Source of the DNA: Alphaproteobacteria bacterium
GTDB lineage: Bacteria; Pseudomonadota; Alphaproteobacteria; RF32; CAG-239
NCBI GenBank assembly: GCA_017467515.1
Contig: JAFUSU010000032.1
Span: forward strand, 1-64,000
Reading direction: 5' to 3'
Length of the DNA stretch: 64,000 bases
The notes under the pieces are model-generated. The model searched no databases, was not told the DNA's origin, and saw only the letters and a list, made by a program, of their open reading frames with translations. Shown piece after piece: positions 1 through 64,000 of this stretch (positions are counted from its first letter, which is position 1; every line of letters starts with the position of its first letter). The position numbers were made by a program, and so were the translations under genes.

Positions 1-75
1 AGAAAAAAACAAAAAACAATACGCGAAGAGGTTTGGACTCTCGTGTCAGGCACGAGCAAATCCAAACCTCTACGC
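1..75 (-). terminator. Rho-independent terminator of the first cysteine-rich gene, with a nested palindrome
   Basis: Read on the minus strand, a long hairpin follows the stop codon at 104. The outer arms 23-37 and 61-75 pair with one mismatch, and an inner stem (CTCGTG, 40-45, with CACGAG, 51-56) sits inside. It is followed by a T-rich run (complement of 1-20). The inner palindrome recurs at 1351-1372, so the terminator seems to have absorbed a small repeat. Confidence 0.7.
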
Positions 76-103
76 ATACACTCAACCCTGAGGTGTCAAC
101 ACC

Positions 104-1186
104 CTATTTGGGCACACACCGCATTGTATCATAATTAATTTTATAACCATCTTTACATGCGGTTGGACGCCAGTATTGCGTACCAGTATGACTATTCGGA
201 CCACTGTATTTATAGCAACCCTCAAATGAGTTAGCGTTAGAGTCTTTTGATGTTGACCAACCTTTAGATGACGGACAATAACCGGAATCATAGTTGTTAT
301 ACGTAAAGCATAATCCAGCTGTTGTTGAATAGGTGTATTGATAGGAAAGGGAAGTATATCCAGATATACAGGAATGACAGTAATACAACATTGTACTCCC
401 TGATTGACATGAGGAATAAGTGTCTTGATTTACACAATGAGGATCACTCTTAGAAGTTAACTTATATTTTTCTGTATTTCCTGCACCGCCATGGTATGTT
501 ACATTTCCTGTAGTTTCATCAATAAAGTAGCTATTGGTAAAATAACAAGGATTAACTGTACATGATTCTATATAGGATGTACGCTTCCCACCTTGCATAG
601 CATACTTAGAAACTATATAACCAGATTCACAAGCCGTACATCTATATTTTGTCGTATTACCAGATTTGCAAGAATTATAAGAAGAAGATGAACAATGAGC
701 AACCGGAGCAGATAAAGTATAACCATCACAAGGATTAACAACACAATTAGCAGTTACATCTGAGTCAGAGGTGGCAGAAAGATATGGTGTAAGAAAACTT
801 TCAAAGTTCAGGTTATTTACCAATACCACATTTGAGGATGAGGTTGGGCTTGAGCTTGAGCTTGTAATTACTTGATTTTCTGATATATAGCCGTCCTCAC
901 ATCCTGTCCTTTTATACTTTCCGTTTGAACATTGCTCACAGAGTGCATGAGAGGGGCAAGAATCTAATGTGTAAGATGAACAATCTTCAGCGCAAAATAC
1001 TTTACTCTGATCAAACGGACATTTAAGAGTTGCAACACCAGAGCTACAAGAAGTTCCCGTATATCCCAACTCCTCACAAGTCGGGACTTTGGTACAAGAC
1101 TGCGCCTTGACGTTTATTGTAAAGGAGAAAGTCATCACCAACAGGCTTGCCCCTATCATCATTCTGTTTGTTATAGTCGTTCTCAT
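104..1186 (-). CDS. Secreted cysteine-rich repeat protein (360 aa)
   Basis: No function can be assigned. Residues 1-28 form a typical signal peptide ending in VKAQS, so the product is probably exported. The mature part has about 30 cysteines in loosely repeated units of the form SC.SG.T..Y.C.AC..GY, the last two elements spaced like CxxCxxGY. A serine-rich linker (about 112-122) separates the first unit from the rest. The start has a good SD site (AAGGAG). It resembles the two genes downstream in sequence order (1440 and 2505) in motif but not in detail. Disulfide-rich surface or secreted proteins of this kind occur in families in gut-associated alphaproteobacteria, from general knowledge. 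Adhesin or surface-layer roles are guesses. Confidence 0.75.
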   Translation of the reverse strand: MRTTITNRMMIGASLLVMTFSFTINVKAQSCTKVPTCEELGYTGTSCSSGVATLKCPFDQSKVFCAEDCSSYTLDSCPSHALCEQCSNGKYKRTGCEDGYISENQVITSSSSSPTSSSNVVLVNNLNFESFLTPYLSATSDSDVTANCVVNPCDGYTLSAPVAHCSSSSYNSCKSGNTTKYRCTACESGYIVSKYAMQGGKRTSYIESCTVNPCYFTNSYFIDETTGNVTYHGGAGNTEKYKLTSKSDPHCVNQDTYSSCQSGSTMLYYCHSCISGYTSLSYQYTYSTTAGLCFTYNNYDSGYCPSSKGWSTSKDSNANSFEGCYKYSGPNSHTGTQYWRPTACKDGYKINYDTMRCVPK

Positions 1187-1243
1187 TTTCTTTCTCCTTT
1201 TTTAGGTTAATAATTGTTGTTTTTATAACATTGTTTCCTTCTA

Positions 1244-1323
1244 TTCCCTCCCTGTTTGAGGGAGGGTTAGGGAGGGTTCGATTATTATACTACCCCTCCT
1301 AACCTCCCCTCAAACAGGGGAGG
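1244..1323. repeat. Imperfect inverted repeat, MITE/REP-like
   Basis: Two 33-base arms (1244-1276 and about 1292-1324) are inverted copies with six mismatches in three swapped pairs, separated by about 15 bases rich in A/T. Each arm is itself a small palindrome (CCCTCCC, TGTTTGA, GGGAGGG). The G/C composition contrasts with the AT-rich flanks. It lies in the 254-base gap between two cysteine-rich genes and has no T-run making it an obvious terminator. Confidence 0.65.
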
Positions 1324-1350
1324 AATAAAGGCTCCTTTGTTCTCGATGGA

Positions 1351-1372
1351 TACTCGTGTCGGAGCACGAGTA
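1351..1372. repeat. Short palindrome TACTCGTG/CACGAGTA
   Basis: A perfect 8-bp stem (1351-1358 with 1365-1372) encloses a 6-base loop. The core CTCGTGTC..G(G/A)GCACGAG is the same as the inner hairpin at 40-56, so at least two copies flank the first cysteine-rich gene. It looks like a dispersed intergenic repeat. Confidence 0.55.
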
Positions 1373-1439
1373 TGACAAGGAGAGAAGAGACCTAAGTATG
1401 GCATAATAATTCTTTTTTTATTTTGCTCAGTTCCCTCCG

Positions 1440-2477
1440 TTAATTAGTCTTAATCAGGCAACGAAAGGCCGGACATAAGTAAATATTAACCGAACCACTC
1501 GGGCAAACAATAGCTGAACAGGCACCACTTGTACCAACTTCATATCCGTTATTACATGCTAAACATTTATGGTAAAACTCCGTACCGGCCATTTGAGTGC
1601 TGATACTTGTACAATTCGAAAAACATGTTGTACCGGTTGAATAGCCGGTATCGGCTTTTTTAGCGCTACACGCTGTACCGGTGCTGTTTAACTCATACCC
1701 CGGAGCACAGGTTTTACATTTATAACATATGTTCGCACCGGTTTTCGTTACGGACTCATAAACGACACAATGCTCTATCATTGTTGTCGTTGTACCACAT
1801 GAATTTTCCGAGCAGGTAAACTCTGATGTAAGAGTCCACCCCTCTTTACATTTTTTACATTTATAACAAAGATTATCACCCGCTTTATCAGTATCAACCT
1901 CGGTACAATTCGGCGTAATGGAAGTTTTGTAATCTCTACCGCATGACTTTTCCTTGCATACGCCGGTGCTCGTGTCTAATTCATAACCTGTTTCACATGC
2001 TGTGCATTTATATTTGTAGCTGTCTCCCGTCTTGCAACTTTTAACGCCATTACAATGTTGCCCGGAACTTACTGAATGAGGAAAACCGTTACAATCAACC
2101 GCATCACAACTACAACCATTACGCACCCAACCTGTGCGACAACTCGTGTAACAATAACGCGTTCCTTTTGAACCGCAATCCTTTGTCACATATGTTCCTG
2201 CATTTTTATTGATTGTTGTTAATGTAAATGTACTTGCACATGTATCCGCATCTATACATTCACCACCAACTTTTTCCTGACCACTTGGACAGTCTTGCGT
2301 TTTGTCTGTTCCATCATTCAAGATAAATCTTACTCCCGCCAGTTTTTGGTATGTTCCAATTTCGTTGGAGATTTGTTTATCATTCAATTCTAAACTGTTA
2401 CCAAAAGAATATGCCTGCACTTCATGCCCGCACAGCATTATTCCCATCAAACAGCATAAAGTATATATTTCTCTCAT
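1440..2477 (-). CDS. Secreted cysteine-rich repeat protein (345 aa), paralogue of the next gene
   Basis: Unknown function. The ATG at 2477 is preferred because GGAGG lies 6 bases upstream; an in-frame TTG a few codons earlier overlaps the SD. Residues 1-22 form a signal peptide (ending EVQA). A leading domain with CPSGQEKVGGECID and a CYTSC/GCSC cluster is shared with the gene at 2505. Then come about four units of 43-47 residues following the pattern C...HC..(Y/V)..(K/T)TG.N.CYKC.(T/K)C..G(Y/W).L....C. The C-terminus ends partway into a unit (VCPSG then a short unrelated tail), which suggests truncation or recombination. It sits 27 bases after the paralogue and is probably co-transcribed with it. 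Confidence 0.75.
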   Translation of the reverse strand: MREIYTLCCLMGIMLCGHEVQAYSFGNSLELNDKQISNEIGTYQKLAGVRFILNDGTDKTQDCPSGQEKVGGECIDADTCASTFTLTTINKNAGTYVTKDCGSKGTRYCYTSCRTGWVRNGCSCDAVDCNGFPHSVSSGQHCNGVKSCKTGDSYKYKCTACETGYELDTSTGVCKEKSCGRDYKTSITPNCTEVDTDKAGDNLCYKCKKCKEGWTLTSEFTCSENSCGTTTTMIEHCVVYESVTKTGANICYKCKTCAPGYELNSTGTACSAKKADTGYSTGTTCFSNCTSISTQMAGTEFYHKCLACNNGYEVGTSGACSAIVCPSGSVNIYLCPAFRCLIKTN

Positions 2478-2504
2478 AATAACCTCCAATTTAATAAATC
2501 TCGG

Positions 2505-3515
2505 CTAATTACTACATTTGTAACAGAAATTTGTTCCTGCTTTGGTAACTGATACTGCCGGGCAATTCTGAACAGTTGAAAAACTCGTTGAACTACCTGT
2601 CGGACACGAATTCGCCGTACAAGTTGTATGGCCATCATTTAATGAATAACCGAGTTCACATGCCGTGCACTCGTAACATAAATCTGTACCAGTCCGTGTG
2701 ATCGTGTGTTTGATACAATTTGTTATTGATGATGTTTTATAATTACATGTATTCACCGTACAGGTATGTGTATTCGATAATGTCCATCCATCTTCACACC
2801 CCGTACAATCATAACAATAACCCTCTCCTGCCTTACCTGCCACTATCGCCGTACAATGAGCGGTTACAGATGTCGCATACATCGTACTGTAGTCACTACA
2901 ATTTTTCGCTATACACATATTATTATTCAATTTATATCCCAATGCACATGACGTACATTTATATTTGTAGGTATCTCCCGTTTTGCAACTCTTTAACCCA
3001 TTACAGTTTTGATTTTTATTTGTTAAGAGCGGATATTCTGAGCAATCAACTGGTGTACAAGAACAACCACTATGCGTCCATCCTGATTGACAGCTTGTAT
3101 AACAATACCTTATTCCCTTGGAACCGCAGTTCTTGGTCACATAAGAACCGATTTTACTGCTGACCGAGGTTAACGGAAATGAAGTATTACAAGCCGCAAC
3201 ATCTATACAAATGCCGTCCACTTTCGTTTGTCCTGTCGGACAACTCGTTTCTTTAATCGGCATTGAATCTAAATCATCGCCGCTCGCATCGGAATTAATG
3301 GTTGACTTTTTTGAGATAAAACTAACTGCCGCATATTTTTGATATGAGGATTTTGGCCCAGCTGAAGGTTTGGTTTTGGTTTGGTATTCTATAAGGAGGT
3401 TGGTGCCTGAATCATTATAGATTATATTTGCCTTTGCAATTTTGGTCAGAAAAAACATTCCCGGACCATATAGCAATATAACTACCGCATACAGCAAATA
3501 ATCTTTAGTTTTCAT
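2505..3515 (-). CDS. Cysteine-rich repeat protein (336 aa), paralogue of the previous gene
   Basis: Unknown function. The N-terminus has a hydrophobic segment (about residues 8-29) that acts as a signal peptide or anchor. Residues 80-150 match the leading domain of the 1440-2477 product (CPTGQTKVDGICID, then TKNCGSKGIRYCYTSCQSGW). Cysteine repeats of about 45 residues follow (C..YKTSSI.NC....., CYEC.ACE.GYSL). The protein stops abruptly inside a repeat at CYKCSN, exactly where the expected C..GY.L half should continue, and the next gene's SD begins a few bases later. GGAGGG lies upstream of the ATG. It is probably the first gene of a two-gene unit. Confidence 0.75.
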   Translation of the reverse strand: MKTKDYLLYAVVILLYGPGMFFLTKIAKANIIYNDSGTNLLIEYQTKTKPSAGPKSSYQKYAAVSFISKKSTINSDASGDDLDSMPIKETSCPTGQTKVDGICIDVAACNTSFPLTSVSSKIGSYVTKNCGSKGIRYCYTSCQSGWTHSGCSCTPVDCSEYPLLTNKNQNCNGLKSCKTGDTYKYKCTSCALGYKLNNNMCIAKNCSDYSTMYATSVTAHCTAIVAGKAGEGYCYDCTGCEDGWTLSNTHTCTVNTCNYKTSSITNCIKHTITRTGTDLCYECTACELGYSLNDGHTTCTANSCPTGSSTSFSTVQNCPAVSVTKAGTNFCYKCSN

Positions 3516-3619
3516 ATTGCACCCTCCAGATAGGCTGAGCCAAAATCTAGATTCATTCTATCATATCGAATCCATTGTGTCAAGCTATTTTGAAGGTGTT
3601 TGTTATTTTTCCTCTATAC

Positions 3620-3650
3620 AAAAAAAGCCCCTCCGAAAAGAAGGGCTTAT
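3620..3650 (-). terminator. Rho-independent terminator of lon
   Basis: On the minus strand AAGCCC pairs with GGGCTT around a 12-base loop and is followed by a T7 run. It lies just past the lon stop codon. Confidence 0.8.
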
Positions 3651-3659
3651 CAATTTTTT

Positions 3660-6035
3660 TTAATTTGTCAAAATAGGTTGGATATTATCCGCCCCCGTAA
3701 GAGGTATCGGTAATGGATGAAGATCTCCGTTTAAGGCTATTTTTAAAACCTCAGAAACATAAGATACAGGAATAATTTTCAACCCTTCTTTCACATTATC
3801 AGGAATCTCAGCCAAATCCTTTGTATTTTCTTCAGGAATCATTACTGTCTTAATTCCCCCTCTCAAAGCAGATAAAAGTTTCTCCTTTAATCCGCCGATC
3901 GGGAGTACCCTGCCCTGCAATGTTATTTCACCGGTCATAGCAACATCTTTCCTTACCGGAATCTTCGTCAAAACAGAAACCAACGTGGTATACATCGCAA
4001 TACCGGCTGACGGTCCGTCTTTAGGTGTAGCGCCTTCCGGAACATGGATGTGAATATCCGTTTTATCAAACACTTCCGGATCTATACCTAATTCTCGAGA
4101 GTGAGATCTTACAACAGAATAAGCTGTTTCAATGGATTCTTTCATAACATCACCGAGCTTACCCGTTTGTTTAACGATTCCCTTTCCGGGCATATCAACG
4201 GCTTCAATGAATAAAATATCTCCACCGACCTCTGTCCACGCCAAACCTGTTGTAACACCGACATGATCCTGTTTTTCGGCAACCCCGTAGTGAAATTTTT
4301 TAACACCGAGATATCTCTCAATATTACTATCATCAACCGTTAACTTGAGATCTTTTGTTTCTGAAATCAGAATATCTTTAATTGCTTTACGTGCTATTGT
4401 TGCCAATTCTCGCTCTAAATTACGAACACCGGCTTCTCGCGTATAATATCTGATAACATCACGAATAGCCTCATCAGTAATATAAAGTTCGGTCGGTTTA
4501 ACGGCATTTTCTTCAAAAATCTTAGGAATTAAATGCCGCTTAGCGATTTCAATTTTTTCATCTTCAGTATAACCGGATAAACGGATAATCTCCATTCTAT
4601 CCAATAACGGTCTTGGCATATCCAAAGAATTTGCCGTTGTAACAAACATAACATCAGATAAATCATAATCAACTTCAAGATAATGATCACTGAATGTCGC
4701 ATTCTGCTCCGGATCCAAAACCTCTAATAAAGCAGAACTAGGATCTCCGCGCCAATCATTCCCCAGCTTATCAATTTCATCAAGTAAAAACAACGGATTA
4801 GATGTTCCGGCTTTTTTCATTCCTTTAATAATCTTACCCGGCATAGACCCTATATATGTCCGTCTGTGCCCTCTGATTTCCGCCTCATCTCGCATACCAC
4901 CGAGAGAGGCTCTGACAAAATGACGACCGGTTGCTTTGGCTATAGAACGTCCCAAAGAGGTCTTACCGACACCCGGAGGACCAACCAAACATAAAATAGG
5001 TCCTTTAACCTTATCGGCACGTGCTTGAACAGCCAAATATTCAACAATACGTTCTTTCACTTTTTCAAGCCCGTAATGATCGGCTTCCAAAACTTCCATA
5101 GCCTTGGCAAGATTTTTATTAACTTTAGAGGTCTTTTTCCACGGAATATCCAGCATCCAATCCAAATAATTACGAATCACTGTCGCTTCCGAAGACATAG
5201 CACTCATAGACTTGAGTTTCTTAACTTCAGCAACGGCTTTTTCTCTTGCTTCTTTAGATAGCTTTGTTTTTTCTATCTTAGCCATATACTCAGAAATTTC
5301 ATCTCCGTCTTCGCCTTCATTCAGTTCTTTCTGAATAGCTTTCATCTGCTCATTGAGATAGTATTCTTTTTGGCTTTTTTCCATTTGCTTTTTAACACGG
5401 TTTTTAATTTTATTTTCAACCTCTAACAGAGTAATTTCCGCATTCATAAAGCTCAAAATTTTTTCAAAACGATCTTCTAATGTCTTTCCTTCAAGCAATG
5501 CTTGTTTGTCTGCAATTTTCAAGGCCAAGTGAGAAGCTATCGTATCAACAAGTTTTCCGTATTCTTCAACTTGGTTAACCGAAACCAAAACCTCAGGAGG
5601 AATTTTTCGTGAGAGCTTAACATATTCCTCAAACTGAGAAACAACAGCTCTTGCCATAGCCTCCATTTCCGTCGTATGTGTTTCATCTTGCGGCATTATT
5701 TCCACAGCAGCGGCTAAATATTCAGGAGTGGAGGCAAATTTTTTAATTTTAACTCTCTCAACCCCCTCTATCAAAACTTTAACCGTTCCGTCAGGCAATT
5801 TAAGTAATTGCAGAATTGTCCCTAAGGTTCCTACCGTATAAATATCCTCTTCGGTCGGATCTTCTACCGCTGCATCTTTTTGCGTTAACAAAATAATACT
5901 CTGTCCGTTATCCACAACACTTTGCAGTGCTTGAATCGATTTTTCCCGTCCAACAAACAACGGAACAATCATTTTCGGATAAACCACAATATCTCGCAAT
6001 GGTAGAATAGGATATACTTTTGTTTTAGCAACCAT
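3660..6035 (-). CDS. lon: ATP-dependent protease Lon
   Basis: Cytoplasmic AAA+ serine protease that degrades misfolded and regulatory proteins. The full 791-residue architecture is present: N-terminal substrate-binding domain (1-200), coiled-coil segment (about 205-290), AAA+ module with Walker A GPPGVGKT at 352-359 and Walker B LFLLDEIDK near 415-423, and a C-terminal protease domain with the catalytic Ser676 (DGPSAG) and Lys719 (GGLKEKLL) dyad. Length is normal for LonA. The ATG at 6035 is chosen because AAGGTG lies 6 bases upstream; the open frame extends nine codons further without a better site. It is transcribed alone, divergent from fliN and followed by its own terminator. lon is normally next to clpX; here it is 13 kb away. 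Confidence 0.97.
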   Translation of the reverse strand: MVAKTKVYPILPLRDIVVYPKMIVPLFVGREKSIQALQSVVDNGQSIILLTQKDAAVEDPTEEDIYTVGTLGTILQLLKLPDGTVKVLIEGVERVKIKKFASTPEYLAAAVEIMPQDETHTTEMEAMARAVVSQFEEYVKLSRKIPPEVLVSVNQVEEYGKLVDTIASHLALKIADKQALLEGKTLEDRFEKILSFMNAEITLLEVENKIKNRVKKQMEKSQKEYYLNEQMKAIQKELNEGEDGDEISEYMAKIEKTKLSKEAREKAVAEVKKLKSMSAMSSEATVIRNYLDWMLDIPWKKTSKVNKNLAKAMEVLEADHYGLEKVKERIVEYLAVQARADKVKGPILCLVGPPGVGKTSLGRSIAKATGRHFVRASLGGMRDEAEIRGHRRTYIGSMPGKIIKGMKKAGTSNPLFLLDEIDKLGNDWRGDPSSALLEVLDPEQNATFSDHYLEVDYDLSDVMFVTTANSLDMPRPLLDRMEIIRLSGYTEDEKIEIAKRHLIPKIFEENAVKPTELYITDEAIRDVIRYYTREAGVRNLERELATIARKAIKDILISETKDLKLTVDDSNIERYLGVKKFHYGVAEKQDHVGVTTGLAWTEVGGDILFIEAVDMPGKGIVKQTGKLGDVMKESIETAYSVVRSHSRELGIDPEVFDKTDIHIHVPEGATPKDGPSAGIAMYTTLVSVLTKIPVRKDVAMTGEITLQGRVLPIGGLKEKLLSALRGGIKTVMIPEENTKDLAEIPDNVKEGLKIIPVSYVSEVLKIALNGDLHPLPIPLTGADNIQPILTN

Positions 6036-6186
6036 ATTTTTCACCTTAATTTCAAACAACAACAGTTACTATATAGGAAATCTTCTGATATTCTGCAATA
6101 GACCATTCCTAAAATTATGTTTTTTTTTATTCTCTCGCAACAATAAATCAAGTAATCCACAATAGAAGAAGAAAATATGTGGAACA

Positions 6187-6202
6187 CAACGCTATAGTGT
6201 TG
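6187..6202. promoter_or_regulatory. Imperfect 16-bp palindrome overlapping the fliN -35 region
   Basis: CAACGCTATAGTGTTG is a palindrome with one mismatched pair. Its right half overlaps the TTGAAC -35 element at 6200-6205, a usual place for a repressor operator. No regulator is known; this is position-based inference. Confidence 0.3.
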
Positions 6203-6227
6203 AACTCTAAAAAAATAAGAGTATGAT
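6200..6227 (+). promoter_or_regulatory. Sigma-70-like promoter of the fliN-waaA-lpxK operon
   Basis: TTGAAC (6200-6205), 16-base spacer, TATGAT (6222-6227), 28 bases before the ATG. The SD AGGAG follows at about 6242. Confidence 0.5.
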
Positions 6228-6255
6228 GGCATAGATAAAACAGGAGTGAATATAA

Positions 6256-6507
6256 ATGCTTAATACTGCAGATCATCAACTTGATGAGGAATTTGATATT
6301 GATATTTCCGTTACTTTAGGAACAGCCGATCTAAGAATCAACCAATTACTAAAATTAGGACGCGGTGCTGTTGTGGAGTTAAATCGAAATGTCAATGATT
6401 ATGTCGATATTTATGCTAATGACACCCTTATTGGTCAGGGAGAGGTGGTTATCACCGAAAATGAAACAATCGGTATTGCCGTTACGGAAATGATACAAAA
6501 AAGGTAA
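6256..6507 (+). CDS. fliN: Flagellar motor switch protein FliN (SpoA domain)
   Basis: An 83-residue protein made almost entirely of one SpoA/FliN C-terminal domain. The typical pattern is visible: V.LG.A.L.I..LL.LG.G.VV.L, then V.I.(A)ND.LI..GE.V. FliN forms the base of the flagellar C-ring with FliG and FliM and binds CheY-P or export substrates. It has a good SD and is first in an operon; its TAA overlaps the next ATG by one base. The short form lacks the N-terminal extension of enteric FliN, as in many alphaproteobacteria. Being the lead gene of a lipid A operon, rather than part of a flagellar cluster, is unusual. A type III secretion SctQ fragment is a less likely alternative. Confidence 0.85.
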   Translation: MLNTADHQLDEEFDIDISVTLGTADLRINQLLKLGRGAVVELNRNVNDYVDIYANDTLIGQGEVVITENETIGIAVTEMIQKR

Positions 6508-7286
6508 TGTCAATGTCTGCCGCCCTTCCTTTGCGTAAAAAATTAAAACATTTTTTTAAAAAATTAGAGAGTTCATCCTATACGACAACGATTTTAGGGG
6601 CGATTATTTATGCCTATGCTCAATTGGTCGGTTTCACGACCCGTTGGCAGAAAAGAGGACTGAAAGAAGTCTACAACACTTGGCGACAAAATAAAGCCAT
6701 TATTTTAATCATCTGGCACGGACGCACTTTATTGCCTTGCCATTTTTGGTATCATAAAAAACAATTTCCTATGAGTGCTCTGGTTTCTCCACACCGAGAC
6801 GGAAGAATGATTGCTGCCGTCCTAAAGTATTTCGGCATTAAAGTTATTGATGGTTCCAGTAATGAAAATGCCAAAGGTGCTGCACTTTCCTTAATGACAG
6901 AATTACAAAACGGAAATAGCATCACCATCATTCCCGATGGTCCTAAAGGACCAAATATGAAACTCTCTCAAAGCGCCCTGTTCTATGCTCAAAAAACGGG
7001 CTTACCGATTATCGGTCTGACATACAGTGTAAAAAACGCTGCATTGATTACTAAAAGCTGGGATAGTATGCTGGTACCGGCTCCTTTTTCGAAAGGAATT
7101 ATTGCCGCTACTGAACCTTTCTTTATTTCAGACCAACTGACAAGTGATGACTTAGAGAAAAAAAGATTGGAAATTGAAACAGCTTTAACTCAATTAACTT
7201 GGGACATAGATCATCAACTTGGTCTTCCGAAGGTGGAACAAGGGAAAATGCCCCGAACAAAAAAATACCCAAAACAAGGAAATTGA
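6507..7286 (+). CDS. DUF374 family lysophospholipid/lipid A-type acyltransferase
   Basis: A 259-residue protein of the DUF374 group, related to LPLAT acyltransferases. A hydrophobic segment lies near residues 25-45. Signature motifs are LIIWHGR (about 68-74), SPHRDGRMIAAV (about 92-103, with the His/Asp pair expected of an acyltransferase active site) and IPDGPKGP (about 146-153). It probably transfers an acyl chain onto a lipid A or glycerolipid precursor at the inner membrane. Its place immediately before waaA and lpxK supports a role in lipid A maturation and is common in alphaproteobacteria. The basic C-terminus is typical. The ATG overlaps the fliN stop. The exact acceptor cannot be read from sequence. 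Confidence 0.85.
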   Translation: MSMSAALPLRKKLKHFFKKLESSSYTTTILGAIIYAYAQLVGFTTRWQKRGLKEVYNTWRQNKAIILIIWHGRTLLPCHFWYHKKQFPMSALVSPHRDGRMIAAVLKYFGIKVIDGSSNENAKGAALSLMTELQNGNSITIIPDGPKGPNMKLSQSALFYAQKTGLPIIGLTYSVKNAALITKSWDSMLVPAPFSKGIIAATEPFFISDQLTSDDLEKKRLEIETALTQLTWDIDHQLGLPKVEQGKMPRTKKYPKQGN

Positions 7287-7289
7287 CAA

Positions 7290-8552
7290 ATGTTTATCGG
7301 AATTTACAACACTTTAATTACCGTTTTATATCCTTTAGTTATTCGGTCATATATTCAAAAAAGAATAGAAATAGGAAAAGAAGATATCAAACGATTTAAC
7401 GAGCGCATCGGAAAACCGATAAAAGAACGACCGGAAGGGAAATTGATTTGGTTTCACGGCGCCTCAGTCGGAGAATCTGTTTCAATGCTACCGCTTATTA
7501 ATCGCTTACTTGAAACAAGTGATGATACTTATGTAATGGTAACGACAGGGACAACCACATCTGCTGAAATTATGGGAAAACGTCTTCCCGAAAGAGCCTT
7601 TCACCAATATATTACTATTGATAATCCTGTCTTTACAAAACGTTTCATTAAGCATTGGCAACCGGATTTGGTTCTTTGGTTTGAATCTGATTTTTGGCCG
7701 GCTATGCTTTCCACAATCAAAAAGAAAAATATTCCCTTGGTCTTAGTTAACGGACGTATTTCCAATAAATCATTTAAACGCTGGCAACAATTTGACTACA
7801 TAAGCAAAGAATTGCTCGGATGTTTCACTTTCTGCCTCGGTCAATCGGAAGAAGATGCTTATCGATTGCGCATTTTAGGGGCAAAAGAGTCAACGTGTTT
7901 AGGTAATCTGAAATTTGCGGGATTACCTATTCCGGTGGATGAGGATAAAAAAGCTGAAGTTATCAAACAAATTGGTAATCGCCGTATTTTTTGTATCAGT
8001 TCGACTCACGAAAATGAGGAATATCAACTTGGTAAACGCTTTAAACTTCTGTTTGAAAAGCACCCTGATGTTTTGGTTTTGATAGCACCTCGTCATCCGC
8101 AACGCGGAGGAGATATCAAGAAACAATTATCTGATTTAGGATTAAATGTCGCTTTGCGTTCTGCAAATGAAAAAATAACGGATAAAACGCAAGTCTATAT
8201 TGCTGATACAATTGGTGAACTCGGTATTTGGTATGGTATCAGCCCTGTTGTTTTCATTGGCGGATCCCTAATTCCGCACGGCGGACAAAACTTTATGGAG
8301 CCATCTCGTTTAAAAGATGCCGTTATTGTCGGACCTTATATGCATAATTTCACAGAGGCTATGCAGCGAGCTCAAAAAGCAAATGCTATCATTCAAACCA
8401 ATGATGCTGAAGAAGTTATTGATACGGTTATTCAATTGTTTGACAATAAAGATTTACTTGAAGCAAAGCAAAGCCTCGCCTACAATTGGGCTTCCGGAGA
8501 AGCAAAAGTATTGGATGGCATTGTGGAAAAAGTCAAAGGATATATTGCTTAA
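7290..8552 (+). CDS. waaA: 3-deoxy-D-manno-octulosonic acid (Kdo) transferase
   Basis: Transfers Kdo from CMP-Kdo to lipid IVA on the cytoplasmic face of the inner membrane. The 420-residue GT30 enzyme has an N-terminal membrane-associated segment (residues 1-20), the acceptor-side motif WFHGASVGE (about 51-59) with the conserved glutamate, VTTGTTTSA, LVNGRIS (about 151-157) and the donor-binding C-terminal half with GGSLIPHGGQNFMEP (about 324-338). The SD is AAGGAA. It is followed with a 1-base overlap by lpxK, a classic pairing. One or two Kdo additions cannot be decided here. Confidence 0.96.
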   Translation: MFIGIYNTLITVLYPLVIRSYIQKRIEIGKEDIKRFNERIGKPIKERPEGKLIWFHGASVGESVSMLPLINRLLETSDDTYVMVTTGTTTSAEIMGKRLPERAFHQYITIDNPVFTKRFIKHWQPDLVLWFESDFWPAMLSTIKKKNIPLVLVNGRISNKSFKRWQQFDYISKELLGCFTFCLGQSEEDAYRLRILGAKESTCLGNLKFAGLPIPVDEDKKAEVIKQIGNRRIFCISSTHENEEYQLGKRFKLLFEKHPDVLVLIAPRHPQRGGDIKKQLSDLGLNVALRSANEKITDKTQVYIADTIGELGIWYGISPVVFIGGSLIPHGGQNFMEPSRLKDAVIVGPYMHNFTEAMQRAQKANAIIQTNDAEEVIDTVIQLFDNKDLLEAKQSLAYNWASGEAKVLDGIVEKVKGYIA

Positions 8553-9514
8553 TGAGAACTCCTTCTTTCTGGCAAAAAAACAACTGGATATCTAAACTCC
8601 TAACTCCTTTAGGTGAGCTGTATGCGTTAGGCACGAGAATACGCCTAAAAACAAAAAAAACACATAAAGTCAAAATCCCCGTTATTTGCATCGGCAATTT
8701 AACAGCAGGGGGAACCGGTAAAACACCAACAGCCATTTCATTAGCTGTTTTATTGCAAAATGCCGGATTATATCCTAATTTTTTATCCCGAGGATATCAC
8801 GGAACAGTCCAAAATGTACAGGTTAATTGCACCACACACACTCCGCAACAAGTAGGTGATGAACCTTTATTACTGGCTCGCATCGCCCCGACTTTTATTA
8901 ATGCCGATCGTTATCAAGGCGCTCTAATGGCTCAACACAACCAAGCCGAATGCATTTTAATGGACGATGGTTTCCAAAATCCGAGTTTATATAAAGATTT
9001 ATCATTTATTGTCATTGATGGAACCATCGGTTTCGGCAACGGAAAATGTATTCCCGCCGGTCCGTTAAGAGAACACATTACAGACGGATTAAAACGGGCT
9101 CAGGCCGCTTTGATTATAGGAGATGATAATTTTAATTTGAGTACTTCTCTGAATATCCCTTGTTTTAAGGGAAAAATCATTCCTGAATTACCTGATTTGC
9201 AAAACAATCGCGTTGTGGCATTTGCCGGAATCGGACGTCCTCAAAAATTTTATACTTCATTAAATGAACTTGGAATTGAAATTGTTAAAACTTTTGATTT
9301 TCCTGATCATCACTATTATTCAGAAGATGAATTAAATACTGTTTTAACCGAAGCTGAACTTCTAAACGCCGAAGCGATTACAACAACCAAGGATTTTGTT
9401 AAAATTCCCCCTGCTCTGCAATCCCGCTTCAAAGTTTTGGAAATTAGAATGCAATGGGAAGATTCTGAAAAACTCAAAAACTTTATTCTTTCATACATCA
9501 GGAAACCAAAATGA
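8552..9514 (+). CDS. lpxK: Tetraacyldisaccharide 4'-kinase LpxK
   Basis: Phosphorylates the 4' position of tetraacyldisaccharide-1-phosphate to give lipid IVA. The start is the ATG at 8552, which overlaps the waaA stop; a longer open frame upstream lies within waaA and is not used. The P-loop is GNLTAGGTGKTP (48-59), followed by FLSRGYHG, VGDEPLLLA and the catalytic region LMDDGFQNP. The C-terminus has the TTTKDFVKI motif. At 320 residues the length is normal. In the pathway it acts after LpxI and LpxB, which are encoded at the other end of this window. Confidence 0.95.
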   Translation: MRTPSFWQKNNWISKLLTPLGELYALGTRIRLKTKKTHKVKIPVICIGNLTAGGTGKTPTAISLAVLLQNAGLYPNFLSRGYHGTVQNVQVNCTTHTPQQVGDEPLLLARIAPTFINADRYQGALMAQHNQAECILMDDGFQNPSLYKDLSFIVIDGTIGFGNGKCIPAGPLREHITDGLKRAQAALIIGDDNFNLSTSLNIPCFKGKIIPELPDLQNNRVVAFAGIGRPQKFYTSLNELGIEIVKTFDFPDHHYYSEDELNTVLTEAELLNAEAITTTKDFVKIPPALQSRFKVLEIRMQWEDSEKLKNFILSYIRKPK

Positions 9515-9921
9515 CTATTTATGAAGATAAACTCCGCGAATGCCACAAAGCAATGGAATGTGCTGTTGATGAACCTTTATCGATTGATACACTTAAACTG
9601 CGCTATAAGCTCCTTAATGAAGAATTGGAAGAACTTAAAGTTGAAATAGATGCGTTGTGTCAAGAACTGGAAGAAACAGGAACAACTCAAACAGAAACAC
9701 GTGCCAAAATGCTCAAAGAACTATCTGATTTACAATATGTCTTGAGCGGTATGGCCGTCAGTTTTGATCTGCCGCTGGAAGATGCTTTTCTCAGAGTGCA
9801 TACCAGCAATATGTCAAAATTAGTTAACGGGAAACCGCTTAAACGTGCTGACGGTAAGTTTTTAAAAGGACCGAATTATCAGCCCCCTCACCTCGAAGAC
9901 TTGGCAGAGAAAATTAAATAG
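9511..9921 (+). CDS. MazG-like nucleoside triphosphate pyrophosphohydrolase
   Basis: A 136-residue all-alpha protein of the MazG/PRA-PH superfamily. The metal-binding pattern is visible as EELEELKVEI (about 36-45) and, on the next helix, KELSDLQYVLSG (about 73-84). The family hydrolyses NTPs or dNTPs to NMP and pyrophosphate as house-cleaning; the substrate cannot be deduced. A C-terminal tail with VNGKPLKRADGKFLKGPNY is often seen in phage and alphaproteobacterial versions. It overlaps lpxK by 4 bases (ATGA) and ends the operon before a terminator. Confidence 0.75.
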   Translation: MTIYEDKLRECHKAMECAVDEPLSIDTLKLRYKLLNEELEELKVEIDALCQELEETGTTQTETRAKMLKELSDLQYVLSGMAVSFDLPLEDAFLRVHTSNMSKLVNGKPLKRADGKFLKGPNYQPPHLEDLAEKIK

Positions 9922-9936
9922 TCTCACATAGAACAA

Positions 9937-9974
9937 AAAAATCGCTCAAGCCTGAAAGCTTAAGCGATTTTTTT
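9937..9974. terminator. Bidirectional terminator
   Basis: AATCGCT and AAGC pair with GCTT and AGCGATT around CTGAAA, flanked by A-run and T-run, so it can end both the fliN-mazG operon and the convergent gene at 9976. Confidence 0.8.
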
Positions 9975-9975
9975 G

Positions 9976-10437
9976 TTAAATCTCATACCCACGCTCCCTT
10001 AAGATGTCAACAACCTGACGCCCCAAAAAGCGACAGATAACAGCGTATCTTGCACCTAAGTTGCCACCCTTTTCTTCATCCAAAGCACAATCGGTACGCA
10101 AATCCCAGAGATCGAATAACTCCAGAGGAACTTTTTGTACGTCAGTGAGCTTATCTAACTGATATAGCATGGAATCAACATAAAGATGCAGGGCTACTTC
10201 TTCACTTGAAACATTCTCTTTATTCAAGACTTTTTGGCAAACATTTGTTTGCATTAAAGCCTTGTGAAGACCTTCGAAGCACAGGCTAGGATGCTTTTTT
10301 CTTAAAAGAAGACATGAAGCATAAATAGGACAATCAGGACATCTGTATCCATCTACATTGTAGAGATTCTTTTCTAATTTTGGACTTTTAGCCAACTCAA
10401 ATCCGTAATCAAACGGAGTTAATACTTTTTCTTCCAT
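9976..10437 (-). CDS. Orphan protein of unknown function (153 aa), cysteine cluster
   Basis: Not recognised. There is no signal peptide or membrane helix. A cysteine cluster YRCPDCPIYASC followed by a further cysteine in SLCFEG (about residues 31-57) could bind zinc or a cluster. The rest is predicted helical with many acidic residues. Unlike its neighbours it has no SD: the 30 bases before the ATG are almost pure A/T and read ...ATTTTTATTATGGA. The same kind of leader precedes the genes at 30826 and 38503. It is monocistronic and convergent with the lpxK operon. It could be a recently acquired gene. Confidence 0.55.
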   Translation of the reverse strand: MEEKVLTPFDYGFELAKSPKLEKNLYNVDGYRCPDCPIYASCLLLRKKHPSLCFEGLHKALMQTNVCQKVLNKENVSSEEVALHLYVDSMLYQLDKLTDVQKVPLELFDLWDLRTDCALDEEKGGNLGARYAVICRFLGRQVVDILRERGYEI

Positions 10438-10521
10438 AATAAAAATTTTTTTAATTATACTATATATAATTCAAATGACAGTATATTTATAGACTAAATT
10501 TTCCAAAAAAGCAATAGTTTT

Positions 10522-11238
10522 TTACTCGGATTTATGATACTCAATCAATTCATCAACAAATTGAGGAAAAGTTTCGCCGGCTTTTCCGTAAATATGTTTG
10601 TCAAATAAATAGTTATTTGCTGTCGGTTCAAGTGTAAATTCAATTGTATCCGCTCCATAATACTTAGCACTTTGAACAAACCCTGCTGCAGGAAAAACGA
10701 CACCGGAAGTTCCGATAGAAACAAACAAATCACATTGTCGTAACAATCTTTCTACTGTATCCATACAGAGTAAATTTTCACCGAAAAACACAATATTAGG
10801 TTTCATCATTCCCATAATCCGACAATGAGGGCAAACTGTTTCCGTATCAACATCACCCCATGTTTCAAGAATATGTCCGCAATTTAAACAGACCGCCTGA
10901 TTTATTTGTCCGTGAATGTGATAAACATTTTTCGTACCGGCTTTTTCATGAAGCGTATCAACGTTTTGCGTAATCACATTAATTTCAGCCGGATATTTTT
11001 CTTGTAACTTTGTAATAGCCAAATGAGCGGCATTAGGTTTGACACCCTGCACTTCAACTTTCAATCCGTTATAAAAATCGTGAACCAAAGCAGGATTCCT
11101 TTCAAAGCCTTCTATTGAAGCAACATCTTCAACCTTATGATTATTCCACAAACCATTAGAACTTCTGAAAGTTGCCAAACCGGATTCTGCTGAAATACCG
11201 GCCCCTGTTAAAATAAAAATACTTTGATAAGGCTTCAT
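10522..11238 (-). CDS. cobB: NAD-dependent protein deacylase, Sir2/CobB family
   Basis: Removes acyl groups from lysines using NAD+. The 238-residue sirtuin has the NAD-binding GAGISAESGLATFR (12-25), TQNVDTLHEKAG (90-101), the catalytic HG (His109) and a zinc site Cys117/Cys120 and Cys136/Cys139. In the region matching the class III Y-x-x-R desuccinylase pair, the tyrosine is present (FYNGL, Tyr56) but the arginine is replaced by leucine, so acyl preference may differ from E. coli CobB. It follows the U32 gene by 12 bases and is likely the last gene of pgpA-U32-cobB. A cytoplasmic role is expected. Confidence 0.92.
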   Translation of the reverse strand: MKPYQSIFILTGAGISAESGLATFRSSNGLWNNHKVEDVASIEGFERNPALVHDFYNGLKVEVQGVKPNAAHLAITKLQEKYPAEINVITQNVDTLHEKAGTKNVYHIHGQINQAVCLNCGHILETWGDVDTETVCPHCRIMGMMKPNIVFFGENLLCMDTVERLLRQCDLFVSIGTSGVVFPAAGFVQSAKYYGADTIEFTLEPTANNYLFDKHIYGKAGETFPQFVDELIEYHKSE

Positions 11239-11250
11239 CCGTTTGTTCCT

Positions 11251-13521
11251 CTAAAACAAATCAACATTGCGTTCTATATTGGCAGATACCGTATTTACGA
11301 TAGGTTCAAATTTTCTAAGTTTTGTAAAAATTTGCAAAACCTGCTCTGTCGTATATTTTTTATAACAAAAATCAGCCCGATAAAAATCCGGACGGAATTT
11401 TTCTGCTAATGGGCTGATGCAGTAGGGTTTGCGCCCAAACAACATTAGTTGACAATGGCTTGATAAGGCTTGATATGAAATGCCGTCTTTCTTCAAATCA
11501 ATCCACCTATCCTGATGGTCACATTGAGCACAAGTATTAGAACGGATACAACTGGCACTGATAAACAAAGGCGTATCTTGATAAACAATTAAAGTTGTCG
11601 GCAAAACAGCATTATTGTTTAAATTCAAAATATTAGATTCTGTATCTTCAACTGAAAAAGAAACACGAGAAACGCCCATTTCTTTTGCCATTGACATAGC
11701 TTGAGAATTTAAAATATAAAGAGGTGCATCAAAACTTAAATCAATACCTTTTTCAGGAAGCACGGATAGTCCCCAATAATTGGCTATTTCCCATTTTTTA
11801 TAGCCGGCACCCAAACAACTGCTGATTAATTTTTGAAAATGTTCAGGTACACGGCAAACCGTCGGTAATGCCAAACGAACCTTGTTTTTAGGCAAACCGC
11901 GCAACATTTCTGTTTTCATTTGTGAGTTCAGTAAAACAACAATCTCCGCAACATCATTAAAATCCAAATCACTTAAACAAGATAAATCATCCGTTTTAAT
12001 AATCCATTGTGGAGAAGCGTGTTTGATATAATCCGGTAATACGGGAAGAACACCGTATTTATTTTCTATTTTGATTTGAGCGTATAAATTTCGGCGTAAT
12101 TCATTTAAGAGAGATAACGGGGCAAATAAATTTTTAGAATTTTGAACTTCCAAACTACTTAATGAAAAATTCGTATCCCCTGTTTTACTGAAAGCATTAT
12201 GAATAGCTTGTTTTGTTTTATCTATTTCGGTAGCCGGAGAAAAAACACCTGCAACGGAAGCAAGATAATCTTTATATTGTGCGGAAATTTTGTTTTCTTC
12301 AACAGTAACTTTAATATCAAGGGGTAATCTCTGGAAATATTGCCCGTTTTTGGGCTTGTTGTAGTTATAAGAACCTTTCACTTTAGTGGCCGATGCAAGA
12401 TAAATCTGCTGTCCTTTTTTAAGATAATCTGCTTGCGGTGGCAACAGTATTTCCACAATATCTCCGGCTTTTGCCTCAAAAACACTTTTGTTGTTTACCC
12501 GTAAAGATTGAATAGAAAATCCAAACGGCTTTTCCTGCCTCTGAACATCAATCTGTAAACCGTCATAACGTGCTATATTATGATTAGTTTTAAACACAAT
12601 CTTGTGTTTTTGAATTTGTTCAATTTTACCGATTGGCAACCCTCTGTGTCCGACAAAATCCCTATCGATAACTTCTTTATTTTTACCATTGAGGTGAAAA
12701 CTCGTCCACGGACGCGAAAAGATTTGTTTGATGTTTTCTTCTTTTTCAATTGAAGTGCCATCCCCATCTAAAATATGACGATAATAATCGGTTACGGCAG
12801 CAACATATAATGCAGATTTTTTACGACCTTCTATTTTAAGCGACGTGACAGGCATTTTAAGTATATTTTCTTGAACAGCCATATCTTTCATAGAAAAATA
12901 ATGCTTTTCACCACTCTCCCCTTCAAACTTTGCCCGACAAGGATACAAACATTTTCCGCGATTAGCACTTCTTCCGCTTTCAAAAGAAGAAAATAAACAT
13001 AATCCGCTGTAAGAATAACACAAGGCACCGTGGATAAAAGCCTCCGTTTCTAAATGCGGAATAGCGGCAATCTCTTTGATTTCTTTTAAGGTTAATTCTC
13101 TGGCTAATACGACACGTTTAAAACCCAGTTTTTGCAGAGCCAGAGCCCCTTCTTTATTATGAACAGCCATTTGTGTACTGGCATGAAGTTCTAATTCGGG
13201 ATACTGTGTTTTAATGAGTCTGGCCACACCTAAATCTTGTAAAATAATTCCATCAACATGACAACGAGAACAAATATCCAAAGATAAAAGCAAATCTGAT
13301 AATTCCTTCTCTTGGATAACCGTATTTATGGTCACATAAACTTTACGCTTCAAAAAATGAGCGTATCCGACAAACTGATTTAAATTTTCCTCAGAAAAAT
13401 TGGTCGCCGTTGCACGTGCCGAAAACTTTTGCAATCCCAAATAAACGGCATCAGCACCGTAGTAAAGTGCTGCGTATCCTGCTTCAATATCTCCGGCTGG
13501 CGCTAATAGCTCTTTTTTCAT
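11251..13521 (-). CDS. U32 family peptidase-like protein, RlhA/YegQ type
   Basis: A 756-residue U32 family member. The start MKKELLAPAGDIE and the signature region EAFIHGALCYSYSGLC (about 164-179) with the downstream NRGKCLYPCR cysteines are diagnostic; in characterised relatives these cysteines hold an Fe-S cluster. A DUF3656-like middle and a C-terminal extension with an SCIRSNTCAQCDHQDRW cysteine group follow. Related proteins (RlhA, TrhP, UbiU/V) hydroxylate RNA or ubiquinone precursors rather than cut peptides. Length and layout fit RlhA best (23S rRNA C2501 hydroxylation), but this is family-level inference. It starts 10 bases after pgpA with an SD and precedes cobB. Confidence 0.85.
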   Translation of the reverse strand: MKKELLAPAGDIEAGYAALYYGADAVYLGLQKFSARATATNFSEENLNQFVGYAHFLKRKVYVTINTVIQEKELSDLLLSLDICSRCHVDGIILQDLGVARLIKTQYPELELHASTQMAVHNKEGALALQKLGFKRVVLARELTLKEIKEIAAIPHLETEAFIHGALCYSYSGLCLFSSFESGRSANRGKCLYPCRAKFEGESGEKHYFSMKDMAVQENILKMPVTSLKIEGRKKSALYVAAVTDYYRHILDGDGTSIEKEENIKQIFSRPWTSFHLNGKNKEVIDRDFVGHRGLPIGKIEQIQKHKIVFKTNHNIARYDGLQIDVQRQEKPFGFSIQSLRVNNKSVFEAKAGDIVEILLPPQADYLKKGQQIYLASATKVKGSYNYNKPKNGQYFQRLPLDIKVTVEENKISAQYKDYLASVAGVFSPATEIDKTKQAIHNAFSKTGDTNFSLSSLEVQNSKNLFAPLSLLNELRRNLYAQIKIENKYGVLPVLPDYIKHASPQWIIKTDDLSCLSDLDFNDVAEIVVLLNSQMKTEMLRGLPKNKVRLALPTVCRVPEHFQKLISSCLGAGYKKWEIANYWGLSVLPEKGIDLSFDAPLYILNSQAMSMAKEMGVSRVSFSVEDTESNILNLNNNAVLPTTLIVYQDTPLFISASCIRSNTCAQCDHQDRWIDLKKDGISYQALSSHCQLMLFGRKPYCISPLAEKFRPDFYRADFCYKKYTTEQVLQIFTKLRKFEPIVNTVSANIERNVDLF

Positions 13522-13531
13522 AATTTATATC

Positions 13532-14017
13532 CTAAAATAAAGAAAAATAACGATTGAAAATATACAAACAAGCAGCCGCATAAATTCCGGCAAAAACATC
13601 ATCAAGCATTACGCCCCAAGCATTTAATAATTTGCGATCAGCCCATCGAACCGGTTGCGGTTTCCAAATATCAAACAACCTGAAAAAAGCAAAACCGAGT
13701 AAATAAACAAACCACGCATTCATATTTCCTTCCAATTGATTTGCCAACAAAACAAAACTCAAGCTCTGCCCGACAACCTCATCAATAACAATTAAAGAAG
13801 GATCATGTTTAGTATATTTCAAAACTTCTTTTGAAGCCCAAACACCAATAACAAAAGCAGACAAAGCTATAATAAATACACCGTTTATTCCAAAATAATA
13901 AACTCCGGCAAAGACCAAAGGTAACGTCATTAACGAACCGACGGTTCCTGATGCAAACGGGCTGAAACCAAACCCAAAATAGCTCGCTATGATATAAGAA
14001 ATTGTCTTTTTCATCAT
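13532..14017 (-). CDS. pgpA: Phosphatidylglycerophosphatase A
   Basis: Dephosphorylates phosphatidylglycerophosphate to phosphatidylglycerol in the inner membrane. The 161-residue integral protein has about four membrane segments and the PgpA signatures FGFSPFASGTVGSL (about 16-29), IVIDEVVGQ (about 77-85), and RLFDIWKPQPVRWAD (about 113-127) followed by a GVMLDDVFAG motif (about 135-144) carrying conserved acidic residues. It heads an operon with the U32 gene and cobB, and a TTGCAC/TATAAC promoter lies upstream. Confidence 0.94.
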   Translation of the reverse strand: MMKKTISYIIASYFGFGFSPFASGTVGSLMTLPLVFAGVYYFGINGVFIIALSAFVIGVWASKEVLKYTKHDPSLIVIDEVVGQSLSFVLLANQLEGNMNAWFVYLLGFAFFRLFDIWKPQPVRWADRKLLNAWGVMLDDVFAGIYAAACLYIFNRYFSLF

Positions 14018-14046
14018 TCCTCACAAAAAAATATAACAATAGCTTC

Positions 14047-14075
14047 GTTATACTTTTTTTTCTCATAGAGTGCAA
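14047..14075 (-). promoter_or_regulatory. Sigma-70-like promoter of pgpA-U32-cobB
   Basis: On the minus strand TTGCAC (14075-14070), a 17-base spacer and TATAAC (14052-14047), about 30 bases before the pgpA start. Confidence 0.55.
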
Positions 14076-14129
14076 GAAATTTAATTGTTATATTTTCCAA
14101 ATAAAAAAATAATAATTAGACAAAAATTC

Positions 14130-14157
14130 TTGCATTTTTTTAATATTATGCTAAAAT
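14130..14157 (+). promoter_or_regulatory. Sigma-70-like promoter of the lysozyme-like gene
   Basis: TTGCAT (14130-14135), 16-base spacer, TAAAAT (14152-14157). An AAGGAG SD follows at about 14171 and the GTG start at 14184. It is back to back with the pgpA promoter. Confidence 0.55.
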
Positions 14158-14183
14158 AGAATTAAAAATAAAGGAGAAAATCA

Positions 14184-15236
14184 GTGAGCATCAAAAAAAG
14201 GTTATTGTGCGGAACTATCTTTGCATTAGGCTCTATCAGTATGCAAAAAGCCAATGCTAAAATTCCTGCGCTTGATGCCAAAAAAGATTCAACTGAGTAT
14301 GTTACCAAGAACTTAAAAGACACAACTCTCAATAAGCAAAATGCACCATTGGCACCATCAACTGTTCAGATGAGTGAGATTCTCAATGAAGATAGTTTAA
14401 TATTGGCAAAAAAAGAAGCCAATTTTGCTAATGCTGAAAAATTAATGTTTTATCTGATTGCTAATTTTGAAGGTTTCCGAAGTCAGGCTTATCGTCTTTC
14501 TTATAAACAAAGAGGAAGGAGAGTTACCGAGAAATTTTATACTTACAATTTTGGTAACACAATTACGGCTGACGGAGATGCCGTTAAATCGACGGACAGA
14601 ATTACAAATTTCGATGAATCTTACAACTGCTATGATGCTTTTATAAAAACACCAACTAAACAAAATCCAGTTCCGTTAAAAGAAGCAATGATGCTCTCTC
14701 TTCCGATTGATAAAATGGAAGATTTTGAAATTGCCGTTATGGCTGAAATTGGCTATAATTACGGTCCCGGTTTATTTGTTAACAAAAAAACCAAAGAACC
14801 AACTCAATTTGCCAAACTTGCCTCTACTTATTTCAATAACAAAACTCCTGAAAATTTAGAAAAGTTCGGTAAAAGTTTTCTGGCTCGCTGTACGGCTAAT
14901 CATAGAGTTCATCCGGTTTTAAGAGACAGACGCCAAGTTGCATTCAATATTTTAAAAGGAAAGATTATCATTTATATTGATGAAAACGCTATTTCTCACC
15001 TTCCGCCTGAAAAGCAAAAAATCGCCGTCAATTTACAAACACACATCTTAGGTGTTTTAAACGGAGCTCAAGGCAATCCAGAGAAGATTCAACAACGTCT
15101 GGAAAGCGGAGCATATATATGTGAAAGCGGTGACTCTATTCAACACGCTATTGAAGAAGATTTAATCAAATCACAAAAGAAAAAGAACATTAATTTGGCA
15201 ATGTATAAACAATACAAAGCTCGTCGCGGTAAATAA
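14184..15236 (+). CDS. Secreted GH24-like lysozyme/muramidase (350 aa)
   Basis: Starts at GTG with a strong AAGGAG SD. Residues 1-25 form a signal peptide (ending KANA). Residues 90-260 resemble GH24 phage-type lysozymes: YLIANFEGFRSQAY matches the catalytic-glutamate helix, AEIGYNYGPGLF matches the usual SF.FNVG.G motif, and FLARCTANHRVHP...RDRR matches the final FL.W..A.G....GL..RR motif. The expected Asp and Thr of the E-8-D-5-T triad are not in place: the segment after QAY is an inserted basic stretch, and TIGYGHT is replaced by YTYNFGNT. Activity is therefore uncertain. The product probably acts in the periplasm. No phage genes are near, so it looks chromosomal and housekeeping. It ends at a strong terminator. 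Confidence 0.65.
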   Translation: MSIKKRLLCGTIFALGSISMQKANAKIPALDAKKDSTEYVTKNLKDTTLNKQNAPLAPSTVQMSEILNEDSLILAKKEANFANAEKLMFYLIANFEGFRSQAYRLSYKQRGRRVTEKFYTYNFGNTITADGDAVKSTDRITNFDESYNCYDAFIKTPTKQNPVPLKEAMMLSLPIDKMEDFEIAVMAEIGYNYGPGLFVNKKTKEPTQFAKLASTYFNNKTPENLEKFGKSFLARCTANHRVHPVLRDRRQVAFNILKGKIIIYIDENAISHLPPEKQKIAVNLQTHILGVLNGAQGNPEKIQQRLESGAYICESGDSIQHAIEEDLIKSQKKKNINLAMYKQYKARRGK

Positions 15237-15264
15237 AAAAGGAGGATATCATCCTCCTTTTTTA
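15235..15264. terminator. Bidirectional terminator
   Basis: AAAAAAGGAGGAT pairs with ATCCTCCTTTTTT around ATC. It serves the lysozyme-like gene on the plus strand and the GGGtGRT gene on the minus strand. Confidence 0.85.
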
Positions 15265-15281
15265 TTGTTAAATATAACGGC

Positions 15282-16280
15282 TTAACGAGTTTTTTCTTCA
15301 ACCGCGACCGCAACAGCAACAGTCGCACCGACCATCGGGTTATTACCCATACCGATTAAGCCCATCATTTCAACGTGAGCCGGAACAGATGAAGAACCGG
15401 CAAATTGAGCATCAGAGTGCATACGTCCCATTGTATCTGTCATTCCGTAAGATGCCGGACCGGCAGCAACATTATCCGGATGTAAAGTACGACCTGTACC
15501 ACCACCGGAAGCAACAGAGAAGTACTTACGACCATTCTCAACGGCCCACTTCTTATATGTACCGGCAACCGGATGTTGGAAACGAGTCGGGTTTGTTGAG
15601 TTACCGGTAATGGAAACATCAACACCCTCTTTAATCATAATGGCAACACCTTCAGAAACATCATCGGCACCATAGCAACGAACTTTTGCCTTATCGCCGT
15701 TAGAGAACGGAATTTCTTTTGTGATTTTCAATTCACCGGTATAGTAATCATATTCTGTTTCAACAAAAGTAAAACCGTTAATACGAGAAATGATGTAAGC
15801 GGCATCTTTACCTAAACCGTTCAAAATAACGCGTAACGGTTCCTTACGAACTTTATTGGCAGAACGAGCAATACCGATAGCACCTTCCGCGGCAGCAAAA
15901 GATTCGTGACCGGCCAAAAAGCAGAAACACTTTGTTTCTTCTCTTAATAACATAGCGGCCAAATTACCGTGTCCTAAACCAACTTTACGTTGATCGGCAA
16001 CAGACCCCGGAATACAAAAAGCTTGCAAACCGAGACCTATTTTTTCAGCAGCTTCAGCTGCATTTTTTGCGCCTTGTTTAATAGCAATAGCGGCACCTAA
16101 AGTATAAGCCCAAACAGCGTTTTCAAAAGCAATCGGCTGAATACCTTTGACTAATTTTTCAACATCAATTCCTTTAGCTGTACAAATAGCTTTGGCTTCA
16201 TCTAAATCTTTCATTCCATATTGAGCAAGAACACCATTGATTTTATCAATTCTTCTTTCAAAACCTTCAAATTGTTGCAT
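15282..16280 (-). CDS. GGGtGRT protein
   Basis: A 332-residue member of the GGGtGRT family, named for the motif seen here as VASGGGTGRTLHPDN (about 254-268). The C-terminal region is rich in Gly/Met (GRMHSDAQFAGSSSVPAHVE). It also contains CFCFLAGHESFAAAEGA and IVILNGLGKDA-type segments. Function is not established; it almost always sits beside a NifU-like scaffold in anaerobes, as it does here (5-base gap), so a role linked to Fe-S metabolism is inferred. The SD is AAGGAG. Finding it in a probable alphaproteobacterium suggests anaerobic life or transfer. Confidence 0.9.
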   Translation of the reverse strand: MQQFEGFERRIDKINGVLAQYGMKDLDEAKAICTAKGIDVEKLVKGIQPIAFENAVWAYTLGAAIAIKQGAKNAAEAAEKIGLGLQAFCIPGSVADQRKVGLGHGNLAAMLLREETKCFCFLAGHESFAAAEGAIGIARSANKVRKEPLRVILNGLGKDAAYIISRINGFTFVETEYDYYTGELKITKEIPFSNGDKAKVRCYGADDVSEGVAIMIKEGVDVSITGNSTNPTRFQHPVAGTYKKWAVENGRKYFSVASGGGTGRTLHPDNVAAGPASYGMTDTMGRMHSDAQFAGSSSVPAHVEMMGLIGMGNNPMVGATVAVAVAVEEKTR

Positions 16281-16285
16281 TGTTC

Positions 16286-16990
16286 CTACTCCTTTCTCGG
16301 GTCAATTTTCTTAACGGCTTCATCAAAACGACCATAAGTTTTGACATTTTGTTCAAAAGCGGTTTTAGGATCTGTACCATTGCGAATTGCTTCTAACATC
16401 TTTCCGACATGAACAAATTTGTAACCGATAATTTCATTATTGGCATCTAAGCCCTGTTCTAAAACGTAACCCTCGGCCATTTCCAAATAACGAGGACCTT
16501 TTTCATTGGTAGAAAACATCGTACCGACTTGAGAACGCAAGCCTTTTCCTAAATCTTCCAAACCGGCACCGATAGGTAAACCGTTATCAGAAAAAGCCGT
16601 TTGAGTACGACCGTAAATAATTTGTAAAAACAGCTCTCTCATTGCAACATTAATAGCATCACAAACCAAGTCTGAGTTAACAGCTTCCAAAATTGTTTTA
16701 CCCGGTAAAATTTCAGCGGCCATAGCAGCAGAGTGTGTCATACCGGAGCAACCGATTGTTTCAACAAGGGCTTCTTGAATAACGCCTTCTTTAACATTTA
16801 AAGTCAATTTACAAGTACCTTGTTGCGGTGCACAACAACCACAACCGTGTGTCAATCCGGAAATATCTTTAATTTCCGTTGCTTTGACCCATTTTCCTTC
16901 TTCCGGAATAGGTGCACATTGATGACGAGCGCCTTTGGCGACAGGACACATCTGTGCAACTTCATGAGAACATTGATATTTACAAGTCAT
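16286..16990 (-). CDS. Iron-sulfur cluster scaffold protein, IscU/NifU-like
   Basis: A 234-residue protein with an IscU-like domain at about 55-150. The hallmark first cluster cysteine is in ETIGCSGMTHSAAMAAE (Cys81); an N-terminal set of cysteines (CKYQCSHEVAQMCP, then HGCGCC at 49-53) is added. The start is the ATG at 16990, 6-8 bases after AAGGATG; an upstream in-frame ATG at 17032 has no SD. The partner GGGtGRT gene follows immediately. The family is known as the anaerobe-type scaffold; clusters would be built in the cytoplasm. No cysteine desulfurase gene lies nearby. Confidence 0.85.
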   Translation of the reverse strand: MTCKYQCSHEVAQMCPVAKGARHQCAPIPEEGKWVKATEIKDISGLTHGCGCCAPQQGTCKLTLNVKEGVIQEALVETIGCSGMTHSAAMAAEILPGKTILEAVNSDLVCDAINVAMRELFLQIIYGRTQTAFSDNGLPIGAGLEDLGKGLRSQVGTMFSTNEKGPRYLEMAEGYVLEQGLDANNEIIGYKFVHVGKMLEAIRNGTDPKTAFEQNVKTYGRFDEAVKKIDPRKE

Positions 16991-17167
16991 ATTAGTTACA
17001 TCCTTATTATTGATTAAACATCGCTCATACAATAGAAAAATCTATCAAAGAAGTCAACTTTATTCTATTTTCCAAATAAACTATACACATAATTTTAACC
17101 TTCTTAAAATATCGTGAATATAATTTTGTGTAAAAAAATAAAAATAATATTATTTTTCATAAAAAAA

Positions 17168-17181
17168 TGCTTAATTAAGCA
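17168..17181. promoter_or_regulatory. Perfect 14-bp palindrome TGCTTAATTAAGCA
   Basis: It lies 34-47 bases upstream of the hexapeptide acetyltransferase start in an otherwise featureless AT-rich gap. It may be an operator, but AT-rich palindromes arise easily by chance. Confidence 0.25.
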
Positions 17182-17214
17182 AATAGCATCATAAAATTTG
17201 AAAAGAAAAAATAT

Positions 17215-17859
17215 ATGAGAGTATTCTTAAAAAAACGAATTAAAATCACAGGGGAAAATAATCTTATTGATAGCCCTAAAAACAAAAGAAATGAGCTTTT
17301 AAAATATGCCACCGTTCGTATCAAGGGGAACAATAATCATCTTAAAATCGGTTCTCCTAATTTTTTAAGAGATACAGAAATCAGAATTTACGGGGATAAT
17401 AATACCATTATTATGCCGGATGGTTGCTTTGGCAAGGTTAAAATTGAAATTAAAAGTTCCGATTGCACCGTGATAGTTGGTGACAAATCAGGATTTATGG
17501 GTACAGAAATACAATTATGGGAAAAAGGAAGCCGAGTTGTTATCGGAAATGATTGTATGATTGCAAAAAATACCAAAATATATTGCACGGATTTTCACGC
17601 CATCTATCATCTCTCGGAAAAGACACCTTACAACCAAGGCAAAGAAATTATTGTCGGTAACCACGTTTGGCTGGGGGAAGGTGTCGCACTGACAAAAAAT
17701 ACACATCTTACCGATAACATTATCGTTGGAATAAATTCAACCGTCACCAAGGATTTGACAACCCCTTACGCTATTTATGCCGGAAATCCTGCCACATTAA
17801 AGAAAACGGATATTAATTGGCACTCTGAATCTTATGATCTGTCAATAAAAAGTATCTGA
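17215..17859 (+). CDS. Hexapeptide-repeat O-acyltransferase
   Basis: A 214-residue left-handed beta-helix protein of the WbbJ/Maa acetyltransferase type. The C-terminal half carries the hexapeptide ladder (IVIGNDCMIAKNTKIY..., IIVGNHVWLGEGVALTKNT, IIVGINSTVTKDL) and the closing motif YAIYAGNPA (about 190-198). A histidine in CTDFHAIYHL (about 123-132) is the probable catalytic base. Such enzymes use acetyl-CoA to modify sugars of surface glycans. The N-terminal 90 residues are beta-rich with N-D-N turns. The SD is weak. It stands alone, convergent with the FtsK-like gene. Confidence 0.8.
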   Translation: MRVFLKKRIKITGENNLIDSPKNKRNELLKYATVRIKGNNNHLKIGSPNFLRDTEIRIYGDNNTIIMPDGCFGKVKIEIKSSDCTVIVGDKSGFMGTEIQLWEKGSRVVIGNDCMIAKNTKIYCTDFHAIYHLSEKTPYNQGKEIIVGNHVWLGEGVALTKNTHLTDNIIVGINSTVTKDLTTPYAIYAGNPATLKKTDINWHSESYDLSIKSI

Positions 17860-17867
17860 CCGTTGCC

Positions 17868-19124
17868 TTAACGCTTTGTTGCTTTCCGGCTTGTCGGTAA
17901 TTTGTGACCGACAAACATTCCAATCAAATAAATAACCCCGTTGATAATAACCTTACGTTGACGCACACCGAGATTGCACCACCATTTCCACATTCTGGCA
18001 AACCACCCTTCTTTCTTTTTCTCTGCAACAGCTTTTCCTTTACCCTCGGCAGAAACAGCAACTTCTTCTTTCTTTTGGGGAGTAATAACAGGTTTCACAT
18101 CAGCTCTGTATTCGTCAACAATCTTTTTAATTTCACTATCCGGCAAATAAGCTCCGTGTATACGTTGCAATTTACCATCTCCGGCTAAAAACAAAGCATC
18201 ACCGCGACCAATTAATTTTTCAGCACCGCCGCAATCCAAAATAGTACGGGAATCCGCATTGCTTGCAACTTTATATGCCAAACGTGTTGGAAAATTAGCT
18301 TTCAACACACCCGTTACAACATCGACAGATGGTCTTTGCGTTGCTAATATTAAATGAATACCGCAAGCTCTGGCTTTTTGTGCCAATCGCTGAATGTTTT
18401 TTTCAACCTGCTTGTCCGTTGCCATTAAGTCTGCAAATTCATCAATCACACACACAATATACGGCATCAGTTTTTCTTCGGTTTGTTCATTATAATCTTT
18501 AATATTTTTCGTAAAACTTTTTTCCAACCTATCATAGCGGTTTTCCATTTCATCAACCAAAGCCGCAATAATTGAGACAGCTTCTTCTGATTCTGTAATA
18601 ACCTTATAGCCCATATATTTCTGATTATTATAAACACTGAATTCAATACGTTTAGGATCAACCATAATAAATTTTAACTCGTTTGGCTTTTTAGCAGCCA
18701 TCAAAGAAAGAATAAACGTATTCAAACCGACAGATTTTCCGGAACCAGTTGTTCCGCCGACCAGTAAATGAGGCATTTTTGCCAAATCCGCAAACACGGG
18801 ACGCCCTAAAATATCTGCCCCAAGACAAATCGGCAATTCCCCTTTAACGCGACCAGCACTATTCATGATATCATTAAAATCAACCGTTTTAAATTCATCT
18901 TGAGGAATTTCAAAGCCTAAATGATTTGTCCCTTCAATCATCTCCACACGTAAAGAAGAAACACCAAGCTCGCGGGCAATATCATCCAAAACAGCTTCAA
19001 TATTTTTTACTTTTGAACCGGCAACCGGTAAAAACTCAATTTGTTTCAACAGCGGTCCTTCGTGCACACCGACAACCTCACCACTAAAACCATAATGGCC
19101 TAAAACTTCCTCAAAATTTTGCAT
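17868..19124 (-). CDS. FtsK/SpoIIIE-like DNA translocase lacking the N-terminal membrane and gamma domains, with a C-terminal membrane segment
   Basis: Residues 1-340 are an FtsK motor: alpha subdomain (FEEVLGHYGFSGEV, 4-17; LGFEIPQ, 69-75) and RecA-like beta subdomain with MPHLLVGGTTGSGKS (Walker A 124-131), VDPKRIEFSVY (155-165), Walker B VCVIDEFADL (224-233) and the LATQRPSVDVVTG motif (260-272). Two standard parts are missing: the four-helix N-terminal membrane domain and the C-terminal winged-helix gamma domain that reads KOPS. Instead a charged linker (345-372) leads to a tryptophan-rich amphipathic stretch (FARMWKWWCNLGV) and one hydrophobic helix (391-406), then a basic tail. The SD is AAGGAG, so the start at 19124 is firm. 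It may be a second FtsK; a normal one is expected elsewhere in the genome. Confidence 0.85.
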   Translation of the reverse strand: MQNFEEVLGHYGFSGEVVGVHEGPLLKQIEFLPVAGSKVKNIEAVLDDIARELGVSSLRVEMIEGTNHLGFEIPQDEFKTVDFNDIMNSAGRVKGELPICLGADILGRPVFADLAKMPHLLVGGTTGSGKSVGLNTFILSLMAAKKPNELKFIMVDPKRIEFSVYNNQKYMGYKVITESEEAVSIIAALVDEMENRYDRLEKSFTKNIKDYNEQTEEKLMPYIVCVIDEFADLMATDKQVEKNIQRLAQKARACGIHLILATQRPSVDVVTGVLKANFPTRLAYKVASNADSRTILDCGGAEKLIGRGDALFLAGDGKLQRIHGAYLPDSEIKKIVDEYRADVKPVITPQKKEEVAVSAEGKGKAVAEKKKEGWFARMWKWWCNLGVRQRKVIINGVIYLIGMFVGHKLPTSRKATKR

Positions 19125-19183
19125 AATAAGCTCCTTATAAATATGATATTTCAGTTATAAAACCTCCTCACCTAAGACACAAG

Positions 19184-19216
19184 AAAAAAAGCAGGGTTAT
19201 CAAACCCTGCTTTTTT
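19184..19216 (-). terminator. Rho-independent terminator of clpPX
   Basis: GCAGGGTT (19191-19198) pairs with AACCCTGC (19203-19210), with a T-run on the minus strand. Confidence 0.85.
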
Positions 19217-19239
19217 ATTTTTCCTATATAAAGAGGCTA

Positions 19240-20490
19240 CTAAGAAGCTTTCTTTGCCGCTTTTTTTACAAATTTCGGAGCTTTATGCTCATTGATAACC
19301 TTTTCATCGATGATAATTTCTGTTACATCGTGTTTGTCAGGAATATCATACATAATTTGCAACAGATTTTCTTCCATAATAGCTCTCAAGCCACGGGCTC
19401 CTGTTTTACGTTCTATAGCTTTTTTAGCTATGGCCCGCAAAGCATTATCCGTTACGGTGAGTTTAACGTTTTCCATATCAAACAAGGTTTGATATTGTTT
19501 AACAAGAGCATTTTTAGGTTCGGTCAATACTTTCATTAATGCTTCTTCATTCAAATCATCTAAAGTCGCAATGATCGGTAAACGACCGACAAACTCCGGA
19601 ATTAAACCGAATTTTAACAAATCTTCAGGTTCAACGCCTTTTAACAGTTCACCAATCCCTTTATCTTCTTTTTTATCAACATTGGCGCCAAAACCGATAG
19701 ATGTTTTAGAACCGCGTTGATTAACTATTTTTTCCAAACCGGCAAAAGCACCGCCGCAAATAAACAAAATATTGGTTGTATCAACGTGCAAAAATTCCTG
19801 TTGAGGATGCTTTCTTCCGCCTTGCGGAGGAACATTGGCAACCGTACCTTCTATAATTTTCAGCAAAGCTTGTTGAACGCCCTCACCTGACACATCACGC
19901 GTGATTGAAGGGCTATCGGTTTTACGAGAAATTTTATCAATTTCATCAATATAAATGATACCCCTCTGTGCCTTTTCAATATCATAATTAGCGGCTTGAA
20001 CCAATTTCAAAACAATATTTTCAACATCTTCTCCGACATAGCCGGCTTCGGTCAAAGTTGTGGCATCTGAAATAGCAAACGGCACATCTAAAATTTTAGC
20101 CAATGTCTGTGCCAACAGGGTTTTACCGCTACCGGTTGAACCGATTAAAATAACATTAGACTTTGAGATTTCGACATCGGAATTATTTTGTTGGCTATTC
20201 AAACGCTTATAGTGATTATAAACAGCAACGGATAAAACTTTTTTAGCCTCATCTTGGCCGATGACATACTGATCCAAAAATTCTTTAATCTTAGATGGTG
20301 TTGGCAGTTTTTCCGGAGTAATACCAGCCTCAGCTTTCGTTTCTTTAGCCATTTCATCAGAAACAATATTGATACAAACCTCAATACATTCATCACAAAT
20401 ATAAACACCGCGACCGGCGACTAACTTTTTAACTTCTGCTTGGCTTTTTCCGCAAAAAGAACAATGCAGCATTTCATCTTCACTACTCAT
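19240..20490 (-). CDS. clpX: ATP-dependent Clp protease ATP-binding subunit ClpX
   Basis: AAA+ unfoldase that feeds substrates to ClpP. The 416 residues show the N-terminal zinc-binding domain (CSFCGK...CDECIEVC, about 9-38), Walker A GSTGSGKT (about 116-123), Walker [10 protein letters not shown] (about 179-187), the pore loop GYVGEDV and the sensor-2 region [12 protein letters not shown] short Lys/Ala tail ends the protein. The ATG at 20490 is chosen; the preceding in-frame codon is TTG and a GTAGGTG SD lies upstream. It follows clpP by 7 bases, so both are co-transcribed. Confidence 0.97.
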
Positions 20491-20497
20491 CAAACAC

Positions 20498-21109
20498 CTA
20501 CTTCATTTCGTTACGATTAGTTACAATATGATCAATCAAACCGAATTTCAAGGCTTCCTCAGGCGTCATAAAATTATCACGATCCATTGCTTTTTCAATA
20601 ACGGATAACTTCTGACCTGTATTATCGGCATAAATTTTATTCAAACGCTTACGCATATCTAAAATTAATTTAGCTTGAATTTCAATATCCGATGCTTGTC
20701 CTTTTGCTCCACCGGAAGGCTGATGGATCATAATTTGAGAATTTGGCAAAGCAAAACGTTTACCCTTTGTTCCTCCGGCCAATAAAAATGACCCCATAGA
20801 GCACGCCTGCCCGATACATAATGTATTTACATCACAAGAAATATATTGCATAGTGTCATACATAGCCATACCCGATGTAATAACACCCCCCGGTGAATTA
20901 ATATAGAGAAAGATATCTTTTTTCGGATTTTCCGACTCTAAAAACAGTAACTGAGCACAGACCAAAGAAGAAACTTCATCATTAACTTCCCCTGTTAAAA
21001 AGATAATTCGTTCTTTCAATAAACGGGAATAAATATCAAATGAACGTTCTCCTTTAGAGGTTTGTTCTATCACCATAGGCACTAACATATCTCGTGTTTC
21101 AAACATCAT
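20498..21109 (-). CDS. clpP: ATP-dependent Clp protease proteolytic subunit ClpP
   Basis: The 203-residue serine peptidase that forms the ClpXP chamber. The catalytic triad is Ser104 (GQACSMGS), His129 (MIHQPSGG) and Asp178 (MDRDNF). INSPGGV (70-76) forms the oxyanion-side turn. The SD AAGGA stands just before two adjacent ATG codons, either of which may be used. It is the first gene of clpPX. tig, which usually precedes it, lies 5 kb upstream with a glycan gene cluster between. Confidence 0.97.
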
Positions 21110-21210
21110 TTTTTCCTTAACTTACAATTCAAACTTATTATATTCTAATTAAATATAATCAATAAAAAGTTAATATTTTAAATATAAAAAACTTCCTGTC
21201 CAAATTAAAC

Positions 21211-22866
21211 TTATTTTTTATCCTTAACAAATACCTGTTCTTTATATTCTTCAGGAGTGCAAACAATTATCTTGTCCGTCAGAAGAAATAGGCGACAATA
21301 CATTCCTTCGCTTTCTAAAATTGCCTGACGTTTTCTGGCCAAAGATGCAAAAAATTCCGCCTCAATTGATGTTCTGGAAAAATAATTAGATGCAATAATT
21401 GCAATAACCGGTCCTTGGTGTTGACGAACAATAGAATCTCTTAATCGACTGAACTTATGCGTTTCAACAAAATCAATATTATGCCCCGTATGCCCGTTAG
21501 CATAATTCAGAATACGATTAGGCTTTTCTCCGATTATTCTTGCGGCAATCATTGCAGACGGATACCCGTAGGTTTGTACCAAAGCATCATCAGGAACATT
21601 AATCTGCCGTTCCAACGGCTCAAACAGTTTAACGAATCCTTCATTACCGATCCGCCATATTTTAAGATAATTCGGAACTTCAGAAACCAAAGCATAAAAA
21701 CCTATAATGTAAAAAGAAGTCAATAAACAGAAACTCAACATACCCTTAGGGTTAATTTTTTGAAAGAATTTAACGATAACAATTGCCGTAAGCATCTCAA
21801 TCGGAATGGCATAGCGAATAATAGAAAACACTCCTGCCCAAATAATAAAAGAAGTAACCAAAAAAACATACAGCAACGTATTTCGGAGAGAAGAAATTTT
21901 TCTGTCAGTCAATAACCATTTTAAAAACATTCCAATTAAAATACAATATGTTAAAGCATAACGCACATCAAAAAAATAACCTTCACTGACATAATTATTT
22001 TTCAGCGATCCAAACGAAATCAAAATCGGCAAATATAATTTTTCAAGCAGCGTTGTTGAATTTAAATAGTGTTCATCGCGAAAATTATATACTTCGTAAT
22101 AATCTGATTGGAAAATTTTATTCAAAAAAGGAAAAAACGGATTGTCAAAATGGGAATACAACTGCCACATCCACCAACCGTTGGCAAGCAAATATCCTAT
22201 CATTCCGCTCAGTGCAAATACAATAATTTCCTTATACGAGATGTGTAAAGGCTTAGAGAAAACAATTAATATCCCGCCCATGGCCAGACAATAACAAATA
22301 ACTGTCGGCTTAAGCCCTAACGCAAACCCCATTATTAATCCGGACCAAAGCCAAACAGATTTTTTTCTTTGAACATCCGGAATATGCTTACATATCAGAT
22401 AAAATCCCAATAAAATCAAAGTAGAAACTTGAACTTCGTTAGAACAAACGCCCATTTGTGAAAGAGCCGAATAGCCTGTCATTGCAATTAAGCAAGCACA
22501 AATTGAAGCCAATGTTTCTTTCTTTAAATCAAAAAACAGAAAACAAATTTTACACACAACAAAACAAAGTATGCCATACCACATTCCTTGGAAAAAATGA
22601 ATCACGGAAGGTGTATTTTGCCAAGCATTTAACATTAAATAATAAGGGATATCCAATAACGGATTAAAATAAGTATTAATTTGAGCCGGCGCTATATCAT
22701 ACCCCAAGCGATGATGAAAAAACGCCCATGCATTATAATAATGATAATTCACAAAATCCCAATAAATTTCGGATGGATTGTAAATTTTAAAAGTTCCGGT
22801 AATCAGAACAAAAATACATAACAACAAAACATTAAATGTATTTCTGTTTTCAAATATATTTTTCAT
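21211..22866 (-). CDS. GT-C type multi-spanning membrane glycosyltransferase-like protein
   Basis: A 551-residue membrane protein with about ten predicted helices, and a hydrophilic C-terminal domain of about 130 residues. It is a close paralogue of the product at 24524-26122: both carry WDFVNYHYYNAWAF or WDLVNYHYYNAWAF in the first loop, then GYDIAPA..(N/H)TYFNPL.D.P(Y/F), and FLNKIF.S.Y(Y/F). The architecture matches GT-C enzymes that take sugar from undecaprenyl-phosphate in the periplasm. The ATG at 22866 has a GGGGAAG SD. It is the last gene of a cluster with a GT2 and a methyltransferase. The specific reaction cannot be told. Confidence 0.65.
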   Translation of the reverse strand: MKNIFENRNTFNVLLLCIFVLITGTFKIYNPSEIYWDFVNYHYYNAWAFFHHRLGYDIAPAQINTYFNPLLDIPYYLMLNAWQNTPSVIHFFQGMWYGILCFVVCKICFLFFDLKKETLASICACLIAMTGYSALSQMGVCSNEVQVSTLILLGFYLICKHIPDVQRKKSVWLWSGLIMGFALGLKPTVICYCLAMGGILIVFSKPLHISYKEIIVFALSGMIGYLLANGWWMWQLYSHFDNPFFPFLNKIFQSDYYEVYNFRDEHYLNSTTLLEKLYLPILISFGSLKNNYVSEGYFFDVRYALTYCILIGMFLKWLLTDRKISSLRNTLLYVFLVTSFIIWAGVFSIIRYAIPIEMLTAIVIVKFFQKINPKGMLSFCLLTSFYIIGFYALVSEVPNYLKIWRIGNEGFVKLFEPLERQINVPDDALVQTYGYPSAMIAARIIGEKPNRILNYANGHTGHNIDFVETHKFSRLRDSIVRQHQGPVIAIIASNYFSRTSIEAEFFASLARKRQAILESEGMYCRLFLLTDKIIVCTPEEYKEQVFVKDKK

Positions 22867-22896
22867 CACTTCCCCTTTGAATCTGGATATCAATAC

Positions 22897-23580
22897 TTAT
22901 TTTACAGCTTCCAACCATAAATTTTTTCCGACAATTTTTCCGTATGTTAATTTATCCGCCAATATACTGATCGGCATCAGATATTGATCATATATTTTCA
23001 AAGCAACAGGATTAAGATCACCACAAGAATTTCCTAAAATTTTATAAAGAAATGATGCAAAAAAGCCTGCAAAATCTTTATATTGACACTTTTTCACCCG
23101 AAAACCGGCCGTTTGAACTTTTTGCATTAATTCTTTCTTCGTATAACGACGATAATGACCGACTTTTTTATCCATACACGAATATAAACAAGGAAATGCC
23201 GGTACATACAAATTCAGATGTCCGCCATCTTTCAATTTACCGTATAATTGTTTTAAAACGGTTTGATCATCCTCAATATGTTCCAACACATTAAAACTGT
23301 ATATCAAATCAACCTGAGGAACTTCATTCAAAGAAGATATTTTTTTAATATTCTGTTGTTCGTAAAAGTCATTTAAATTCTCAGCCGGTTCTAAAGCAAT
23401 AATTTCTCGTTTGGGATTATTTCTTTGAAATTGTTTCGCATAAAATCCCGTTCCTGCCCCAAAATCCAGCACAATTTTATCCGTTGTTTGCAAGGTATTT
23501 TCAAGCAATTGAAGCAAATAATGATTATAAATTTTAGACTTCTCCATTATTTGCAGATTATCAACACCATCATATTGCAT
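22897..23580 (-). CDS. Class I SAM-dependent methyltransferase
   Basis: A 227-residue methyltransferase with SAM-binding motif I VLDFGAGTGFYA (about 38-49), IIALEP at the end of strand 2, and the motif IYSFNVLEHIEDDQT (about 90-104) typical of the Methyltransf_11/25 group. RRYTKKEL (about 142-149) is common in small-molecule enzymes linked to glycan genes. The substrate may be a sugar or a lipid-linked intermediate. It lies between a GT2 and a GT-C protein with 4- and 30-base gaps, so it is in the same operon. Confidence 0.85.
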   Translation of the reverse strand: MQYDGVDNLQIMEKSKIYNHYLLQLLENTLQTTDKIVLDFGAGTGFYAKQFQRNNPKREIIALEPAENLNDFYEQQNIKKISSLNEVPQVDLIYSFNVLEHIEDDQTVLKQLYGKLKDGGHLNLYVPAFPCLYSCMDKKVGHYRRYTKKELMQKVQTAGFRVKKCQYKDFAGFFASFLYKILGNSCGDLNPVALKIYDQYLMPISILADKLTYGKIVGKNLWLEAVK

Positions 23581-23584
23581 CTTT

Positions 23585-24517
23585 TTAATTTCCGTTTTTT
23601 CCGCGATATTGTAAATATGTTAAACGGCGAACTTCTTTACGATTTTTAGAAACACTATCCAATAAAAAACCGATAAGTAAACTAAAGATAGAACACATTC
23701 CTAAACCGACAACAAAAATGGTCGTCGGCATTCTCGGAACCAATCCTGTCTTTAAATATTCCGTTAAAACAGGAAATCCAAAACCAAGTCCCGCAAGCAT
23801 AAAAACAAAGCTTAACCAGCTAAAAACCATCAAAGCACGCTCATCTTTCACCAAATTAACAATCATCAATAAAATTCTTAAACCATCTTTGTAAGTTGAC
23901 AATTTACTGACAGAACCTTGCGGACGAGCAAAATATTTGGTTTCAACTTCTTTAATCGGCAACTTGGATGATAAAGCATAAACCGTTAATTCCGTTTCAA
24001 TTTCAAAAGCGCCGGATTGTGCCGGAAAAGATTTAACAAAACGGCGAGAAAAAACGCGAAAACCGGATAACATATCATCAAGAGGATAATTAAAAAAATA
24101 CTGCACAATATGTGTTAACAACCAGTTTCCCCACCGATGCCCGACGCGATACGCATCCAAATCCACTTCTTTACGGCTTCCGATAACCATATCCAAATTT
24201 TCATTTTGTAACGTTTCTATCAATTTAGGTGTTGCATCAATTTCATAGGTTTCATCACCATCACTCATAACATAAATATCAGCATCTATATCAGCAAACA
24301 TTCGCCTGACAACATTTCCTTTACCTTGTCTTGATTCTGAGCGCACAATTGCACCCGCTTTCTGAGCTTCAATAACAGTATTATCCGTTGAATTATTATC
24401 ATACACATAAATCTGAGCTTCCGGTAGAACTTGTTGAAATTTAGAAACGACTTTACCGACAGCAATCTCCTCATTATAACAAGGAATTAATACAGCAACT
24501 TTATATGGAACACTCAT
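23585..24517 (-). CDS. Polyprenyl-phosphate glycosyltransferase, GT2 (DPM1/ArnC type)
   Basis: A 310-residue protein with a GT-A fold N-terminus (VAVLIPCYNEEIAVGKVV; YVYDNNSTDNT; the metal-binding MSDGDETYEID at about 84-94; DMLSGFRVFSRRF) and two C-terminal membrane helices (about 230-250 and 268-290). Proteins of this kind load a sugar onto undecaprenyl phosphate at the inner membrane. The neighbouring two GT-C proteins are the expected users of such a lipid-linked sugar. The start at 24517 is in the frame expected for the family (MSVPYKVAVLIP). Confidence 0.88.
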   Translation of the reverse strand: MSVPYKVAVLIPCYNEEIAVGKVVSKFQQVLPEAQIYVYDNNSTDNTVIEAQKAGAIVRSESRQGKGNVVRRMFADIDADIYVMSDGDETYEIDATPKLIETLQNENLDMVIGSRKEVDLDAYRVGHRWGNWLLTHIVQYFFNYPLDDMLSGFRVFSRRFVKSFPAQSGAFEIETELTVYALSSKLPIKEVETKYFARPQGSVSKLSTYKDGLRILLMIVNLVKDERALMVFSWLSFVFMLAGLGFGFPVLTEYLKTGLVPRMPTTIFVVGLGMCSIFSLLIGFLLDSVSKNRKEVRRLTYLQYRGKNGN

Positions 24518-24523
24518 AGCTGT

Positions 24524-26122
24524 TTACTCTCCTAAGATTTCACTTTTCAATGTTTTCGGCACACAAATATTAATCTGCCACAAACGAAATTGCAATAGTC
24601 TACAATACATACCGGTATAACGCAATTGTTTAAGACGTTCATCAGCATTTCCCCACAAAGAAGAAACTAAAGCTATTTCTGCACCTTGATGATTTTGTTC
24701 TGCTTCATTTCGCAAATGACGAAAAGCTGTAACTTCCATAAAATCTTCAGGAATACGATATGACCTGTTTGCATAACCGACAAGTTTAATGTCATGTCTG
24801 TCACCTATTGCCAACGCCGCAGGCATAGCTGACGGAAAACCATATAATTTTATGAGAGCATTATCAGGAAGATGAATTTTTTCCATCTCAATATATTTTT
24901 GTTTTCCTGATACCTCTTGCCAAACACGAATATATTCGGGAACTGCAGATATCAACACAAACAAACCAATTATTTCCAACGTTCCGAAAACAGTATAACC
25001 AATAGTATTTTTTATGCGAATAGACGTAAAAAATCTAACCAAAACAAGCGCTGAAAACATTTCTAAAATAATAGCATAACGGATAATTGAAAAGACATTC
25101 AACCAAATCAAATACGAACTGAAAATAAACGCATAAAATAGCAGATCAAGCCGCTTAGTAACAAACCTGAATTTAGATTGATATCCCCATTTAATCAAAC
25201 TTACAATTAAAACAACATAAGCAATGGCAAATCTAAAATCATGAAACCAAACTTCACTGACATAACGTTTTGTATATGAACTGAAATAAAATGGTAAAAA
25301 TATTTTTTTTATCCAAGAAATATCCGTATATCGAGCATCCCGAAAATTATCATCAATAAAATACGGTGAATGAAAAATTTTATTTAAAAACGGAAAAAAC
25401 GGATTGCCGAACAAATTATACAGGCGTACCATAAAATAGCCGTTGACCGATAAATATCCGATAAGTCCGAATAAAGCAAAAAAGATAATTTCTTTGGACG
25501 ATACACCAAGTTGTTTTGCAAAAAGAATAAGAATCAATCCCATAGCACAGCAATAAGTAACAACCGTCGGTTTAAAACCTAATGCAGCCCCCATCAATGC
25601 TCCGGATATTACCCATATTTTCAGGGAACGCTCCGTACGTTCAATGTTCCGTGCAATAAGATAAAAACCGCATAAAATTAAAAAAGAAACTTGAATTTCA
25701 TTGGTTGTTGTACCGACTTGTGAAAGAAAAGAAAATCCCGTTGCAGCAATCATAATTGTCAATAATATTTTGATTTTTTCGGAAGTCACATCAAAAAACA
25801 ATAAAACAATCTTGTAAAAAACAAATAATAGAAGACCGCTCCAAGCCCCTTGCATAAACGCAATCAAATGCGGATAATCATTCCAATATTGAATCATCCA
25901 ATAAAACGGCAGATCCATCAAAGGATTAAAATAAGTATGTAAAGTTGCGGGGGCTATATCATATCCCAATCTGTCATTTGAAAAAGCCCAAGCATTGTAA
26001 TAATGATAATTCACTAAATCCCAAGCATTATCATACGGGAAAATCATTTGCTTTGTACCGCATACAATAACAAATAATAAAAATATGAACCATTGAGAAT
26101 AAAAAAAACGACAAATACGCAT
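24524..26122 (-). CDS. GT-C type multi-spanning membrane glycosyltransferase-like protein, paralogue of 21211-22866
   Basis: A 532-residue protein with about ten membrane helices and a hydrophilic C-terminal domain ending in a cysteine-containing CVPKTLKS stretch. The first extracytoplasmic loop has conserved acidic and aromatic residues (YDNAWDLVNYHYYNAWAF) as in GT-C enzymes, where the catalytic Asp lies. It is the first gene of a four-gene surface glycan unit. Its SD (GAGGGG) is inside the 3' arm of the tig terminator hairpin, so tig readthrough or folding could affect its translation. Whether it transfers the same sugar as its paralogue is unknown. Confidence 0.65.
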   Translation of the reverse strand: MRICRFFYSQWFIFLLFVIVCGTKQMIFPYDNAWDLVNYHYYNAWAFSNDRLGYDIAPATLHTYFNPLMDLPFYWMIQYWNDYPHLIAFMQGAWSGLLLFVFYKIVLLFFDVTSEKIKILLTIMIAATGFSFLSQVGTTTNEIQVSFLILCGFYLIARNIERTERSLKIWVISGALMGAALGFKPTVVTYCCAMGLILILFAKQLGVSSKEIIFFALFGLIGYLSVNGYFMVRLYNLFGNPFFPFLNKIFHSPYFIDDNFRDARYTDISWIKKIFLPFYFSSYTKRYVSEVWFHDFRFAIAYVVLIVSLIKWGYQSKFRFVTKRLDLLFYAFIFSSYLIWLNVFSIIRYAIILEMFSALVLVRFFTSIRIKNTIGYTVFGTLEIIGLFVLISAVPEYIRVWQEVSGKQKYIEMEKIHLPDNALIKLYGFPSAMPAALAIGDRHDIKLVGYANRSYRIPEDFMEVTAFRHLRNEAEQNHQGAEIALVSSLWGNADERLKQLRYTGMYCRLLQFRLWQINICVPKTLKSEILGE

Positions 26123-26124
26123 AC

Positions 26125-26162
26125 AAAAATCCCCTCGTTAAAATTCTAACGAAGGGATTTTA
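26125..26162 (-). terminator. Rho-independent terminator of tig, overlapping the next gene's SD
   Basis: On the minus strand AAATCCC(TT)CGTTA pairs with TAACG(AG)GGGATTT and a T-run follows. The same 3' arm supplies the GAGGGG ribosome site of the GT-C gene starting at 26122. Confidence 0.75.
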
Positions 26163-26184
26163 TAAATCAATCAAAACTTAAAAA

Positions 26185-27600
26185 CTACGCAGACTTTTTA
26201 GCTGTTTTAGTTTTGGCGCTTTTAGCTTCCGATTTTGTTTCCGCTTTAGCTTTTGTTGTTTTAGTCGGCTTTGAAACCTTAGCATCACTGAAATTATATA
26301 ATTCCTCAATGCTTACGTTTTTCTCAGAAACAGAAGCCTGACCGAAAATATAGTCAACAATTTTCTCTTCCATAACGGGAGCCTTCAAAGATTCAATAGC
26401 TTGCTTATTCTTTAAGTAGAAATCAAAAACAGCTTTTTCTTGCCCCGGATATTTTTTAGCCTCATTCATAATGGCTTTATTAATATCTTCCGGAGTAATA
26501 GTAATTTTAGCTGATTTACCGATTTCAGAAAGCAACAATCCAAGTTTAACACGACGAACAGCAATTTCCTTATATTCTTCCATAAGTTTATCTTCAGATT
26601 TTGCTTTTTCTTCTTCGTCTAACTGATTGTATTTTTTAGCATTATTATATTGATCTATAATTGCTTTATACTCGGCATCAACCAACCCTTGAGGAACATC
26701 AAAATGATATTCTTTATCTAAATTGTCTAATAATTGACGTTTTAACTTCATACGACTGACTGCTTCGTAATCATTTTGAATGCGAGATTTTATGGTTTCT
26801 TTTAATTTTTCAAGAGAATCTTCACCCATAGATTTTGCAAATTCGTCATTAATTTCAACATCTTTTGCTTCACGAAGTTCTTTAATTTCAACAGCAAAAA
26901 CAGAATCTTTTCCTGCCAAATCTTTCGCATGATAATTATCGGGGAATTTTACCTTAACATCAACTTTATCGCCTGCTTTTTTACCGATAAGTTGATCCTC
27001 GAAACCAGGAATGAAAGAGCCGGAACCTAATTCCAACGGATAATTTTCACCCTTTCCGCCCTGAAATTCAACGCCGTCAACAGAACCGACGAAATCAATA
27101 ACAACAGTATCTCCTTTTTTGGCAGCTCTGTCCGTTTCTACTTTGACAACATTGCGGCGAGATTGTGCTAAAAATTTCATCGCTTTATCAATTTCTTCCT
27201 GAGGAACTTCCGCAACCGGTTTTTCTAATTTAAGAGTTTTCAAATCCCCGAATTTAATTTCAGGCAAAACCTCAAAAGTCATTTCAAAACCGATATCTTT
27301 TCCATCTTCAAACTTATCTAATTTAATATCGGGTGTCATAGCCGGTACTAATTTTTTTGAAGTTAAAATTTCATTGACGGATGCATTAATCATCTCATCT
27401 AAAACTTCCCCCAAAACGGACGGACGAAATTTTTGCATTAACATTGCTTTTGGAGCTTTACCGGGACGAAAACCTGGCAATTTTGTTGTTTTTCCTAAAG
27501 TTGTTACTTTGGCATCAACTTTACTTTCAAAATCAGAACTTTTAATAGTAACCTGAAATGCTTTTTTGAGTCCATCGGACTTTAACTCTTTTACGTTCAT
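26185..27600 (-). CDS. tig: Trigger factor (ribosome-associated chaperone and PPIase)
   Basis: Binds the ribosome near the exit tunnel and shields nascent chains. The 471 residues have the ribosome-binding loop PGFRPGKAPKAM (about 38-49), an FKBP-type PPIase domain (about 160-245; VVIDFVGSVDGVEFQGG, GSGSFIPGFEDQL) and a helical chaperone domain. A Lys/Ala/Thr-rich tail (about 440-471) is extra relative to E. coli. The ATG at 27600 is preferred with AAAGAG 6 bases upstream; the longer open frame runs through a terminator and tRNA-Leu and is not real. It is downstream of tRNA-Leu but separated by a strong terminator. Confidence 0.95.
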   Translation of the reverse strand: MNVKELKSDGLKKAFQVTIKSSDFESKVDAKVTTLGKTTKLPGFRPGKAPKAMLMQKFRPSVLGEVLDEMINASVNEILTSKKLVPAMTPDIKLDKFEDGKDIGFEMTFEVLPEIKFGDLKTLKLEKPVAEVPQEEIDKAMKFLAQSRRNVVKVETDRAAKKGDTVVIDFVGSVDGVEFQGGKGENYPLELGSGSFIPGFEDQLIGKKAGDKVDVKVKFPDNYHAKDLAGKDSVFAVEIKELREAKDVEINDEFAKSMGEDSLEKLKETIKSRIQNDYEAVSRMKLKRQLLDNLDKEYHFDVPQGLVDAEYKAIIDQYNNAKKYNQLDEEEKAKSEDKLMEEYKEIAVRRVKLGLLLSEIGKSAKITITPEDINKAIMNEAKKYPGQEKAVFDFYLKNKQAIESLKAPVMEEKIVDYIFGQASVSEKNVSIEELYNFSDAKVSKPTKTTKAKAETKSEAKSAKTKTAKKSA

Positions 27601-27628
27601 ACTCATCTCTTTACTGAAAAAAATTAAA

Positions 27629-27654
27629 CCAGCCAATCGTTTCCGATCGGTTGG
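27629..27654 (-). terminator. Terminator directly abutting tRNA-Leu, sharing its CCA
   Basis: An 11-bp stem with one mismatch and a GAAA loop begins at the CCA end of the tRNA (27652-27654) and is followed by a T-rich run. The genomic CCA forms the first three pairs. Confidence 0.75.
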
Positions 27655-27735
27655 TGCGGACGGAGAGACTCGAACTCTCACAGCAAAGCCACTAGATCCT
27701 AAGTCTAGCGTGTCTACCAATTTCACCACGTCCGC
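27652..27735 (-). tRNA. tRNA-Leu (anticodon TAG)
   Basis: A class II tRNA of 84 bases including encoded CCA. The acceptor GCGGACG pairs with CGTCCGC. The anticodon stem CTAGA/TCTAG encloses loop CTTAGGA, giving anticodon TAG for CTA codons. A long variable arm and the T-loop GTTCGAGTC are present. A TTGACC/TACTAT promoter lies just upstream. Confidence 0.97.
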
Positions 27736-27756
27736 AAATTAAAAGTGGTTGCTTGA

Positions 27757-27784
27757 ATAGTACATAAAAAATTCTTTAGGTCAA
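27757..27784 (-). promoter_or_regulatory. Sigma-70-like promoter of tRNA-Leu
   Basis: On the minus strand TTGACC (27784-27779), 16-base spacer, TACTAT (27762-27757), about 21 bases before the mature 5' end. Confidence 0.65.
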
Positions 27785-27812
27785 GATAAAATTCACAATC
27801 TCAATAAAATTA

Positions 27813-27841
27813 TTGTAATCTAAAGTAATATTTAATATGAT
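27813..27841 (+). promoter_or_regulatory. Sigma-70-like promoter of the SHOCT-repeat lipoprotein
   Basis: TTGTAA (27813-27818), 17-base spacer, TATGAT (27836-27841), then an AAGGAG SD and the GTG start at 27886. Confidence 0.5.
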
Positions 27842-27885
27842 GAGCGAAAATAGTGCGCACAAGATTATAATTAAGGAGCAAAATC

Positions 27886-29169
27886 GTGTTTCGCAAATCA
27901 TTGAAATTCAGCATATTAGCTTTATTGGCGGCAACTTCTCTTACGGCCTGCGGTCTTTTTCATCATACCGATACACCTGAAGATAAAGGTTTCTTCTACT
28001 TTGGAGATAACGGTAAGCGTGAAGCGGAATTAGCAGTCGTTGCTTATACACAAGGTCATTTTGATGAAGCTGATGATCATATTCGAGAAGCTTTACACGA
28101 CAACAAAAAAAATGAAATTGCAATGCTCGTCGGAGCTTTGGTATCAGAAAAAACAAATCGTCCAAATCGCGCCAGACAATTTTATGAAGACATCTTGCTC
28201 TACAACGGAAATGAGCTTTCCGTTCTTGGGGCAACAACACCGGAACCGCAAAAAATAACGGAAATTGCCCGGAAACGTCTGCGTCAATTAAATTTAAGCC
28301 AAAACAAATTGATTATTGAAGACTCGGCGGGAAATAAAGTGTTTAATATCAGTAATGAAGCTTCCGTCAAAAACGGAACAAAGGCAATGGAGGAAGCTTT
28401 ATTTATCCGTCAGAAACACATTGGTCAAAAAAGCGCCGCCGAAGCCAAAGCAGATCGCAATGCGATCGATGTTTTGTTTGATGACGGCGAAAAGAATACG
28501 GTTTCAAGATTTATAATTCTAAAGGAATTGGCTGAAAATGACCTCATCACGAAAGATGAATTTTTGCGTGCACGACAAGCTAATATCGGAGGTTTATTAC
28601 CTCTGACCAAAAACCCGCCGTCATCTCAGGTTGTTAAACCCGTTCCGACTGCCGGCATTATTATTGACAGAATCAATGCACTCAAATCAGCTGTTGAAGA
28701 TCGTGCCATTTCGGCAAAAGAATTTTCGGCAGAACGTAATTTAATTATTGAAGCTGTTTTGCCTCCGCATCCGAGCCAAAGATTAAAGAAAAAAGCACCG
28801 GCTAAAGATATTATCAACGCCGCAAAAGATCTTCGCAAACTGGAAGTTATTTATGACCTGAATTTAATTACCTCGGATGAAAAAGAACAAGAAAGAAAAG
28901 CTATTGAGCAAAGTTTAGGACTTAATCCGGAAGCAACGAATAATGAGCCGAAAACGCTTTTAGAACAATACGTTCAGCCTCAGCCTGTTCAACCCCAAGC
29001 TCAACTTCAAGCTCAGCCTCAACCGATTATCGTCAATGAGGTCATTAAAGTCGTTGAACCGGAAACAGAAACGCCAACAACAAAAGCAAAAAACACCATT
29101 ACGGCAACAAAGCCCACGGAAACACCTCAACCGCTTGTTCCTGATGTATCCAGTCCATTTAACAAATAA
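27886..29169 (+). CDS. Lipoprotein with TPR-like N-terminus and three SHOCT-like repeats (427 aa)
   Basis: Starts at GTG after a strong SD. A lipobox (SLTAC, Cys22) predicts lipidation. Residues 45-115 are helical in the manner of TPR repeats (AVVAYTQGHFDEADDHIREAL). Three segments resemble the short SHOCT motif, in which a helix pair is joined by LIT.(D/E)EF: about 209-237 (ELAENDLITKDEF), about 262-293 (SAVEDRAISAKEF) and about 312-345 (YDLNLITSDEKEQE). The last 80 residues are rich in Pro, Gln and Thr, with repeated QPQ/QAQ. No enzyme domain is visible. Function unknown; it may act as an envelope scaffold. prfC follows 26 bases later on the same strand. Confidence 0.7.
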   Translation: MFRKSLKFSILALLAATSLTACGLFHHTDTPEDKGFFYFGDNGKREAELAVVAYTQGHFDEADDHIREALHDNKKNEIAMLVGALVSEKTNRPNRARQFYEDILLYNGNELSVLGATTPEPQKITEIARKRLRQLNLSQNKLIIEDSAGNKVFNISNEASVKNGTKAMEEALFIRQKHIGQKSAAEAKADRNAIDVLFDDGEKNTVSRFIILKELAENDLITKDEFLRARQANIGGLLPLTKNPPSSQVVKPVPTAGIIIDRINALKSAVEDRAISAKEFSAERNLIIEAVLPPHPSQRLKKKAPAKDIINAAKDLRKLEVIYDLNLITSDEKEQERKAIEQSLGLNPEATNNEPKTLLEQYVQPQPVQPQAQLQAQPQPIIVNEVIKVVEPETETPTTKAKNTITATKPTETPQPLVPDVSSPFNK

Positions 29170-29195
29170 TTTGAGTAAGAAAGCAACAACAAATA

Positions 29196-30779
29196 ATGAA
29201 TAACAATAATCCTCGCAAAACATTTGCGATTATTTCTCACCCTGACGCCGGTAAAACAACTCTGACCGAAAAATTATTACTGTTTGGCGGTGCCATTCAA
29301 CAAGCCGGTGCCGTTAAGGCTCGTGGAGAAAATCGCCGTGCTCATTCAGATTGGATGAAAGTCGAACAAGAACGCGGTATTTCCGTTGCCTCCTCAGTAA
29401 TGACTTTTGATTACAAAGGAATTACCTTTAATTTACTGGATACACCGGGACACGAAGACTTTTCCGAAGATACATACCGTGTTCTCACGGCCGTTGATTC
29501 GTCCATTATGGTTATTGATTCGGCCAAAGGTATTGAAGCTCAAACAAAAAAATTATTTGAAGTTTGTCGTTTGCGTGATGTTCCTATTATCACCTTTATC
29601 AATAAGCTTGACCGCGAGGGTTTAGACCCGTTTTTATTGCTCGATGACATTGAAAAAACGCTGGCTCTTGATGTCACACCGGCCAGTTGGCCGATTGGTA
29701 TGGGAAAAGATTTCCTCGGGTGTTATGACTTATTAAATGATCAGCTTATTTTATTGAATAAGACCGGAAACAAGGGACAAATCAACGCCACCATTGAAAC
29801 CTGCCAAGGATTAGACGATCAAAAATTAGATCAGTTATTACCGGCTCACGCTGTTGCAAAATTAAGAGAAGACGTCACAATGGTCCGAGAACTGTGTCCT
29901 GCCTTTGATAAAGATCTCTATTTAGCCGGTGCACTGACACCTGTCTTTTTCGGAAGTGCTATCAATAATTTCGGTGTAAAAGAAGTACTGGAAGGATTAC
30001 ATCAATTAGCCCCCTTACCTCGCCCGCATCCTGCCATCGAACGTGAGGTTCAGCCCAATGAAAATAAGGTCACCGGATTTATCTTTAAAATTCAGGCTAA
30101 TATGGACCCTAAACATCGTGACAGAATTGCTTTTATGCGTTTATGTTCCGGACACTTTAAACGTGGTATGACCTTAACACAGGTAAGAACTGGAAAAGGA
30201 TTAAAAGTTCCAACGCCTGTTATGTTTTTAGCACAAGAAAGAGAATTGGCTGAAGATGCCTTCGCCGGAGATATTATCGGTATTCCTAACCACGGACAAC
30301 TGCGTATCGGAGACAGTTTAACTGAAGGTGAAAAGATCCATTTTACGGGCATACCGAGTTTTGCTCCTGAATTATTAAAAAGTGTTCGCGCTCTTGATCC
30401 TCTTAAGTCCAAACATTTGGGTAATGCTTTGCAACAAATTGCAGAAGAAGGAGGAGCCAGTGTTTTTAAACCGATTGTCGGCTCAGAATGGATTGTGGGC
30501 GTTGTAGGAACTTTACAGTTTGAAGTTATGGCGGACCGGATTCGTTCCGAATTCGGAATTCCTGTTATTTTCGAACCGACACAATATTACACGGCTCGTT
30601 GGGTTTCTTCGTCTGATAAAGACGAATTTAAAAAATTTCAAGACACAAATCAGCTTAATATTGCAGAAGATCATGATGGAGAGATTGTCTTTTTGGCCAG
30701 AAATGCTTGGCATTTAGGAAAAATTCAAGAAGACTTTCCAAAGTTGGTTTTGAGCAAAACAAGAGAACAGGTTATATAA
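29196..30779 (+). CDS. prfC: Peptide chain release factor 3
   Basis: A GTPase that recycles RF1/RF2 after termination. The 527 residues show G1 SHPDAGKTT (14-22), the RF3-specific stretch GAVKARGENRRAHSDWM, G2 ERGISVASS (about 54-62), G3 DTPGHEDF (about 77-84), G4 NKLD (about 131-134), and the RF3 C-terminal domains. Length and motifs match PrfC and differ from EF-G. It ends at a strong terminator. It may be co-transcribed with the lipoprotein upstream. Confidence 0.96.
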   Translation: MNNNNPRKTFAIISHPDAGKTTLTEKLLLFGGAIQQAGAVKARGENRRAHSDWMKVEQERGISVASSVMTFDYKGITFNLLDTPGHEDFSEDTYRVLTAVDSSIMVIDSAKGIEAQTKKLFEVCRLRDVPIITFINKLDREGLDPFLLLDDIEKTLALDVTPASWPIGMGKDFLGCYDLLNDQLILLNKTGNKGQINATIETCQGLDDQKLDQLLPAHAVAKLREDVTMVRELCPAFDKDLYLAGALTPVFFGSAINNFGVKEVLEGLHQLAPLPRPHPAIEREVQPNENKVTGFIFKIQANMDPKHRDRIAFMRLCSGHFKRGMTLTQVRTGKGLKVPTPVMFLAQERELAEDAFAGDIIGIPNHGQLRIGDSLTEGEKIHFTGIPSFAPELLKSVRALDPLKSKHLGNALQQIAEEGGASVFKPIVGSEWIVGVVGTLQFEVMADRIRSEFGIPVIFEPTQYYTARWVSSSDKDEFKKFQDTNQLNIAEDHDGEIVFLARNAWHLGKIQEDFPKLVLSKTREQVI

Positions 30780-30781
30780 AT

Positions 30782-30812
30782 AAAAAAGCACCGTAAAACG
30801 GTGCTTTTTTTC
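30782..30812. terminator. Bidirectional terminator
   Basis: AAAAGCACCGT pairs with ACGGTGCTTTT around AAA, with A- and T-runs on either side. It separates prfC from the convergent gene at 30826. Confidence 0.85.
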
Positions 30813-30825
30813 TACGGAAACAATA

Positions 30826-31320
30826 TCACAAAACTTGTTTACGGATAAGCGGACGCAATTTATAATTTCCGCGTCTTTCTGACCTTTTCGTTTTTCCTTC
30901 GGGAAAAACTTTAATCCAAGTTTCATAACAGCCACAATCAGAGTCAGTCCAGTAATATCCTTGCCAAAGAGGCTTTTTAGCTTTTTCCAAAGCTTTATTT
31001 ACCACACAGATTTCATCTGCCAGTAATTCCATCTCTCGAATATCCGCGACAATGCAATTTTTCTCAAGATTAAAATTTCTTACGGGAAAAAACTTATATA
31101 CATCTTGGGCTGATGCGTTCTGTTCACTAAAGATATCACCATAAATATCTTGTCCTCTGATGAGAACAATCACGGCTTTAAGGGACTTTCCTTCGAGCAA
31201 ATCATCTGAGCAGGTATCATCGTCATACCAATACTGCCCGATATGAATCTTGGGCAAATTTTTCGCCAACAGTGAAATAGTTGACACTCCTTCATTTTGT
31301 TTTACTTGTTCCATTTCCAT
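30826..31320 (-). CDS. Orphan protein (164 aa), related to the product at 38503-39066
   Basis: No signal peptide or membrane helix. It contains IHIGQYWYDDDTCSDD...KSLKAVIVL...IYGDIF (about 25-65), closely paralleled in the protein at 38503 by VEIGMYWYADDT...KSLKSLVLIV...IVYGDSF. The C-terminus, YYWTDSDCGCYETW then GNYKLRPLI, resembles the end of DUF1566/Fibrobacter-paralogue-like domains (Y.WSS...A....G...Y.RPV). No SD precedes the ATG; the leader is A/T only and similar to that of 38503. Function unknown. Possibly acquired from Bacteroidetes-like donors, where such proteins and SD-poor starts are common. Confidence 0.6.
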   Translation of the reverse strand: MEMEQVKQNEGVSTISLLAKNLPKIHIGQYWYDDDTCSDDLLEGKSLKAVIVLIRGQDIYGDIFSEQNASAQDVYKFFPVRNFNLEKNCIVADIREMELLADEICVVNKALEKAKKPLWQGYYWTDSDCGCYETWIKVFPEGKTKRSERRGNYKLRPLIRKQVL

Positions 31321-31562
31321 AATAATGCATTTTAAAATTTATAAATAATAAAGTTAGCAGAATAAATTTATTGAGCTCATTAATTAAAATCAACCATAAA
31401 AAAAAAGTTCTACCCAAAAGATAGAACTTTTATTACATACTTTTCAAACATATCCTGATAAGTTTTTTTTCAAACAGAAATATCTTAAAAAAACATACCT
31501 TATCTACATATTTTTCAATATATGGTATGAGCATCATTACTTTATTCTTTAAAGTTTATTAA
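31321..31562. other. Intergenic stretch without a gene
   Basis: About 240 A/T-rich bases between two minus-strand genes. Besides the terminator hairpin at 31404-31432, which can serve comEC, and the upstream leader of the orphan gene at 30826, nothing is recognised. Confidence 0.5.
31404..31432 (-). terminator. Terminator of comEC
   Basis: AAAGTTCTA pairs with TAGAACTTT; a long T-run follows on the minus strand. It lies about 130 bases after the comEC stop codon. Confidence 0.7.
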
Positions 31563-33608
31563 TCAATAATTATTTATTGTCCAGTAACGTTGTCCGATTT
31601 TTTCGCTGACTGTTTGTACAATTGGATTTGAGATATTGTAAACAGCCAAAGCGCCTTCATTAGAGTAATTTTTATGATTCAAAACAAAGCCACCTTTTTT
31701 ATTCAATTCAGCCTTATCTTTATAAATACATTTTTCTTTATTGCATTGCAAATCGATTAACTTTTTATCCGTTATTGAACCGCGATAAATTTTCTTTAAA
31801 ATTTGAGAGGCATCCTCTGATAATACGCTTATGGCTAATTTTTCACGCCACATTTGCTTAGTAAAATAATTGCCACGGTTCGGTAAAATGACAAGTTTTT
31901 CAAAATTATCTTTTACGGCAAAAGTCTTAGCCTCGTTATCGACCAAAATATCCGGTATTTTAACCGTCCAAATTGATAAAAATCCTATCAGAACGGCAAA
32001 CCACCCTAAATGCCGCCATTTTGTCTGCCAAATTGCCAGCCACAATCCACCGCAAACGATGATAAACAATCCCCAAGCCGGCATTGAAAGAACTTGTAAT
32101 GAAGCACCGTTGATACCAGCAACATAATTTGTAATATGGTTAACAAGCGAGATTCCCTCTCCGACAAAATATAAAGCATACGTTTCTATTCCGAAGGGCA
32201 TAAGTAATAAAGACAACAACACAGCGGGCATAATCCATAACGCGATAATCGGACCGGCCAATAAATTAGCCAAACTTGTATAAACAGAAATACGATTAAA
32301 ATGATAAATAACAAAAGGTAAGGTTGCCAAACTTGCAACAAAATCTGCAACAACTATTCCGATTAGATAAATAATCACACCTTTTCCGAAACAAAATAAG
32401 TAAGACCTTTTACAATCTTTTCCTATTCTGCCGGAAAATGAGCCGGCATATTTTTCATAAAAGGCAATTAACATAATGGCGGCAGCAAAGGACATCTGAA
32501 AACCGGCACTGATAACAACTTGCGGTTCAAAAATCAAAATCAACAAAGATGCCCATGCTGCCATACGCATAGATATTGCTTTACGACCGCATAGTACACC
32601 GATTAAAACTAACGCAGTCATAATAAAGGCGCGCTGCGTAGAAATTTGCCAACCGGATATAATCAGATAAATAAAACCCATTCCTAATGCAAATAATGCT
32701 GCTATTTTTTTTGTATCAAACCTTAAGGCGACAGAGGGAAAACAAGCTAAAATCCAACGAATAATTACAAACATTAAACCGGCAATCATCCCCATGTGCA
32801 AACCGGATATTGCCAGAAAATGTGCCAAACCGGCATCACGATATTCTGCGGTCTGTCGAATACTGATTCGCCCTCTTTCACCAGCAATCACGGCTGCAGC
32901 TATACCTGCCGTTTCCGGTGGCAAAGTTGCATATATTTTAGCAACAATTTTTTGCCTAATTTTTTCAAAAAAAGGAAGAAAGATATCAGGTTTAACGCCA
33001 ATATTCTGACAGGGAATTTGATGAACGGAGACATCGGAAAAACCGGTTGCTTTAAGTCCTTGGAAAAATTGCTGACGATTAAACTGATAACTGTTGAGTA
33101 AATTAGGCATCATTAACGGCTGAAATTCAGCAACGGTTTCCAGACAATGTCCCACCTTGATTTTAGGATTATCTTGTAAAGGCGTTAAACGATATTTTCC
33201 TTCAATAGAGCGTCCTTGAAAATTTTGCAGATGATCCAATATCAAATAACGCCGACCTCGATAATTATAACCGATAGAAGAAACATATCCTTTGAGATAA
33301 AGTGTTTTTTCATGCCGAAGCAAAGGAATTTTATTTTGATGATATGCTCTCAGTTGAATATCTGTAAATCCGAGAGCAATAACAGAAACAACAGCAAGCA
33401 CAGCCAAACGGTTGGGATATTTTCTCCATAAATAAGCTAAAACAATAAGAGTTTCAATAACAACGAGAGTCACCCATATTGTCGGCTCAAACGTTAAACT
33501 GAAATAGAAAAGGATTCCTAAGGCAAAAAGAACCGGAAACCATAAGAAAAGTCGCTCCTTTTCTCGTTCTAAAATATGATGAAAATAATAGAGAAAAGTC
33601 GATATCAT
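31563..33608 (-). CDS. comEC: ComEC/Rec2 family DNA uptake channel protein
   Basis: A 681-residue inner-membrane protein. It has an N-terminal DUF4131-type region (helices, then an OB-like domain near 100-195 with CLETVAEFQPLMMPNLLNSYQFNRQ), and the competence channel domain with the signature GLAHFLAISGLHMGM (about 261-275), WQISTQRAFIM and many helices. The C-terminal 120 residues do not show the HxHxDH metallo-beta-lactamase motif found in many ComEC proteins, so the nuclease-like part seems degenerate or replaced. The ATG at 33608 is used after AAGGTAG. It follows mrp by 10 bases. Confidence 0.88.
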   Translation of the reverse strand: MISTFLYYFHHILEREKERLFLWFPVLFALGILFYFSLTFEPTIWVTLVVIETLIVLAYLWRKYPNRLAVLAVVSVIALGFTDIQLRAYHQNKIPLLRHEKTLYLKGYVSSIGYNYRGRRYLILDHLQNFQGRSIEGKYRLTPLQDNPKIKVGHCLETVAEFQPLMMPNLLNSYQFNRQQFFQGLKATGFSDVSVHQIPCQNIGVKPDIFLPFFEKIRQKIVAKIYATLPPETAGIAAAVIAGERGRISIRQTAEYRDAGLAHFLAISGLHMGMIAGLMFVIIRWILACFPSVALRFDTKKIAALFALGMGFIYLIISGWQISTQRAFIMTALVLIGVLCGRKAISMRMAAWASLLILIFEPQVVISAGFQMSFAAAIMLIAFYEKYAGSFSGRIGKDCKRSYLFCFGKGVIIYLIGIVVADFVASLATLPFVIYHFNRISVYTSLANLLAGPIIALWIMPAVLLSLLLMPFGIETYALYFVGEGISLVNHITNYVAGINGASLQVLSMPAWGLFIIVCGGLWLAIWQTKWRHLGWFAVLIGFLSIWTVKIPDILVDNEAKTFAVKDNFEKLVILPNRGNYFTKQMWREKLAISVLSEDASQILKKIYRGSITDKKLIDLQCNKEKCIYKDKAELNKKGGFVLNHKNYSNEGALAVYNISNPIVQTVSEKIGQRYWTINNY

Positions 33609-33618
33609 CAAAGCTACC

Positions 33619-34599
33619 TTACAATTTTTCCGCTATCTTAAGATATGCTTTGGCATACGCACTGTCCGGCTGACTATACACAATCGGTGTACCGCAGTCT
33701 GCATTTTCTCTGATAGAAATATGTAAAGGAATTTCTCCTAAGAATCTTTCTCCTAATTGAGCTGCAGTTTCTTGTGCGCCGGCGTGACCGAAAATATCTG
33801 CTCGGGTTCCGCATTTTTCACAAATATAGTAACTCATATTTTCGATGATACCGGCAATTTCAATTCCTGTCTTTCTAAACATATTGACACCTTTGACAGC
33901 ATCAATCAAAGCAATATCCTGCGGCGTAGAAACAATAACAGCTTCATCAATTTTCATCTTTTGCGATAATGTAATCTGGATATCCCCTGTTCCCGGCGGC
34001 ATATCAATCACCATTACATCAATTTCACCCCAGTTGGTATCATTGAATAATTGCTGAATTGCACCACAAGCTTTAGCACCGCGCCAAATCAAAGGCGTAT
34101 CTTTATCAATCATACTTCCGATAGACATTGATTTTATACCGAAACGTTCAAACGGTTCCAGTGTTTTACCGTCATTAGAGAAGACGGGATCATTTTCATA
34201 TCCTAACATTGTCGGTACAGACGGTCCGTAAATATCAGCATCAAAAACAGCTACTCGATTACCCAGCTTAGATAAAGCCAAAGCTAAATTAACAGCTGTT
34301 GTCGATTTACCAACACCACCCTTACCGGAAGCAACGGCAATAATTTTTTTAATTGAGGGAACATTCCATTTATCATTTTCCGGATTCATTACGGGTGCTT
34401 CTTTATCTGCCGTAAACACAAGAGACACCTTTTTTCCCTCTGCAAGTTCTGATAAGCGAGAGCGTAAAATTTCTATAAATTCTGAATGTTCCTGACGTTT
34501 ATTTAAACTCACAACGATGCGCTTATCAAATACACCTATACTGTCAATATCTTCAACCGGAAAATAGCTTCCGACTAATGCTTTGATTTTTTCTTCCAT
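33619..34599 (-). CDS. mrp: Mrp/ApbC-type Fe-S cluster carrier ATPase
   Basis: A P-loop ATPase of the Mrp/Nbp35 family, 326 residues. The deviant Walker A SGKGGVGKST (91-100), GPSVPTMLG, VIDMPPGTGDIQI (about 187-199) and the paired cysteines of CEKCG (about 251-255), which bind a bridging cluster in relatives, are all present. A shortened N-terminal MIP18-like domain (1-65) remains. It delivers Fe-S clusters in the cytoplasm. SD AGGAAAAC. It leads comEC in a probable two-gene unit and is divergent from hflK. Confidence 0.92.
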   Translation of the reverse strand: MEEKIKALVGSYFPVEDIDSIGVFDKRIVVSLNKRQEHSEFIEILRSRLSELAEGKKVSLVFTADKEAPVMNPENDKWNVPSIKKIIAVASGKGGVGKSTTAVNLALALSKLGNRVAVFDADIYGPSVPTMLGYENDPVFSNDGKTLEPFERFGIKSMSIGSMIDKDTPLIWRGAKACGAIQQLFNDTNWGEIDVMVIDMPPGTGDIQITLSQKMKIDEAVIVSTPQDIALIDAVKGVNMFRKTGIEIAGIIENMSYYICEKCGTRADIFGHAGAQETAAQLGERFLGEIPLHISIRENADCGTPIVYSQPDSAYAKAYLKIAEKL

Positions 34600-34631
34600 T
34601 TTGTTTTCCTGTTAATAACCGCTGACAAAAA

Positions 34632-34660
34632 TTGTTTTGTTATTATATTTATATTATATA
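34632..34660 (+). promoter_or_regulatory. Sigma-70-like promoter of hflK-hflC-htrA-holC
   Basis: TTGTTT (34632-34637), 17-base spacer, TATATA (34655-34660), about 38 bases before the hflK start. Confidence 0.4.
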
Positions 34661-34698
34661 TAAGAGCAACGCAATTATAAATCTTGAGAGGTGCATAA

Positions 34699-35733
34699 AT
34701 GGCAAAAGACAACGGCCCTTGGGGGAAAAATGAAAATATCAGTCCTTGGGGGGAAACAAGCGAAAAAATTTCAAAACCAAAAGTGATTGATTTATCAACG
34801 ATTGAACATCTGAAAAACAATGACGGTTTTGATTTTAAACCAAGCTGGCTTTTGATTGGTATTCTTCTGTTATGGATTGTATCCGGATTCTATCAGATAC
34901 AGCCCAGCGAACAGGGCGTTGTTACACGTTTCGGCGCTTATGTTTATACAACGGATGCCGGTTTGCACTATCATCTACCCTACCCGATTGAAAATGTTGT
35001 TAAAGTAAATACAACACGTGAACGTAGTATCAATCTGGGTGTTATGGAAGATTATCGCAACAAAATGCAATCTTTTACGGAAAGCCATATGTTAACGGGA
35101 GATGAAAACATTGTTGACATCAACTTAACCATTGTCTGGCGCATAAAAGATGCAAAAGACTATTTATTCAGTATGCGCAGTCCGGACACAACCGTTCAAG
35201 TTGCCGCCCAGTCCGTATTGCGAGAAATTGTCGGTCAATCTGAAATGCAACCGATTATCACCGGAGATCGCGGCAAAGTCGAAGATGAAACCAAAGAAGA
35301 ACTTCAAAAAGTATTAAATGAATTTGGTTCTGGCATAGAAATCGTTCGTGTAAAATTACAAAAAGCTGACCCTCCGAAACAAGTTGTTGATGCCTTTAAT
35401 GAGGTTCAACGAGCTAAAGCTGATATGGAACGTTTCAAAAACGAAGCGGAAGCCTATCGTAATGAAATCATTCCAAAGGCGCGTGGTGAAGCTGCTCAAA
35501 AATTGCAAGATGCTCAAGCTTATCAAGCCGCTGTTGTTAATAAAGCAAAAGGTGAAGCAGAAAGATTTAACTCTGTTTATAATGCCTATAAACAGGGAAA
35601 GGAAGTCACCGCCAAGAGAATGTATCTTGAAACGATGGAAAACGTCGTCAATAAATCTCAAAAAATTATTCTGGATCCTTCAGCCAAAGGCAGTAATGTT
35701 TTGCCGCTTTTACCATTAAATGCAAATAAATAA
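34699..35733 (+). CDS. hflK: FtsH protease regulator HflK
   Basis: Together with HflC forms the large membrane-anchored SPFH complex that surrounds and modulates FtsH. The 344 residues begin with a Gly/Trp-rich segment (DNGPWGKNENISPWGE, 4-19), then one membrane helix (about 51-67) and an SPFH domain on the periplasmic side (QPSEQGVVTRFGAY..., about 72 onward), with a long coiled coil (about 235-305, rich in EAEAYRNE-type residues). SD GAGGTG. The hflC gene follows 12 bases later. Confidence 0.95.
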   Translation: MAKDNGPWGKNENISPWGETSEKISKPKVIDLSTIEHLKNNDGFDFKPSWLLIGILLLWIVSGFYQIQPSEQGVVTRFGAYVYTTDAGLHYHLPYPIENVVKVNTTRERSINLGVMEDYRNKMQSFTESHMLTGDENIVDINLTIVWRIKDAKDYLFSMRSPDTTVQVAAQSVLREIVGQSEMQPIITGDRGKVEDETKEELQKVLNEFGSGIEIVRVKLQKADPPKQVVDAFNEVQRAKADMERFKNEAEAYRNEIIPKARGEAAQKLQDAQAYQAAVVNKAKGEAERFNSVYNAYKQGKEVTAKRMYLETMENVVNKSQKIILDPSAKGSNVLPLLPLNANK

Positions 35734-35745
35734 GGAGATTAACCT

Positions 35746-36621
35746 ATGCGTACGAATTTCAAATACTATCTGGCCGCCTGTGGAATCGCTGTTTTATTTG
35801 TTTTGGCTAATGCAATTTATATTGTCAATCAGGCTGAGCAAGCTATTGTTTTACAATTTGGTGAACCGATCCGTGTTGTAAAGGAACCTGGTCTTAAATT
35901 TAAAATTCCTTTTATTCAAAATGTTGTTTTTTACGATATGCGTTTACTCAATTTAGATCCGCCGGCGCAAGAAGTTGTCTTGAATGATAAAAAACGTCTT
36001 GATGTTGACAGTTTCACACGTTATCGCATTATCAATCCGTTGAGATTTTACCAAACTGTCCGGACAGAAGATCAGGCTCAGAGTAAATTAGCCGAAATTG
36101 TCAATTCTTCGGTTCGCAAGATTCTCGGTCGCATTACATTACAGGAATTACTTTCCGAAAAACGCAATCAAATTATGCGTGATATAAGCAAAGCCGTTAA
36201 AATCGATGCCGAACAGATCGGTGTCAACGTTGCTGATGTTCGTATTCGTCGGGCAGACTTACCGTTAGAAGTTTTACAAGCCATCAATGCGCGTATGAAG
36301 ACAGAACGTGAGCGTGACGCTAAAGAATTTCGGGCTCGAGGTCAGCAGGAGGCTCAACAAATTCGGGCTGCCGCTGAAAAAGAAAAAACAATTATTATTG
36401 CCGAAGCCGAAAAACAGGCTCAAATCACTCGCGGTGAAGGAGATAAAGAAGCCATTAAAATTTGGAATGATGCCGCTAATCAAGATAAAGAATTTTTTGC
36501 TTTTTATCGTTCTTTAGAAGCCTATAAAAATTCTTTATCAAATGGCGAAGCATCTCTGGTATTGTCTCCGGATTCTGAATTTTTCAAATATTTCAGAAAA
36601 TCTCTTAACACAGGAAATTAA
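35746..36621 (+). CDS. hflC: FtsH protease regulator HflC
   Basis: The partner of HflK, 291 residues. A single N-terminal membrane helix (about 8-26) and the SPFH domain (VNQAEQAIVLQFGEPIRV, 27-44) are followed by a coiled-coil region with EFRARGQQEAQQIRAAAEKE (about 195-214). It is translated after an AAGGAG SD and its stop almost touches htrA, giving the common alphaproteobacterial order hflK-hflC-htrA. Confidence 0.95.
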   Translation: MRTNFKYYLAACGIAVLFVLANAIYIVNQAEQAIVLQFGEPIRVVKEPGLKFKIPFIQNVVFYDMRLLNLDPPAQEVVLNDKKRLDVDSFTRYRIINPLRFYQTVRTEDQAQSKLAEIVNSSVRKILGRITLQELLSEKRNQIMRDISKAVKIDAEQIGVNVADVRIRRADLPLEVLQAINARMKTERERDAKEFRARGQQEAQQIRAAAEKEKTIIIAEAEKQAQITRGEGDKEAIKIWNDAANQDKEFFAFYRSLEAYKNSLSNGEASLVLSPDSEFFKYFRKSLNTGN

Positions 36622-36622
36622 A

Positions 36623-38014
36623 ATGAAACATAATAAACTTATTTTAGCGATTTTTCTGATTACAGGTTTTTGCCAAAATGTTTTGGCACGAGCCGATTTT
36701 CCATCATTTGCTGATTTGGCGGAAAAATTACTTCCGTCTGTCGTTAATATATCAACAACAACCTTAAACGAAGACGGTGCCGAAGATATTGCGCCGGAAA
36801 CAGAAACATTGGGATCCGGTTTTATCATTAGTAAGGATGGCTATATTGTCACCAACCAGCACGTTATTAACAAAGCAAAAGTCATTAACGTCACCCTCTT
36901 TAATAACGAAAAAATTGAAGCAGAAATTATCGGCGAAGATAAAAAAACGGATTTAGCCGTTCTCAAGATAACCACAGAAACACCCCTCACGCCCGTTGCT
37001 TTCGGAAATTCGGATACCTTACGTGTAGGAGATTGGGTATTAGCCATCGGTAATCCGTTTGGCTTGGGAGGAAGCGTAACAGCCGGTATTGTTTCAGCCA
37101 AATCAAGAGATATCGAATCCGGTTCTTATGATAATTTCATTCAGACAGATGCCGCTATCAATCAAGGAAATTCCGGCGGTCCGATGTTTAATTTACAAGG
37201 AGAAGTCATTGGTGTAAACAGTGCTATCTTTTCAACCACCGGAGAATCAATGGGGATTGGCTTCGCAACTCCGTCTAAAATGGCCGAATGGGTTATCAGT
37301 CAACTGCGCAGTCAAGGAAAAGTGACACGTGGTTGGATCGGAATTGCCATTAAACCGGCACCTCACCCCTATCAAGGTATTTTAATATCTCGTATCACGG
37401 AGAACTCTCCGGCTTCAAAAGCAGGATTCAGCGCCGGAGATATTATTACTAAATTCAATACGATGCCCATCACAAGCGCAACCAATTTATCAAGAATTAT
37501 TGCTGAAAGCCGCCTTGGTGAATTGCTGAATTTTGAGATTTTGCGCAACGGACAAATTATGACACTTCAGGTAGCAGCTGAAGAAATGCCTGATGAAGAA
37601 ACAAAAACCCAAGCCCCCGTAGAAACGCCCGCACCAGCAACGGAAGAACAAGCTGTTGCACCGGAACCGATTGAAGAAACACCTCAAGAAGCTGATATTT
37701 CCCAAGAAAAAGATTCACAGAAATCTCCTTTAGGGCTTGAGATCAATAACACAACCGCCGAACTTCTGGCACAATATAAACTGCCGACCGATAGTAAGGG
37801 AGTTATCATCACCGCTATGGACGGACAATCCGATGCTTCGGAAAAAGGCATTCAGGTTGGCGATTTAATTACAAAAGTAGATAAAAAAGAAGTTTTTGAT
37901 ATCATCAGCTTTAATGATTATATCAAACAAGCACAAAATGAGAACAACCGCCCTGTTCTGCTGACAATTCAAAATTCTGAAGCGGAACACTTTGTTGCCG
38001 TAAAGTTAAAATAA
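36623..38014 (+). CDS. degP: Periplasmic serine endoprotease, HtrA/DegP family
   Basis: Degrades or chaperones damaged envelope proteins. The signal peptide spans residues 1-22 (ending VLA). The trypsin-like domain has the full triad: His80 (TNQHVI), Asp110 (KTDLAVL) and Ser184 (GNSGGPM). PDZ1 spans about 255-330. A Pro/Glu/Thr/Ala-rich linker (about 340-375) leads to a second, shorter PDZ (about 385-463). The ATG at 36623 is chosen with the GGAAA SD; the longer open frame lies within hflC. The 463-residue length is typical of DegP/DegQ. Substrate-activated oligomerisation is expected from the family. Confidence 0.93.
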   Translation: MKHNKLILAIFLITGFCQNVLARADFPSFADLAEKLLPSVVNISTTTLNEDGAEDIAPETETLGSGFIISKDGYIVTNQHVINKAKVINVTLFNNEKIEAEIIGEDKKTDLAVLKITTETPLTPVAFGNSDTLRVGDWVLAIGNPFGLGGSVTAGIVSAKSRDIESGSYDNFIQTDAAINQGNSGGPMFNLQGEVIGVNSAIFSTTGESMGIGFATPSKMAEWVISQLRSQGKVTRGWIGIAIKPAPHPYQGILISRITENSPASKAGFSAGDIITKFNTMPITSATNLSRIIAESRLGELLNFEILRNGQIMTLQVAAEEMPDEETKTQAPVETPAPATEEQAVAPEPIEETPQEADISQEKDSQKSPLGLEINNTTAELLAQYKLPTDSKGVIITAMDGQSDASEKGIQVGDLITKVDKKEVFDIISFNDYIKQAQNENNRPVLLTIQNSEAEHFVAVKLK

Positions 38015-38469
38015 TGAAAAGAGTTGATTTTTATCATTTACAAAAACAAACTTTAGAAGATGTTCTTCCTAAATTGGTAGAGAAAGCTTACGCTACAGGT
38101 AAAAGAATAAAAATCAAAATAGGCAATGAAGCGCGTGTTGACTTCATCAACTCTTTATTATGGACATATAATGAGGAAGCATTCATTCCGCACGGAAACA
38201 AAAAAGACGGTTTTGCCAAAGAACAACCTGTTTGGCTCAGCACTGAAGATGACAATCCCAATCAGGCTGAGATGCTGTTTTTAGTTGACGGCGCAAAATT
38301 TAATTTAAATAATGAAAATAATTTTTCGCGTATTTTCAATATATTTGATGGAAATATTGAAGAATCACTTCAACAAGCGAGAGCTTTTTGGAAAGAACTC
38401 TCCGCTTTAGAAATTGAAAAAAATTATTTCCAACAAGATGATAATGGCAAATGGAACAAAAAAGGATAA
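38014..38469 (+). CDS. holC: DNA polymerase III chi subunit
   Basis: A 151-residue HolC protein: MKRVDFYHL at the start, KAYATGKRIKIKI (about 24-36), the LLWTYNEEAFIPHG segment (about 48-61) and QPVWLSTEDDNPN are characteristic. Chi links the clamp loader to single-stranded DNA-binding protein. It overlaps the htrA stop by one base (TAATG) and is the last gene of the operon before a terminator. A C-terminal extension (about 120-151) is acidic/basic and not conserved. Confidence 0.9.
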   Translation: MKRVDFYHLQKQTLEDVLPKLVEKAYATGKRIKIKIGNEARVDFINSLLWTYNEEAFIPHGNKKDGFAKEQPVWLSTEDDNPNQAEMLFLVDGAKFNLNNENNFSRIFNIFDGNIEESLQQARAFWKELSALEIEKNYFQQDDNGKWNKKG

Positions 38470-38504
38470 AAAAAACTCCCGCTGATATTGCGGGAGATTT
38501 TTTT
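38468..38504. terminator. Bidirectional terminator
   Basis: CTCCCGC (38476-38482) pairs with GCGGGAG (38490-38496), flanked by A6 and T7. It separates holC from the convergent gene at 38503. Confidence 0.85.
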
Positions 38505-39066
38505 AAGGAGCCATAAAGGCAACCATCGGCCTAAAATAAGCGCCACTACTACCGTCTGTTCTCATATTGAGAGAATCACCATCAAGCATATCAACAACAG
38601 CAGAGTGGTACTCATCTTTCGGTTCGCCCCAGAATAAATCTTCACTCCACTTGAGTTGTTTTACCGCCTTGAGGGCCGGAAGAATAACTGAAATATTATT
38701 AAAAACCTGTTGTAACTCCTCACTAGTCGGACGGTAAATTATGCCGAACGGGAATTGCTTGGCATACTCTGCTTGCAATGCATCCATATAGGCACTAATC
38801 TGATCGCCCATAATGTAGCGTTGTTTAAAAGAGTCACCGTAGACGATCCCTTCTTTCTTATCCACAATAAGAACCAGAGATTTGAGGCTCTTCCGGGGTG
38901 AAAACACCTTTGAAACGGTATCATCGGCATACCAATACATACCAATCTCCACGCGTTCCAAATTGTTCTTTTTCAGAGGAATAAATTTAACCTCTGTAGC
39001 TTGTTCCTTGACCGTCGGCATCAATTTTGTCTGCCGTTCTAGCATTTTTCTTAGCACTTCATCCAT
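38503..39066 (-). CDS. Orphan protein (187 aa), related to the product at 30826-31320
   Basis: Shares with 30826 the core VEIGMYWYADDT...KSLKSLVLIVDKKEGIVYGDSF (read in shorter pieces, about residues 35-80). The C-terminal end, SSGAYFRPMVAF, matches the closing Y.RP..AF motif seen in DUF1566-like repeats. No signal peptide. As in the other two orphan genes, the leader before the ATG is an A/T-only run (TTTTAAAAATAAATTTTTATG) without an SD, unlike nearly all other genes here. Monocistronic and convergent with holC. Function unknown; lateral origin is possible. Confidence 0.6.
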   Translation of the reverse strand: MDEVLRKMLERQTKLMPTVKEQATEVKFIPLKKNNLERVEIGMYWYADDTVSKVFSPRKSLKSLVLIVDKKEGIVYGDSFKQRYIMGDQISAYMDALQAEYAKQFPFGIIYRPTSEELQQVFNNISVILPALKAVKQLKWSEDLFWGEPKDEYHSAVVDMLDGDSLNMRTDGSSGAYFRPMVAFMAP

Positions 39067-39149
39067 AAAAATTTATTTTTAAAATTAATAATAAAGAAAA
39101 TAACTCATATCGCTTGCCATATTATTCCATTTTATACAAAAATCAACAA

Positions 39150-39186
39150 AAAAAATTGCTCTTATTCAAATTAAGAGCAATTTTTC
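39150..39186 (-). terminator. Terminator of the DegT aminotransferase gene
   Basis: ATTGCTCTTA pairs with TTAAGAGCAAT and is followed by a T-run on the minus strand. A-run and T-run on both sides make it possibly bidirectional. Confidence 0.75.
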
Positions 39187-39213
39187 TGATACAGAACTTA
39201 TCTGAGACCTGAA

Positions 39214-40374
39214 TTATGCAGCCTTTTTCATTTTTTCGGCAGCAAATTCATTCATTTTAGAAATAACGTAGTCCAAATCCTGATTATCAAGATAAGGAGT
39301 CATCGGAATAGAAAGAACTGTTTTAGACAATTTCTCGCAAACAGGAAGCTTACGTGTATTCCACTTAGCATAAGCCGTTTGTGTATGAACCGGACGCGGA
39401 TAATAAGCGCCACAAGGAATACCGTTTTCCTTCAAATAAGCCATCAGTTCGTCACGATGCTCGCAATTAATGGTATATAAAGCATAAGCAGATTGGCAGT
39501 TTGGCAAAATTTGTTGTTTATTGAAATAACTGCTTAACTCATTATCATAACGGCTTGCGACACGATAACGATCTTTCAATTCCTGATCGAATACTTTTAA
39601 TTTTTGCAACAAAACAGCTGCTTGGAAAGTATTCATACGACCGGTCATACCTAAACGAACATTATCATAGTGATCTTCAGGGCTCATACCGTGAACACGG
39701 CAAGATTGAACAAGTGCATTTTCTTCATCCGTATGAGAGAAAACGGCACCACCATCACCGTAACAAGCTAAAGGTTTGGTCGGATAGAATGATGTTGCGG
39801 TCATATCGGCGATTGAACCGGCTTTTTTACCTTTATAAACAGAACCGTAACCTTGGCAAGAGTCAGCCAAAACTTTCATACCGTTTTTATGAGCAATTTC
39901 AATAATGGCATCATAATCACAAGGAGAACCGAAAATATCAACCGGAATAACAGCCTTAAGGTTCAATTTTCCTTCAGCCTTAACTTCAGCAATAGCGCGT
40001 TCCAAATCTTTTGGATCCATATTGTATGTATTCGGATCGGAATCAACAAAAATCGGTGTAGCGCCTAGTAAAACCGGAGCCTCTGCAGAAGCAACAAAAG
40101 TAAAGGATGAAACAAAAACAGCATCACCTGCTTTAACATCCCAAGCCATCAGAGCTAATGTCAAAGCATCTGTACCTGAACCGCAGGTTGAGCAGTTTTT
40201 AACTTGAGAATAAGCGGCCAATTTAGCATCTAACTCTTTTGTTTCCGGACCCTGAGCATATCCGCCGTGGTTCAAAATTGTTCTGAAAGCTTCAATAAAG
40301 TTTTCTTGTCCGATAACTTTCTGAGTAGTTGCACAATCAAACAAATTAATAGGTTTTGCTGGTTTAGTAGTCAT
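39214..40374 (-). CDS. DegT/DnrJ/EryC1/StrS family sugar aminotransferase
   Basis: A 386-residue PLP enzyme that aminates nucleotide-linked keto sugars for surface glycans. Visible are the N-terminal GYAQGPETKELDAKLA (38-53), the CSTCGSGTDALTLAL motif (61-75), the PLP-binding Asp171 (DSCQGYGS) and the Schiff-base Lys200 in TSFYPTKPLACYGDGGA. Closest in style to WbpE/DegT enzymes acting on UDP- or dTDP-3-keto or 4-keto sugars; which one is unclear. SD AAAGGA. It stands alone, away from the glycan clusters, with its own promoter and terminator. Confidence 0.9.
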   Translation of the reverse strand: MTTKPAKPINLFDCATTQKVIGQENFIEAFRTILNHGGYAQGPETKELDAKLAAYSQVKNCSTCGSGTDALTLALMAWDVKAGDAVFVSSFTFVASAEAPVLLGATPIFVDSDPNTYNMDPKDLERAIAEVKAEGKLNLKAVIPVDIFGSPCDYDAIIEIAHKNGMKVLADSCQGYGSVYKGKKAGSIADMTATSFYPTKPLACYGDGGAVFSHTDEENALVQSCRVHGMSPEDHYDNVRLGMTGRMNTFQAAVLLQKLKVFDQELKDRYRVASRYDNELSSYFNKQQILPNCQSAYALYTINCEHRDELMAYLKENGIPCGAYYPRPVHTQTAYAKWNTRKLPVCEKLSKTVLSIPMTPYLDNQDLDYVISKMNEFAAEKMKKAA

Positions 40375-40406
40375 AATATATTCCTTTCATAATTCAACTG
40401 ACTCGG

Positions 40407-40434
40407 ATAATATCAAAAAAAAATCCGATTGCAA
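40407..40434 (-). promoter_or_regulatory. Sigma-70-like promoter of the DegT aminotransferase
   Basis: On the minus strand TTGCAA (40434-40429), 16-base spacer, TATTAT (40412-40407), 33 bases before the ATG. Confidence 0.5.
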
Positions 40435-40495
40435 AACACAAAACATTTCTGATTTGTAACAAAACAACAAAATAAGCGCTTTCAGATAAAATTTA

Positions 40496-40523
40496 TTGAT
40501 TTAGTAAAAAATAATGCTATATT
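40496..40523 (+). promoter_or_regulatory. Sigma-70-like promoter of mlaA-mlaC
   Basis: TTGATT (40496-40501), 16-base spacer, TATATT (40518-40523). Transcription from here would start near 40530, downstream of the ATG at 40514, which supports the GTG start at 40559. Confidence 0.45.
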
Positions 40524-40558
40524 TGTATAAGTTTTTACATTCAGGAAAGGATGCGTCT

Positions 40559-41308
40559 GTGCTTAATAAATTAGGGCTGTGCGTTTATATTTCAGCATTT
40601 GCGTTGATGACGGCTTCTTGCTCATCAACATCTTCTCACAATGAATCAGACGGCTTAGAATCTTATAACCGAGCTGTGTATAAGTTTAACAATCAATTTT
40701 ATAAATATGTTATGAAACCTGTTTCTAAAGGGTATCGTCACATTACAACCCCGACCGCGAGAGAACATATAGGAAATGCGTTTTCTAACGTTAAGGAACC
40801 TATTTATGCCGTTAACCACCTGTTACAGGGCGAAGTTGTTGAAAGCGGAAAAGATCTTGCTCGTTTTGCGGTTAATACCACGCTTGGTATAGCCGGAACT
40901 TATGATGTTGCCGGGAAAGGATGGAATTTACCGAAAAACAAAACCGGTTTTGATGATACATTAGCAACATGGGGAATGCCGGACGGCCCGTTCATTATGT
41001 TACCGTTTGTCGGTCCGAGCACACCGCGTGCCACAGCAGGTTTGGTTGCCGATTCTTTTGCTAATCCGGTTTATTGGGCAACAGCTAATGATGCCAACAT
41101 TCACGATAAAGTTTACTACCCTTACGTAGCAGCTAATGCTGTTGTTGTTTATGAATCGGGAATGGATGTTTTAGATGATTTGGAACGAAATTCCGTTGAT
41201 TTTTATACAACAATGAAATCGGCTTACATCCAAAACCGTAACGGAAAAGCTTCTGACGATACCGTCAGCTATGACTTCGGTATGGATGACGAAGAAGAAG
41301 ATTATTAA
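40559..41308 (+). CDS. mlaA: Outer-membrane lipid asymmetry lipoprotein MlaA (VacJ)
   Basis: Removes mislocalised phospholipids from the outer leaflet of the outer membrane. The start is placed at GTG 40559, 7 bases after AAAGGA; it gives a clean lipoprotein signal with lipobox MTASC (Cys21) and 249 residues. Family signatures: YNRAVYKFNNQFYKYVMKPV (about 33-52), FAVNTTLGIAGTYDVA (about 103-118), GFDDTLATWGMPDGPF (about 128-143). The C-terminus is acidic. mlaC follows 26 bases on, but mlaD, mlaE and mlaF are not in the window. Confidence 0.93.
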   Translation: MLNKLGLCVYISAFALMTASCSSTSSHNESDGLESYNRAVYKFNNQFYKYVMKPVSKGYRHITTPTAREHIGNAFSNVKEPIYAVNHLLQGEVVESGKDLARFAVNTTLGIAGTYDVAGKGWNLPKNKTGFDDTLATWGMPDGPFIMLPFVGPSTPRATAGLVADSFANPVYWATANDANIHDKVYYPYVAANAVVVYESGMDVLDDLERNSVDFYTTMKSAYIQNRNGKASDDTVSYDFGMDDEEEDY

Positions 41309-41334
41309 CTTTCAGACTAATTAGGAGTATCAAA

Positions 41335-41934
41335 ATGAAAAAAGTATTTTTAACCTCCCTTTTTGCCGCATTTTTTATGACGGCACAGATTGCTAAAGCT
41401 GATGTTGATGCAAAAGGTGCTGAAGAATTTGTTCACAATATGACTAATGAAGGTATTGAACAGATTATTAATGCAAATGTTTCTCAGGCAGAAAAGCAAC
41501 AACGTTTTAAAAAATTATTCAATGAAGCTCTGGATTTAGACTTTATCGGAAAATATGTTTTAGGACGTTATTGGAGAACAGCTACTCCCGAGCAAAGAAA
41601 AGAATTTATCAATACCTATCGTGAATTAAATACAAAAGTTTGGTCTGAACGTTTTGATGAATTTAAAGGAAAGAATTTTGTTTTCAAAGGAACAACGCCA
41701 TCAAATTCGGCGGGACAAGTTTTTGTAAACACCATTGTTCCGATGGATCAAGGCGAACCGGCAACAGTTGTTTGGCGTGTTAAACAAGACGGTAATACCT
41801 TTAAAATTATTGATATCATTATCGAAAAGGTCAGCTTAACAATGGCTAATCGTAATGAATATACCGCTTTTATTAAAAACAACGGCGGAAACATTGACGC
41901 TTTAATTGCAAATCTCAAAACAAAGTTGAAATAA
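41335..41934 (+). CDS. mlaC: Periplasmic phospholipid carrier MlaC (Ttg2D family)
   Basis: Shuttles phospholipid between MlaA in the outer membrane and MlaFEDB in the inner membrane. The 199-residue protein has a signal peptide (1-22, ending KA), then the MlaC/Tol-toluene-tolerance domain: FKKLFNEALDLDFIGKYVLG (about 57-76), RYWRTATPEQRKEFI, and VVWRVKQDGNTFKIIDIIIE (about 144-163). SD TAGGAG. It shares a stop/start overlap with the EF-hand gene, so those are translationally coupled. Confidence 0.93.
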   Translation: MKKVFLTSLFAAFFMTAQIAKADVDAKGAEEFVHNMTNEGIEQIINANVSQAEKQQRFKKLFNEALDLDFIGKYVLGRYWRTATPEQRKEFINTYRELNTKVWSERFDEFKGKNFVFKGTTPSNSAGQVFVNTIVPMDQGEPATVVWRVKQDGNTFKIIDIIIEKVSLTMANRNEYTAFIKNNGGNIDALIANLKTKLK

Positions 41935-42734
41935 TGACCAAATCGTTCAACTTTGCCTTATTGGCTTCGTTTTGCTTCATCGGTAGCGCATTTGCTGCCG
42001 ATGATGCTTTTGTTATAAAAGCCGAAGATATTAAAACAGCCGCTATCGAAAAGCTTCATCAACAGGGAACAAACAGTTTTGAGATGTTTGACATTGACAG
42101 TAACGGCAAAATTTCGAAAACAGAAGCGGATATGTCTACAAAAGGGTTGGATATGGTTCAAGTTCCTTTTTATACCCCCGAAGATATCACCAAAATCAAG
42201 AAAGATGTAACAGATGCCTTTAACCGCTTTGATGAAAATAAAGATGAAAATCTGAATAAAGAAGAAGCTGAGAAATTTTTAGCTTATATTGAAAATATGC
42301 TTGCAAATTTACAAATATCTAAAATGGATACAGATAATGACGGCAATATTTCAGATGAGGAAATGATGTCTTTCTCTCGGCAACTTCCGTCGTTAGAGGA
42401 AAGTATGGCCAGATTGCAGGAAGCGACAAAAAAGCTGGAAGAAATTAATAAAAATCCGCAACAATATTTGAATAATATGGTTCAAAATGTAGGAAACAGC
42501 GTTAATCAAGAAGAATACACGCAAATGGATAAGGATAAGAACAATCAAGTTAATGTTGATGAGTACGTGGATTATATGTTCAACCATCCGAACAATAAAG
42601 AACTCGGCTTTAGCAAGGAAGATTACAAAAATATCTATCAATTAATGGATACTTCAGGAAAAGGCCACATAAGTCTGGAAGAATATTTAGACTATAATAA
42701 AAAGCAATTTGAAGAAATTATGTCTTCAAAATAA
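41934..42734 (+). CDS. Exported protein with five EF-hand calcium loops
   Basis: Signal peptide 1-21 (ending FAA). Five 12-residue EF-hand loops are visible: 53-64 (DIDSNGKISKTE), 100-111 (DENKDENLNKEE), 132-143 (DTDNDGNISDEE), 199-210 (DKDKNNQVNVDE) and 239-250 (DTSGKGHISLEE), each with Asp at position 1 and Glu at 12. A helical linker (about 150-190) separates the third from the fourth. Calcium binding in the periplasm is a safe inference; the target is unknown. Overlap with mlaC by one base suggests coupling of calcium sensing to the envelope lipid system, but that is speculation. Confidence 0.8.
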   Translation: MTKSFNFALLASFCFIGSAFAADDAFVIKAEDIKTAAIEKLHQQGTNSFEMFDIDSNGKISKTEADMSTKGLDMVQVPFYTPEDITKIKKDVTDAFNRFDENKDENLNKEEAEKFLAYIENMLANLQISKMDTDNDGNISDEEMMSFSRQLPSLEESMARLQEATKKLEEINKNPQQYLNNMVQNVGNSVNQEEYTQMDKDKNNQVNVDEYVDYMFNHPNNKELGFSKEDYKNIYQLMDTSGKGHISLEEYLDYNKKQFEEIMSSK

Positions 42735-42760
42735 AATAAGTAACAGACTTAAGTAAACAG

Positions 42761-42783
42761 CTCCTCGTCAGAGGAGTTTTTAA
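42761..42783 (+). terminator. Terminator of mlaA-mlaC-EF-hand
   Basis: CTCCTC and GAGGAG pair around GTCA and are followed by TTTTTA. Confidence 0.65.
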
Positions 42784-42799
42784 GGAAACACTGCTTATT

Positions 42800-44527
42800 T
42801 TACAACTTCGGCCACTGCCCTTTCAGCAAAGCATCCAGTGATTTATGTTTGCGCCCGAAACGAGCTTCATACATCCAATAATTTGCCATAACACGTTCAA
42901 TATAAATACGCGTTTCTCTGGACGGAATAACCTCAATAAACAATAAAGGGTCATCATTGTATTGGACGCGTTTTAGCCATTTATATAAATTTCCCGGTCC
43001 GGCATTATATGCCGTAATCACAAAAAACATATTCTTGTTAATAAACGGTTTTTCAGCCAGATAAGCAACATACTGCTGACCTAACATTAAATTATAATCA
43101 CTTTTGAACAAAACCGTATTATCTTTCTTAATATGCGGATTTTTTGTAATATGGAAAGCCGTCGCCGGCATAAGTTGCATCAACCCCTTAGCCCCTGCCC
43201 GACTGTTTGCCTTAGGGAAAAAGGCAGATTCCTGACGCACCAACGCCCAAACAAAAGCTTTATCAACTTTCCATCCGCCTCTCGGTTTCCAATCAGGAAG
43301 AGGATATGCGGCTTCATCATAAAACCACCCGCCTTCATTATCTTTTATATCATTAGCTAACAAAATAGCCACCGGATGCATTTGATACTGTTGAGCGATA
43401 AATAACAAGGCTTCTTTCTGATGCTTTGTCATATTTTTATAAGCATAACGAATTTCTTTTTCCGCCAATTTTTTATGATTAATTTGTAACAGAAGCAAAA
43501 CCCTGCGAATGACCGGTGATTCTAAAAGCTTATCAATATACCCATTTTGACTGTAATCATTTAGAAAAGAAGATCCTTCCCAATTAAAATTCCACGGCTC
43601 TCCCAATTGATAAGCGGCTAACATTCCATAAAAAGTACGCTTGTATAAAGCCGCTGCACGCAACCACTTTTGCGCAGACTTATTATTTTTAGCTTTTTTA
43701 TAAGCCCGATATGCCCAATATCTTCCGGCCGCAACCAACCACTCATCAGAATCTGTTTTAGCGCCCAGTCGTGCAAAAAACGATGCGGAATTTTGATAAT
43801 TTTTGAGTCGCCAAGCGGCTAAACCGCCAATCCAATAGGCCATACTGTCATGGCTCCGATTTGCCGCTTTTTGAACCCATTGCCAAGCCAACTTATTCTC
43901 ATTATCAAACAAATAAACCATAGCCAACGTCACGGACATGGCATCATATTCTCTATTCGGAATAGTCATTCTGAATTTATAATTTTCTAAAAGTTTCTTT
44001 GCGGCTTTGGTTTGACCTTTATTAATCAAACGACGAAATTGAGAAACTTGCTGACGTAAATATTTTCTTTTTTCATCAGATAAATCTTCGTATTGATTAT
44101 TAAACCAAGAATATGGGGAATAAATAGGCATATATTTTTCTCCCCACGGATTTTCAACAGCGTTTTTTCCGGCTTTTGAAACGGCCAGATGATAAATTGT
44201 TCTGGCTTGCGGATAATCACTGTACTTTTTTAACCAAGCTTTCAATTCTCGAGGCGTCGATTGATAGGTTTTAGAGAGATAAATTTGAGCAAGAACATGC
44301 CCCATTAAAATCGGGTTATCAATTTTTTTAGCCAATTTTTGAGCTGAGAGAATATCCTCTTTCTCGATATTTTTAAAAATATTTTTATATAAATTTATGT
44401 CCGACCGAGATATTTGTATTGTTTTTTGAATTTTAGAATGAACACCTTGTGTTAAAAGAGTCGGAGCAGCATAAACATAATGGCTTGCCAGAAAAAAACA
44501 AAAAACATATATAAAAAATTTCTTCAC
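42800..44527 (-). CDS. slt: Soluble lytic murein transglycosylase
   Basis: Cleaves the MurNAc-GlcNAc bond of peptidoglycan to yield 1,6-anhydro products. The 575 residues comprise a signal peptide (1-20), a long alpha-helical superhelix (about 35-390; the typical Slt70 U-domain) and a C-terminal SLT domain with the catalytic Glu in ALVRQESAFFPKANS (about 427-441), GAKGLMQLMPATA and ITAYNAGPGN (about 505-514). The start is a GTG at 44527. Two secreted proteins of unknown function precede it in the same operon. Confidence 0.93.
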   Translation of the reverse strand: MKKFFIYVFCFFLASHYVYAAPTLLTQGVHSKIQKTIQISRSDINLYKNIFKNIEKEDILSAQKLAKKIDNPILMGHVLAQIYLSKTYQSTPRELKAWLKKYSDYPQARTIYHLAVSKAGKNAVENPWGEKYMPIYSPYSWFNNQYEDLSDEKRKYLRQQVSQFRRLINKGQTKAAKKLLENYKFRMTIPNREYDAMSVTLAMVYLFDNENKLAWQWVQKAANRSHDSMAYWIGGLAAWRLKNYQNSASFFARLGAKTDSDEWLVAAGRYWAYRAYKKAKNNKSAQKWLRAAALYKRTFYGMLAAYQLGEPWNFNWEGSSFLNDYSQNGYIDKLLESPVIRRVLLLLQINHKKLAEKEIRYAYKNMTKHQKEALLFIAQQYQMHPVAILLANDIKDNEGGWFYDEAAYPLPDWKPRGGWKVDKAFVWALVRQESAFFPKANSRAGAKGLMQLMPATAFHITKNPHIKKDNTVLFKSDYNLMLGQQYVAYLAEKPFINKNMFFVITAYNAGPGNLYKWLKRVQYNDDPLLFIEVIPSRETRIYIERVMANYWMYEARFGRKHKSLDALLKGQWPKL

Positions 44528-44538
44528 ATCAAGCTCGC

Positions 44539-45291
44539 TTACATTTTACGCATCCAGCGAACCCTGTTTGCGCACTCTTGCTGTGTCATTCCTTTAACGC
44601 GACATCTGTTAACAACAATGTTGGGTATTTTATCCATTGAATAACAACCATCCCCCAACAATGTATAAGGCATTTGGTATTTTTGATTAGGATTAACATC
44701 AATAAATGTAACAGGCGTTTGCATATGCGGCCAAACAAGACGAACAGCCAATGAGTTCAAACGTCTGTCCAAAGTTGTAACTATTTGTAATTTTACATCA
44801 CAAGACATTGACCCGCTCATCATTCGACGCAAAGAAAAATCCGTATAATAAAGATAAATATATCCCTCCGCCTTAACTTTGCTGTTAGGAACAACCGGAG
44901 CAACAGAAGTACGCCCGCGTTTAACACCGTCTAAAGTCGGTCTGTCAATTTGAGGAACATTTCTATAAATGTAATTTTGAGGATCTGTCACAAGCTGTTT
45001 AGCGGGGACTTTCATCTGCTGGGCTTGTGTTGATTGAAATTTTTGACTCGGAGCCGATTGCCTTGCTTCTGACTTTACCGGAACTGATTGAGAATTTTGC
45101 GCGGAGGCATTCCCGTAAAACTTGCGCCAACCGTCTGTTTCATTTTTCACGGGTAAAGCTTTTGTTTGCACCGATGATGGTGCTGATTGCTCAGAGTTTT
45201 CCGGAGCAAAAACTTGAGCCGAAACGGAAAAGGCAATGCCTAAATTTACGACAAAGAGCGCCAATATCCGGTTTAATTTAACCTTTTCCAT
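44539..45291 (-). CDS. Secreted protein with a cysteine-bridged domain (250 aa), paired with the next gene
   Basis: Signal peptide 1-25 (ending VSA), a low-complexity Gln/Ser/Ala linker (about 30-95) and a C-terminal domain from about 140. That domain has SCDVKLQIVTTLDRRL, then LAVRLVWPHMQ and LLGDGCYSM, a pattern C(D/E)xxLx..RLxW...D(G/R)C that also occurs in the upstream neighbour, so the two appear to be distant paralogues with a probable disulfide. It ends with VNRCRVKGMTQQECANRVRW. Function unknown. It is 9 bases from slt and 8 from the neighbour, so one operon with a likely periplasmic, cell-wall-related role. Confidence 0.65.
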   Translation of the reverse strand: MEKVKLNRILALFVVNLGIAFSVSAQVFAPENSEQSAPSSVQTKALPVKNETDGWRKFYGNASAQNSQSVPVKSEARQSAPSQKFQSTQAQQMKVPAKQLVTDPQNYIYRNVPQIDRPTLDGVKRGRTSVAPVVPNSKVKAEGYIYLYYTDFSLRRMMSGSMSCDVKLQIVTTLDRRLNSLAVRLVWPHMQTPVTFIDVNPNQKYQMPYTLLGDGCYSMDKIPNIVVNRCRVKGMTQQECANRVRWMRKM

Positions 45292-45299
45292 TTCTTCTC

Positions 45300-46118
45300 C
45301 TATTTAATACTGCTTAATGTTTCCGAAACTTCCTTTATAGATGCAATCATTTTATCATAAGCATCTTTCATTTCTTTATTATCTTTTTTACGAGATTCTT
45401 GACGCTTCTCAGCTTCTTCATTAAAAGAAACTTTTTGAAATTCACGGTAGTACTCCGGATCTTTAGGCGATACGAATCGGAATAAACTCTGGCATTCATT
45501 TGCGCCGCCGACACCATCAAGAGAACCGACACGTAAACTTGCGCCTTGAGAAGAAGAACTTTCCGGCTCCGTTATCTGACAATCAGGGAACGAAAAATCA
45601 GCATTTTCAATCATCAAAAAGCATCTGTCTGATTTAATTTTTGACTTCAAAGAAACCTGACGAAACGGTTTAATCTGGGGCAAAACAACTGTTGTTACCA
45701 AAGTTTTAGAAGCAACATCTTCCGTTTTAATCGGACGAGCTTGCGGCTGGTTTTCATTTAAAAACTCTTCACCCTTCTCTTTTTCATTAACAATTTCATC
45801 AATATCTTTTTTATCTTCTTCATCAATAACTTGTGAAATACTCTCATCAATCCAAGATAATCTGATTGTTGCTTTATCAACACGTTTGGGAGAACGGTTA
45901 TATAAAGTTAAATTAAATTCACAATCTTTAACGATTCCATCAGGATTCTTAATCGGCTTAACATCGTGAATTTTGAAAAGAACAACATTTTCACCACTGG
46001 CAATTTTACTGGAAAATTCATCAGCAGGTATTTCAGCATCTGCCGCCATAACGTTCATATTTCCCATAAAAAGAGCACTACAGGCGACACTCATCAATAA
46101 TTGTTTATAACTTTTCAT
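45300..46118 (-). CDS. Secreted protein (272 aa), first gene of the slt operon, paired with the previous
   Basis: Signal peptide 1-25 (ending MAA). The core contains DCEFNLTLYNRSPKRVD, then IRLSWIDES and, after a charged insertion of about 40 residues (Glu/Lys/Asp-rich), SDRCFLMIENADFSFPDC. This follows the same C(D/E)xxLx..RLxW...DRC layout as the downstream protein. Another cysteine lies in NECQSLF. A helical, highly charged C-terminus (about 215-272) could be a coiled coil. SD GAGGAA. No known family recognised. Expected to act in the periplasm together with its partner and Slt. Confidence 0.65.
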   Translation of the reverse strand: MKSYKQLLMSVACSALFMGNMNVMAADAEIPADEFSSKIASGENVVLFKIHDVKPIKNPDGIVKDCEFNLTLYNRSPKRVDKATIRLSWIDESISQVIDEEDKKDIDEIVNEKEKGEEFLNENQPQARPIKTEDVASKTLVTTVVLPQIKPFRQVSLKSKIKSDRCFLMIENADFSFPDCQITEPESSSSQGASLRVGSLDGVGGANECQSLFRFVSPKDPEYYREFQKVSFNEEAEKRQESRKKDNKEMKDAYDKMIASIKEVSETLSSIK

Positions 46119-46190
46119 TGTCAGATTCCTCTTATTAATTTATTTTAAGATATCATAACAAAAAATTAGTGAATAAAAAGATAATAATAC

Positions 46191-46982
46191 TTAATTTTCA
46201 CACAATTTTTGCTTAACACGCAATAAATCACTCCATGCTTTTGCTTTTTGCCCGCTGTTTCTCAACAAATAAGCAGGATGAAAACTCGCCAAAACGGGAA
46301 TTTTAGTACCGTCACTGATTTTATATTCCAACCACTTGCCACGCAGCTTAGAAATAGATTCCCCATTATCTAACAACGCATTAGCGGCACTTCCACCTAA
46401 AATCAAAATAACTTTGGGCTTAACCAAATCTATTTGTCTTTTCAAAAAAGGAAGGCACACAGCCGTTTCCCCTTCGGTCGGCGTTCTGTTCCCGGGAGGC
46501 CGCCACGGTAAAACATTTGTCACAAAACAATCTTCTCTTTTAATTTGAATAGCTTGCAACATTTTATCAAGCAAATGTCCGCTCCTGCCGACAAAAGGAA
46601 TACCGCTGCGATCTTCATCTGCACCGGGAGCTTCTCCTATTAAAAGGAGGTCGGCATGGGCTGATCCGTATCCGAAGACGGTTTTATTGGCGGTCAGACG
46701 CAAAGAGCAACCTTCAAAATTTTCCACCAACGTTTTGAGTTCTTCTAAAGTTTCTGCTTTAGAGCATTGTTGTCTTGCATTCTGACAGGCAATGACGGTT
46801 GCCTGAGCTAATTCCGTTGTTGCCGGACGGATATCCTCAGACACTTTATTTTCTACCTTTTGAACAGAAGTATCAACTTTTGCGACAATATTTTTTTCCC
46901 ACGGCTGATCACCGCAGATAGCATCGACACCCGCGGTTATATACCATTCCAAAAGTTCTTTAACGTTCAATTGTTCTTCCAT
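46191..46982 (-). CDS. Uracil-DNA glycosylase, family 4
   Basis: Removes uracil from DNA. The 263-residue protein carries family 4 motifs GEAPGADEDRSGIPFVG (about 116-132) and ASFHPAYLLR (about 232-241), with TNVLPWRPPGNRTP (about 159-172). Family 4 enzymes normally have four cysteines holding a [4Fe-4S] cluster; here Cys residues at ACQNARQQC (about 69-77) and elsewhere (GCSL, AVCLP) are candidates. An N-terminal extension of about 70 residues is usual in alphaproteobacteria. The SD is poor. Monocistronic. Confidence 0.88.
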   Translation of the reverse strand: MEEQLNVKELLEWYITAGVDAICGDQPWEKNIVAKVDTSVQKVENKVSEDIRPATTELAQATVIACQNARQQCSKAETLEELKTLVENFEGCSLRLTANKTVFGYGSAHADLLLIGEAPGADEDRSGIPFVGRSGHLLDKMLQAIQIKREDCFVTNVLPWRPPGNRTPTEGETAVCLPFLKRQIDLVKPKVILILGGSAANALLDNGESISKLRGKWLEYKISDGTKIPVLASFHPAYLLRNSGQKAKAWSDLLRVKQKLCEN

Positions 46983-47087
46983 AACGATATATTTCTACAA
47001 TATTTCTTTTCTTTTGTCATTTAATAATTAATTATTTACACATTGAATGTAAAATATGCACATAAAAAAATTTTTGTTAAAATAATA

Positions 47088-47116
47088 TTGTAGGATTAAA
47101 TGCTTAGGCTTATAAT
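47088..47116 (+). promoter_or_regulatory. Sigma-70-like promoter of the TPR lipoprotein
   Basis: TTGTAG (47088-47093), 17-base spacer, consensus TATAAT (47111-47116), 37 bases before the ATG. Confidence 0.6.
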
Positions 47117-47153
47117 GCGCCTGTTTACGTTAGAGTAGGATAACCTTATTACA

Positions 47154-48950
47154 ATGAAAAAATTCGGATACATATTGGCTGTAACTATCAGTTTTCTCGC
47201 TTTTAATTCTTGTTCCAATCTGTACAGACAAGAAGCTCAAACATCTATGCAAGCTTCAAACATTCCGGCAAACAGCTACGGATCATACCTTGCCGGACGA
47301 ATTGCTCATTATCGCCAAGATTTTGATGCCGCCGCCGAATACTATATGAAAACGGCTCAAAAAGATCACTCCAACCCTGCTCTTCTGAATAAAACATACC
47401 TGATGCTTGCTTCTCAAGGTCGAATAAGCGAAGCTGCTAAATTTGCTAAAATAGCGCAAAATAACGGAGAAAAAAACGAATTCATTACCGTTATTCTTGC
47501 TGCGGACAGTTTTAAACAAAATGATTACAAAAGCAGCTTAAAAGAAATCTCAAAATCGACCTCTCCTCTTTATAAAAAATTAATATCCCCTTTTATTAAC
47601 GCATGGTCTTATGCCGGCTTAAATCAATATGACAAAGCCGTAGCCGCCCTGAGTAAAATTCAAAATGAACCGGGAATGGAAACACTATATCATTTTCATA
47701 CCGGAATGATTAATGATTACTTTGACAAGCCTGAAATTGCCCGCAAACATTATGAGAAAATAGTAACGGATAAAAATTTGGATTTATCCGTCAGAACACT
47801 CGAAGTTATATGTAATTTTTATATAAGAAACGGCGAAAAAGAAAAAGCATCGGCAATTTCAGGAAAATTTGCCAAAACGGTTCCGCCTGTTGTTATTTTA
47901 CAAAATCTTGATAAACAAATTAAAAATGCAAATCCGGCTTCAACGGAAGCGCTGATTTCATCTCCTCAAGCCGGATTATCCGAAGCTTTCTTCAATATAT
48001 CTGCCATTGTAAAACATAATACAGAGGTTCTGGATTTAGCTCATATTTTTGTCAGAATGGCCATTTATGAAAATCCTCATAACGATTTAGCACGCATTTT
48101 ACTGGCTAATATATTAGAAATGAGAGAAATGTACAAAGATGCCATTTCCATCTATGATGAAATTAAATCCACATCCACCGCTTATTATATCGCGCAGTAC
48201 AAAAAAGCTGAAGATTTGCGGAATCTTGATGATTACAAAGGATCAGAATTATTATTAAAAAGTCTGATTTTAGATTATCCGAATGATTATCAATCCCTCC
48301 TTGATTTAGGGGACACTTTGAGAATTCAAGAAAAATATAAAGAAGCTCTCAAGTACTATAATCAGGTGATAGATCAATATAAAGGGATTGCCGGCGGAAT
48401 GTGGCAAGTATACTATGCACTGGGGATTACTTACGAACGGTTGGGTAACTGGAATAAAGCCGAAGAAATGTTAAATAAAGCCCTTGAATTAAATCCAAAT
48501 AATCTGTTGGTTTTAAATTATCTCGGTTATAGTTGGTTGCAACAAAATAAACACCAAGAAAAAGCTTTTGAATACATCGTGTCCGCTTACAATCAAGCAC
48601 CTTATAACAGCAGTATTATTGACAGTTTAGGCTGGGCTTTTTATCGTCTGGGAATGTATGACTATGCCGTCACGTTTCTTGAAAAAGCCACAGATTCAGA
48701 ACCGTCTAATGCCGTTATTAATGACCATCTCGGTGATGCCTACTGGCAAAGCGGACGTAAAAACGAAGCCCGTTTTCAGTGGAATCACGCTCTGACATTA
48801 AAAGATGATTCTGGTGAAATTAATAAAAAGATACTTACCGATAAAGTTAAAAACGGAATGACCAACAATATTCCGCTCAACTATGATAAGCAAAAAATAG
48901 ACACGATTATCTCACAAATTAATACCGATGGTCTTTCTGTGAAAAATTAA
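47154..48950 (+). CDS. TPR-repeat lipoprotein (598 aa)
   Basis: A possible lipobox (AFNSC, Cys20) follows a short signal peptide. The rest is alpha-helical with many tetratricopeptide repeats, most clearly at about 35-70, 115-190 and 380-555. Typical repeat text is LGDTLRIQEKYKEALKYYNQ, YLGYSWLQQNKHQEKAFEYI and LGDAYWQSGRKNEARFQWNH. The signature pattern YLGYSW...IDSLGWAFYRLG is well known in alphaproteobacterial TPR proteins with unassigned roles. It probably acts as a scaffold at the outer membrane. The -10 box is consensus. It is transcribed alone. Confidence 0.8.
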   Translation: MKKFGYILAVTISFLAFNSCSNLYRQEAQTSMQASNIPANSYGSYLAGRIAHYRQDFDAAAEYYMKTAQKDHSNPALLNKTYLMLASQGRISEAAKFAKIAQNNGEKNEFITVILAADSFKQNDYKSSLKEISKSTSPLYKKLISPFINAWSYAGLNQYDKAVAALSKIQNEPGMETLYHFHTGMINDYFDKPEIARKHYEKIVTDKNLDLSVRTLEVICNFYIRNGEKEKASAISGKFAKTVPPVVILQNLDKQIKNANPASTEALISSPQAGLSEAFFNISAIVKHNTEVLDLAHIFVRMAIYENPHNDLARILLANILEMREMYKDAISIYDEIKSTSTAYYIAQYKKAEDLRNLDDYKGSELLLKSLILDYPNDYQSLLDLGDTLRIQEKYKEALKYYNQVIDQYKGIAGGMWQVYYALGITYERLGNWNKAEEMLNKALELNPNNLLVLNYLGYSWLQQNKHQEKAFEYIVSAYNQAPYNSSIIDSLGWAFYRLGMYDYAVTFLEKATDSEPSNAVINDHLGDAYWQSGRKNEARFQWNHALTLKDDSGEINKKILTDKVKNGMTNNIPLNYDKQKIDTIISQINTDGLSVKN

Positions 48951-48994
48951 ATAAAAGCCTTAATGTGTTAAATTATCGTATTGAAATATAAAAA

Positions 48995-50374
48995 CTAGCA
49001 ACTGAGCGCATTCTTTGCAATGCCGGCCAGAGAGGTTTCTTTATACTCACTATTCAAGCTCAATCCGGTTTCGTACATTGTTTTGATAATACTATCTAAG
49101 CTCACAATATGCTTACCGCTTCCCTGCAAAGCCAAACGAGAAGCATTAACGGCTTTTATCGCCCCCATCGCATTACGTTCAATACAAGGCACTTGAACCA
49201 AACCGTTAATCGGATCGCAAGTTAACCCTAAATTATGTTCCATTGCAATTTCTGCAGCATTTTCAATTTGTTTATTATTACCCCCCATTGCGGCAGTTAA
49301 CCCCGCAGCAGCCATTGAGCACGCCACCCCGATTTCTCCCTGACATCCGACCTCTGCACCGGAAATAGATGCATTGGTTCGGTACAGACTGCAAATTGCC
49401 GAGGCTGTTGCCAGAAAGGTAATTGATGCCTTTTCCATATCTTTGACGGTTGCGAATTTACCATATCTTTTCATATAACGCATAACAGCGGGAATAATAC
49501 CGGCTGATCCCATTGTCGGAGCCGTTACCATTTTACCGCCGGCTGCATTTTCTTCAGCCACGGATAAGGCCCAAATGTTAATCCAATCCAAAACCGTTAA
49601 AGAATCTGTAGAATTAGCATCAAAATGCGCACGAAGTCTTTCATATAATTCCTTAGCGTGACGTTTTACACGTAAACCACCGCGTAAATATCCGTCTTTT
49701 TGCATACCTATATCAATATTATCCTGCATAATTTTATCCAATTTGAGAATATTGCGCGTTGGAGAACAATGATAAATAGCTTTTTCATTCTGTATGACAA
49801 GTTCTGCAATAGATAACTTATTATTATCACATAACTTCATTAATTCCTGACAACTTTCAAATTGGTAAGGAATTTTGTATTCTTCACGATCAACCCGTTT
49901 TGAAATTTCATCTTGTCTGGCTATTGTTCCACCGCCAACGGAAAAATATGTTTCGTCGAGAATAACATTCTCTGCGGCATCTGAAGCAATAAACTTCATT
50001 CCGTTTGAATGTTCGGGTAAAAATATTTTCTTTTCCAAAATAAAATCGTTATCATAAGAAAAAACAATTTCTTTACTTTTTCCCAAAAGTAATTTACCGC
50101 TATTTTTCAAATTCTGAATATAATCGATTTGAGGATCAACTTCTTCAGCTGTTAAACCTTGCAAACCATAGATAATCGCATCTAAAGTTCCATGTCCGAC
50201 ACCGGTTAAGGCTAATGACCCGTAAAGATAAACCCGTATATTTACCGTACATTCTAATTTTCCTTGATCAGTCAAATTATCAACAAATCGTTTAGCGGCC
50301 TTCATCGGGCCGACGGTATGCGAGCTTGACGGACCTATTCCCACTGCAAAAATTTCAAAAAGACTGTAATACAT
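48995..50374 (-). CDS. sdaA: L-serine ammonia-lyase, iron-sulfur type
   Basis: Converts L-serine to pyruvate and ammonia. A single-chain enzyme of 459 residues with the beta domain (IGPSSSHTVGPMKAAKRF, about 13-30) and the alpha domain carrying the cluster cysteines (CSLYRTNASISGAEVGCQGE, about 336-355 and GLTCDPINGLVQVPC, about 383-397), as expected for [4Fe-4S] dehydratases. SD AGAGGAA. Suggests amino-acid fermentation or pyruvate supply, consistent with low-oxygen life. Monocistronic and divergent from the GT2. Confidence 0.94.
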   Translation of the reverse strand: MYYSLFEIFAVGIGPSSSHTVGPMKAAKRFVDNLTDQGKLECTVNIRVYLYGSLALTGVGHGTLDAIIYGLQGLTAEEVDPQIDYIQNLKNSGKLLLGKSKEIVFSYDNDFILEKKIFLPEHSNGMKFIASDAAENVILDETYFSVGGGTIARQDEISKRVDREEYKIPYQFESCQELMKLCDNNKLSIAELVIQNEKAIYHCSPTRNILKLDKIMQDNIDIGMQKDGYLRGGLRVKRHAKELYERLRAHFDANSTDSLTVLDWINIWALSVAEENAAGGKMVTAPTMGSAGIIPAVMRYMKRYGKFATVKDMEKASITFLATASAICSLYRTNASISGAEVGCQGEIGVACSMAAAGLTAAMGGNNKQIENAAEIAMEHNLGLTCDPINGLVQVPCIERNAMGAIKAVNASRLALQGSGKHIVSLDSIIKTMYETGLSLNSEYKETSLAGIAKNALSC

Positions 50375-50502
50375 AGATACATTCCTCTAACAAAATCTTT
50401 CTTTACATTACTCAGAAATACACAACAGTCAAATAAATATTGCGCAGTCGGGGAATAAAATGTATCGTCATACCAATAATCAATTTAAGGAGCATAAATC
50501 TA

Positions 50503-51396
50503 ATGTCTATACAAGCATCAATTATTACATTATGCTATAACCAATTGGAAACAGCAACTAAGCCTTTTATTGAAAGCCTTTATAAATATACAAATTCTGA
50601 TTTGTTTGAATTAATCGTCATTAACAATGCTTCCGATGATGGAACTTACGAATATCTTGAGAACATAAAACAACAATATAACAATATCAAAATCATCCAT
50701 AATTCTGAAAACGGCGGTTACGCCAAAGGAAACAATCAAGGTATGAAAATTGCCGAAGGACAGTACCTGTTTATGCTTAATAATGATACATTGTTTATGC
50801 CCAATTGGTTAGAAAGGATGATTGAAATTTTAAAAACACATCAGGAAATCGGAATTTTATCAACGATGACAAACCATTGTATTATTCCCGAACAACGAAT
50901 CAAAAATTATCAAGACTTAACACCTGAAAATTACTTACAAAAAGTAAAACTCTCCTCAAAAAATGACATCACTTACAATGACGTGATTATCTTTTTTTGT
51001 TGGGCTATGCGGCGAGAGGTTTTTGAAAAAGTAGGCTTTTTAGATGAAAATTTCGGACGAGCTTGGTATGAAGATGCCGATTATACCCTCAGAGTACTTT
51101 ATAACGGATATAAACCGGCTTTTGCAAATAACATTTTTATCTTCCATAATCATTCACAAACCAGCGGTAAATTTGCTCAAACCAAAGAAGCTGAAGAATT
51201 ATTCAAGAAAAATCGGGCTTATTTTGAAAACAAACATAAATTTTATCTTGATTTGAAAAACAGAGTAGCCGAATTAGAAGAACAATTAGCAGGAAAAAAG
51301 AAAACCAATTGGTACAAAAAAATTTTTTCAATTTCTCCGGATAAATCCGGAAAACATAAAACCTTACGAATTTTAGGAATAAAGATGAAAATATAA
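50503..51396 (+). CDS. Glycosyltransferase family 2 (rhamnosyltransferase-like)
   Basis: A 297-residue cytoplasmic GT2 enzyme. The start is placed at ATG 50503, preceded by AAGGAG; the open frame extends 21 codons upstream without an SD. Motifs: ASIITLCYNQLE (4-15), VINNASDDGTYEYL (about 39-52), NNGY-type loop ENGGYAKGNNQGM (about 69-81), the metal-binding LNNDTLF (about 92-98) and DENFGRAWYEDADYTLR (about 181-197). A coiled coil (about 245-265) and a C-terminal RILGIKM tail follow. The acceptor is a surface glycan or lipid-linked sugar. It ends at a strong terminator. Confidence 0.85.
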   Translation: MSIQASIITLCYNQLETATKPFIESLYKYTNSDLFELIVINNASDDGTYEYLENIKQQYNNIKIIHNSENGGYAKGNNQGMKIAEGQYLFMLNNDTLFMPNWLERMIEILKTHQEIGILSTMTNHCIIPEQRIKNYQDLTPENYLQKVKLSSKNDITYNDVIIFFCWAMRREVFEKVGFLDENFGRAWYEDADYTLRVLYNGYKPAFANNIFIFHNHSQTSGKFAQTKEAEELFKKNRAYFENKHKFYLDLKNRVAELEEQLAGKKKTNWYKKIFSISPDKSGKHKTLRILGIKMKI

Positions 51397-51402
51397 ATAC
51401 CA

Positions 51403-51438
51403 AAGCCTCATTTTGAAAAATGAGGCTTATTTTTTTTC
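51403..51438 (+). terminator. Terminator of the GT2 gene
   Basis: AAGCCTCATTTT pairs with AAAATGAGGCTT, followed by T8. Confidence 0.85.
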
Positions 51439-51439
51439 A

Positions 51440-51665
51440 ATTCCTCTCCTCGACTGTACCATAACAAAAAGCCCCACTCAAAAGAGTGAGGAAATATATC
51501 TATCGCTCGGGGAGATTGGCTTCGTTTCACTACGCCGCTTCGTCGTCGCAAATGCGGCGATACTTCCGTCTCGCCTGCTCCTCCTTGTCGAACCCTCTTT
51601 CCCGAGGCTTCTAATTCCTCTCCTTAACTATACCATAACAAAAAGCCCCACTCAAAAGAGTGAGG
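51440..51665. repeat. 52-base direct duplication around a GC-rich insert, beside tRNA-Met
   Basis: The segment 51440-51491 is repeated at 51614-51665 with three changes in 52 bases (spacing 174). Both copies contain the ACCATAACAAAAAGCC...GAGTGAGG terminator arm. Between them lies a clearly GC-richer stretch (about 51500-51612), with internal pairing such as GCCGC/GCGGC and a pair CCTCGGG/CCCCGAG at its ends. No protein is credible here: one long open frame crosses both copies and the tRNA end and is not coding. Confidence 0.7.
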
Positions 51666-51680
51666 CTTTTTGTTATGGTA
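51631..51680 (-). terminator. Terminator of tRNA-Met, reaching into the tRNA 3' end
   Basis: Arms 51631-51653 and 51658-51680 are inverted copies with one mismatch around AAAA; the arm on the tRNA side includes the discriminator base and CCA. A T5 run is part of the stem, which serves as terminator. Confidence 0.7.
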
Positions 51681-51752
51681 GCGAGGGGGGGATTCGAACC
51701 CTCGACACATGGATTATGATTCCACCGCTCTAACCAACTGAGCTACCCCGCC
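51676..51752 (-). tRNA. tRNA-Met (anticodon CAT, elongator type)
   Basis: A 77-base class I tRNA including genomic CCA. Acceptor GGCGGGG pairs with CCTCGCT with wobbles; D-arm GCTC/GAGC; anticodon loop ATCATAA; T-loop GTTCGAATC. The stem lacks the three G-C pairs of an initiator. The body resembles tRNA-Met elongators more than lysidine tRNA-Ile2, but CAT tRNAs are hard to separate by eye. Confidence 0.9.
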
Positions 51753-51769
51753 ATCAATAAAACAGCTAT

Positions 51770-51798
51770 TTAATAATCAAAAATAAACTTCTTGTCAA
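51770..51798 (-). promoter_or_regulatory. Sigma-70-like promoter of tRNA-Met
   Basis: On the minus strand a consensus TTGACA (51798-51793), 17-base spacer and TATTAA (51775-51770), 17 bases before the mature 5' end. Confidence 0.65.
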
Positions 51799-51809
51799 TA
51801 AGAAAAATA

Positions 51810-52073
51810 TTATTTGCGTATTTTTTCATCTAAAATTTCAAATTCTGCATCAATAATATTATCCGCTTGTCTTGCATCATCTTCAAAATCAAACTTGTAC
51901 GATTGCTTTTGTAAATAAGACTTTAGCCTCCAAGCTTTATAATATACATATATAAAATATCCGCCCATCAGAATTAAAATAACCGGCAAAAAAAGTATAA
52001 ATCCATAAAATATGATAAAACTGATTAATATTGCCCCTATTAAAGATAACAAACCTGTACTTTTGTAATACAT
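51810..52073 (-). CDS. Small membrane protein (87 aa), unknown
   Basis: One or two close hydrophobic helices (about 8-48, TGLLSLIGAILISFIIFYGF then LPVILILMGGYFIYVYY) are followed by a charged cytoplasmic tail ending DDARQADNIIDAEFEILDE. The strong AAAGGAG SD and clean start support a real gene. No family recognised. It is divergent from marC and convergent to nothing; its stop is 58 bases from tRNA-Met's 5' end. Confidence 0.65.
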   Translation of the reverse strand: MYYKSTGLLSLIGAILISFIIFYGFILFLPVILILMGGYFIYVYYKAWRLKSYLQKQSYKFDFEDDARQADNIIDAEFEILDEKIRK

Positions 52074-52145
52074 ATTTCACTCCTTTTCTTTAAATATAAG
52101 AAATAAAAAATTAAAACACAAGTTTTCCACGTTTTTTTATTCATC

Positions 52146-52173
52146 TTGACAGCTAATTTTAATGTGCTATTCC
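52146..52173 (+). promoter_or_regulatory. Sigma-70-like promoter of marC
   Basis: Consensus TTGACA (52146-52151), 16-base spacer, TATTCC (52168-52173), 20 bases before the ATG; AAGGAG lies between. Confidence 0.45.
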
Positions 52174-52193
52174 AACAACAAAAGGAGAAAATA

Positions 52194-52787
52194 ATGTTCG
52201 AAAAATTTAATTTACAAGAATTTATCAGTGCTTTTGTTGTTCTATTTGCAATTATGGACGTTGTCGGTTCTATCCCAATCTTTGTACGTCTTCGCAGTTG
52301 CGGTAAAACCATCAATCCGGAAAAAGGAGCCCTCGCTTCTTTATTTATTTTTTTGGGCTTTCTATATTTAGGAGAAGCATTGCTGGACTTATTCGGGATT
52401 GATATATCCTCATTCGCGATTGCAGGCTCGCTCATTATCTTTGTTATGGCATCAGAAATGATTCTGGATATCGAAATTTTTAAAACAGCACCCAACACCC
52501 CGAATGATGCAACCATTGTTCCTGTTGCTTTTCCTTTAATTGCCGGTGCCGGTGCCTTAACAACACTATTATCCATTCGTTCTCAATACGCTTTTTTCAA
52601 TGTTATGCTGGCTATTCTTTGTAACGTTATTATTGTCTACATTGTTTTAAGGCTAACCGATAAAATAAGCAAATTTCTGGGAGCCGGTACAATTTATGTG
52701 TTACAGAAAATATTCGGCATTATTTTATTGGCTATTTCTGTTAAACTGTTTATCACAAATATAGCTATTTTGATAGGACATAATTAA
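52194..52787 (+). CDS. MarC/UPF0056 family membrane protein
   Basis: A 197-residue inner-membrane protein with six helices. The opening FISAFVVLFAIMDVVGSIPIF (residues 9-29, here cut across), the central IAGSLIIFVMASEM and PLIAGAGALTT are typical of MarC. Members have no settled function and were once linked to multidrug resistance without proof. The ATG at 52194 follows AAGGAGAAAATA; an upstream in-frame ATG has no SD and overlaps the promoter. motA follows 63 bases later with its own SD. Confidence 0.88.
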   Translation: MFEKFNLQEFISAFVVLFAIMDVVGSIPIFVRLRSCGKTINPEKGALASLFIFLGFLYLGEALLDLFGIDISSFAIAGSLIIFVMASEMILDIEIFKTAPNTPNDATIVPVAFPLIAGAGALTTLLSIRSQYAFFNVMLAILCNVIIVYIVLRLTDKISKFLGAGTIYVLQKIFGIILLAISVKLFITNIAILIGHN

Positions 52788-52850
52788 TCTAAATTTAAAA
52801 CATTTAAGGTAATTTAATAAAAAAAGAACTTATTAAAGGATATAAAGACT

Positions 52851-53618
52851 ATGGAAAAGAGTACAGTAATTGGTATGGTTGGCGGTGTTTTATCAATTGG
52901 TGTCGGTATGTATTTAAAAGGTGCTGACCCGCACGCCTTAATTAACCCTGCTGCCTTTTTGATTATTATTGCCGGTACATCGGCTGCCGTTTCTAATGCT
53001 ATTCCGACAGAAACCTTAAAATCTTTCCCAAAACTTATTAAAAAAGTTTTTGGCGGACAACAATTAATGGATAAACAAGAAGTTGTTGATTTGTTTGTTG
53101 AACTTGCAAAATTAGCAAAGCGTGACGGAAATATGGCCATTGAGAAAAAAGCCAATGAGATTTCCGATCCGTTTTTACGAACAACTTTAACAATGGTTGC
53201 TGATGGTTTTAATGCTGACTTCATTGCTGAAGTTGTTGAAACTGATATTAAAAATATGGAAAAACGCCATCAAGCCCGAGCTCTTATCTTTTCACAAGGC
53301 GGTATGTATGCTCCGACACTTGGTGTGTTAGGTGCCGTTATCGGTTTGATTGCCGCATTGGGTAACTTAACGGATATTGAAAAATTAGGTCACTCTATTG
53401 CTGCTGCGTTTATTGCGACAATGCTTGGTATTTTCACCGGTTATGTTATCTGCCACCCGTTTGCTACAAAATTAAAACAATTATCTGAAGAAGAAGCTAC
53501 GCTTAAAAAAATGATGTTAGAAGGCGCTTTAGCATTACAGGCCGGCGCTTCTTCCATGGCCATTGAAGCAAAATTACAAGCATTTATACCTCAATCTCAG
53601 CGCAAAGTTAAGGAGTAA
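52851..53618 (+). CDS. motA: Flagellar stator protein MotA
   Basis: A 255-residue stator subunit with four membrane helices (near 5-22, 30-50, 148-170 and 180-203). Motifs include VIGMVGGVLSIGVGMYL at the start, AAFLIIIAGT, and GGMYAPTLGVLGAVIGLI (about 149-166, containing the conserved Pro region). A cytoplasmic loop of about 95 residues contacts FliG. It is followed by motB after a 3-base gap. Ion choice (H+ or Na+) cannot be told. Confidence 0.94.
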   Translation: MEKSTVIGMVGGVLSIGVGMYLKGADPHALINPAAFLIIIAGTSAAVSNAIPTETLKSFPKLIKKVFGGQQLMDKQEVVDLFVELAKLAKRDGNMAIEKKANEISDPFLRTTLTMVADGFNADFIAEVVETDIKNMEKRHQARALIFSQGGMYAPTLGVLGAVIGLIAALGNLTDIEKLGHSIAAAFIATMLGIFTGYVICHPFATKLKQLSEEEATLKKMMLEGALALQAGASSMAIEAKLQAFIPQSQRKVKE

Positions 53619-53621
53619 ATT

Positions 53622-54284
53622 ATGGCTAGAAAAAAAGAACCGGAATTCCCCCACGAAGATCACCCTGATGAAACGTGGCTTGTTCCTTACTCCGATTTGC
53701 TATGCTTATTGCTGGCCTTATTTATTGTGCTGTTTTCATCATCTAATATGGATAAAAATAAAGCTGCACAAATGGAATATTCTTTAGCTGCCGCATTTAA
53801 TGCGATTCCGGCTGACCAACAAAACGGAACGGTGCTTAATTTTATGGAAGATGCCGCCAGTTTGGATATGGGTGAAGATGTCGGGATCGGAGCTGACGGT
53901 AAAGGCGCTGTTCTCGATATCAACAGCTTAATTCTCTTTGATGGAAATTCCATTAAAATTAAAGAAGAAGCTAAACCGACACTCGATAAAATCGCACAAT
54001 TATTATCAGAAAATAAATATAAACGATTTCAGATTGTCGTTGAAGGTCATACAGATGATGTTCCTTTTCGTTCTGCCGAATTTCCATCAAACTGGGAATT
54101 ATCTTCAGCACGAGCCGGAGCCATTGTCCGCTACTTTATTACAAAAGAATTGGTTCCTTCTCGGTTTCAAGCAGTCGGTATGGCCGGTATTTCTCCCAAA
54201 TATCCTAATTTAAACCATTTTGGAGAACCGATTCCCGAAAATAGAATTCGCAATCGTCGCGTTGTTATTCACGTTGAAATTTAA
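53622..54284 (+). CDS. motB: Flagellar stator protein MotB
   Basis: A 220-residue partner of MotA that anchors the stator to peptidoglycan. The single membrane helix contains the ion-binding Asp25 (LVPYSDLLCLLLALFIVLF), then a plug/linker, and an OmpA-like peptidoglycan-binding domain (about 115-220; VEGHTDDVPF, NWELSSARAGAIVRYF, RNRRVVIHVE). It is on the short side for MotB but complete. It follows motA directly; no chemotaxis or flagellar structural genes are next to it. terC begins 11 bases later. Confidence 0.94.
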   Translation: MARKKEPEFPHEDHPDETWLVPYSDLLCLLLALFIVLFSSSNMDKNKAAQMEYSLAAAFNAIPADQQNGTVLNFMEDAASLDMGEDVGIGADGKGAVLDINSLILFDGNSIKIKEEAKPTLDKIAQLLSENKYKRFQIVVEGHTDDVPFRSAEFPSNWELSSARAGAIVRYFITKELVPSRFQAVGMAGISPKYPNLNHFGEPIPENRIRNRRVVIHVEI

Positions 54285-54295
54285 AGAAAAAAGCC

Positions 54296-55252
54296 ATGGA
54301 AAATATAACAAATTTATTATCTCATCACATTGCCCTGCCAACATCGTGGATGTGGACTGGTTTCGCCGTTATTGTTCTTACTGTACTGTATTTGGACTTA
54401 TTTGTTTTTCACCGTCACAGCGAAGAACCAAAATTAAAAAGTACAATTTTACAATGCATTTTTTATATTTCGTTGGCAATTCTTTTCGGACTTTTTGTTA
54501 TTTATGAAAGAGGCATTAATGACGGAATATTATTTTTCACCGGTTATATGGTTGAAGAAACGCTTTCTTTAGATAATATTTTTGTTATTTCAGTTGTTTT
54601 CAGCAGCCTTGGTGTTCCCCGTATTTACCAACATCGTGTTTTGTTTTGGGGAATTTTAGGCGCTCTTGTTTTAAGATTATGCGCTATTTTAGCCGGAGAA
54701 GCTCTCGTTTCCAATTTTCATTGGGTATTATACCTATTCTCCGCCTTTCTTATTTATACCGGAATCCATATGGTTTTGGAAAAAGATAAAGATAATGATT
54801 TTGAAAACAGCAAACTCTTTAAATTCATCAGTAAACATTTTCACGTCACGCCGAAAATCGAAGGGGAACATTTCTTTGTTAAACATAACGGAAAACACTA
54901 TATAACACCGCTTTTCTTTGCTTTAATTGTCATTGAGCTGATGGATGTTATTTTTGCCTTAGACAGTATTCCGGCAATTTTCTTAATTACGACAGATGTT
55001 TTTATCGTTTATACCAGCAATATTTTTGCCATTTTAGGCTTAAGAGCCTTATATTTCTTACTGGCAGAAATGGTCAGCCGTTTTGCTTATTTAAAATATG
55101 CATTATCGGTTATTTTAATTTTTATCGGCAGTAAAATTTTCATTCCGCACATTTTCGGATTTGAGATTTCTCCGGTTATTTCTTTAGTAGTGACTTTCTG
55201 TTTGATTTTGGCAGGTATAGGTATTTCGCTGTTCAAAACAAGAAAAGAATAG
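54296..55252 (+). CDS. TerC/Alx family membrane protein
   Basis: A 318-residue protein with about nine helices. Signatures: GYMVEETLSLDNIFVISVVF (about 81-100) and a second acidic motif VIELMDVIFALDSIPA (about 209-224), which form the paired acid-containing helices of the family. Relatives export Mn2+ or supply metal to exoenzymes (Alx, MeeF/MeeY); this is family knowledge. No yybP-ykoY riboswitch is visible because it is only 11 bases behind motB. It ends near a convergent AlgJ-type gene. Confidence 0.9.
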   Translation: MENITNLLSHHIALPTSWMWTGFAVIVLTVLYLDLFVFHRHSEEPKLKSTILQCIFYISLAILFGLFVIYERGINDGILFFTGYMVEETLSLDNIFVISVVFSSLGVPRIYQHRVLFWGILGALVLRLCAILAGEALVSNFHWVLYLFSAFLIYTGIHMVLEKDKDNDFENSKLFKFISKHFHVTPKIEGEHFFVKHNGKHYITPLFFALIVIELMDVIFALDSIPAIFLITTDVFIVYTSNIFAILGLRALYFLLAEMVSRFAYLKYALSVILIFIGSKIFIPHIFGFEISPVISLVVTFCLILAGIGISLFKTRKE

Positions 55253-55268
55253 GAATACAGGGTTTCTC

Positions 55269-56399
55269 TTATTCTGCATACAATTCCTTATAGCGTAAAA
55301 AGCGACCGAAATACCGCTCGCTAAGTTCGTCAATAACTAAATCCGGCTTATATTCGTCGATTAATTGTTTCAAACCTTTACGGGTATTCCATTTATTATG
55401 AGCATAAACCCCATAACTGAAATCTTTTTTCATTAATTGCATCAAACCAAGCCCCATAGAATCTCTAATCAACAAAATTCTTTTTTGAATTGGAGCGGTC
55501 GGATTCTCCCAAATTTGGAAAAAACCATTATCCTTATTTTCAATATTCAGAGGTTTTTGTTCCTGCTTATAAGAAATAATATACTCTAAATCCTGATCAT
55601 CACCGGCCGACAAATCAGAATGAACAGGAACAACACCTTTGATAAAGGAACGCTCGAATACCGGAACATCTAAGTCATATCCTTTGGTCTGCAAAACACG
55701 AGCCAACTCTTCATAGGCAATGTAAACACCCAAATTGTTCCAATGAGAATCTTTCTTAAAATATAAAGGAATATTTGTTTCTTTTTTAGCTTGAGTAAGC
55801 ACACCCCGCCAATTAATGACCATAACATCCGTATTTTGCTGAACATATTCGATTGCTCTATCCGCGCGGGATCGTTCGGAAACTCGAGCCTCTTGCATTC
55901 GAGGAGGCATAAATTCCGAATACATACTTTCTTTATTCGGAACCATTACAACAATATAATCGATTCCTCTTTTGGCATAAAACTCTTTTGCCGCAACCAT
56001 ACCTTCGGCAATTTGTTGTAATTCTTGAGGCGTATAAACGACCTCCCCGTAATAGTCAATTAATGTATATCCATCTGGAATTTTGGAAGAATCATAAAAA
56101 GCCCATCCGTTTTGACCATAAATCATATAACCGTTATCCAGTCCCAATTTATACTTTAATTTAGCATAGCGTTTGACCAGTTTTTTACGACCGGCAAAAG
56201 TATCGTTGTAATAACGCTCATAATCTTGTGCAAAATGAAGTGTCATTTTATCCGGCTTTTGTATTAACGGACGATTATCCAATAGAAAAGTATTACTATA
56301 AAAGCAATTTGCAATAAACCCGCCAGCTGTTAACATTATAAAAAGAATAGCCGGTATTATAAAATATAACTTTTGAATAAAATACCATATTCTTTTCAT
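55269..56399 (-). CDS. AlgJ/AlgX-like SGNH acyltransferase accessory protein
   Basis: A 376-residue protein with one N-terminal membrane helix (about 12-33) and an extracytoplasmic SGNH-like domain: VPNKESMYSEFMP (about 152-164), the Asp-His pair FKKDSHWNNLGVY (about 221-233), and LIRDSMGLGLM with the nucleophile serine (about 313-323). With MBOAT proteins such as AlgI, these move acetyl groups onto exported glycans. It is the last gene of rfbACD-algJ-algI-algJ and a paralogue of the product at 57811. The substrate glycan is unknown. Confidence 0.85.
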   Translation of the reverse strand: MKRIWYFIQKLYFIIPAILFIMLTAGGFIANCFYSNTFLLDNRPLIQKPDKMTLHFAQDYERYYNDTFAGRKKLVKRYAKLKYKLGLDNGYMIYGQNGWAFYDSSKIPDGYTLIDYYGEVVYTPQELQQIAEGMVAAKEFYAKRGIDYIVVMVPNKESMYSEFMPPRMQEARVSERSRADRAIEYVQQNTDVMVINWRGVLTQAKKETNIPLYFKKDSHWNNLGVYIAYEELARVLQTKGYDLDVPVFERSFIKGVVPVHSDLSAGDDQDLEYIISYKQEQKPLNIENKDNGFFQIWENPTAPIQKRILLIRDSMGLGLMQLMKKDFSYGVYAHNKWNTRKGLKQLIDEYKPDLVIDELSERYFGRFLRYKELYAE

Positions 56400-56401
56400 T
56401 T

Positions 56402-57796
56402 TTAAAACCTGAAATAAATAAACGGATTATATGTATTATTAGCCAACATCAACAAACTCAAATAAGCAGAAAAAATACAAACCAAAGGAGTTCCCAGTTG
56501 AATAATCTTTTGTTTAAGACTTTCCCTAAGCGGAATAATCTTAAATAAACCGCTGACAATACCGCAACACAACAGTGCGGCAATCAAAACAATCTGGAAT
56601 TCTCTGTTCCATAAAACCGTTACTTCATCAATCTTATAAGGAACAAACATTCGATGCAAGAAGTCAACCGCATAAGATAAAGTTTCAGCTCTGAAGAAAA
56701 CCCAACCGCAAATAACAATTAACAACGTATAAACCATTTGTATCGGCCGCCAACGGAGAAATTTTTCAATCGGTATGATTTTTTCCAAAACAATAAATAA
56801 ACCATGCCACATTCCCCAAACAACAAAATTCCAACTGGCACCGTGCCATAAGCCCGTCATAAAAAACACAATAAGTAAATTGCGATATGTTTTATATTTA
56901 CCTTCTCTGTTTCCGCCTAAAGGGATATAGAGATATTCTTTGAACCACGTTGACAAAGAAATATGCCAACGCCGCCAAAAATCTTTGATAGAACTGGCAA
57001 TATAGGGATAATTAAAGTTTTCATTAATTTGAAAGCCAAACATTTTACCCAAACCGATTGCCATATCTGAGTAACCGGAAAAATCAAAATAAATTTGAAA
57101 AGTATAGGCTGTAATTCCGATCCACGCTTCTAATGTCGACATATCTGTTATATTAAGAGCAAAAACTTCATCTGCCGTTTTTGCCATAATATTTGCTATA
57201 ATGACCTTTTTACCCAACCCGATAATAAAACGAACAGCCCCTTCATTAAATTTAGCTAAACTGACAACACGATGATCAATTTGCTCTGCCAAATTATAAT
57301 ACTTTAAGATAGGACCGGCAATCAATTGCGGAAAGAAAGAAATAAACAGTCCCATTTTAACAATATTTTTTTGAGGTTCGCAAACCCCTCTGTAAATATC
57401 AATCAAGTAAGATAAAGATTGAAATGTATAAAAAGAAATTCCGATCGGTAACGGTAATTGATGATAGCTGATATTCAAACCTGTCAAATAATTTATATTA
57501 TCAAGAATAAAACCCGCATATTTAAAAAAGCCTAATAAACCAAGATTAAGGACTATACCGATAATTAAAGCTGATTGATGTGTTTTTCCGTCTTCCGATT
57601 TTATTTTTAATCCGCAACAATAATTAAGAATAATGGAAAAAACCATAACGGCAATATAAACAGGTTCTCCCCAAGCATAAAAGAACAAGCTGGCAAGAAG
57701 AAGCAGTAAGTTTCTATATTTTTCCTGTGCTAAAAAATAAAGACCTAAAACAATCGGTAAAAAAAGCCATAAAAAAACCAAAGAACTAAAAACCAT
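56402..57796 (-). CDS. MBOAT O-acyltransferase, AlgI family
   Basis: A 464-residue inner-membrane protein with about ten helices. It starts with MVFSSLVFLWLFLPIVLGL as in AlgI. Conserved blocks: FRRWHISLSTWFKEYLYIPLGG-type region (about 268-290) and the catalytic histidine block TGLWHGASWNFVVWGMWHG (about 312-330). It passes acetyl groups across the membrane for O-acetylation of a surface polysaccharide. Two AlgJ-like partners flank it (2- and 14-base gaps). Confidence 0.93.
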   Translation of the reverse strand: MVFSSLVFLWLFLPIVLGLYFLAQEKYRNLLLLLASLFFYAWGEPVYIAVMVFSIILNYCCGLKIKSEDGKTHQSALIIGIVLNLGLLGFFKYAGFILDNINYLTGLNISYHQLPLPIGISFYTFQSLSYLIDIYRGVCEPQKNIVKMGLFISFFPQLIAGPILKYYNLAEQIDHRVVSLAKFNEGAVRFIIGLGKKVIIANIMAKTADEVFALNITDMSTLEAWIGITAYTFQIYFDFSGYSDMAIGLGKMFGFQINENFNYPYIASSIKDFWRRWHISLSTWFKEYLYIPLGGNREGKYKTYRNLLIVFFMTGLWHGASWNFVVWGMWHGLFIVLEKIIPIEKFLRWRPIQMVYTLLIVICGWVFFRAETLSYAVDFLHRMFVPYKIDEVTVLWNREFQIVLIAALLCCGIVSGLFKIIPLRESLKQKIIQLGTPLVCIFSAYLSLLMLANNTYNPFIYFRF

Positions 57797-57810
57797 CTGA
57801 ATATCCTGTT

Positions 57811-58920
57811 TTATTGATTAAAAATTTTTCCACCATACGGCAAGCGAATAAAATATCGCTCAGCCAACTCATGAACAACCCAGTTCGGATGATATCGAAT
57901 CATCAAATTTTCATAAAAATTGCGATTTTTCACCCCTGCCGGGGCAACCACAACACGGTTATATGTTTTAGCCAAATAAGGAATCAAGGCCACGGCAAAG
58001 GAATCACCGACAATCATTACTGTTTGTTGGAGAGGAGCATCGACATTCTCACAAATTTCAACCATTTGCGGAATAACCTCATTTCGGCTAAAAGACATTG
58101 TTGATAAATAATTGATACGATAGCTCATATCTTTATCAATCGGGTGCATATCCTGATTGACCAATCCTGCCATTTCTATCATATCTGCAGTTACATCCGG
58201 AACGTTAAAATCCGGATTAATTTCATTCATTAAGGCTTTAAAGCCTACATAACTCCCGATAGCATTCCAATGGGTATCTTTTTTATAATAGAGAGCATAA
58301 GGAACACTGCTTTTAGCCGCCAACAAATTCTGCTTTGTCGGAATAAGGTGAAGATCTGTATGTCTTTTCAAATACATAAAAGCATCATCACTTAAAGCAA
58401 TATCGCTGACACGAGCCTTTTGCAAAGATTTAGGCATAAATTCCGAATAAACATTTTCTTTATCAGAGGCGACCATTAAAGCAAATTTTGCCCCATATTG
58501 TTCATAAAAATTTTTTTCTTTTTGTAAGGTATCGGCCAATAAGGACAAGTCTTTCTGACTAAAACGGAATTTTCCAAAATAGCCGAGTAATGAATTACCG
58601 TTATTTATCTTAGCTGCGTCATAAAACATCCAATCATTTAAACCATAAAAATACTGACCTGTATCTATTTTTAAAGCTTGTTTTAATTTAAGATATTTTA
58701 CAACTAACTTTTTACGGCCGGCAAAAGTATCATTATAATAATCCGTAAATTGTTGAGCATAAGACGATGATAATTTGACAGGTTTTGTCTTTAAATCTCT
58801 ATTATCAATAATTTCCGTATTGCTAAAAAATAAGTTTGCTCCGAAAGGAATATAAATAAATACCAACAATATTAATGATGGAACCAAGTAATATATTTCT
58901 TTTAAAAATTTCAATACCAT
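57811..58920 (-). CDS. AlgJ/AlgX-like SGNH acyltransferase accessory protein (paralogue)
   Basis: A 369-residue paralogue of the gene at 55269. One N-terminal helix (about 8-27), then an SGNH-like domain with ASDKENVYSEFMP (about 150-162), YKKDTHWNAIGSYVGF (about 217-232, the Asp-His pair) and MIVGDSFAVALI (about 307-318, with GDS carrying the nucleophile). The start is set at the ATG 58920, where AAGGTCG precedes; an upstream TTG in frame is less likely. It sits between rfbD and algI, so the rhamnose-containing glycan may be its acceptor. Confidence 0.83.
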   Translation of the reverse strand: MVLKFLKEIYYLVPSLILLVFIYIPFGANLFFSNTEIIDNRDLKTKPVKLSSSYAQQFTDYYNDTFAGRKKLVVKYLKLKQALKIDTGQYFYGLNDWMFYDAAKINNGNSLLGYFGKFRFSQKDLSLLADTLQKEKNFYEQYGAKFALMVASDKENVYSEFMPKSLQKARVSDIALSDDAFMYLKRHTDLHLIPTKQNLLAAKSSVPYALYYKKDTHWNAIGSYVGFKALMNEINPDFNVPDVTADMIEMAGLVNQDMHPIDKDMSYRINYLSTMSFSRNEVIPQMVEICENVDAPLQQTVMIVGDSFAVALIPYLAKTYNRVVVAPAGVKNRNFYENLMIRYHPNWVVHELAERYFIRLPYGGKIFNQ

Positions 58921-58952
58921 ACTGAAAACGACCTTAGAAAGCAAGAAACTTA

Positions 58953-59792
58953 TTATTTCTCGAAAGCAGACATTTTTTCAATACATTCTGCCAGACTGAC
59001 AGCCCAGTTATTAATTTTTATGCCAAAATCTCGCTTAATCTTCCCTTTATTCAGAACCGAATAATTCGGACGTTTAGCTGGTGTCGGATATTCCTTGCTT
59101 TCAATCGGCAAAACCTCACAATTTAAATCAGACTGAGTCATCACGGCTAAAGCAAAATCATACCACGAACAAACACCCTCATTTGAATAATGATAGATTT
59201 CTTTCATTCCGCTTTTGATTTTGGGCAGTATATCAACAATAGCGTTGGCCAAATCTGCCGCATAAGTCGGAGTTCCGACTTGATCAAACACAACATTTAA
59301 CGAACTGCGCTCTGCCCCCAAACGGCGCATTGTTTTAACAAAATTATTTCCGAAAGTGGAGTACAACCAAGCCGTACGAATAATAATCGCCGTTTTTGCC
59401 GTTTCTAAAACAGCTTTTTCTCCGGCCAACTTTGTCCGTCCATAAACAGTTTGCGGATTCGGTTTATCCTCCTCCACATAAGGTACACTGCTTGTACCGT
59501 CAAACACATAATCTGTTGAGATGTGAATTAACGGCAACCCGCTGGCAGCCAAATTTCTTGGGCCTTCAACATTAATCAGTTCTGCCAATTTTTCATCATT
59601 TTCAGCTTTATCAACAGCCGTATAGGCTGCACAATTTATAATTGCCTCAAATGAATTTTCAGCAAAAAACTTCTCAACCGCATTTTTATCTGTAATATCT
59701 AATTCATCACGATCAACATAAGTTGCTTTGTCTTTGAGCAACAATCTCAACTCATTGCCCAATTGCCCGTTAGCCCCAACAACTAAAAACAT
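58953..59792 (-). CDS. rfbD: dTDP-4-dehydrorhamnose reductase
   Basis: Last step of dTDP-L-rhamnose synthesis. The 279-residue SDR protein shows the Rossmann motif VVGANGQLG (about 4-12), IHISTDYVFDG (about 90-100) and the catalytic YGRTK (about 117-121). Its ATG lies within the end of rfbC (10-base overlap) behind a GGAGG. Third gene of the rfbA-rfbC-rfbD order here. Confidence 0.95.
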   Translation of the reverse strand: MFLVVGANGQLGNELRLLLKDKATYVDRDELDITDKNAVEKFFAENSFEAIINCAAYTAVDKAENDEKLAELINVEGPRNLAASGLPLIHISTDYVFDGTSSVPYVEEDKPNPQTVYGRTKLAGEKAVLETAKTAIIIRTAWLYSTFGNNFVKTMRRLGAERSSLNVVFDQVGTPTYAADLANAIVDILPKIKSGMKEIYHYSNEGVCSWYDFALAVMTQSDLNCEVLPIESKEYPTPAKRPNYSVLNKGKIKRDFGIKINNWAVSLAECIEKMSAFEK

Positions 59793-60328
59793 TCGACCTC
59801 CTTTAAAAACGGCGCATTTTTATCTTTTTCGGATAAAACAGCTTCCTCCTGATTAATTTTCCAATCAACGTGAATATCCGGATCATTAAAACGAATACCG
59901 CCTTCACTGGCTTTATTATAGACATTATCACATTTATAAGCGAAAACAGCTGTCGGCGTCAAAACGGAAAAACCGTGTCCGAAACCTCTCGGAATCAGTA
60001 ATTGCTTTTTATTTTCTGCCGAAAGTTCAACCGCAACATATTTACCGAATGTCGGAGAATTTCGACGTAAATCAACGGCCACATCCAGCACGGTACCTTC
60101 AAGCACGCGAACCAATTTTGCCTGAGAAAATTCGCCCTTTTGGAAATGGATACCGCGAACCGTTCCATAACGCGATTTAGATTGATTATCCTGAATAAAA
60201 TTGTAATGCAGACCGGCTTCTTCCATTTTAGCCTGATTATAGCTTTCGAAAAAATAACCGCGTTCATCTTCAAACACTTGCGGTTCAATAATGACAACTC
60301 CGTCAATGGCAGTTTTAGAAATCTTCAT
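59783..60328 (-). CDS. rfbC: dTDP-4-dehydrorhamnose 3,5-epimerase
   Basis: Third enzyme of the dTDP-rhamnose route. A 181-residue cupin-like protein: VFEDERGYFFESYNQ (about 17-31), the active-site RGIHFQ (about 58-63, with its His), and RGFGHGFSVL (about 117-126). The start is the ATG at 60328 with GAGG 6 bases before, 14 bases inside the end of rfbA; the open frame runs six codons further up. Full length for the family. Confidence 0.95.
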   Translation of the reverse strand: MKISKTAIDGVVIIEPQVFEDERGYFFESYNQAKMEEAGLHYNFIQDNQSKSRYGTVRGIHFQKGEFSQAKLVRVLEGTVLDVAVDLRRNSPTFGKYVAVELSAENKKQLLIPRGFGHGFSVLTPTAVFAYKCDNVYNKASEGGIRFNDPDIHVDWKINQEEAVLSEKDKNAPFLKEVECF

Positions 60329-61199
60329 GATAATCCTCAAATACACGTTTCAAATATTCTTTATAGGCAACACCGTCTTTCAATGAATTGATTAATTTCA
60401 GCATTTGTTCATCATCGATAAAACCGCGACGATAAGCAATTTCTTCAATACAAGCAATTTTCAAATCCTGTCTTTTTTCAATAATACCTATAAAATTAGA
60501 AGCATCAAGCAATGATTGCGGCGTTCCGGCATCAAGCCATGCATTTCCGCGACGCATTGTCACAACATTTAAACGACCTTCCTTCAAATATTGCTGATTC
60601 AAATCTGTAATTTCGAGTTCTCCGCGAGCAGAAGGCTTTAAATTCCGAGCCTTTTCAACAACATCAGATTTATAAAAATACAATCCGACAACCGCGTAAT
60701 TTGATTTCGGTTGCTTGGGCTTTTCTTCAATAGAAACAGCTTTATGATTTTTATCAAATTCAACAACACCGAAACGTTCCGGATCAGAAACATGGTAACC
60801 GAACACCGTACCGCCTGTATTTTTAGCAACTTCCTCTCTGAAATAGTGAAGTTGATCCCCCATATAAAAGATATTATCACCCAAAATCAAGCAAACATCA
60901 TCCTGACCGATAAAATCGGCACCTAATGTAAATGCCTGTGCAATACCCTTAGGTTCCGGCTGTATTTTATACTGAATAGTCAATCCTAAATGAGATCCGT
61001 CCCCGAACAACTTTTCAATATTTGGTGTATCTTGAGGAGTTGAGATAATCAAAATATCTTTAATACCAAACAGCATTAATGTTGCCAACGGATAGTAAAT
61101 CATCGGCTTATCATAAACCGGTAAGAGCTGCTTACTTGTTGTATTTGTCAAAGGATAAAGGCGAGAACCGCTTCCCCCTGCTAAAATAATACCTTTCAT
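60315..61199 (-). CDS. rfbA: Glucose-1-phosphate thymidylyltransferase
   Basis: First enzyme of dTDP-L-rhamnose synthesis. The 294 residues start MKGIILAGGSGSRLYPLTN (nucleotide-binding signature, 1-19), with YYPLATLM, LGDNIFYMGD (about 106-115), and the C-terminal KIACIEEIAYRRGFI (about 250-264). The ATG at 61199 is preferred: an upstream ATG three codons earlier leaves no space to the AAAGGA. The enzyme that should act next, RfbB (4,6-dehydratase), is not encoded in the window. It has its own promoter. Confidence 0.95.
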   Translation of the reverse strand: MKGIILAGGSGSRLYPLTNTTSKQLLPVYDKPMIYYPLATLMLFGIKDILIISTPQDTPNIEKLFGDGSHLGLTIQYKIQPEPKGIAQAFTLGADFIGQDDVCLILGDNIFYMGDQLHYFREEVAKNTGGTVFGYHVSDPERFGVVEFDKNHKAVSIEEKPKQPKSNYAVVGLYFYKSDVVEKARNLKPSARGELEITDLNQQYLKEGRLNVVTMRRGNAWLDAGTPQSLLDASNFIGIIEKRQDLKIACIEEIAYRRGFIDDEQMLKLINSLKDGVAYKEYLKRVFEDYHEDF

Positions 61200-61235
61200 C
61201 GTACTCATTCCTTTATTGTCAAAACATAATAGCGT

Positions 61236-61263
61236 ATAATACCAATTCAGTCCTTAAAATCAA
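61236..61263 (-). promoter_or_regulatory. Sigma-70-like promoter of the rfbA operon
   Basis: On the minus strand TTGATT (61263-61258), 16-base spacer, TATTAT (61241-61236), about 37 bases before rfbA. Confidence 0.5.
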
Positions 61264-61379
61264 TAATCAACTTTTCCTTACACACACCATTATGAATACT
61301 TCAAAAGAAAAGACTGGATTTTTTTATAAAAATCAATTATATATAGTAATAGAGTTAATTTTATGGAGGAATAGACAAC

Positions 61380-61970
61380 ATGACTATTTCTTATCGTAAT
61401 TCATCTGTTCTCGAAGAACAGGTTAAAGCAAAATTTAAACAAGCTGATATGCAGCAAGAATATGCACGGGCTATGTTAGTGCGTTCACAAGCGCTTGAAT
61501 TAGCGGCTCAGTACGGATTGGATAAAAAGCAAGTTTCTGAAGCAGCCCTGCTCCACAATATCAGCCGCCTGATTCCGGAAACAGATTACCTGACATTAGC
61601 GGAAGAGTACGGTGCCGAAATTTTGCCTGAAGAAAGAAAAAATCCGCATCTTCTGCATCAAAAAATATCTCGCATTTTAGCGGTTGAAGAATTTAATATC
61701 AGCGATAAGGAAGTGTTAAACGCTATTTCTTGCCATACGACTTTACGTCCGTCAGCCACTTTATTAGATAAAATTATCTTTTTAGCATCAAAACAATATA
61801 CCGGAAAATCAATAAAATTTTCTTTAAATACAAAACAAAAACCTTTGGCTGAAAAAGATTTAAACGCTTCTGTCTTGAGTTGCCTGTTTAATGAAATCAA
61901 TAACAATCAAACAACAACCTGCATTCACCCTTGGGCTCAAAAAGCCCTTGAGGACTTAAAAAAGAAGTAG
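61380..61970 (+). CDS. Degenerate YqeK-like HD-domain protein (196 aa)
   Basis: Overall layout matches YqeK-type HD hydrolases (symmetrical Ap4A cleaving): EYARAMLVRSQALELAAQY, AALLHNISRLIP (about 55-66), PHLLHQKISRIL (about 89-100), EVLNAISCHTTLRPS (about 111-125) and LDKIIFLASKQY (about 129-140). Several metal ligands have changed: the opening RxxH helix has no His, the HD pair is His59-Asn60, and the Asp of the usual YLAD is Ser137. His93 and His119 remain. A catalytic role in doubt; binding or regulation is possible. SD GGAGG. Monocistronic. Confidence 0.65.
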   Translation: MTISYRNSSVLEEQVKAKFKQADMQQEYARAMLVRSQALELAAQYGLDKKQVSEAALLHNISRLIPETDYLTLAEEYGAEILPEERKNPHLLHQKISRILAVEEFNISDKEVLNAISCHTTLRPSATLLDKIIFLASKQYTGKSIKFSLNTKQKPLAEKDLNASVLSCLFNEINNNQTTTCIHPWAQKALEDLKKK

Positions 61971-61972
61971 AC

Positions 61973-61998
61973 AGGAAACTCTTTATTTCCTATTTTTT
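61973..61998 (+). terminator. Terminator of the HD-like gene
   Basis: AGGAAA (61973-61978) pairs with TTTCCT (61986-61991), followed by a T7-like run. It overlaps the lpxB stop codon on the other strand. Confidence 0.6.
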
Positions 61999-63137
61999 TC
62001 AATCAGTCTGCAGACAATGTCGCAGGCACGTTCACTCGGAGTTTGTTCGCCCATTCCCAATAAAGAACGAACTTTTTTAAATCCGTCCATTTGCTTATCA
62101 TACCAATCATCATGTTTGAGTAATCCTTGTGTATACAAACAAATATTTGACACACAGCAACGTTCTTGAAGTAATTCGGGAATAATCTCCCGCCCTAAAA
62201 TAATATTTGATAAATTAACAAATTGAATATGTAAAAATTTTTTAGCCAGCCATCCGGTGAGCGGAGAAACTTTATACCCTATAATATGGGGAACATCAAC
62301 AATAGCTAATTCCAAAGCAACCGTACCGGATGCCGCAATTGCTGCGGAGGAGGCCTTAAAAGCGTTATACCTGTCTTCTTCCGTTTCAACGATTGTTATC
62401 GGCAAATCTATATCGGCACACATATTTTTAACACGCTCAGCCACCGTTTTAACAGTTGGAATAACAAAATGCAAATCAGGATTTTTAGCCGATAATTGCC
62501 GCATACTTTCAATAAACACAGGAAGCAGTAAAGCAACCTCATTATGACGAGAACCGGGCAAAACAGAAACAATTGTTCTATAATCCGCAATGTTATATTT
62601 TTTTCGAAAAGACAAAGCATCGCCGTGAATAACACGGCTTTCAATAACCGGATGTCCGACACACACCGCCTCTAATTTATAGGGGGTAAAATATTTCGGC
62701 TCCTGAGGCAAAAGTGTTAAGAGCAAATCAACATACTTATACATTGTTTTAGCACGTTTTTTCTTCCACGCCCAAACTTGCGGAGCCACATAGTGAACTT
62801 GAGGAATACCGAGTTTTTTGCGGCGTATAAGTTTTTGAACTCTGGCACCAAAACTCCAGCTGTCTATGGTCATCACCACATCAGGTTTTTGTTTTTCCAC
62901 ATCAGCAACGGTTTTCTTAATTAAGCCCAAAATTTTAGGAATACTCGGAACAACCTCTGCCAATCCCATCACAGCCAAATCGGATATATCAAATAAAGAT
63001 TGCAAACCGGCTCTTTCCATACTCTCTCCGCCAACACCGACAAACTGAACATCAGGGTGCTTGGCTTTCATCGCCCGCATAAAACGAGAACCCAATAAAT
63101 CACCGGACGGTTCCCCCGCAATCAGATAAATTTTCAT
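61983..63137 (-). CDS. lpxB: Lipid-A-disaccharide synthase LpxB
   Basis: Joins UDP-2,3-diacylglucosamine and lipid X to give tetraacyldisaccharide-1-P. The 384-residue GT19 enzyme has MKIYLIAGEPSGDLLGSRFM (1-20), GVGGESMERAGLQSLFD (about 34-50), the VHYVAPQVWAWKKKRA stretch (about 115-130), LPGSRHNEV (about 196-204) and a GTVALELA donor-site motif (about 275-282). The ATG overlaps the lpxI stop by 4 bases (ATGA), a usual alphaproteobacterial pairing. Confidence 0.96.
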   Translation of the reverse strand: MKIYLIAGEPSGDLLGSRFMRAMKAKHPDVQFVGVGGESMERAGLQSLFDISDLAVMGLAEVVPSIPKILGLIKKTVADVEKQKPDVVMTIDSWSFGARVQKLIRRKKLGIPQVHYVAPQVWAWKKKRAKTMYKYVDLLLTLLPQEPKYFTPYKLEAVCVGHPVIESRVIHGDALSFRKKYNIADYRTIVSVLPGSRHNEVALLLPVFIESMRQLSAKNPDLHFVIPTVKTVAERVKNMCADIDLPITIVETEEDRYNAFKASSAAIAASGTVALELAIVDVPHIIGYKVSPLTGWLAKKFLHIQFVNLSNIILGREIIPELLQERCCVSNICLYTQGLLKHDDWYDKQMDGFKKVRSLLGMGEQTPSERACDIVCRLIEKNRK

Positions 63138-63976
63138 GACAGAGCCTCCCGAAATTTATCAGGATTAATTCCCATCACAAACAAACCATACTTATTTGCT
63201 AATTTAATAGTTTCTTTTTCATTGGCAATCAAACCGTTACCGGCATGTAAAACAATTCCGCTTAATCCGGCTTCTTTGGCGGCAACAACGGTTCTGTCAC
63301 CTATCGTCGGTAAATCAATGCGCATATCTTGTTGCGGTTTACGGATTTTTACCAATACACCGCCCTCCCCTTTACGACGATATGTTCCGCATCGACGAAT
63401 AAGCTCTCCTGTTCCTTCAATTCCTTCTACCCCGAGGACTAACCCTTGTTGAACGATAACCGCTTGACCGACATCAAGCCGTCCCAATTCCGTTGCAACT
63501 TGGACGGCACGTTCAATATCAGCCATTGCTTGTTTCGATGGCTTAATTTTTCCTAAAACACCTTCTCTGATTAAAATTTCAGGCATCACTTCCTGAATAC
63601 CGCGTACGATCAGCCCCTCTCCTTCGAGTTCTTTAACCAAGGCACGTAAAATTCCGTCATCTCCGATAGATTTAATTCCTAATTTGGCAAAAAAAGCTGT
63701 TGTTCTTAAATCAGGAACCAAGTCCTTAAATGACGGGCGATGAATTGTCCCGATCATAACCACTTCTTCAACTTTTTCTTCAGCCAATTTTTTAAAACCG
63801 GTTCCGGCCTGTCCGATCCTAAGCCAAATGTGCGGCACATCATCCGTAATTAAATTTTTATCGGCATTACCTTCGATGGCCACCACAAAATAATCACGTT
63901 TTTGCTCTTTACAACGTTCAATTAAAGCCTTGGGAATATCTCCGCCGCCGGCAATAATACCTAGTTTTTTACTCAT
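63134..63976 (-). CDS. lpxI: UDP-2,3-diacylglucosamine pyrophosphatase LpxI
   Basis: Hydrolyses UDP-2,3-diacylglucosamine to lipid X and UMP. The 280-residue LpxI_N/LpxI_C protein begins MSKKLGIIAGGGDIPKALI (1-19) and shows HIWLRIGQAGTGFKKL (about 49-64), SIGDDGILRALVKELE (about 101-116), a GLVLGVEGIEGTGELI stretch (about 178-193) and RIDLPTIGDRTV (about 223-234). LpxI replaces LpxH mainly in alphaproteobacteria, a strong clue to the host lineage. It is probably part of a longer lpxD-fabZ-lpxA-lpxI-lpxB run beyond the right edge. Confidence 0.95.
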   Translation of the reverse strand: MSKKLGIIAGGGDIPKALIERCKEQKRDYFVVAIEGNADKNLITDDVPHIWLRIGQAGTGFKKLAEEKVEEVVMIGTIHRPSFKDLVPDLRTTAFFAKLGIKSIGDDGILRALVKELEGEGLIVRGIQEVMPEILIREGVLGKIKPSKQAMADIERAVQVATELGRLDVGQAVIVQQGLVLGVEGIEGTGELIRRCGTYRRKGEGGVLVKIRKPQQDMRIDLPTIGDRTVVAAKEAGLSGIVLHAGNGLIANEKETIKLANKYGLFVMGINPDKFREALS

Positions 63977-64000
63977 TGAATGATACCTTAGTTAATCCTG

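Follow-up and report, generated by a model that had tools for sequence, protein, structure and literature searches.

The window, a stretch of 64,000 nucleotides of alphaproteobacterial DNA, carries three adjacent open reading frames on its minus strand, g3 (2505-3515), g2 (1440-2477) and gN (104-1186). Each of the encoded proteins contains 27-37 cysteines (7.5-10.7% of residues), and the motif CxxCxxG[YW] occurs three times in g3, four times in g2 and twice in gN as compared to means of 0.01-0.02 in shuffled sequences. The N-termini resemble Sec-type signal peptides, which end, as judged by eye, in AKA, VQA and VKA, respectively. The initial annotation of three adjacent genes for exported cysteine-rich proteins was thus confirmed. 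Its assignment of all three to a shared family holds for g2 and g3, which are paralogues with 44% overall identity and five collinear units, but not for gN, which possesses its own leader domain, shows only distant likeness to the other two and belongs to a different family. The later units of g2 and g3 comprise approximately 47-50 residues with six cysteines apiece. For g2, the most likely start codon is ATG 2477 rather than TTG 2489. Signal peptides and architecture suggest a surface location; neither a membrane anchor nor a surface export signal was identified. Features of the locus are as follows:

3538..3583, minus strand: promoter TTGACA-N17-TAGAAT and 5'-UTR motif TTTTGGCTCAG, with 14 copies in the genome
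3328..3608, minus strand: repeated 5' block of promoter, 5'-UTR, Shine-Dalgarno sequence, signal peptide and first ~62 codons
2505..3515, minus strand: g3, mosaic gene for an exported cysteine-rich protein of 336 aa with leading domain and repeat units, the last unit cut mid-way
3323..3330, minus strand: recombination breakpoint in g3 (maximum chi-square; CDS nt 185-192, codons 62-64)
3130..3290, minus strand: segment of g3 near-identical to C10R (99%) and C34L (96%)
2478..2513, minus strand: g3/g2 junction, ...TGTAGTAATTAG, 17 nt, GGAGG, ATG of g2
1440..2477, minus strand: g2, complete collinear paralogue of 345 aa with five units and conserved C-terminal tail
1247..1336, no strand assigned: palindromic element in the g2/gN spacer and in the first/second-gene spacers at C22, C9 and C16, absent at C18
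104..1186, minus strand: gN, member of the second-gene family with signal peptide, 6-Cys leader domain and Cys-rich C-terminus

No Pfam family scored over cut-off in the repeat proteins of the window, and the Pfam search found no Lcl_C domain in g2, g3 or gN. Structure prediction, which had been proposed for the repeat unit, was partly informative. It delivered a model of beta-hairpin units (pLDDT 64 overall, about 80 in the repeats) but no significant fold match in the PDB. The nearest structures found by Foldseek were rods of EGF, furin and TNFR type, headed by Pfs25, RSPO furin domains and DcR3, with a best E-value of 5e-3 and all E-values above 0.001 for this model of pLDDT 64. The search for sequence relatives in the PDB gave no credible match.

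Ends of the paralogues and mosaic structure of g3

As described initially, the protein encoded at 2505 halts at CYKC in the middle of a unit, and the next Shine-Dalgarno sequence follows after 17 nt and the next ATG after 27 nt. The stop codon lies two residues past CYKC within the second half of unit 5, which holds only four of the six unit cysteines, and the tail is absent. In the alignment of both paralogues g2 extends 40 residues beyond the equivalent point. Its C-terminus CPSGSVNIYLCPAFRCLIKTN is the counterpart of CPTGQINIYTYWCSDDWRCLMPGG at the loci C22, C9, C16 and C18. Because the tail matches those at four other loci, the end of g2 is normal, and only g3, rather than two genes as previously suggested, is truncated.

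Recombination between repeats had been put forward as the origin of the g3 break. Neither a repeat nor homologous sequence is present at the g3/g2 junction, and a comparison of this junction with other loci revealed no homology. No promoter of its own was seen upstream of g2; a remnant of the family promoter leader was also considered for this region, with similarity past the Shine-Dalgarno sequence at chance level (p=0.32). The two genes appear to be an old tandem duplicate pair, of which g3 is most plausibly the truncated copy. It would have lost the last half unit and the tail, in the simplest case through a deletion that reached to a point just before g2, and may be non-functional.

Alternatively, g3 could be short by nature, as the first gene in an operon of three, and end at a normal family end. 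We regard this as unlikely, even though the reading frame ends cleanly with the next Shine-Dalgarno sequence immediately behind it, the mature protein contains an even number of cysteines (n=30), and ends vary among the members, with Lcl_C in C5 and C14R and another end in C23L. Against it, g3 is collinear with g2 into unit 5 and stops there with an incomplete set of cysteines and no tail, and no other complete member ends at this position.

In contrast to its 3'-end, g3 carries a demonstrable swap in its 5' part. Up to codon 62 it is 98-100% identical to C22R and 92-100% to C25R in the coding segments covered, whereas codons ~75-128 match C10R at 98-100% and C34L at 96% identity, two paralogues with N-termini different from that of g3. 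The bodies of g3, C34L and C10R share 96-99% identity as opposed to 34-60% in their N-terminal coding regions, so that one body type is joined to three different N-termini. The breakpoint detected by the maximum chi-square method was significant for five donor pairs (permutation p<=0.0005). By comparison of these sequences the swap maps near codon 63 to the conserved YQKYAAV...FI region, away from the CYKC break. Assembly errors near repeats could affect some of the junctions. The sharp breakpoint of this mosaic gene, together with two loci at which sister species have an empty site, bears out the proposal of a recombining family.

Dispersal of the cassette

The genome of the window (G000; 1.67 Mb, 36 contigs, 96.9% complete) yielded 33 matches with g3 as query and further copies of the second-gene family. 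Family loci were read as stretches of this assembly, and those read share a recurring order of promoter, Cys-rich first gene, spacer and second gene. The second gene encodes an N-terminal 6-Cys leader, which is in most cases combined with Lcl_C at the C-terminus; at C5, C14R and C29 Lcl_C is fused to the Cys-rich protein. The pattern TTGACA-N17-TAnnnT followed by TTTTGGnT matched 14 times in this genome and the reversed control pattern not at all. Among the other genomes searched it was present once in G003, before a homologue of the first gene, and in roe deer contigs. Identity of the 5' block between loci of the same type is about 89-98%, and homology breaks off sharply at 3608-3611, ~95 bp before the ATG. 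The proposed expansion agrees with the presence of at least 14 promoter copies. A literature search on Cys-rich repeat families of RF32-type alphaproteobacteria returned nothing relevant.

The spacer that separates first and second gene shows 81-98% identity from locus to locus as compared to 54-80% in the Lcl_C coding part. The palindromic element of ~90 bp located in it is MITE-like with GGGAGG/CCTCCC sequences, for which an Rfam search resulted in sub-threshold hairpin matches only. REP-like palindromes of another type (CTCGTG..CACGAG) adjoin cassettes.

By our count, 18 of the 72 contig ends of this genome lie inside family loci. This accumulation is probably caused by near-identical DNA breaking the assembly. 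A third N-terminal type is found at the left ends of C19 and C6 (positions 1-265 of stretches L042 and L041, respectively); these copies are 99% identical and both are cut by the contig end. An active switch for phase or antigenic variation, in place of slow conversion between paralogues, might likewise produce near-identical 5' blocks and contig ends, and indeed 10 of the 14 promoters are no more than ~700 bp away from a contig end, with a similar break position in many cases. Such a switch seems improbable, since every locus has its own promoter and there is thus no single expression site, ordinary repeat collapse explains the contig ends, and neither a recombinase nor an inverted-repeat site was identified in the genome stretches read. 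Moreover, two roe deer contigs that share the same flank and both end in the cassette are identical over their overlap and provide no alternative joins.

Two loci give information on the spread of cassettes. The C5 cassette is inserted between ampG and an SDR gene, which in both G002 and G005 are separated by ~20 bp, and the C14R cassette between yqgE and secA, which are adjacent in G003, G004 and G006. Because sister species have empty sites at these two loci, cassettes probably spread within the lineage of the window species. Some relatives may lack a cassette because it was lost from the site, but two independent empty sites common to several relatives argue for gain. In G002 the 3'-end of lon abuts C9b without a cassette, whereas in G000 C9b lies by the C9 cassette and lpxA, and lon by the cassette of the window. 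This arrangement suggests either a rearrangement through cassettes or an assembly chimera. The 3' neighbours of the lon region (3660-6062 in the window) are an HU gene in G004 and G006, C9b/nhaD-like in G002, and the cassette in G000.

A roe deer rumen contig binned in another genus (RGIG4925) has a 5' block 98% identical to C22L. Movement of cassettes between genera by horizontal transfer, to which this identity and the only 71% identity of the lon gene of that MAG to ours would point, is very improbable and largely refuted, as the malQ region of the contig is 79% identical to that of the same-genus genomes G002 and G005 and the MAG holds further, diverged malQ-like matches at 69%, which a mis-binned contig fits better. 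Judged by these sequences the contig most likely comes from a sister lineage and was mis-binned, and the small-genome organism of the window probably derives from an animal gut or rumen. In G056 (RGIG4925; probably the same as G143), the contigs C51 and C230 match each other at 100% identity over 2.8 kb or more, and both seem to have been mis-binned from another genus.

Leader domain and retroelements in relatives

The leader domain of gN (977-1099) contains six cysteines and is also found in Lcl_C genes. In gN, as in C18n, the C-terminus is Cys-rich where other second genes have Lcl_C. The domain occurs in 75 of the 136 genomes tested and in 13 of the 16 genera of the bacterial family, with at least 54 matches each in G113, G115 and G117 (genomes of ~1.5 Mb; 40-residue query), and Pfam and NCBIfam searches identified no model for it. 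PF07603 gave up to 23 matches per genome.

In the same-genus relatives G003 (C34), G004 (C40) and G006 (C48) an Lcl_C gene is located beside an Avd-like gene, an A-rich template repeat (TR) and a reverse transcriptase (RT) gene, the components of a diversity-generating retroelement (DGR). For G003, Pfam matches to PF00078 (RVT_1) and PF22296 (bAvd) were obtained, and the DGR-adjacent Lcl_C genes of G003 and G006 carry the gN-type leader. Almost all mismatches between TR and variable repeat (VR) concern adenines: 19 of 44 A versus 2 of 73 non-A positions in G003, 20/48 versus 2/69 in G004, and 16/44 versus 4/70 in G006. Remote VR-like copies on other contigs of G003 and G004 have the same A bias and more drift. 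From this sequence pattern the second-gene family is a DGR target in same-genus relatives. The same RT type was found with 63-75% identity in other genera (G007, G012, G015, G016, G022 and G029). The related-genus DGR of G015 (C105; L133, 463-1479) contains a 261-bp unit four times in tandem, with a separate TR in every unit (95% matches, different A-tract lengths). Such a tandem TR array seems unusual and is maybe an assembly error.

A cognate RT was not found in the 96.9% complete assembly of G000, in which two RT matches reached 30-31% only. One of these, on C21 (76997-77305), belongs to a prophage-like DGR with an Avd-like ORF, a VR (WWLSSPAS..) and a different TR; the second distant RT is located on C17 (4533-4832). 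Derivation of Lcl_C 3'-ends in G000 from a sister-species TR was considered and rejected: there was one weak alignment, with changes at 32 of 48 A and 31 of 69 non-A positions.

Proposed mechanism and relation to known systems

The explanation that we consider probable is a dispersed two-gene cassette that diversified by spread and recombination, with g3 as a truncated copy and the second gene hypermutated by DGRs in sister species. The window would represent one copy, with a strong promoter, an exported Cys-rich rod protein and an exported protein with the 6-Cys leader. Both proteins most likely function outside the cytoplasm and form a paired module for binding or adhesion, as their architecture suggests. 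The disulfide-rich hairpin rods probably present the second protein or form a pair with it, and the variable part would bind partners, e.g. host glycans, other microbes or phages. In the window species diversification probably proceeds via duplication into new intergenic sites and via exchange between copies at conserved blocks, by homologous recombination or gene conversion. This would result in one promoter and signal region with different bodies and, as found for g3, one body with different N-termini. In sister species the second gene ends in a C-type-lectin-like Lcl_C domain hypermutated by the DGR. A tentative and rather doubtful extension is a genus-level two-gene recognition system, in which cassette recombination varies the Cys-rich partner and the DGR varies the Lcl_C partner, while the window species lost or never gained the DGR and relies on recombination and cassette spread.

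These findings point to a large family of exported proteins in a bacterial family of small-genome alphaproteobacteria, with a leader for which neither Pfam nor NCBIfam has a model. Sister species seem to follow two diversification routes, DGR hypermutation and recombination of promoter-bearing cassettes, and offer a natural comparison of how these routes replace each other. The results also suggest why such genomes fragment at family loci, by which the variation would be largely hidden in current assemblies.

Several known systems share features with this family. EGF, furin and TNFR rods resemble the first-gene proteins in their recurring small beta-hairpin units with many CxxC cysteines, but a significant structural match or a Pfam family over cut-off is lacking. 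With the collagen-like adhesin Lcl of Legionella, relatives of the window proteins have the C-terminal Lcl_C domain in common; in contrast, no collagen-repeat model matched, and the NCBIfam Lcl model was far below cut-off. Antigenic variation by gene conversion from silent cassettes is known from Neisseria pilE/pilS and Anaplasma msp2, where exported paralogues likewise become mosaic through conversion tracts between constant blocks. Those systems have one expressed copy and promoterless donors, whereas the family studied here has at least 14 copies with their own promoter and no single expression site.

The second gene has a parallel in DGR target families. TvpA of Treponema denticola is a multi-target DGR variable-protein family with a C-type lectin fold (PMC4891356), and DUF1566/Lcl_C proteins are given as DGR targets in human microbiomes in two further studies (PMC4159848, PMC6642488). 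Dispersed exported paralogues are a common trait, and the same-genus genomes share the Lcl_C C-terminal VR, RT, Avd and A-rich TR with these families. Differences are that g2 and g3 of the window have neither Lcl_C nor a VR, gN possesses the leader without Lcl_C, and the genome has no cognate RT. The consulted parts of these three sources describe neither pairing of the target with a Cys-rich first gene nor recombination of such a first gene. Multi-target DGRs and DUF1566/Lcl_C targets are already known, and the DGRs of the relatives add a member to them.
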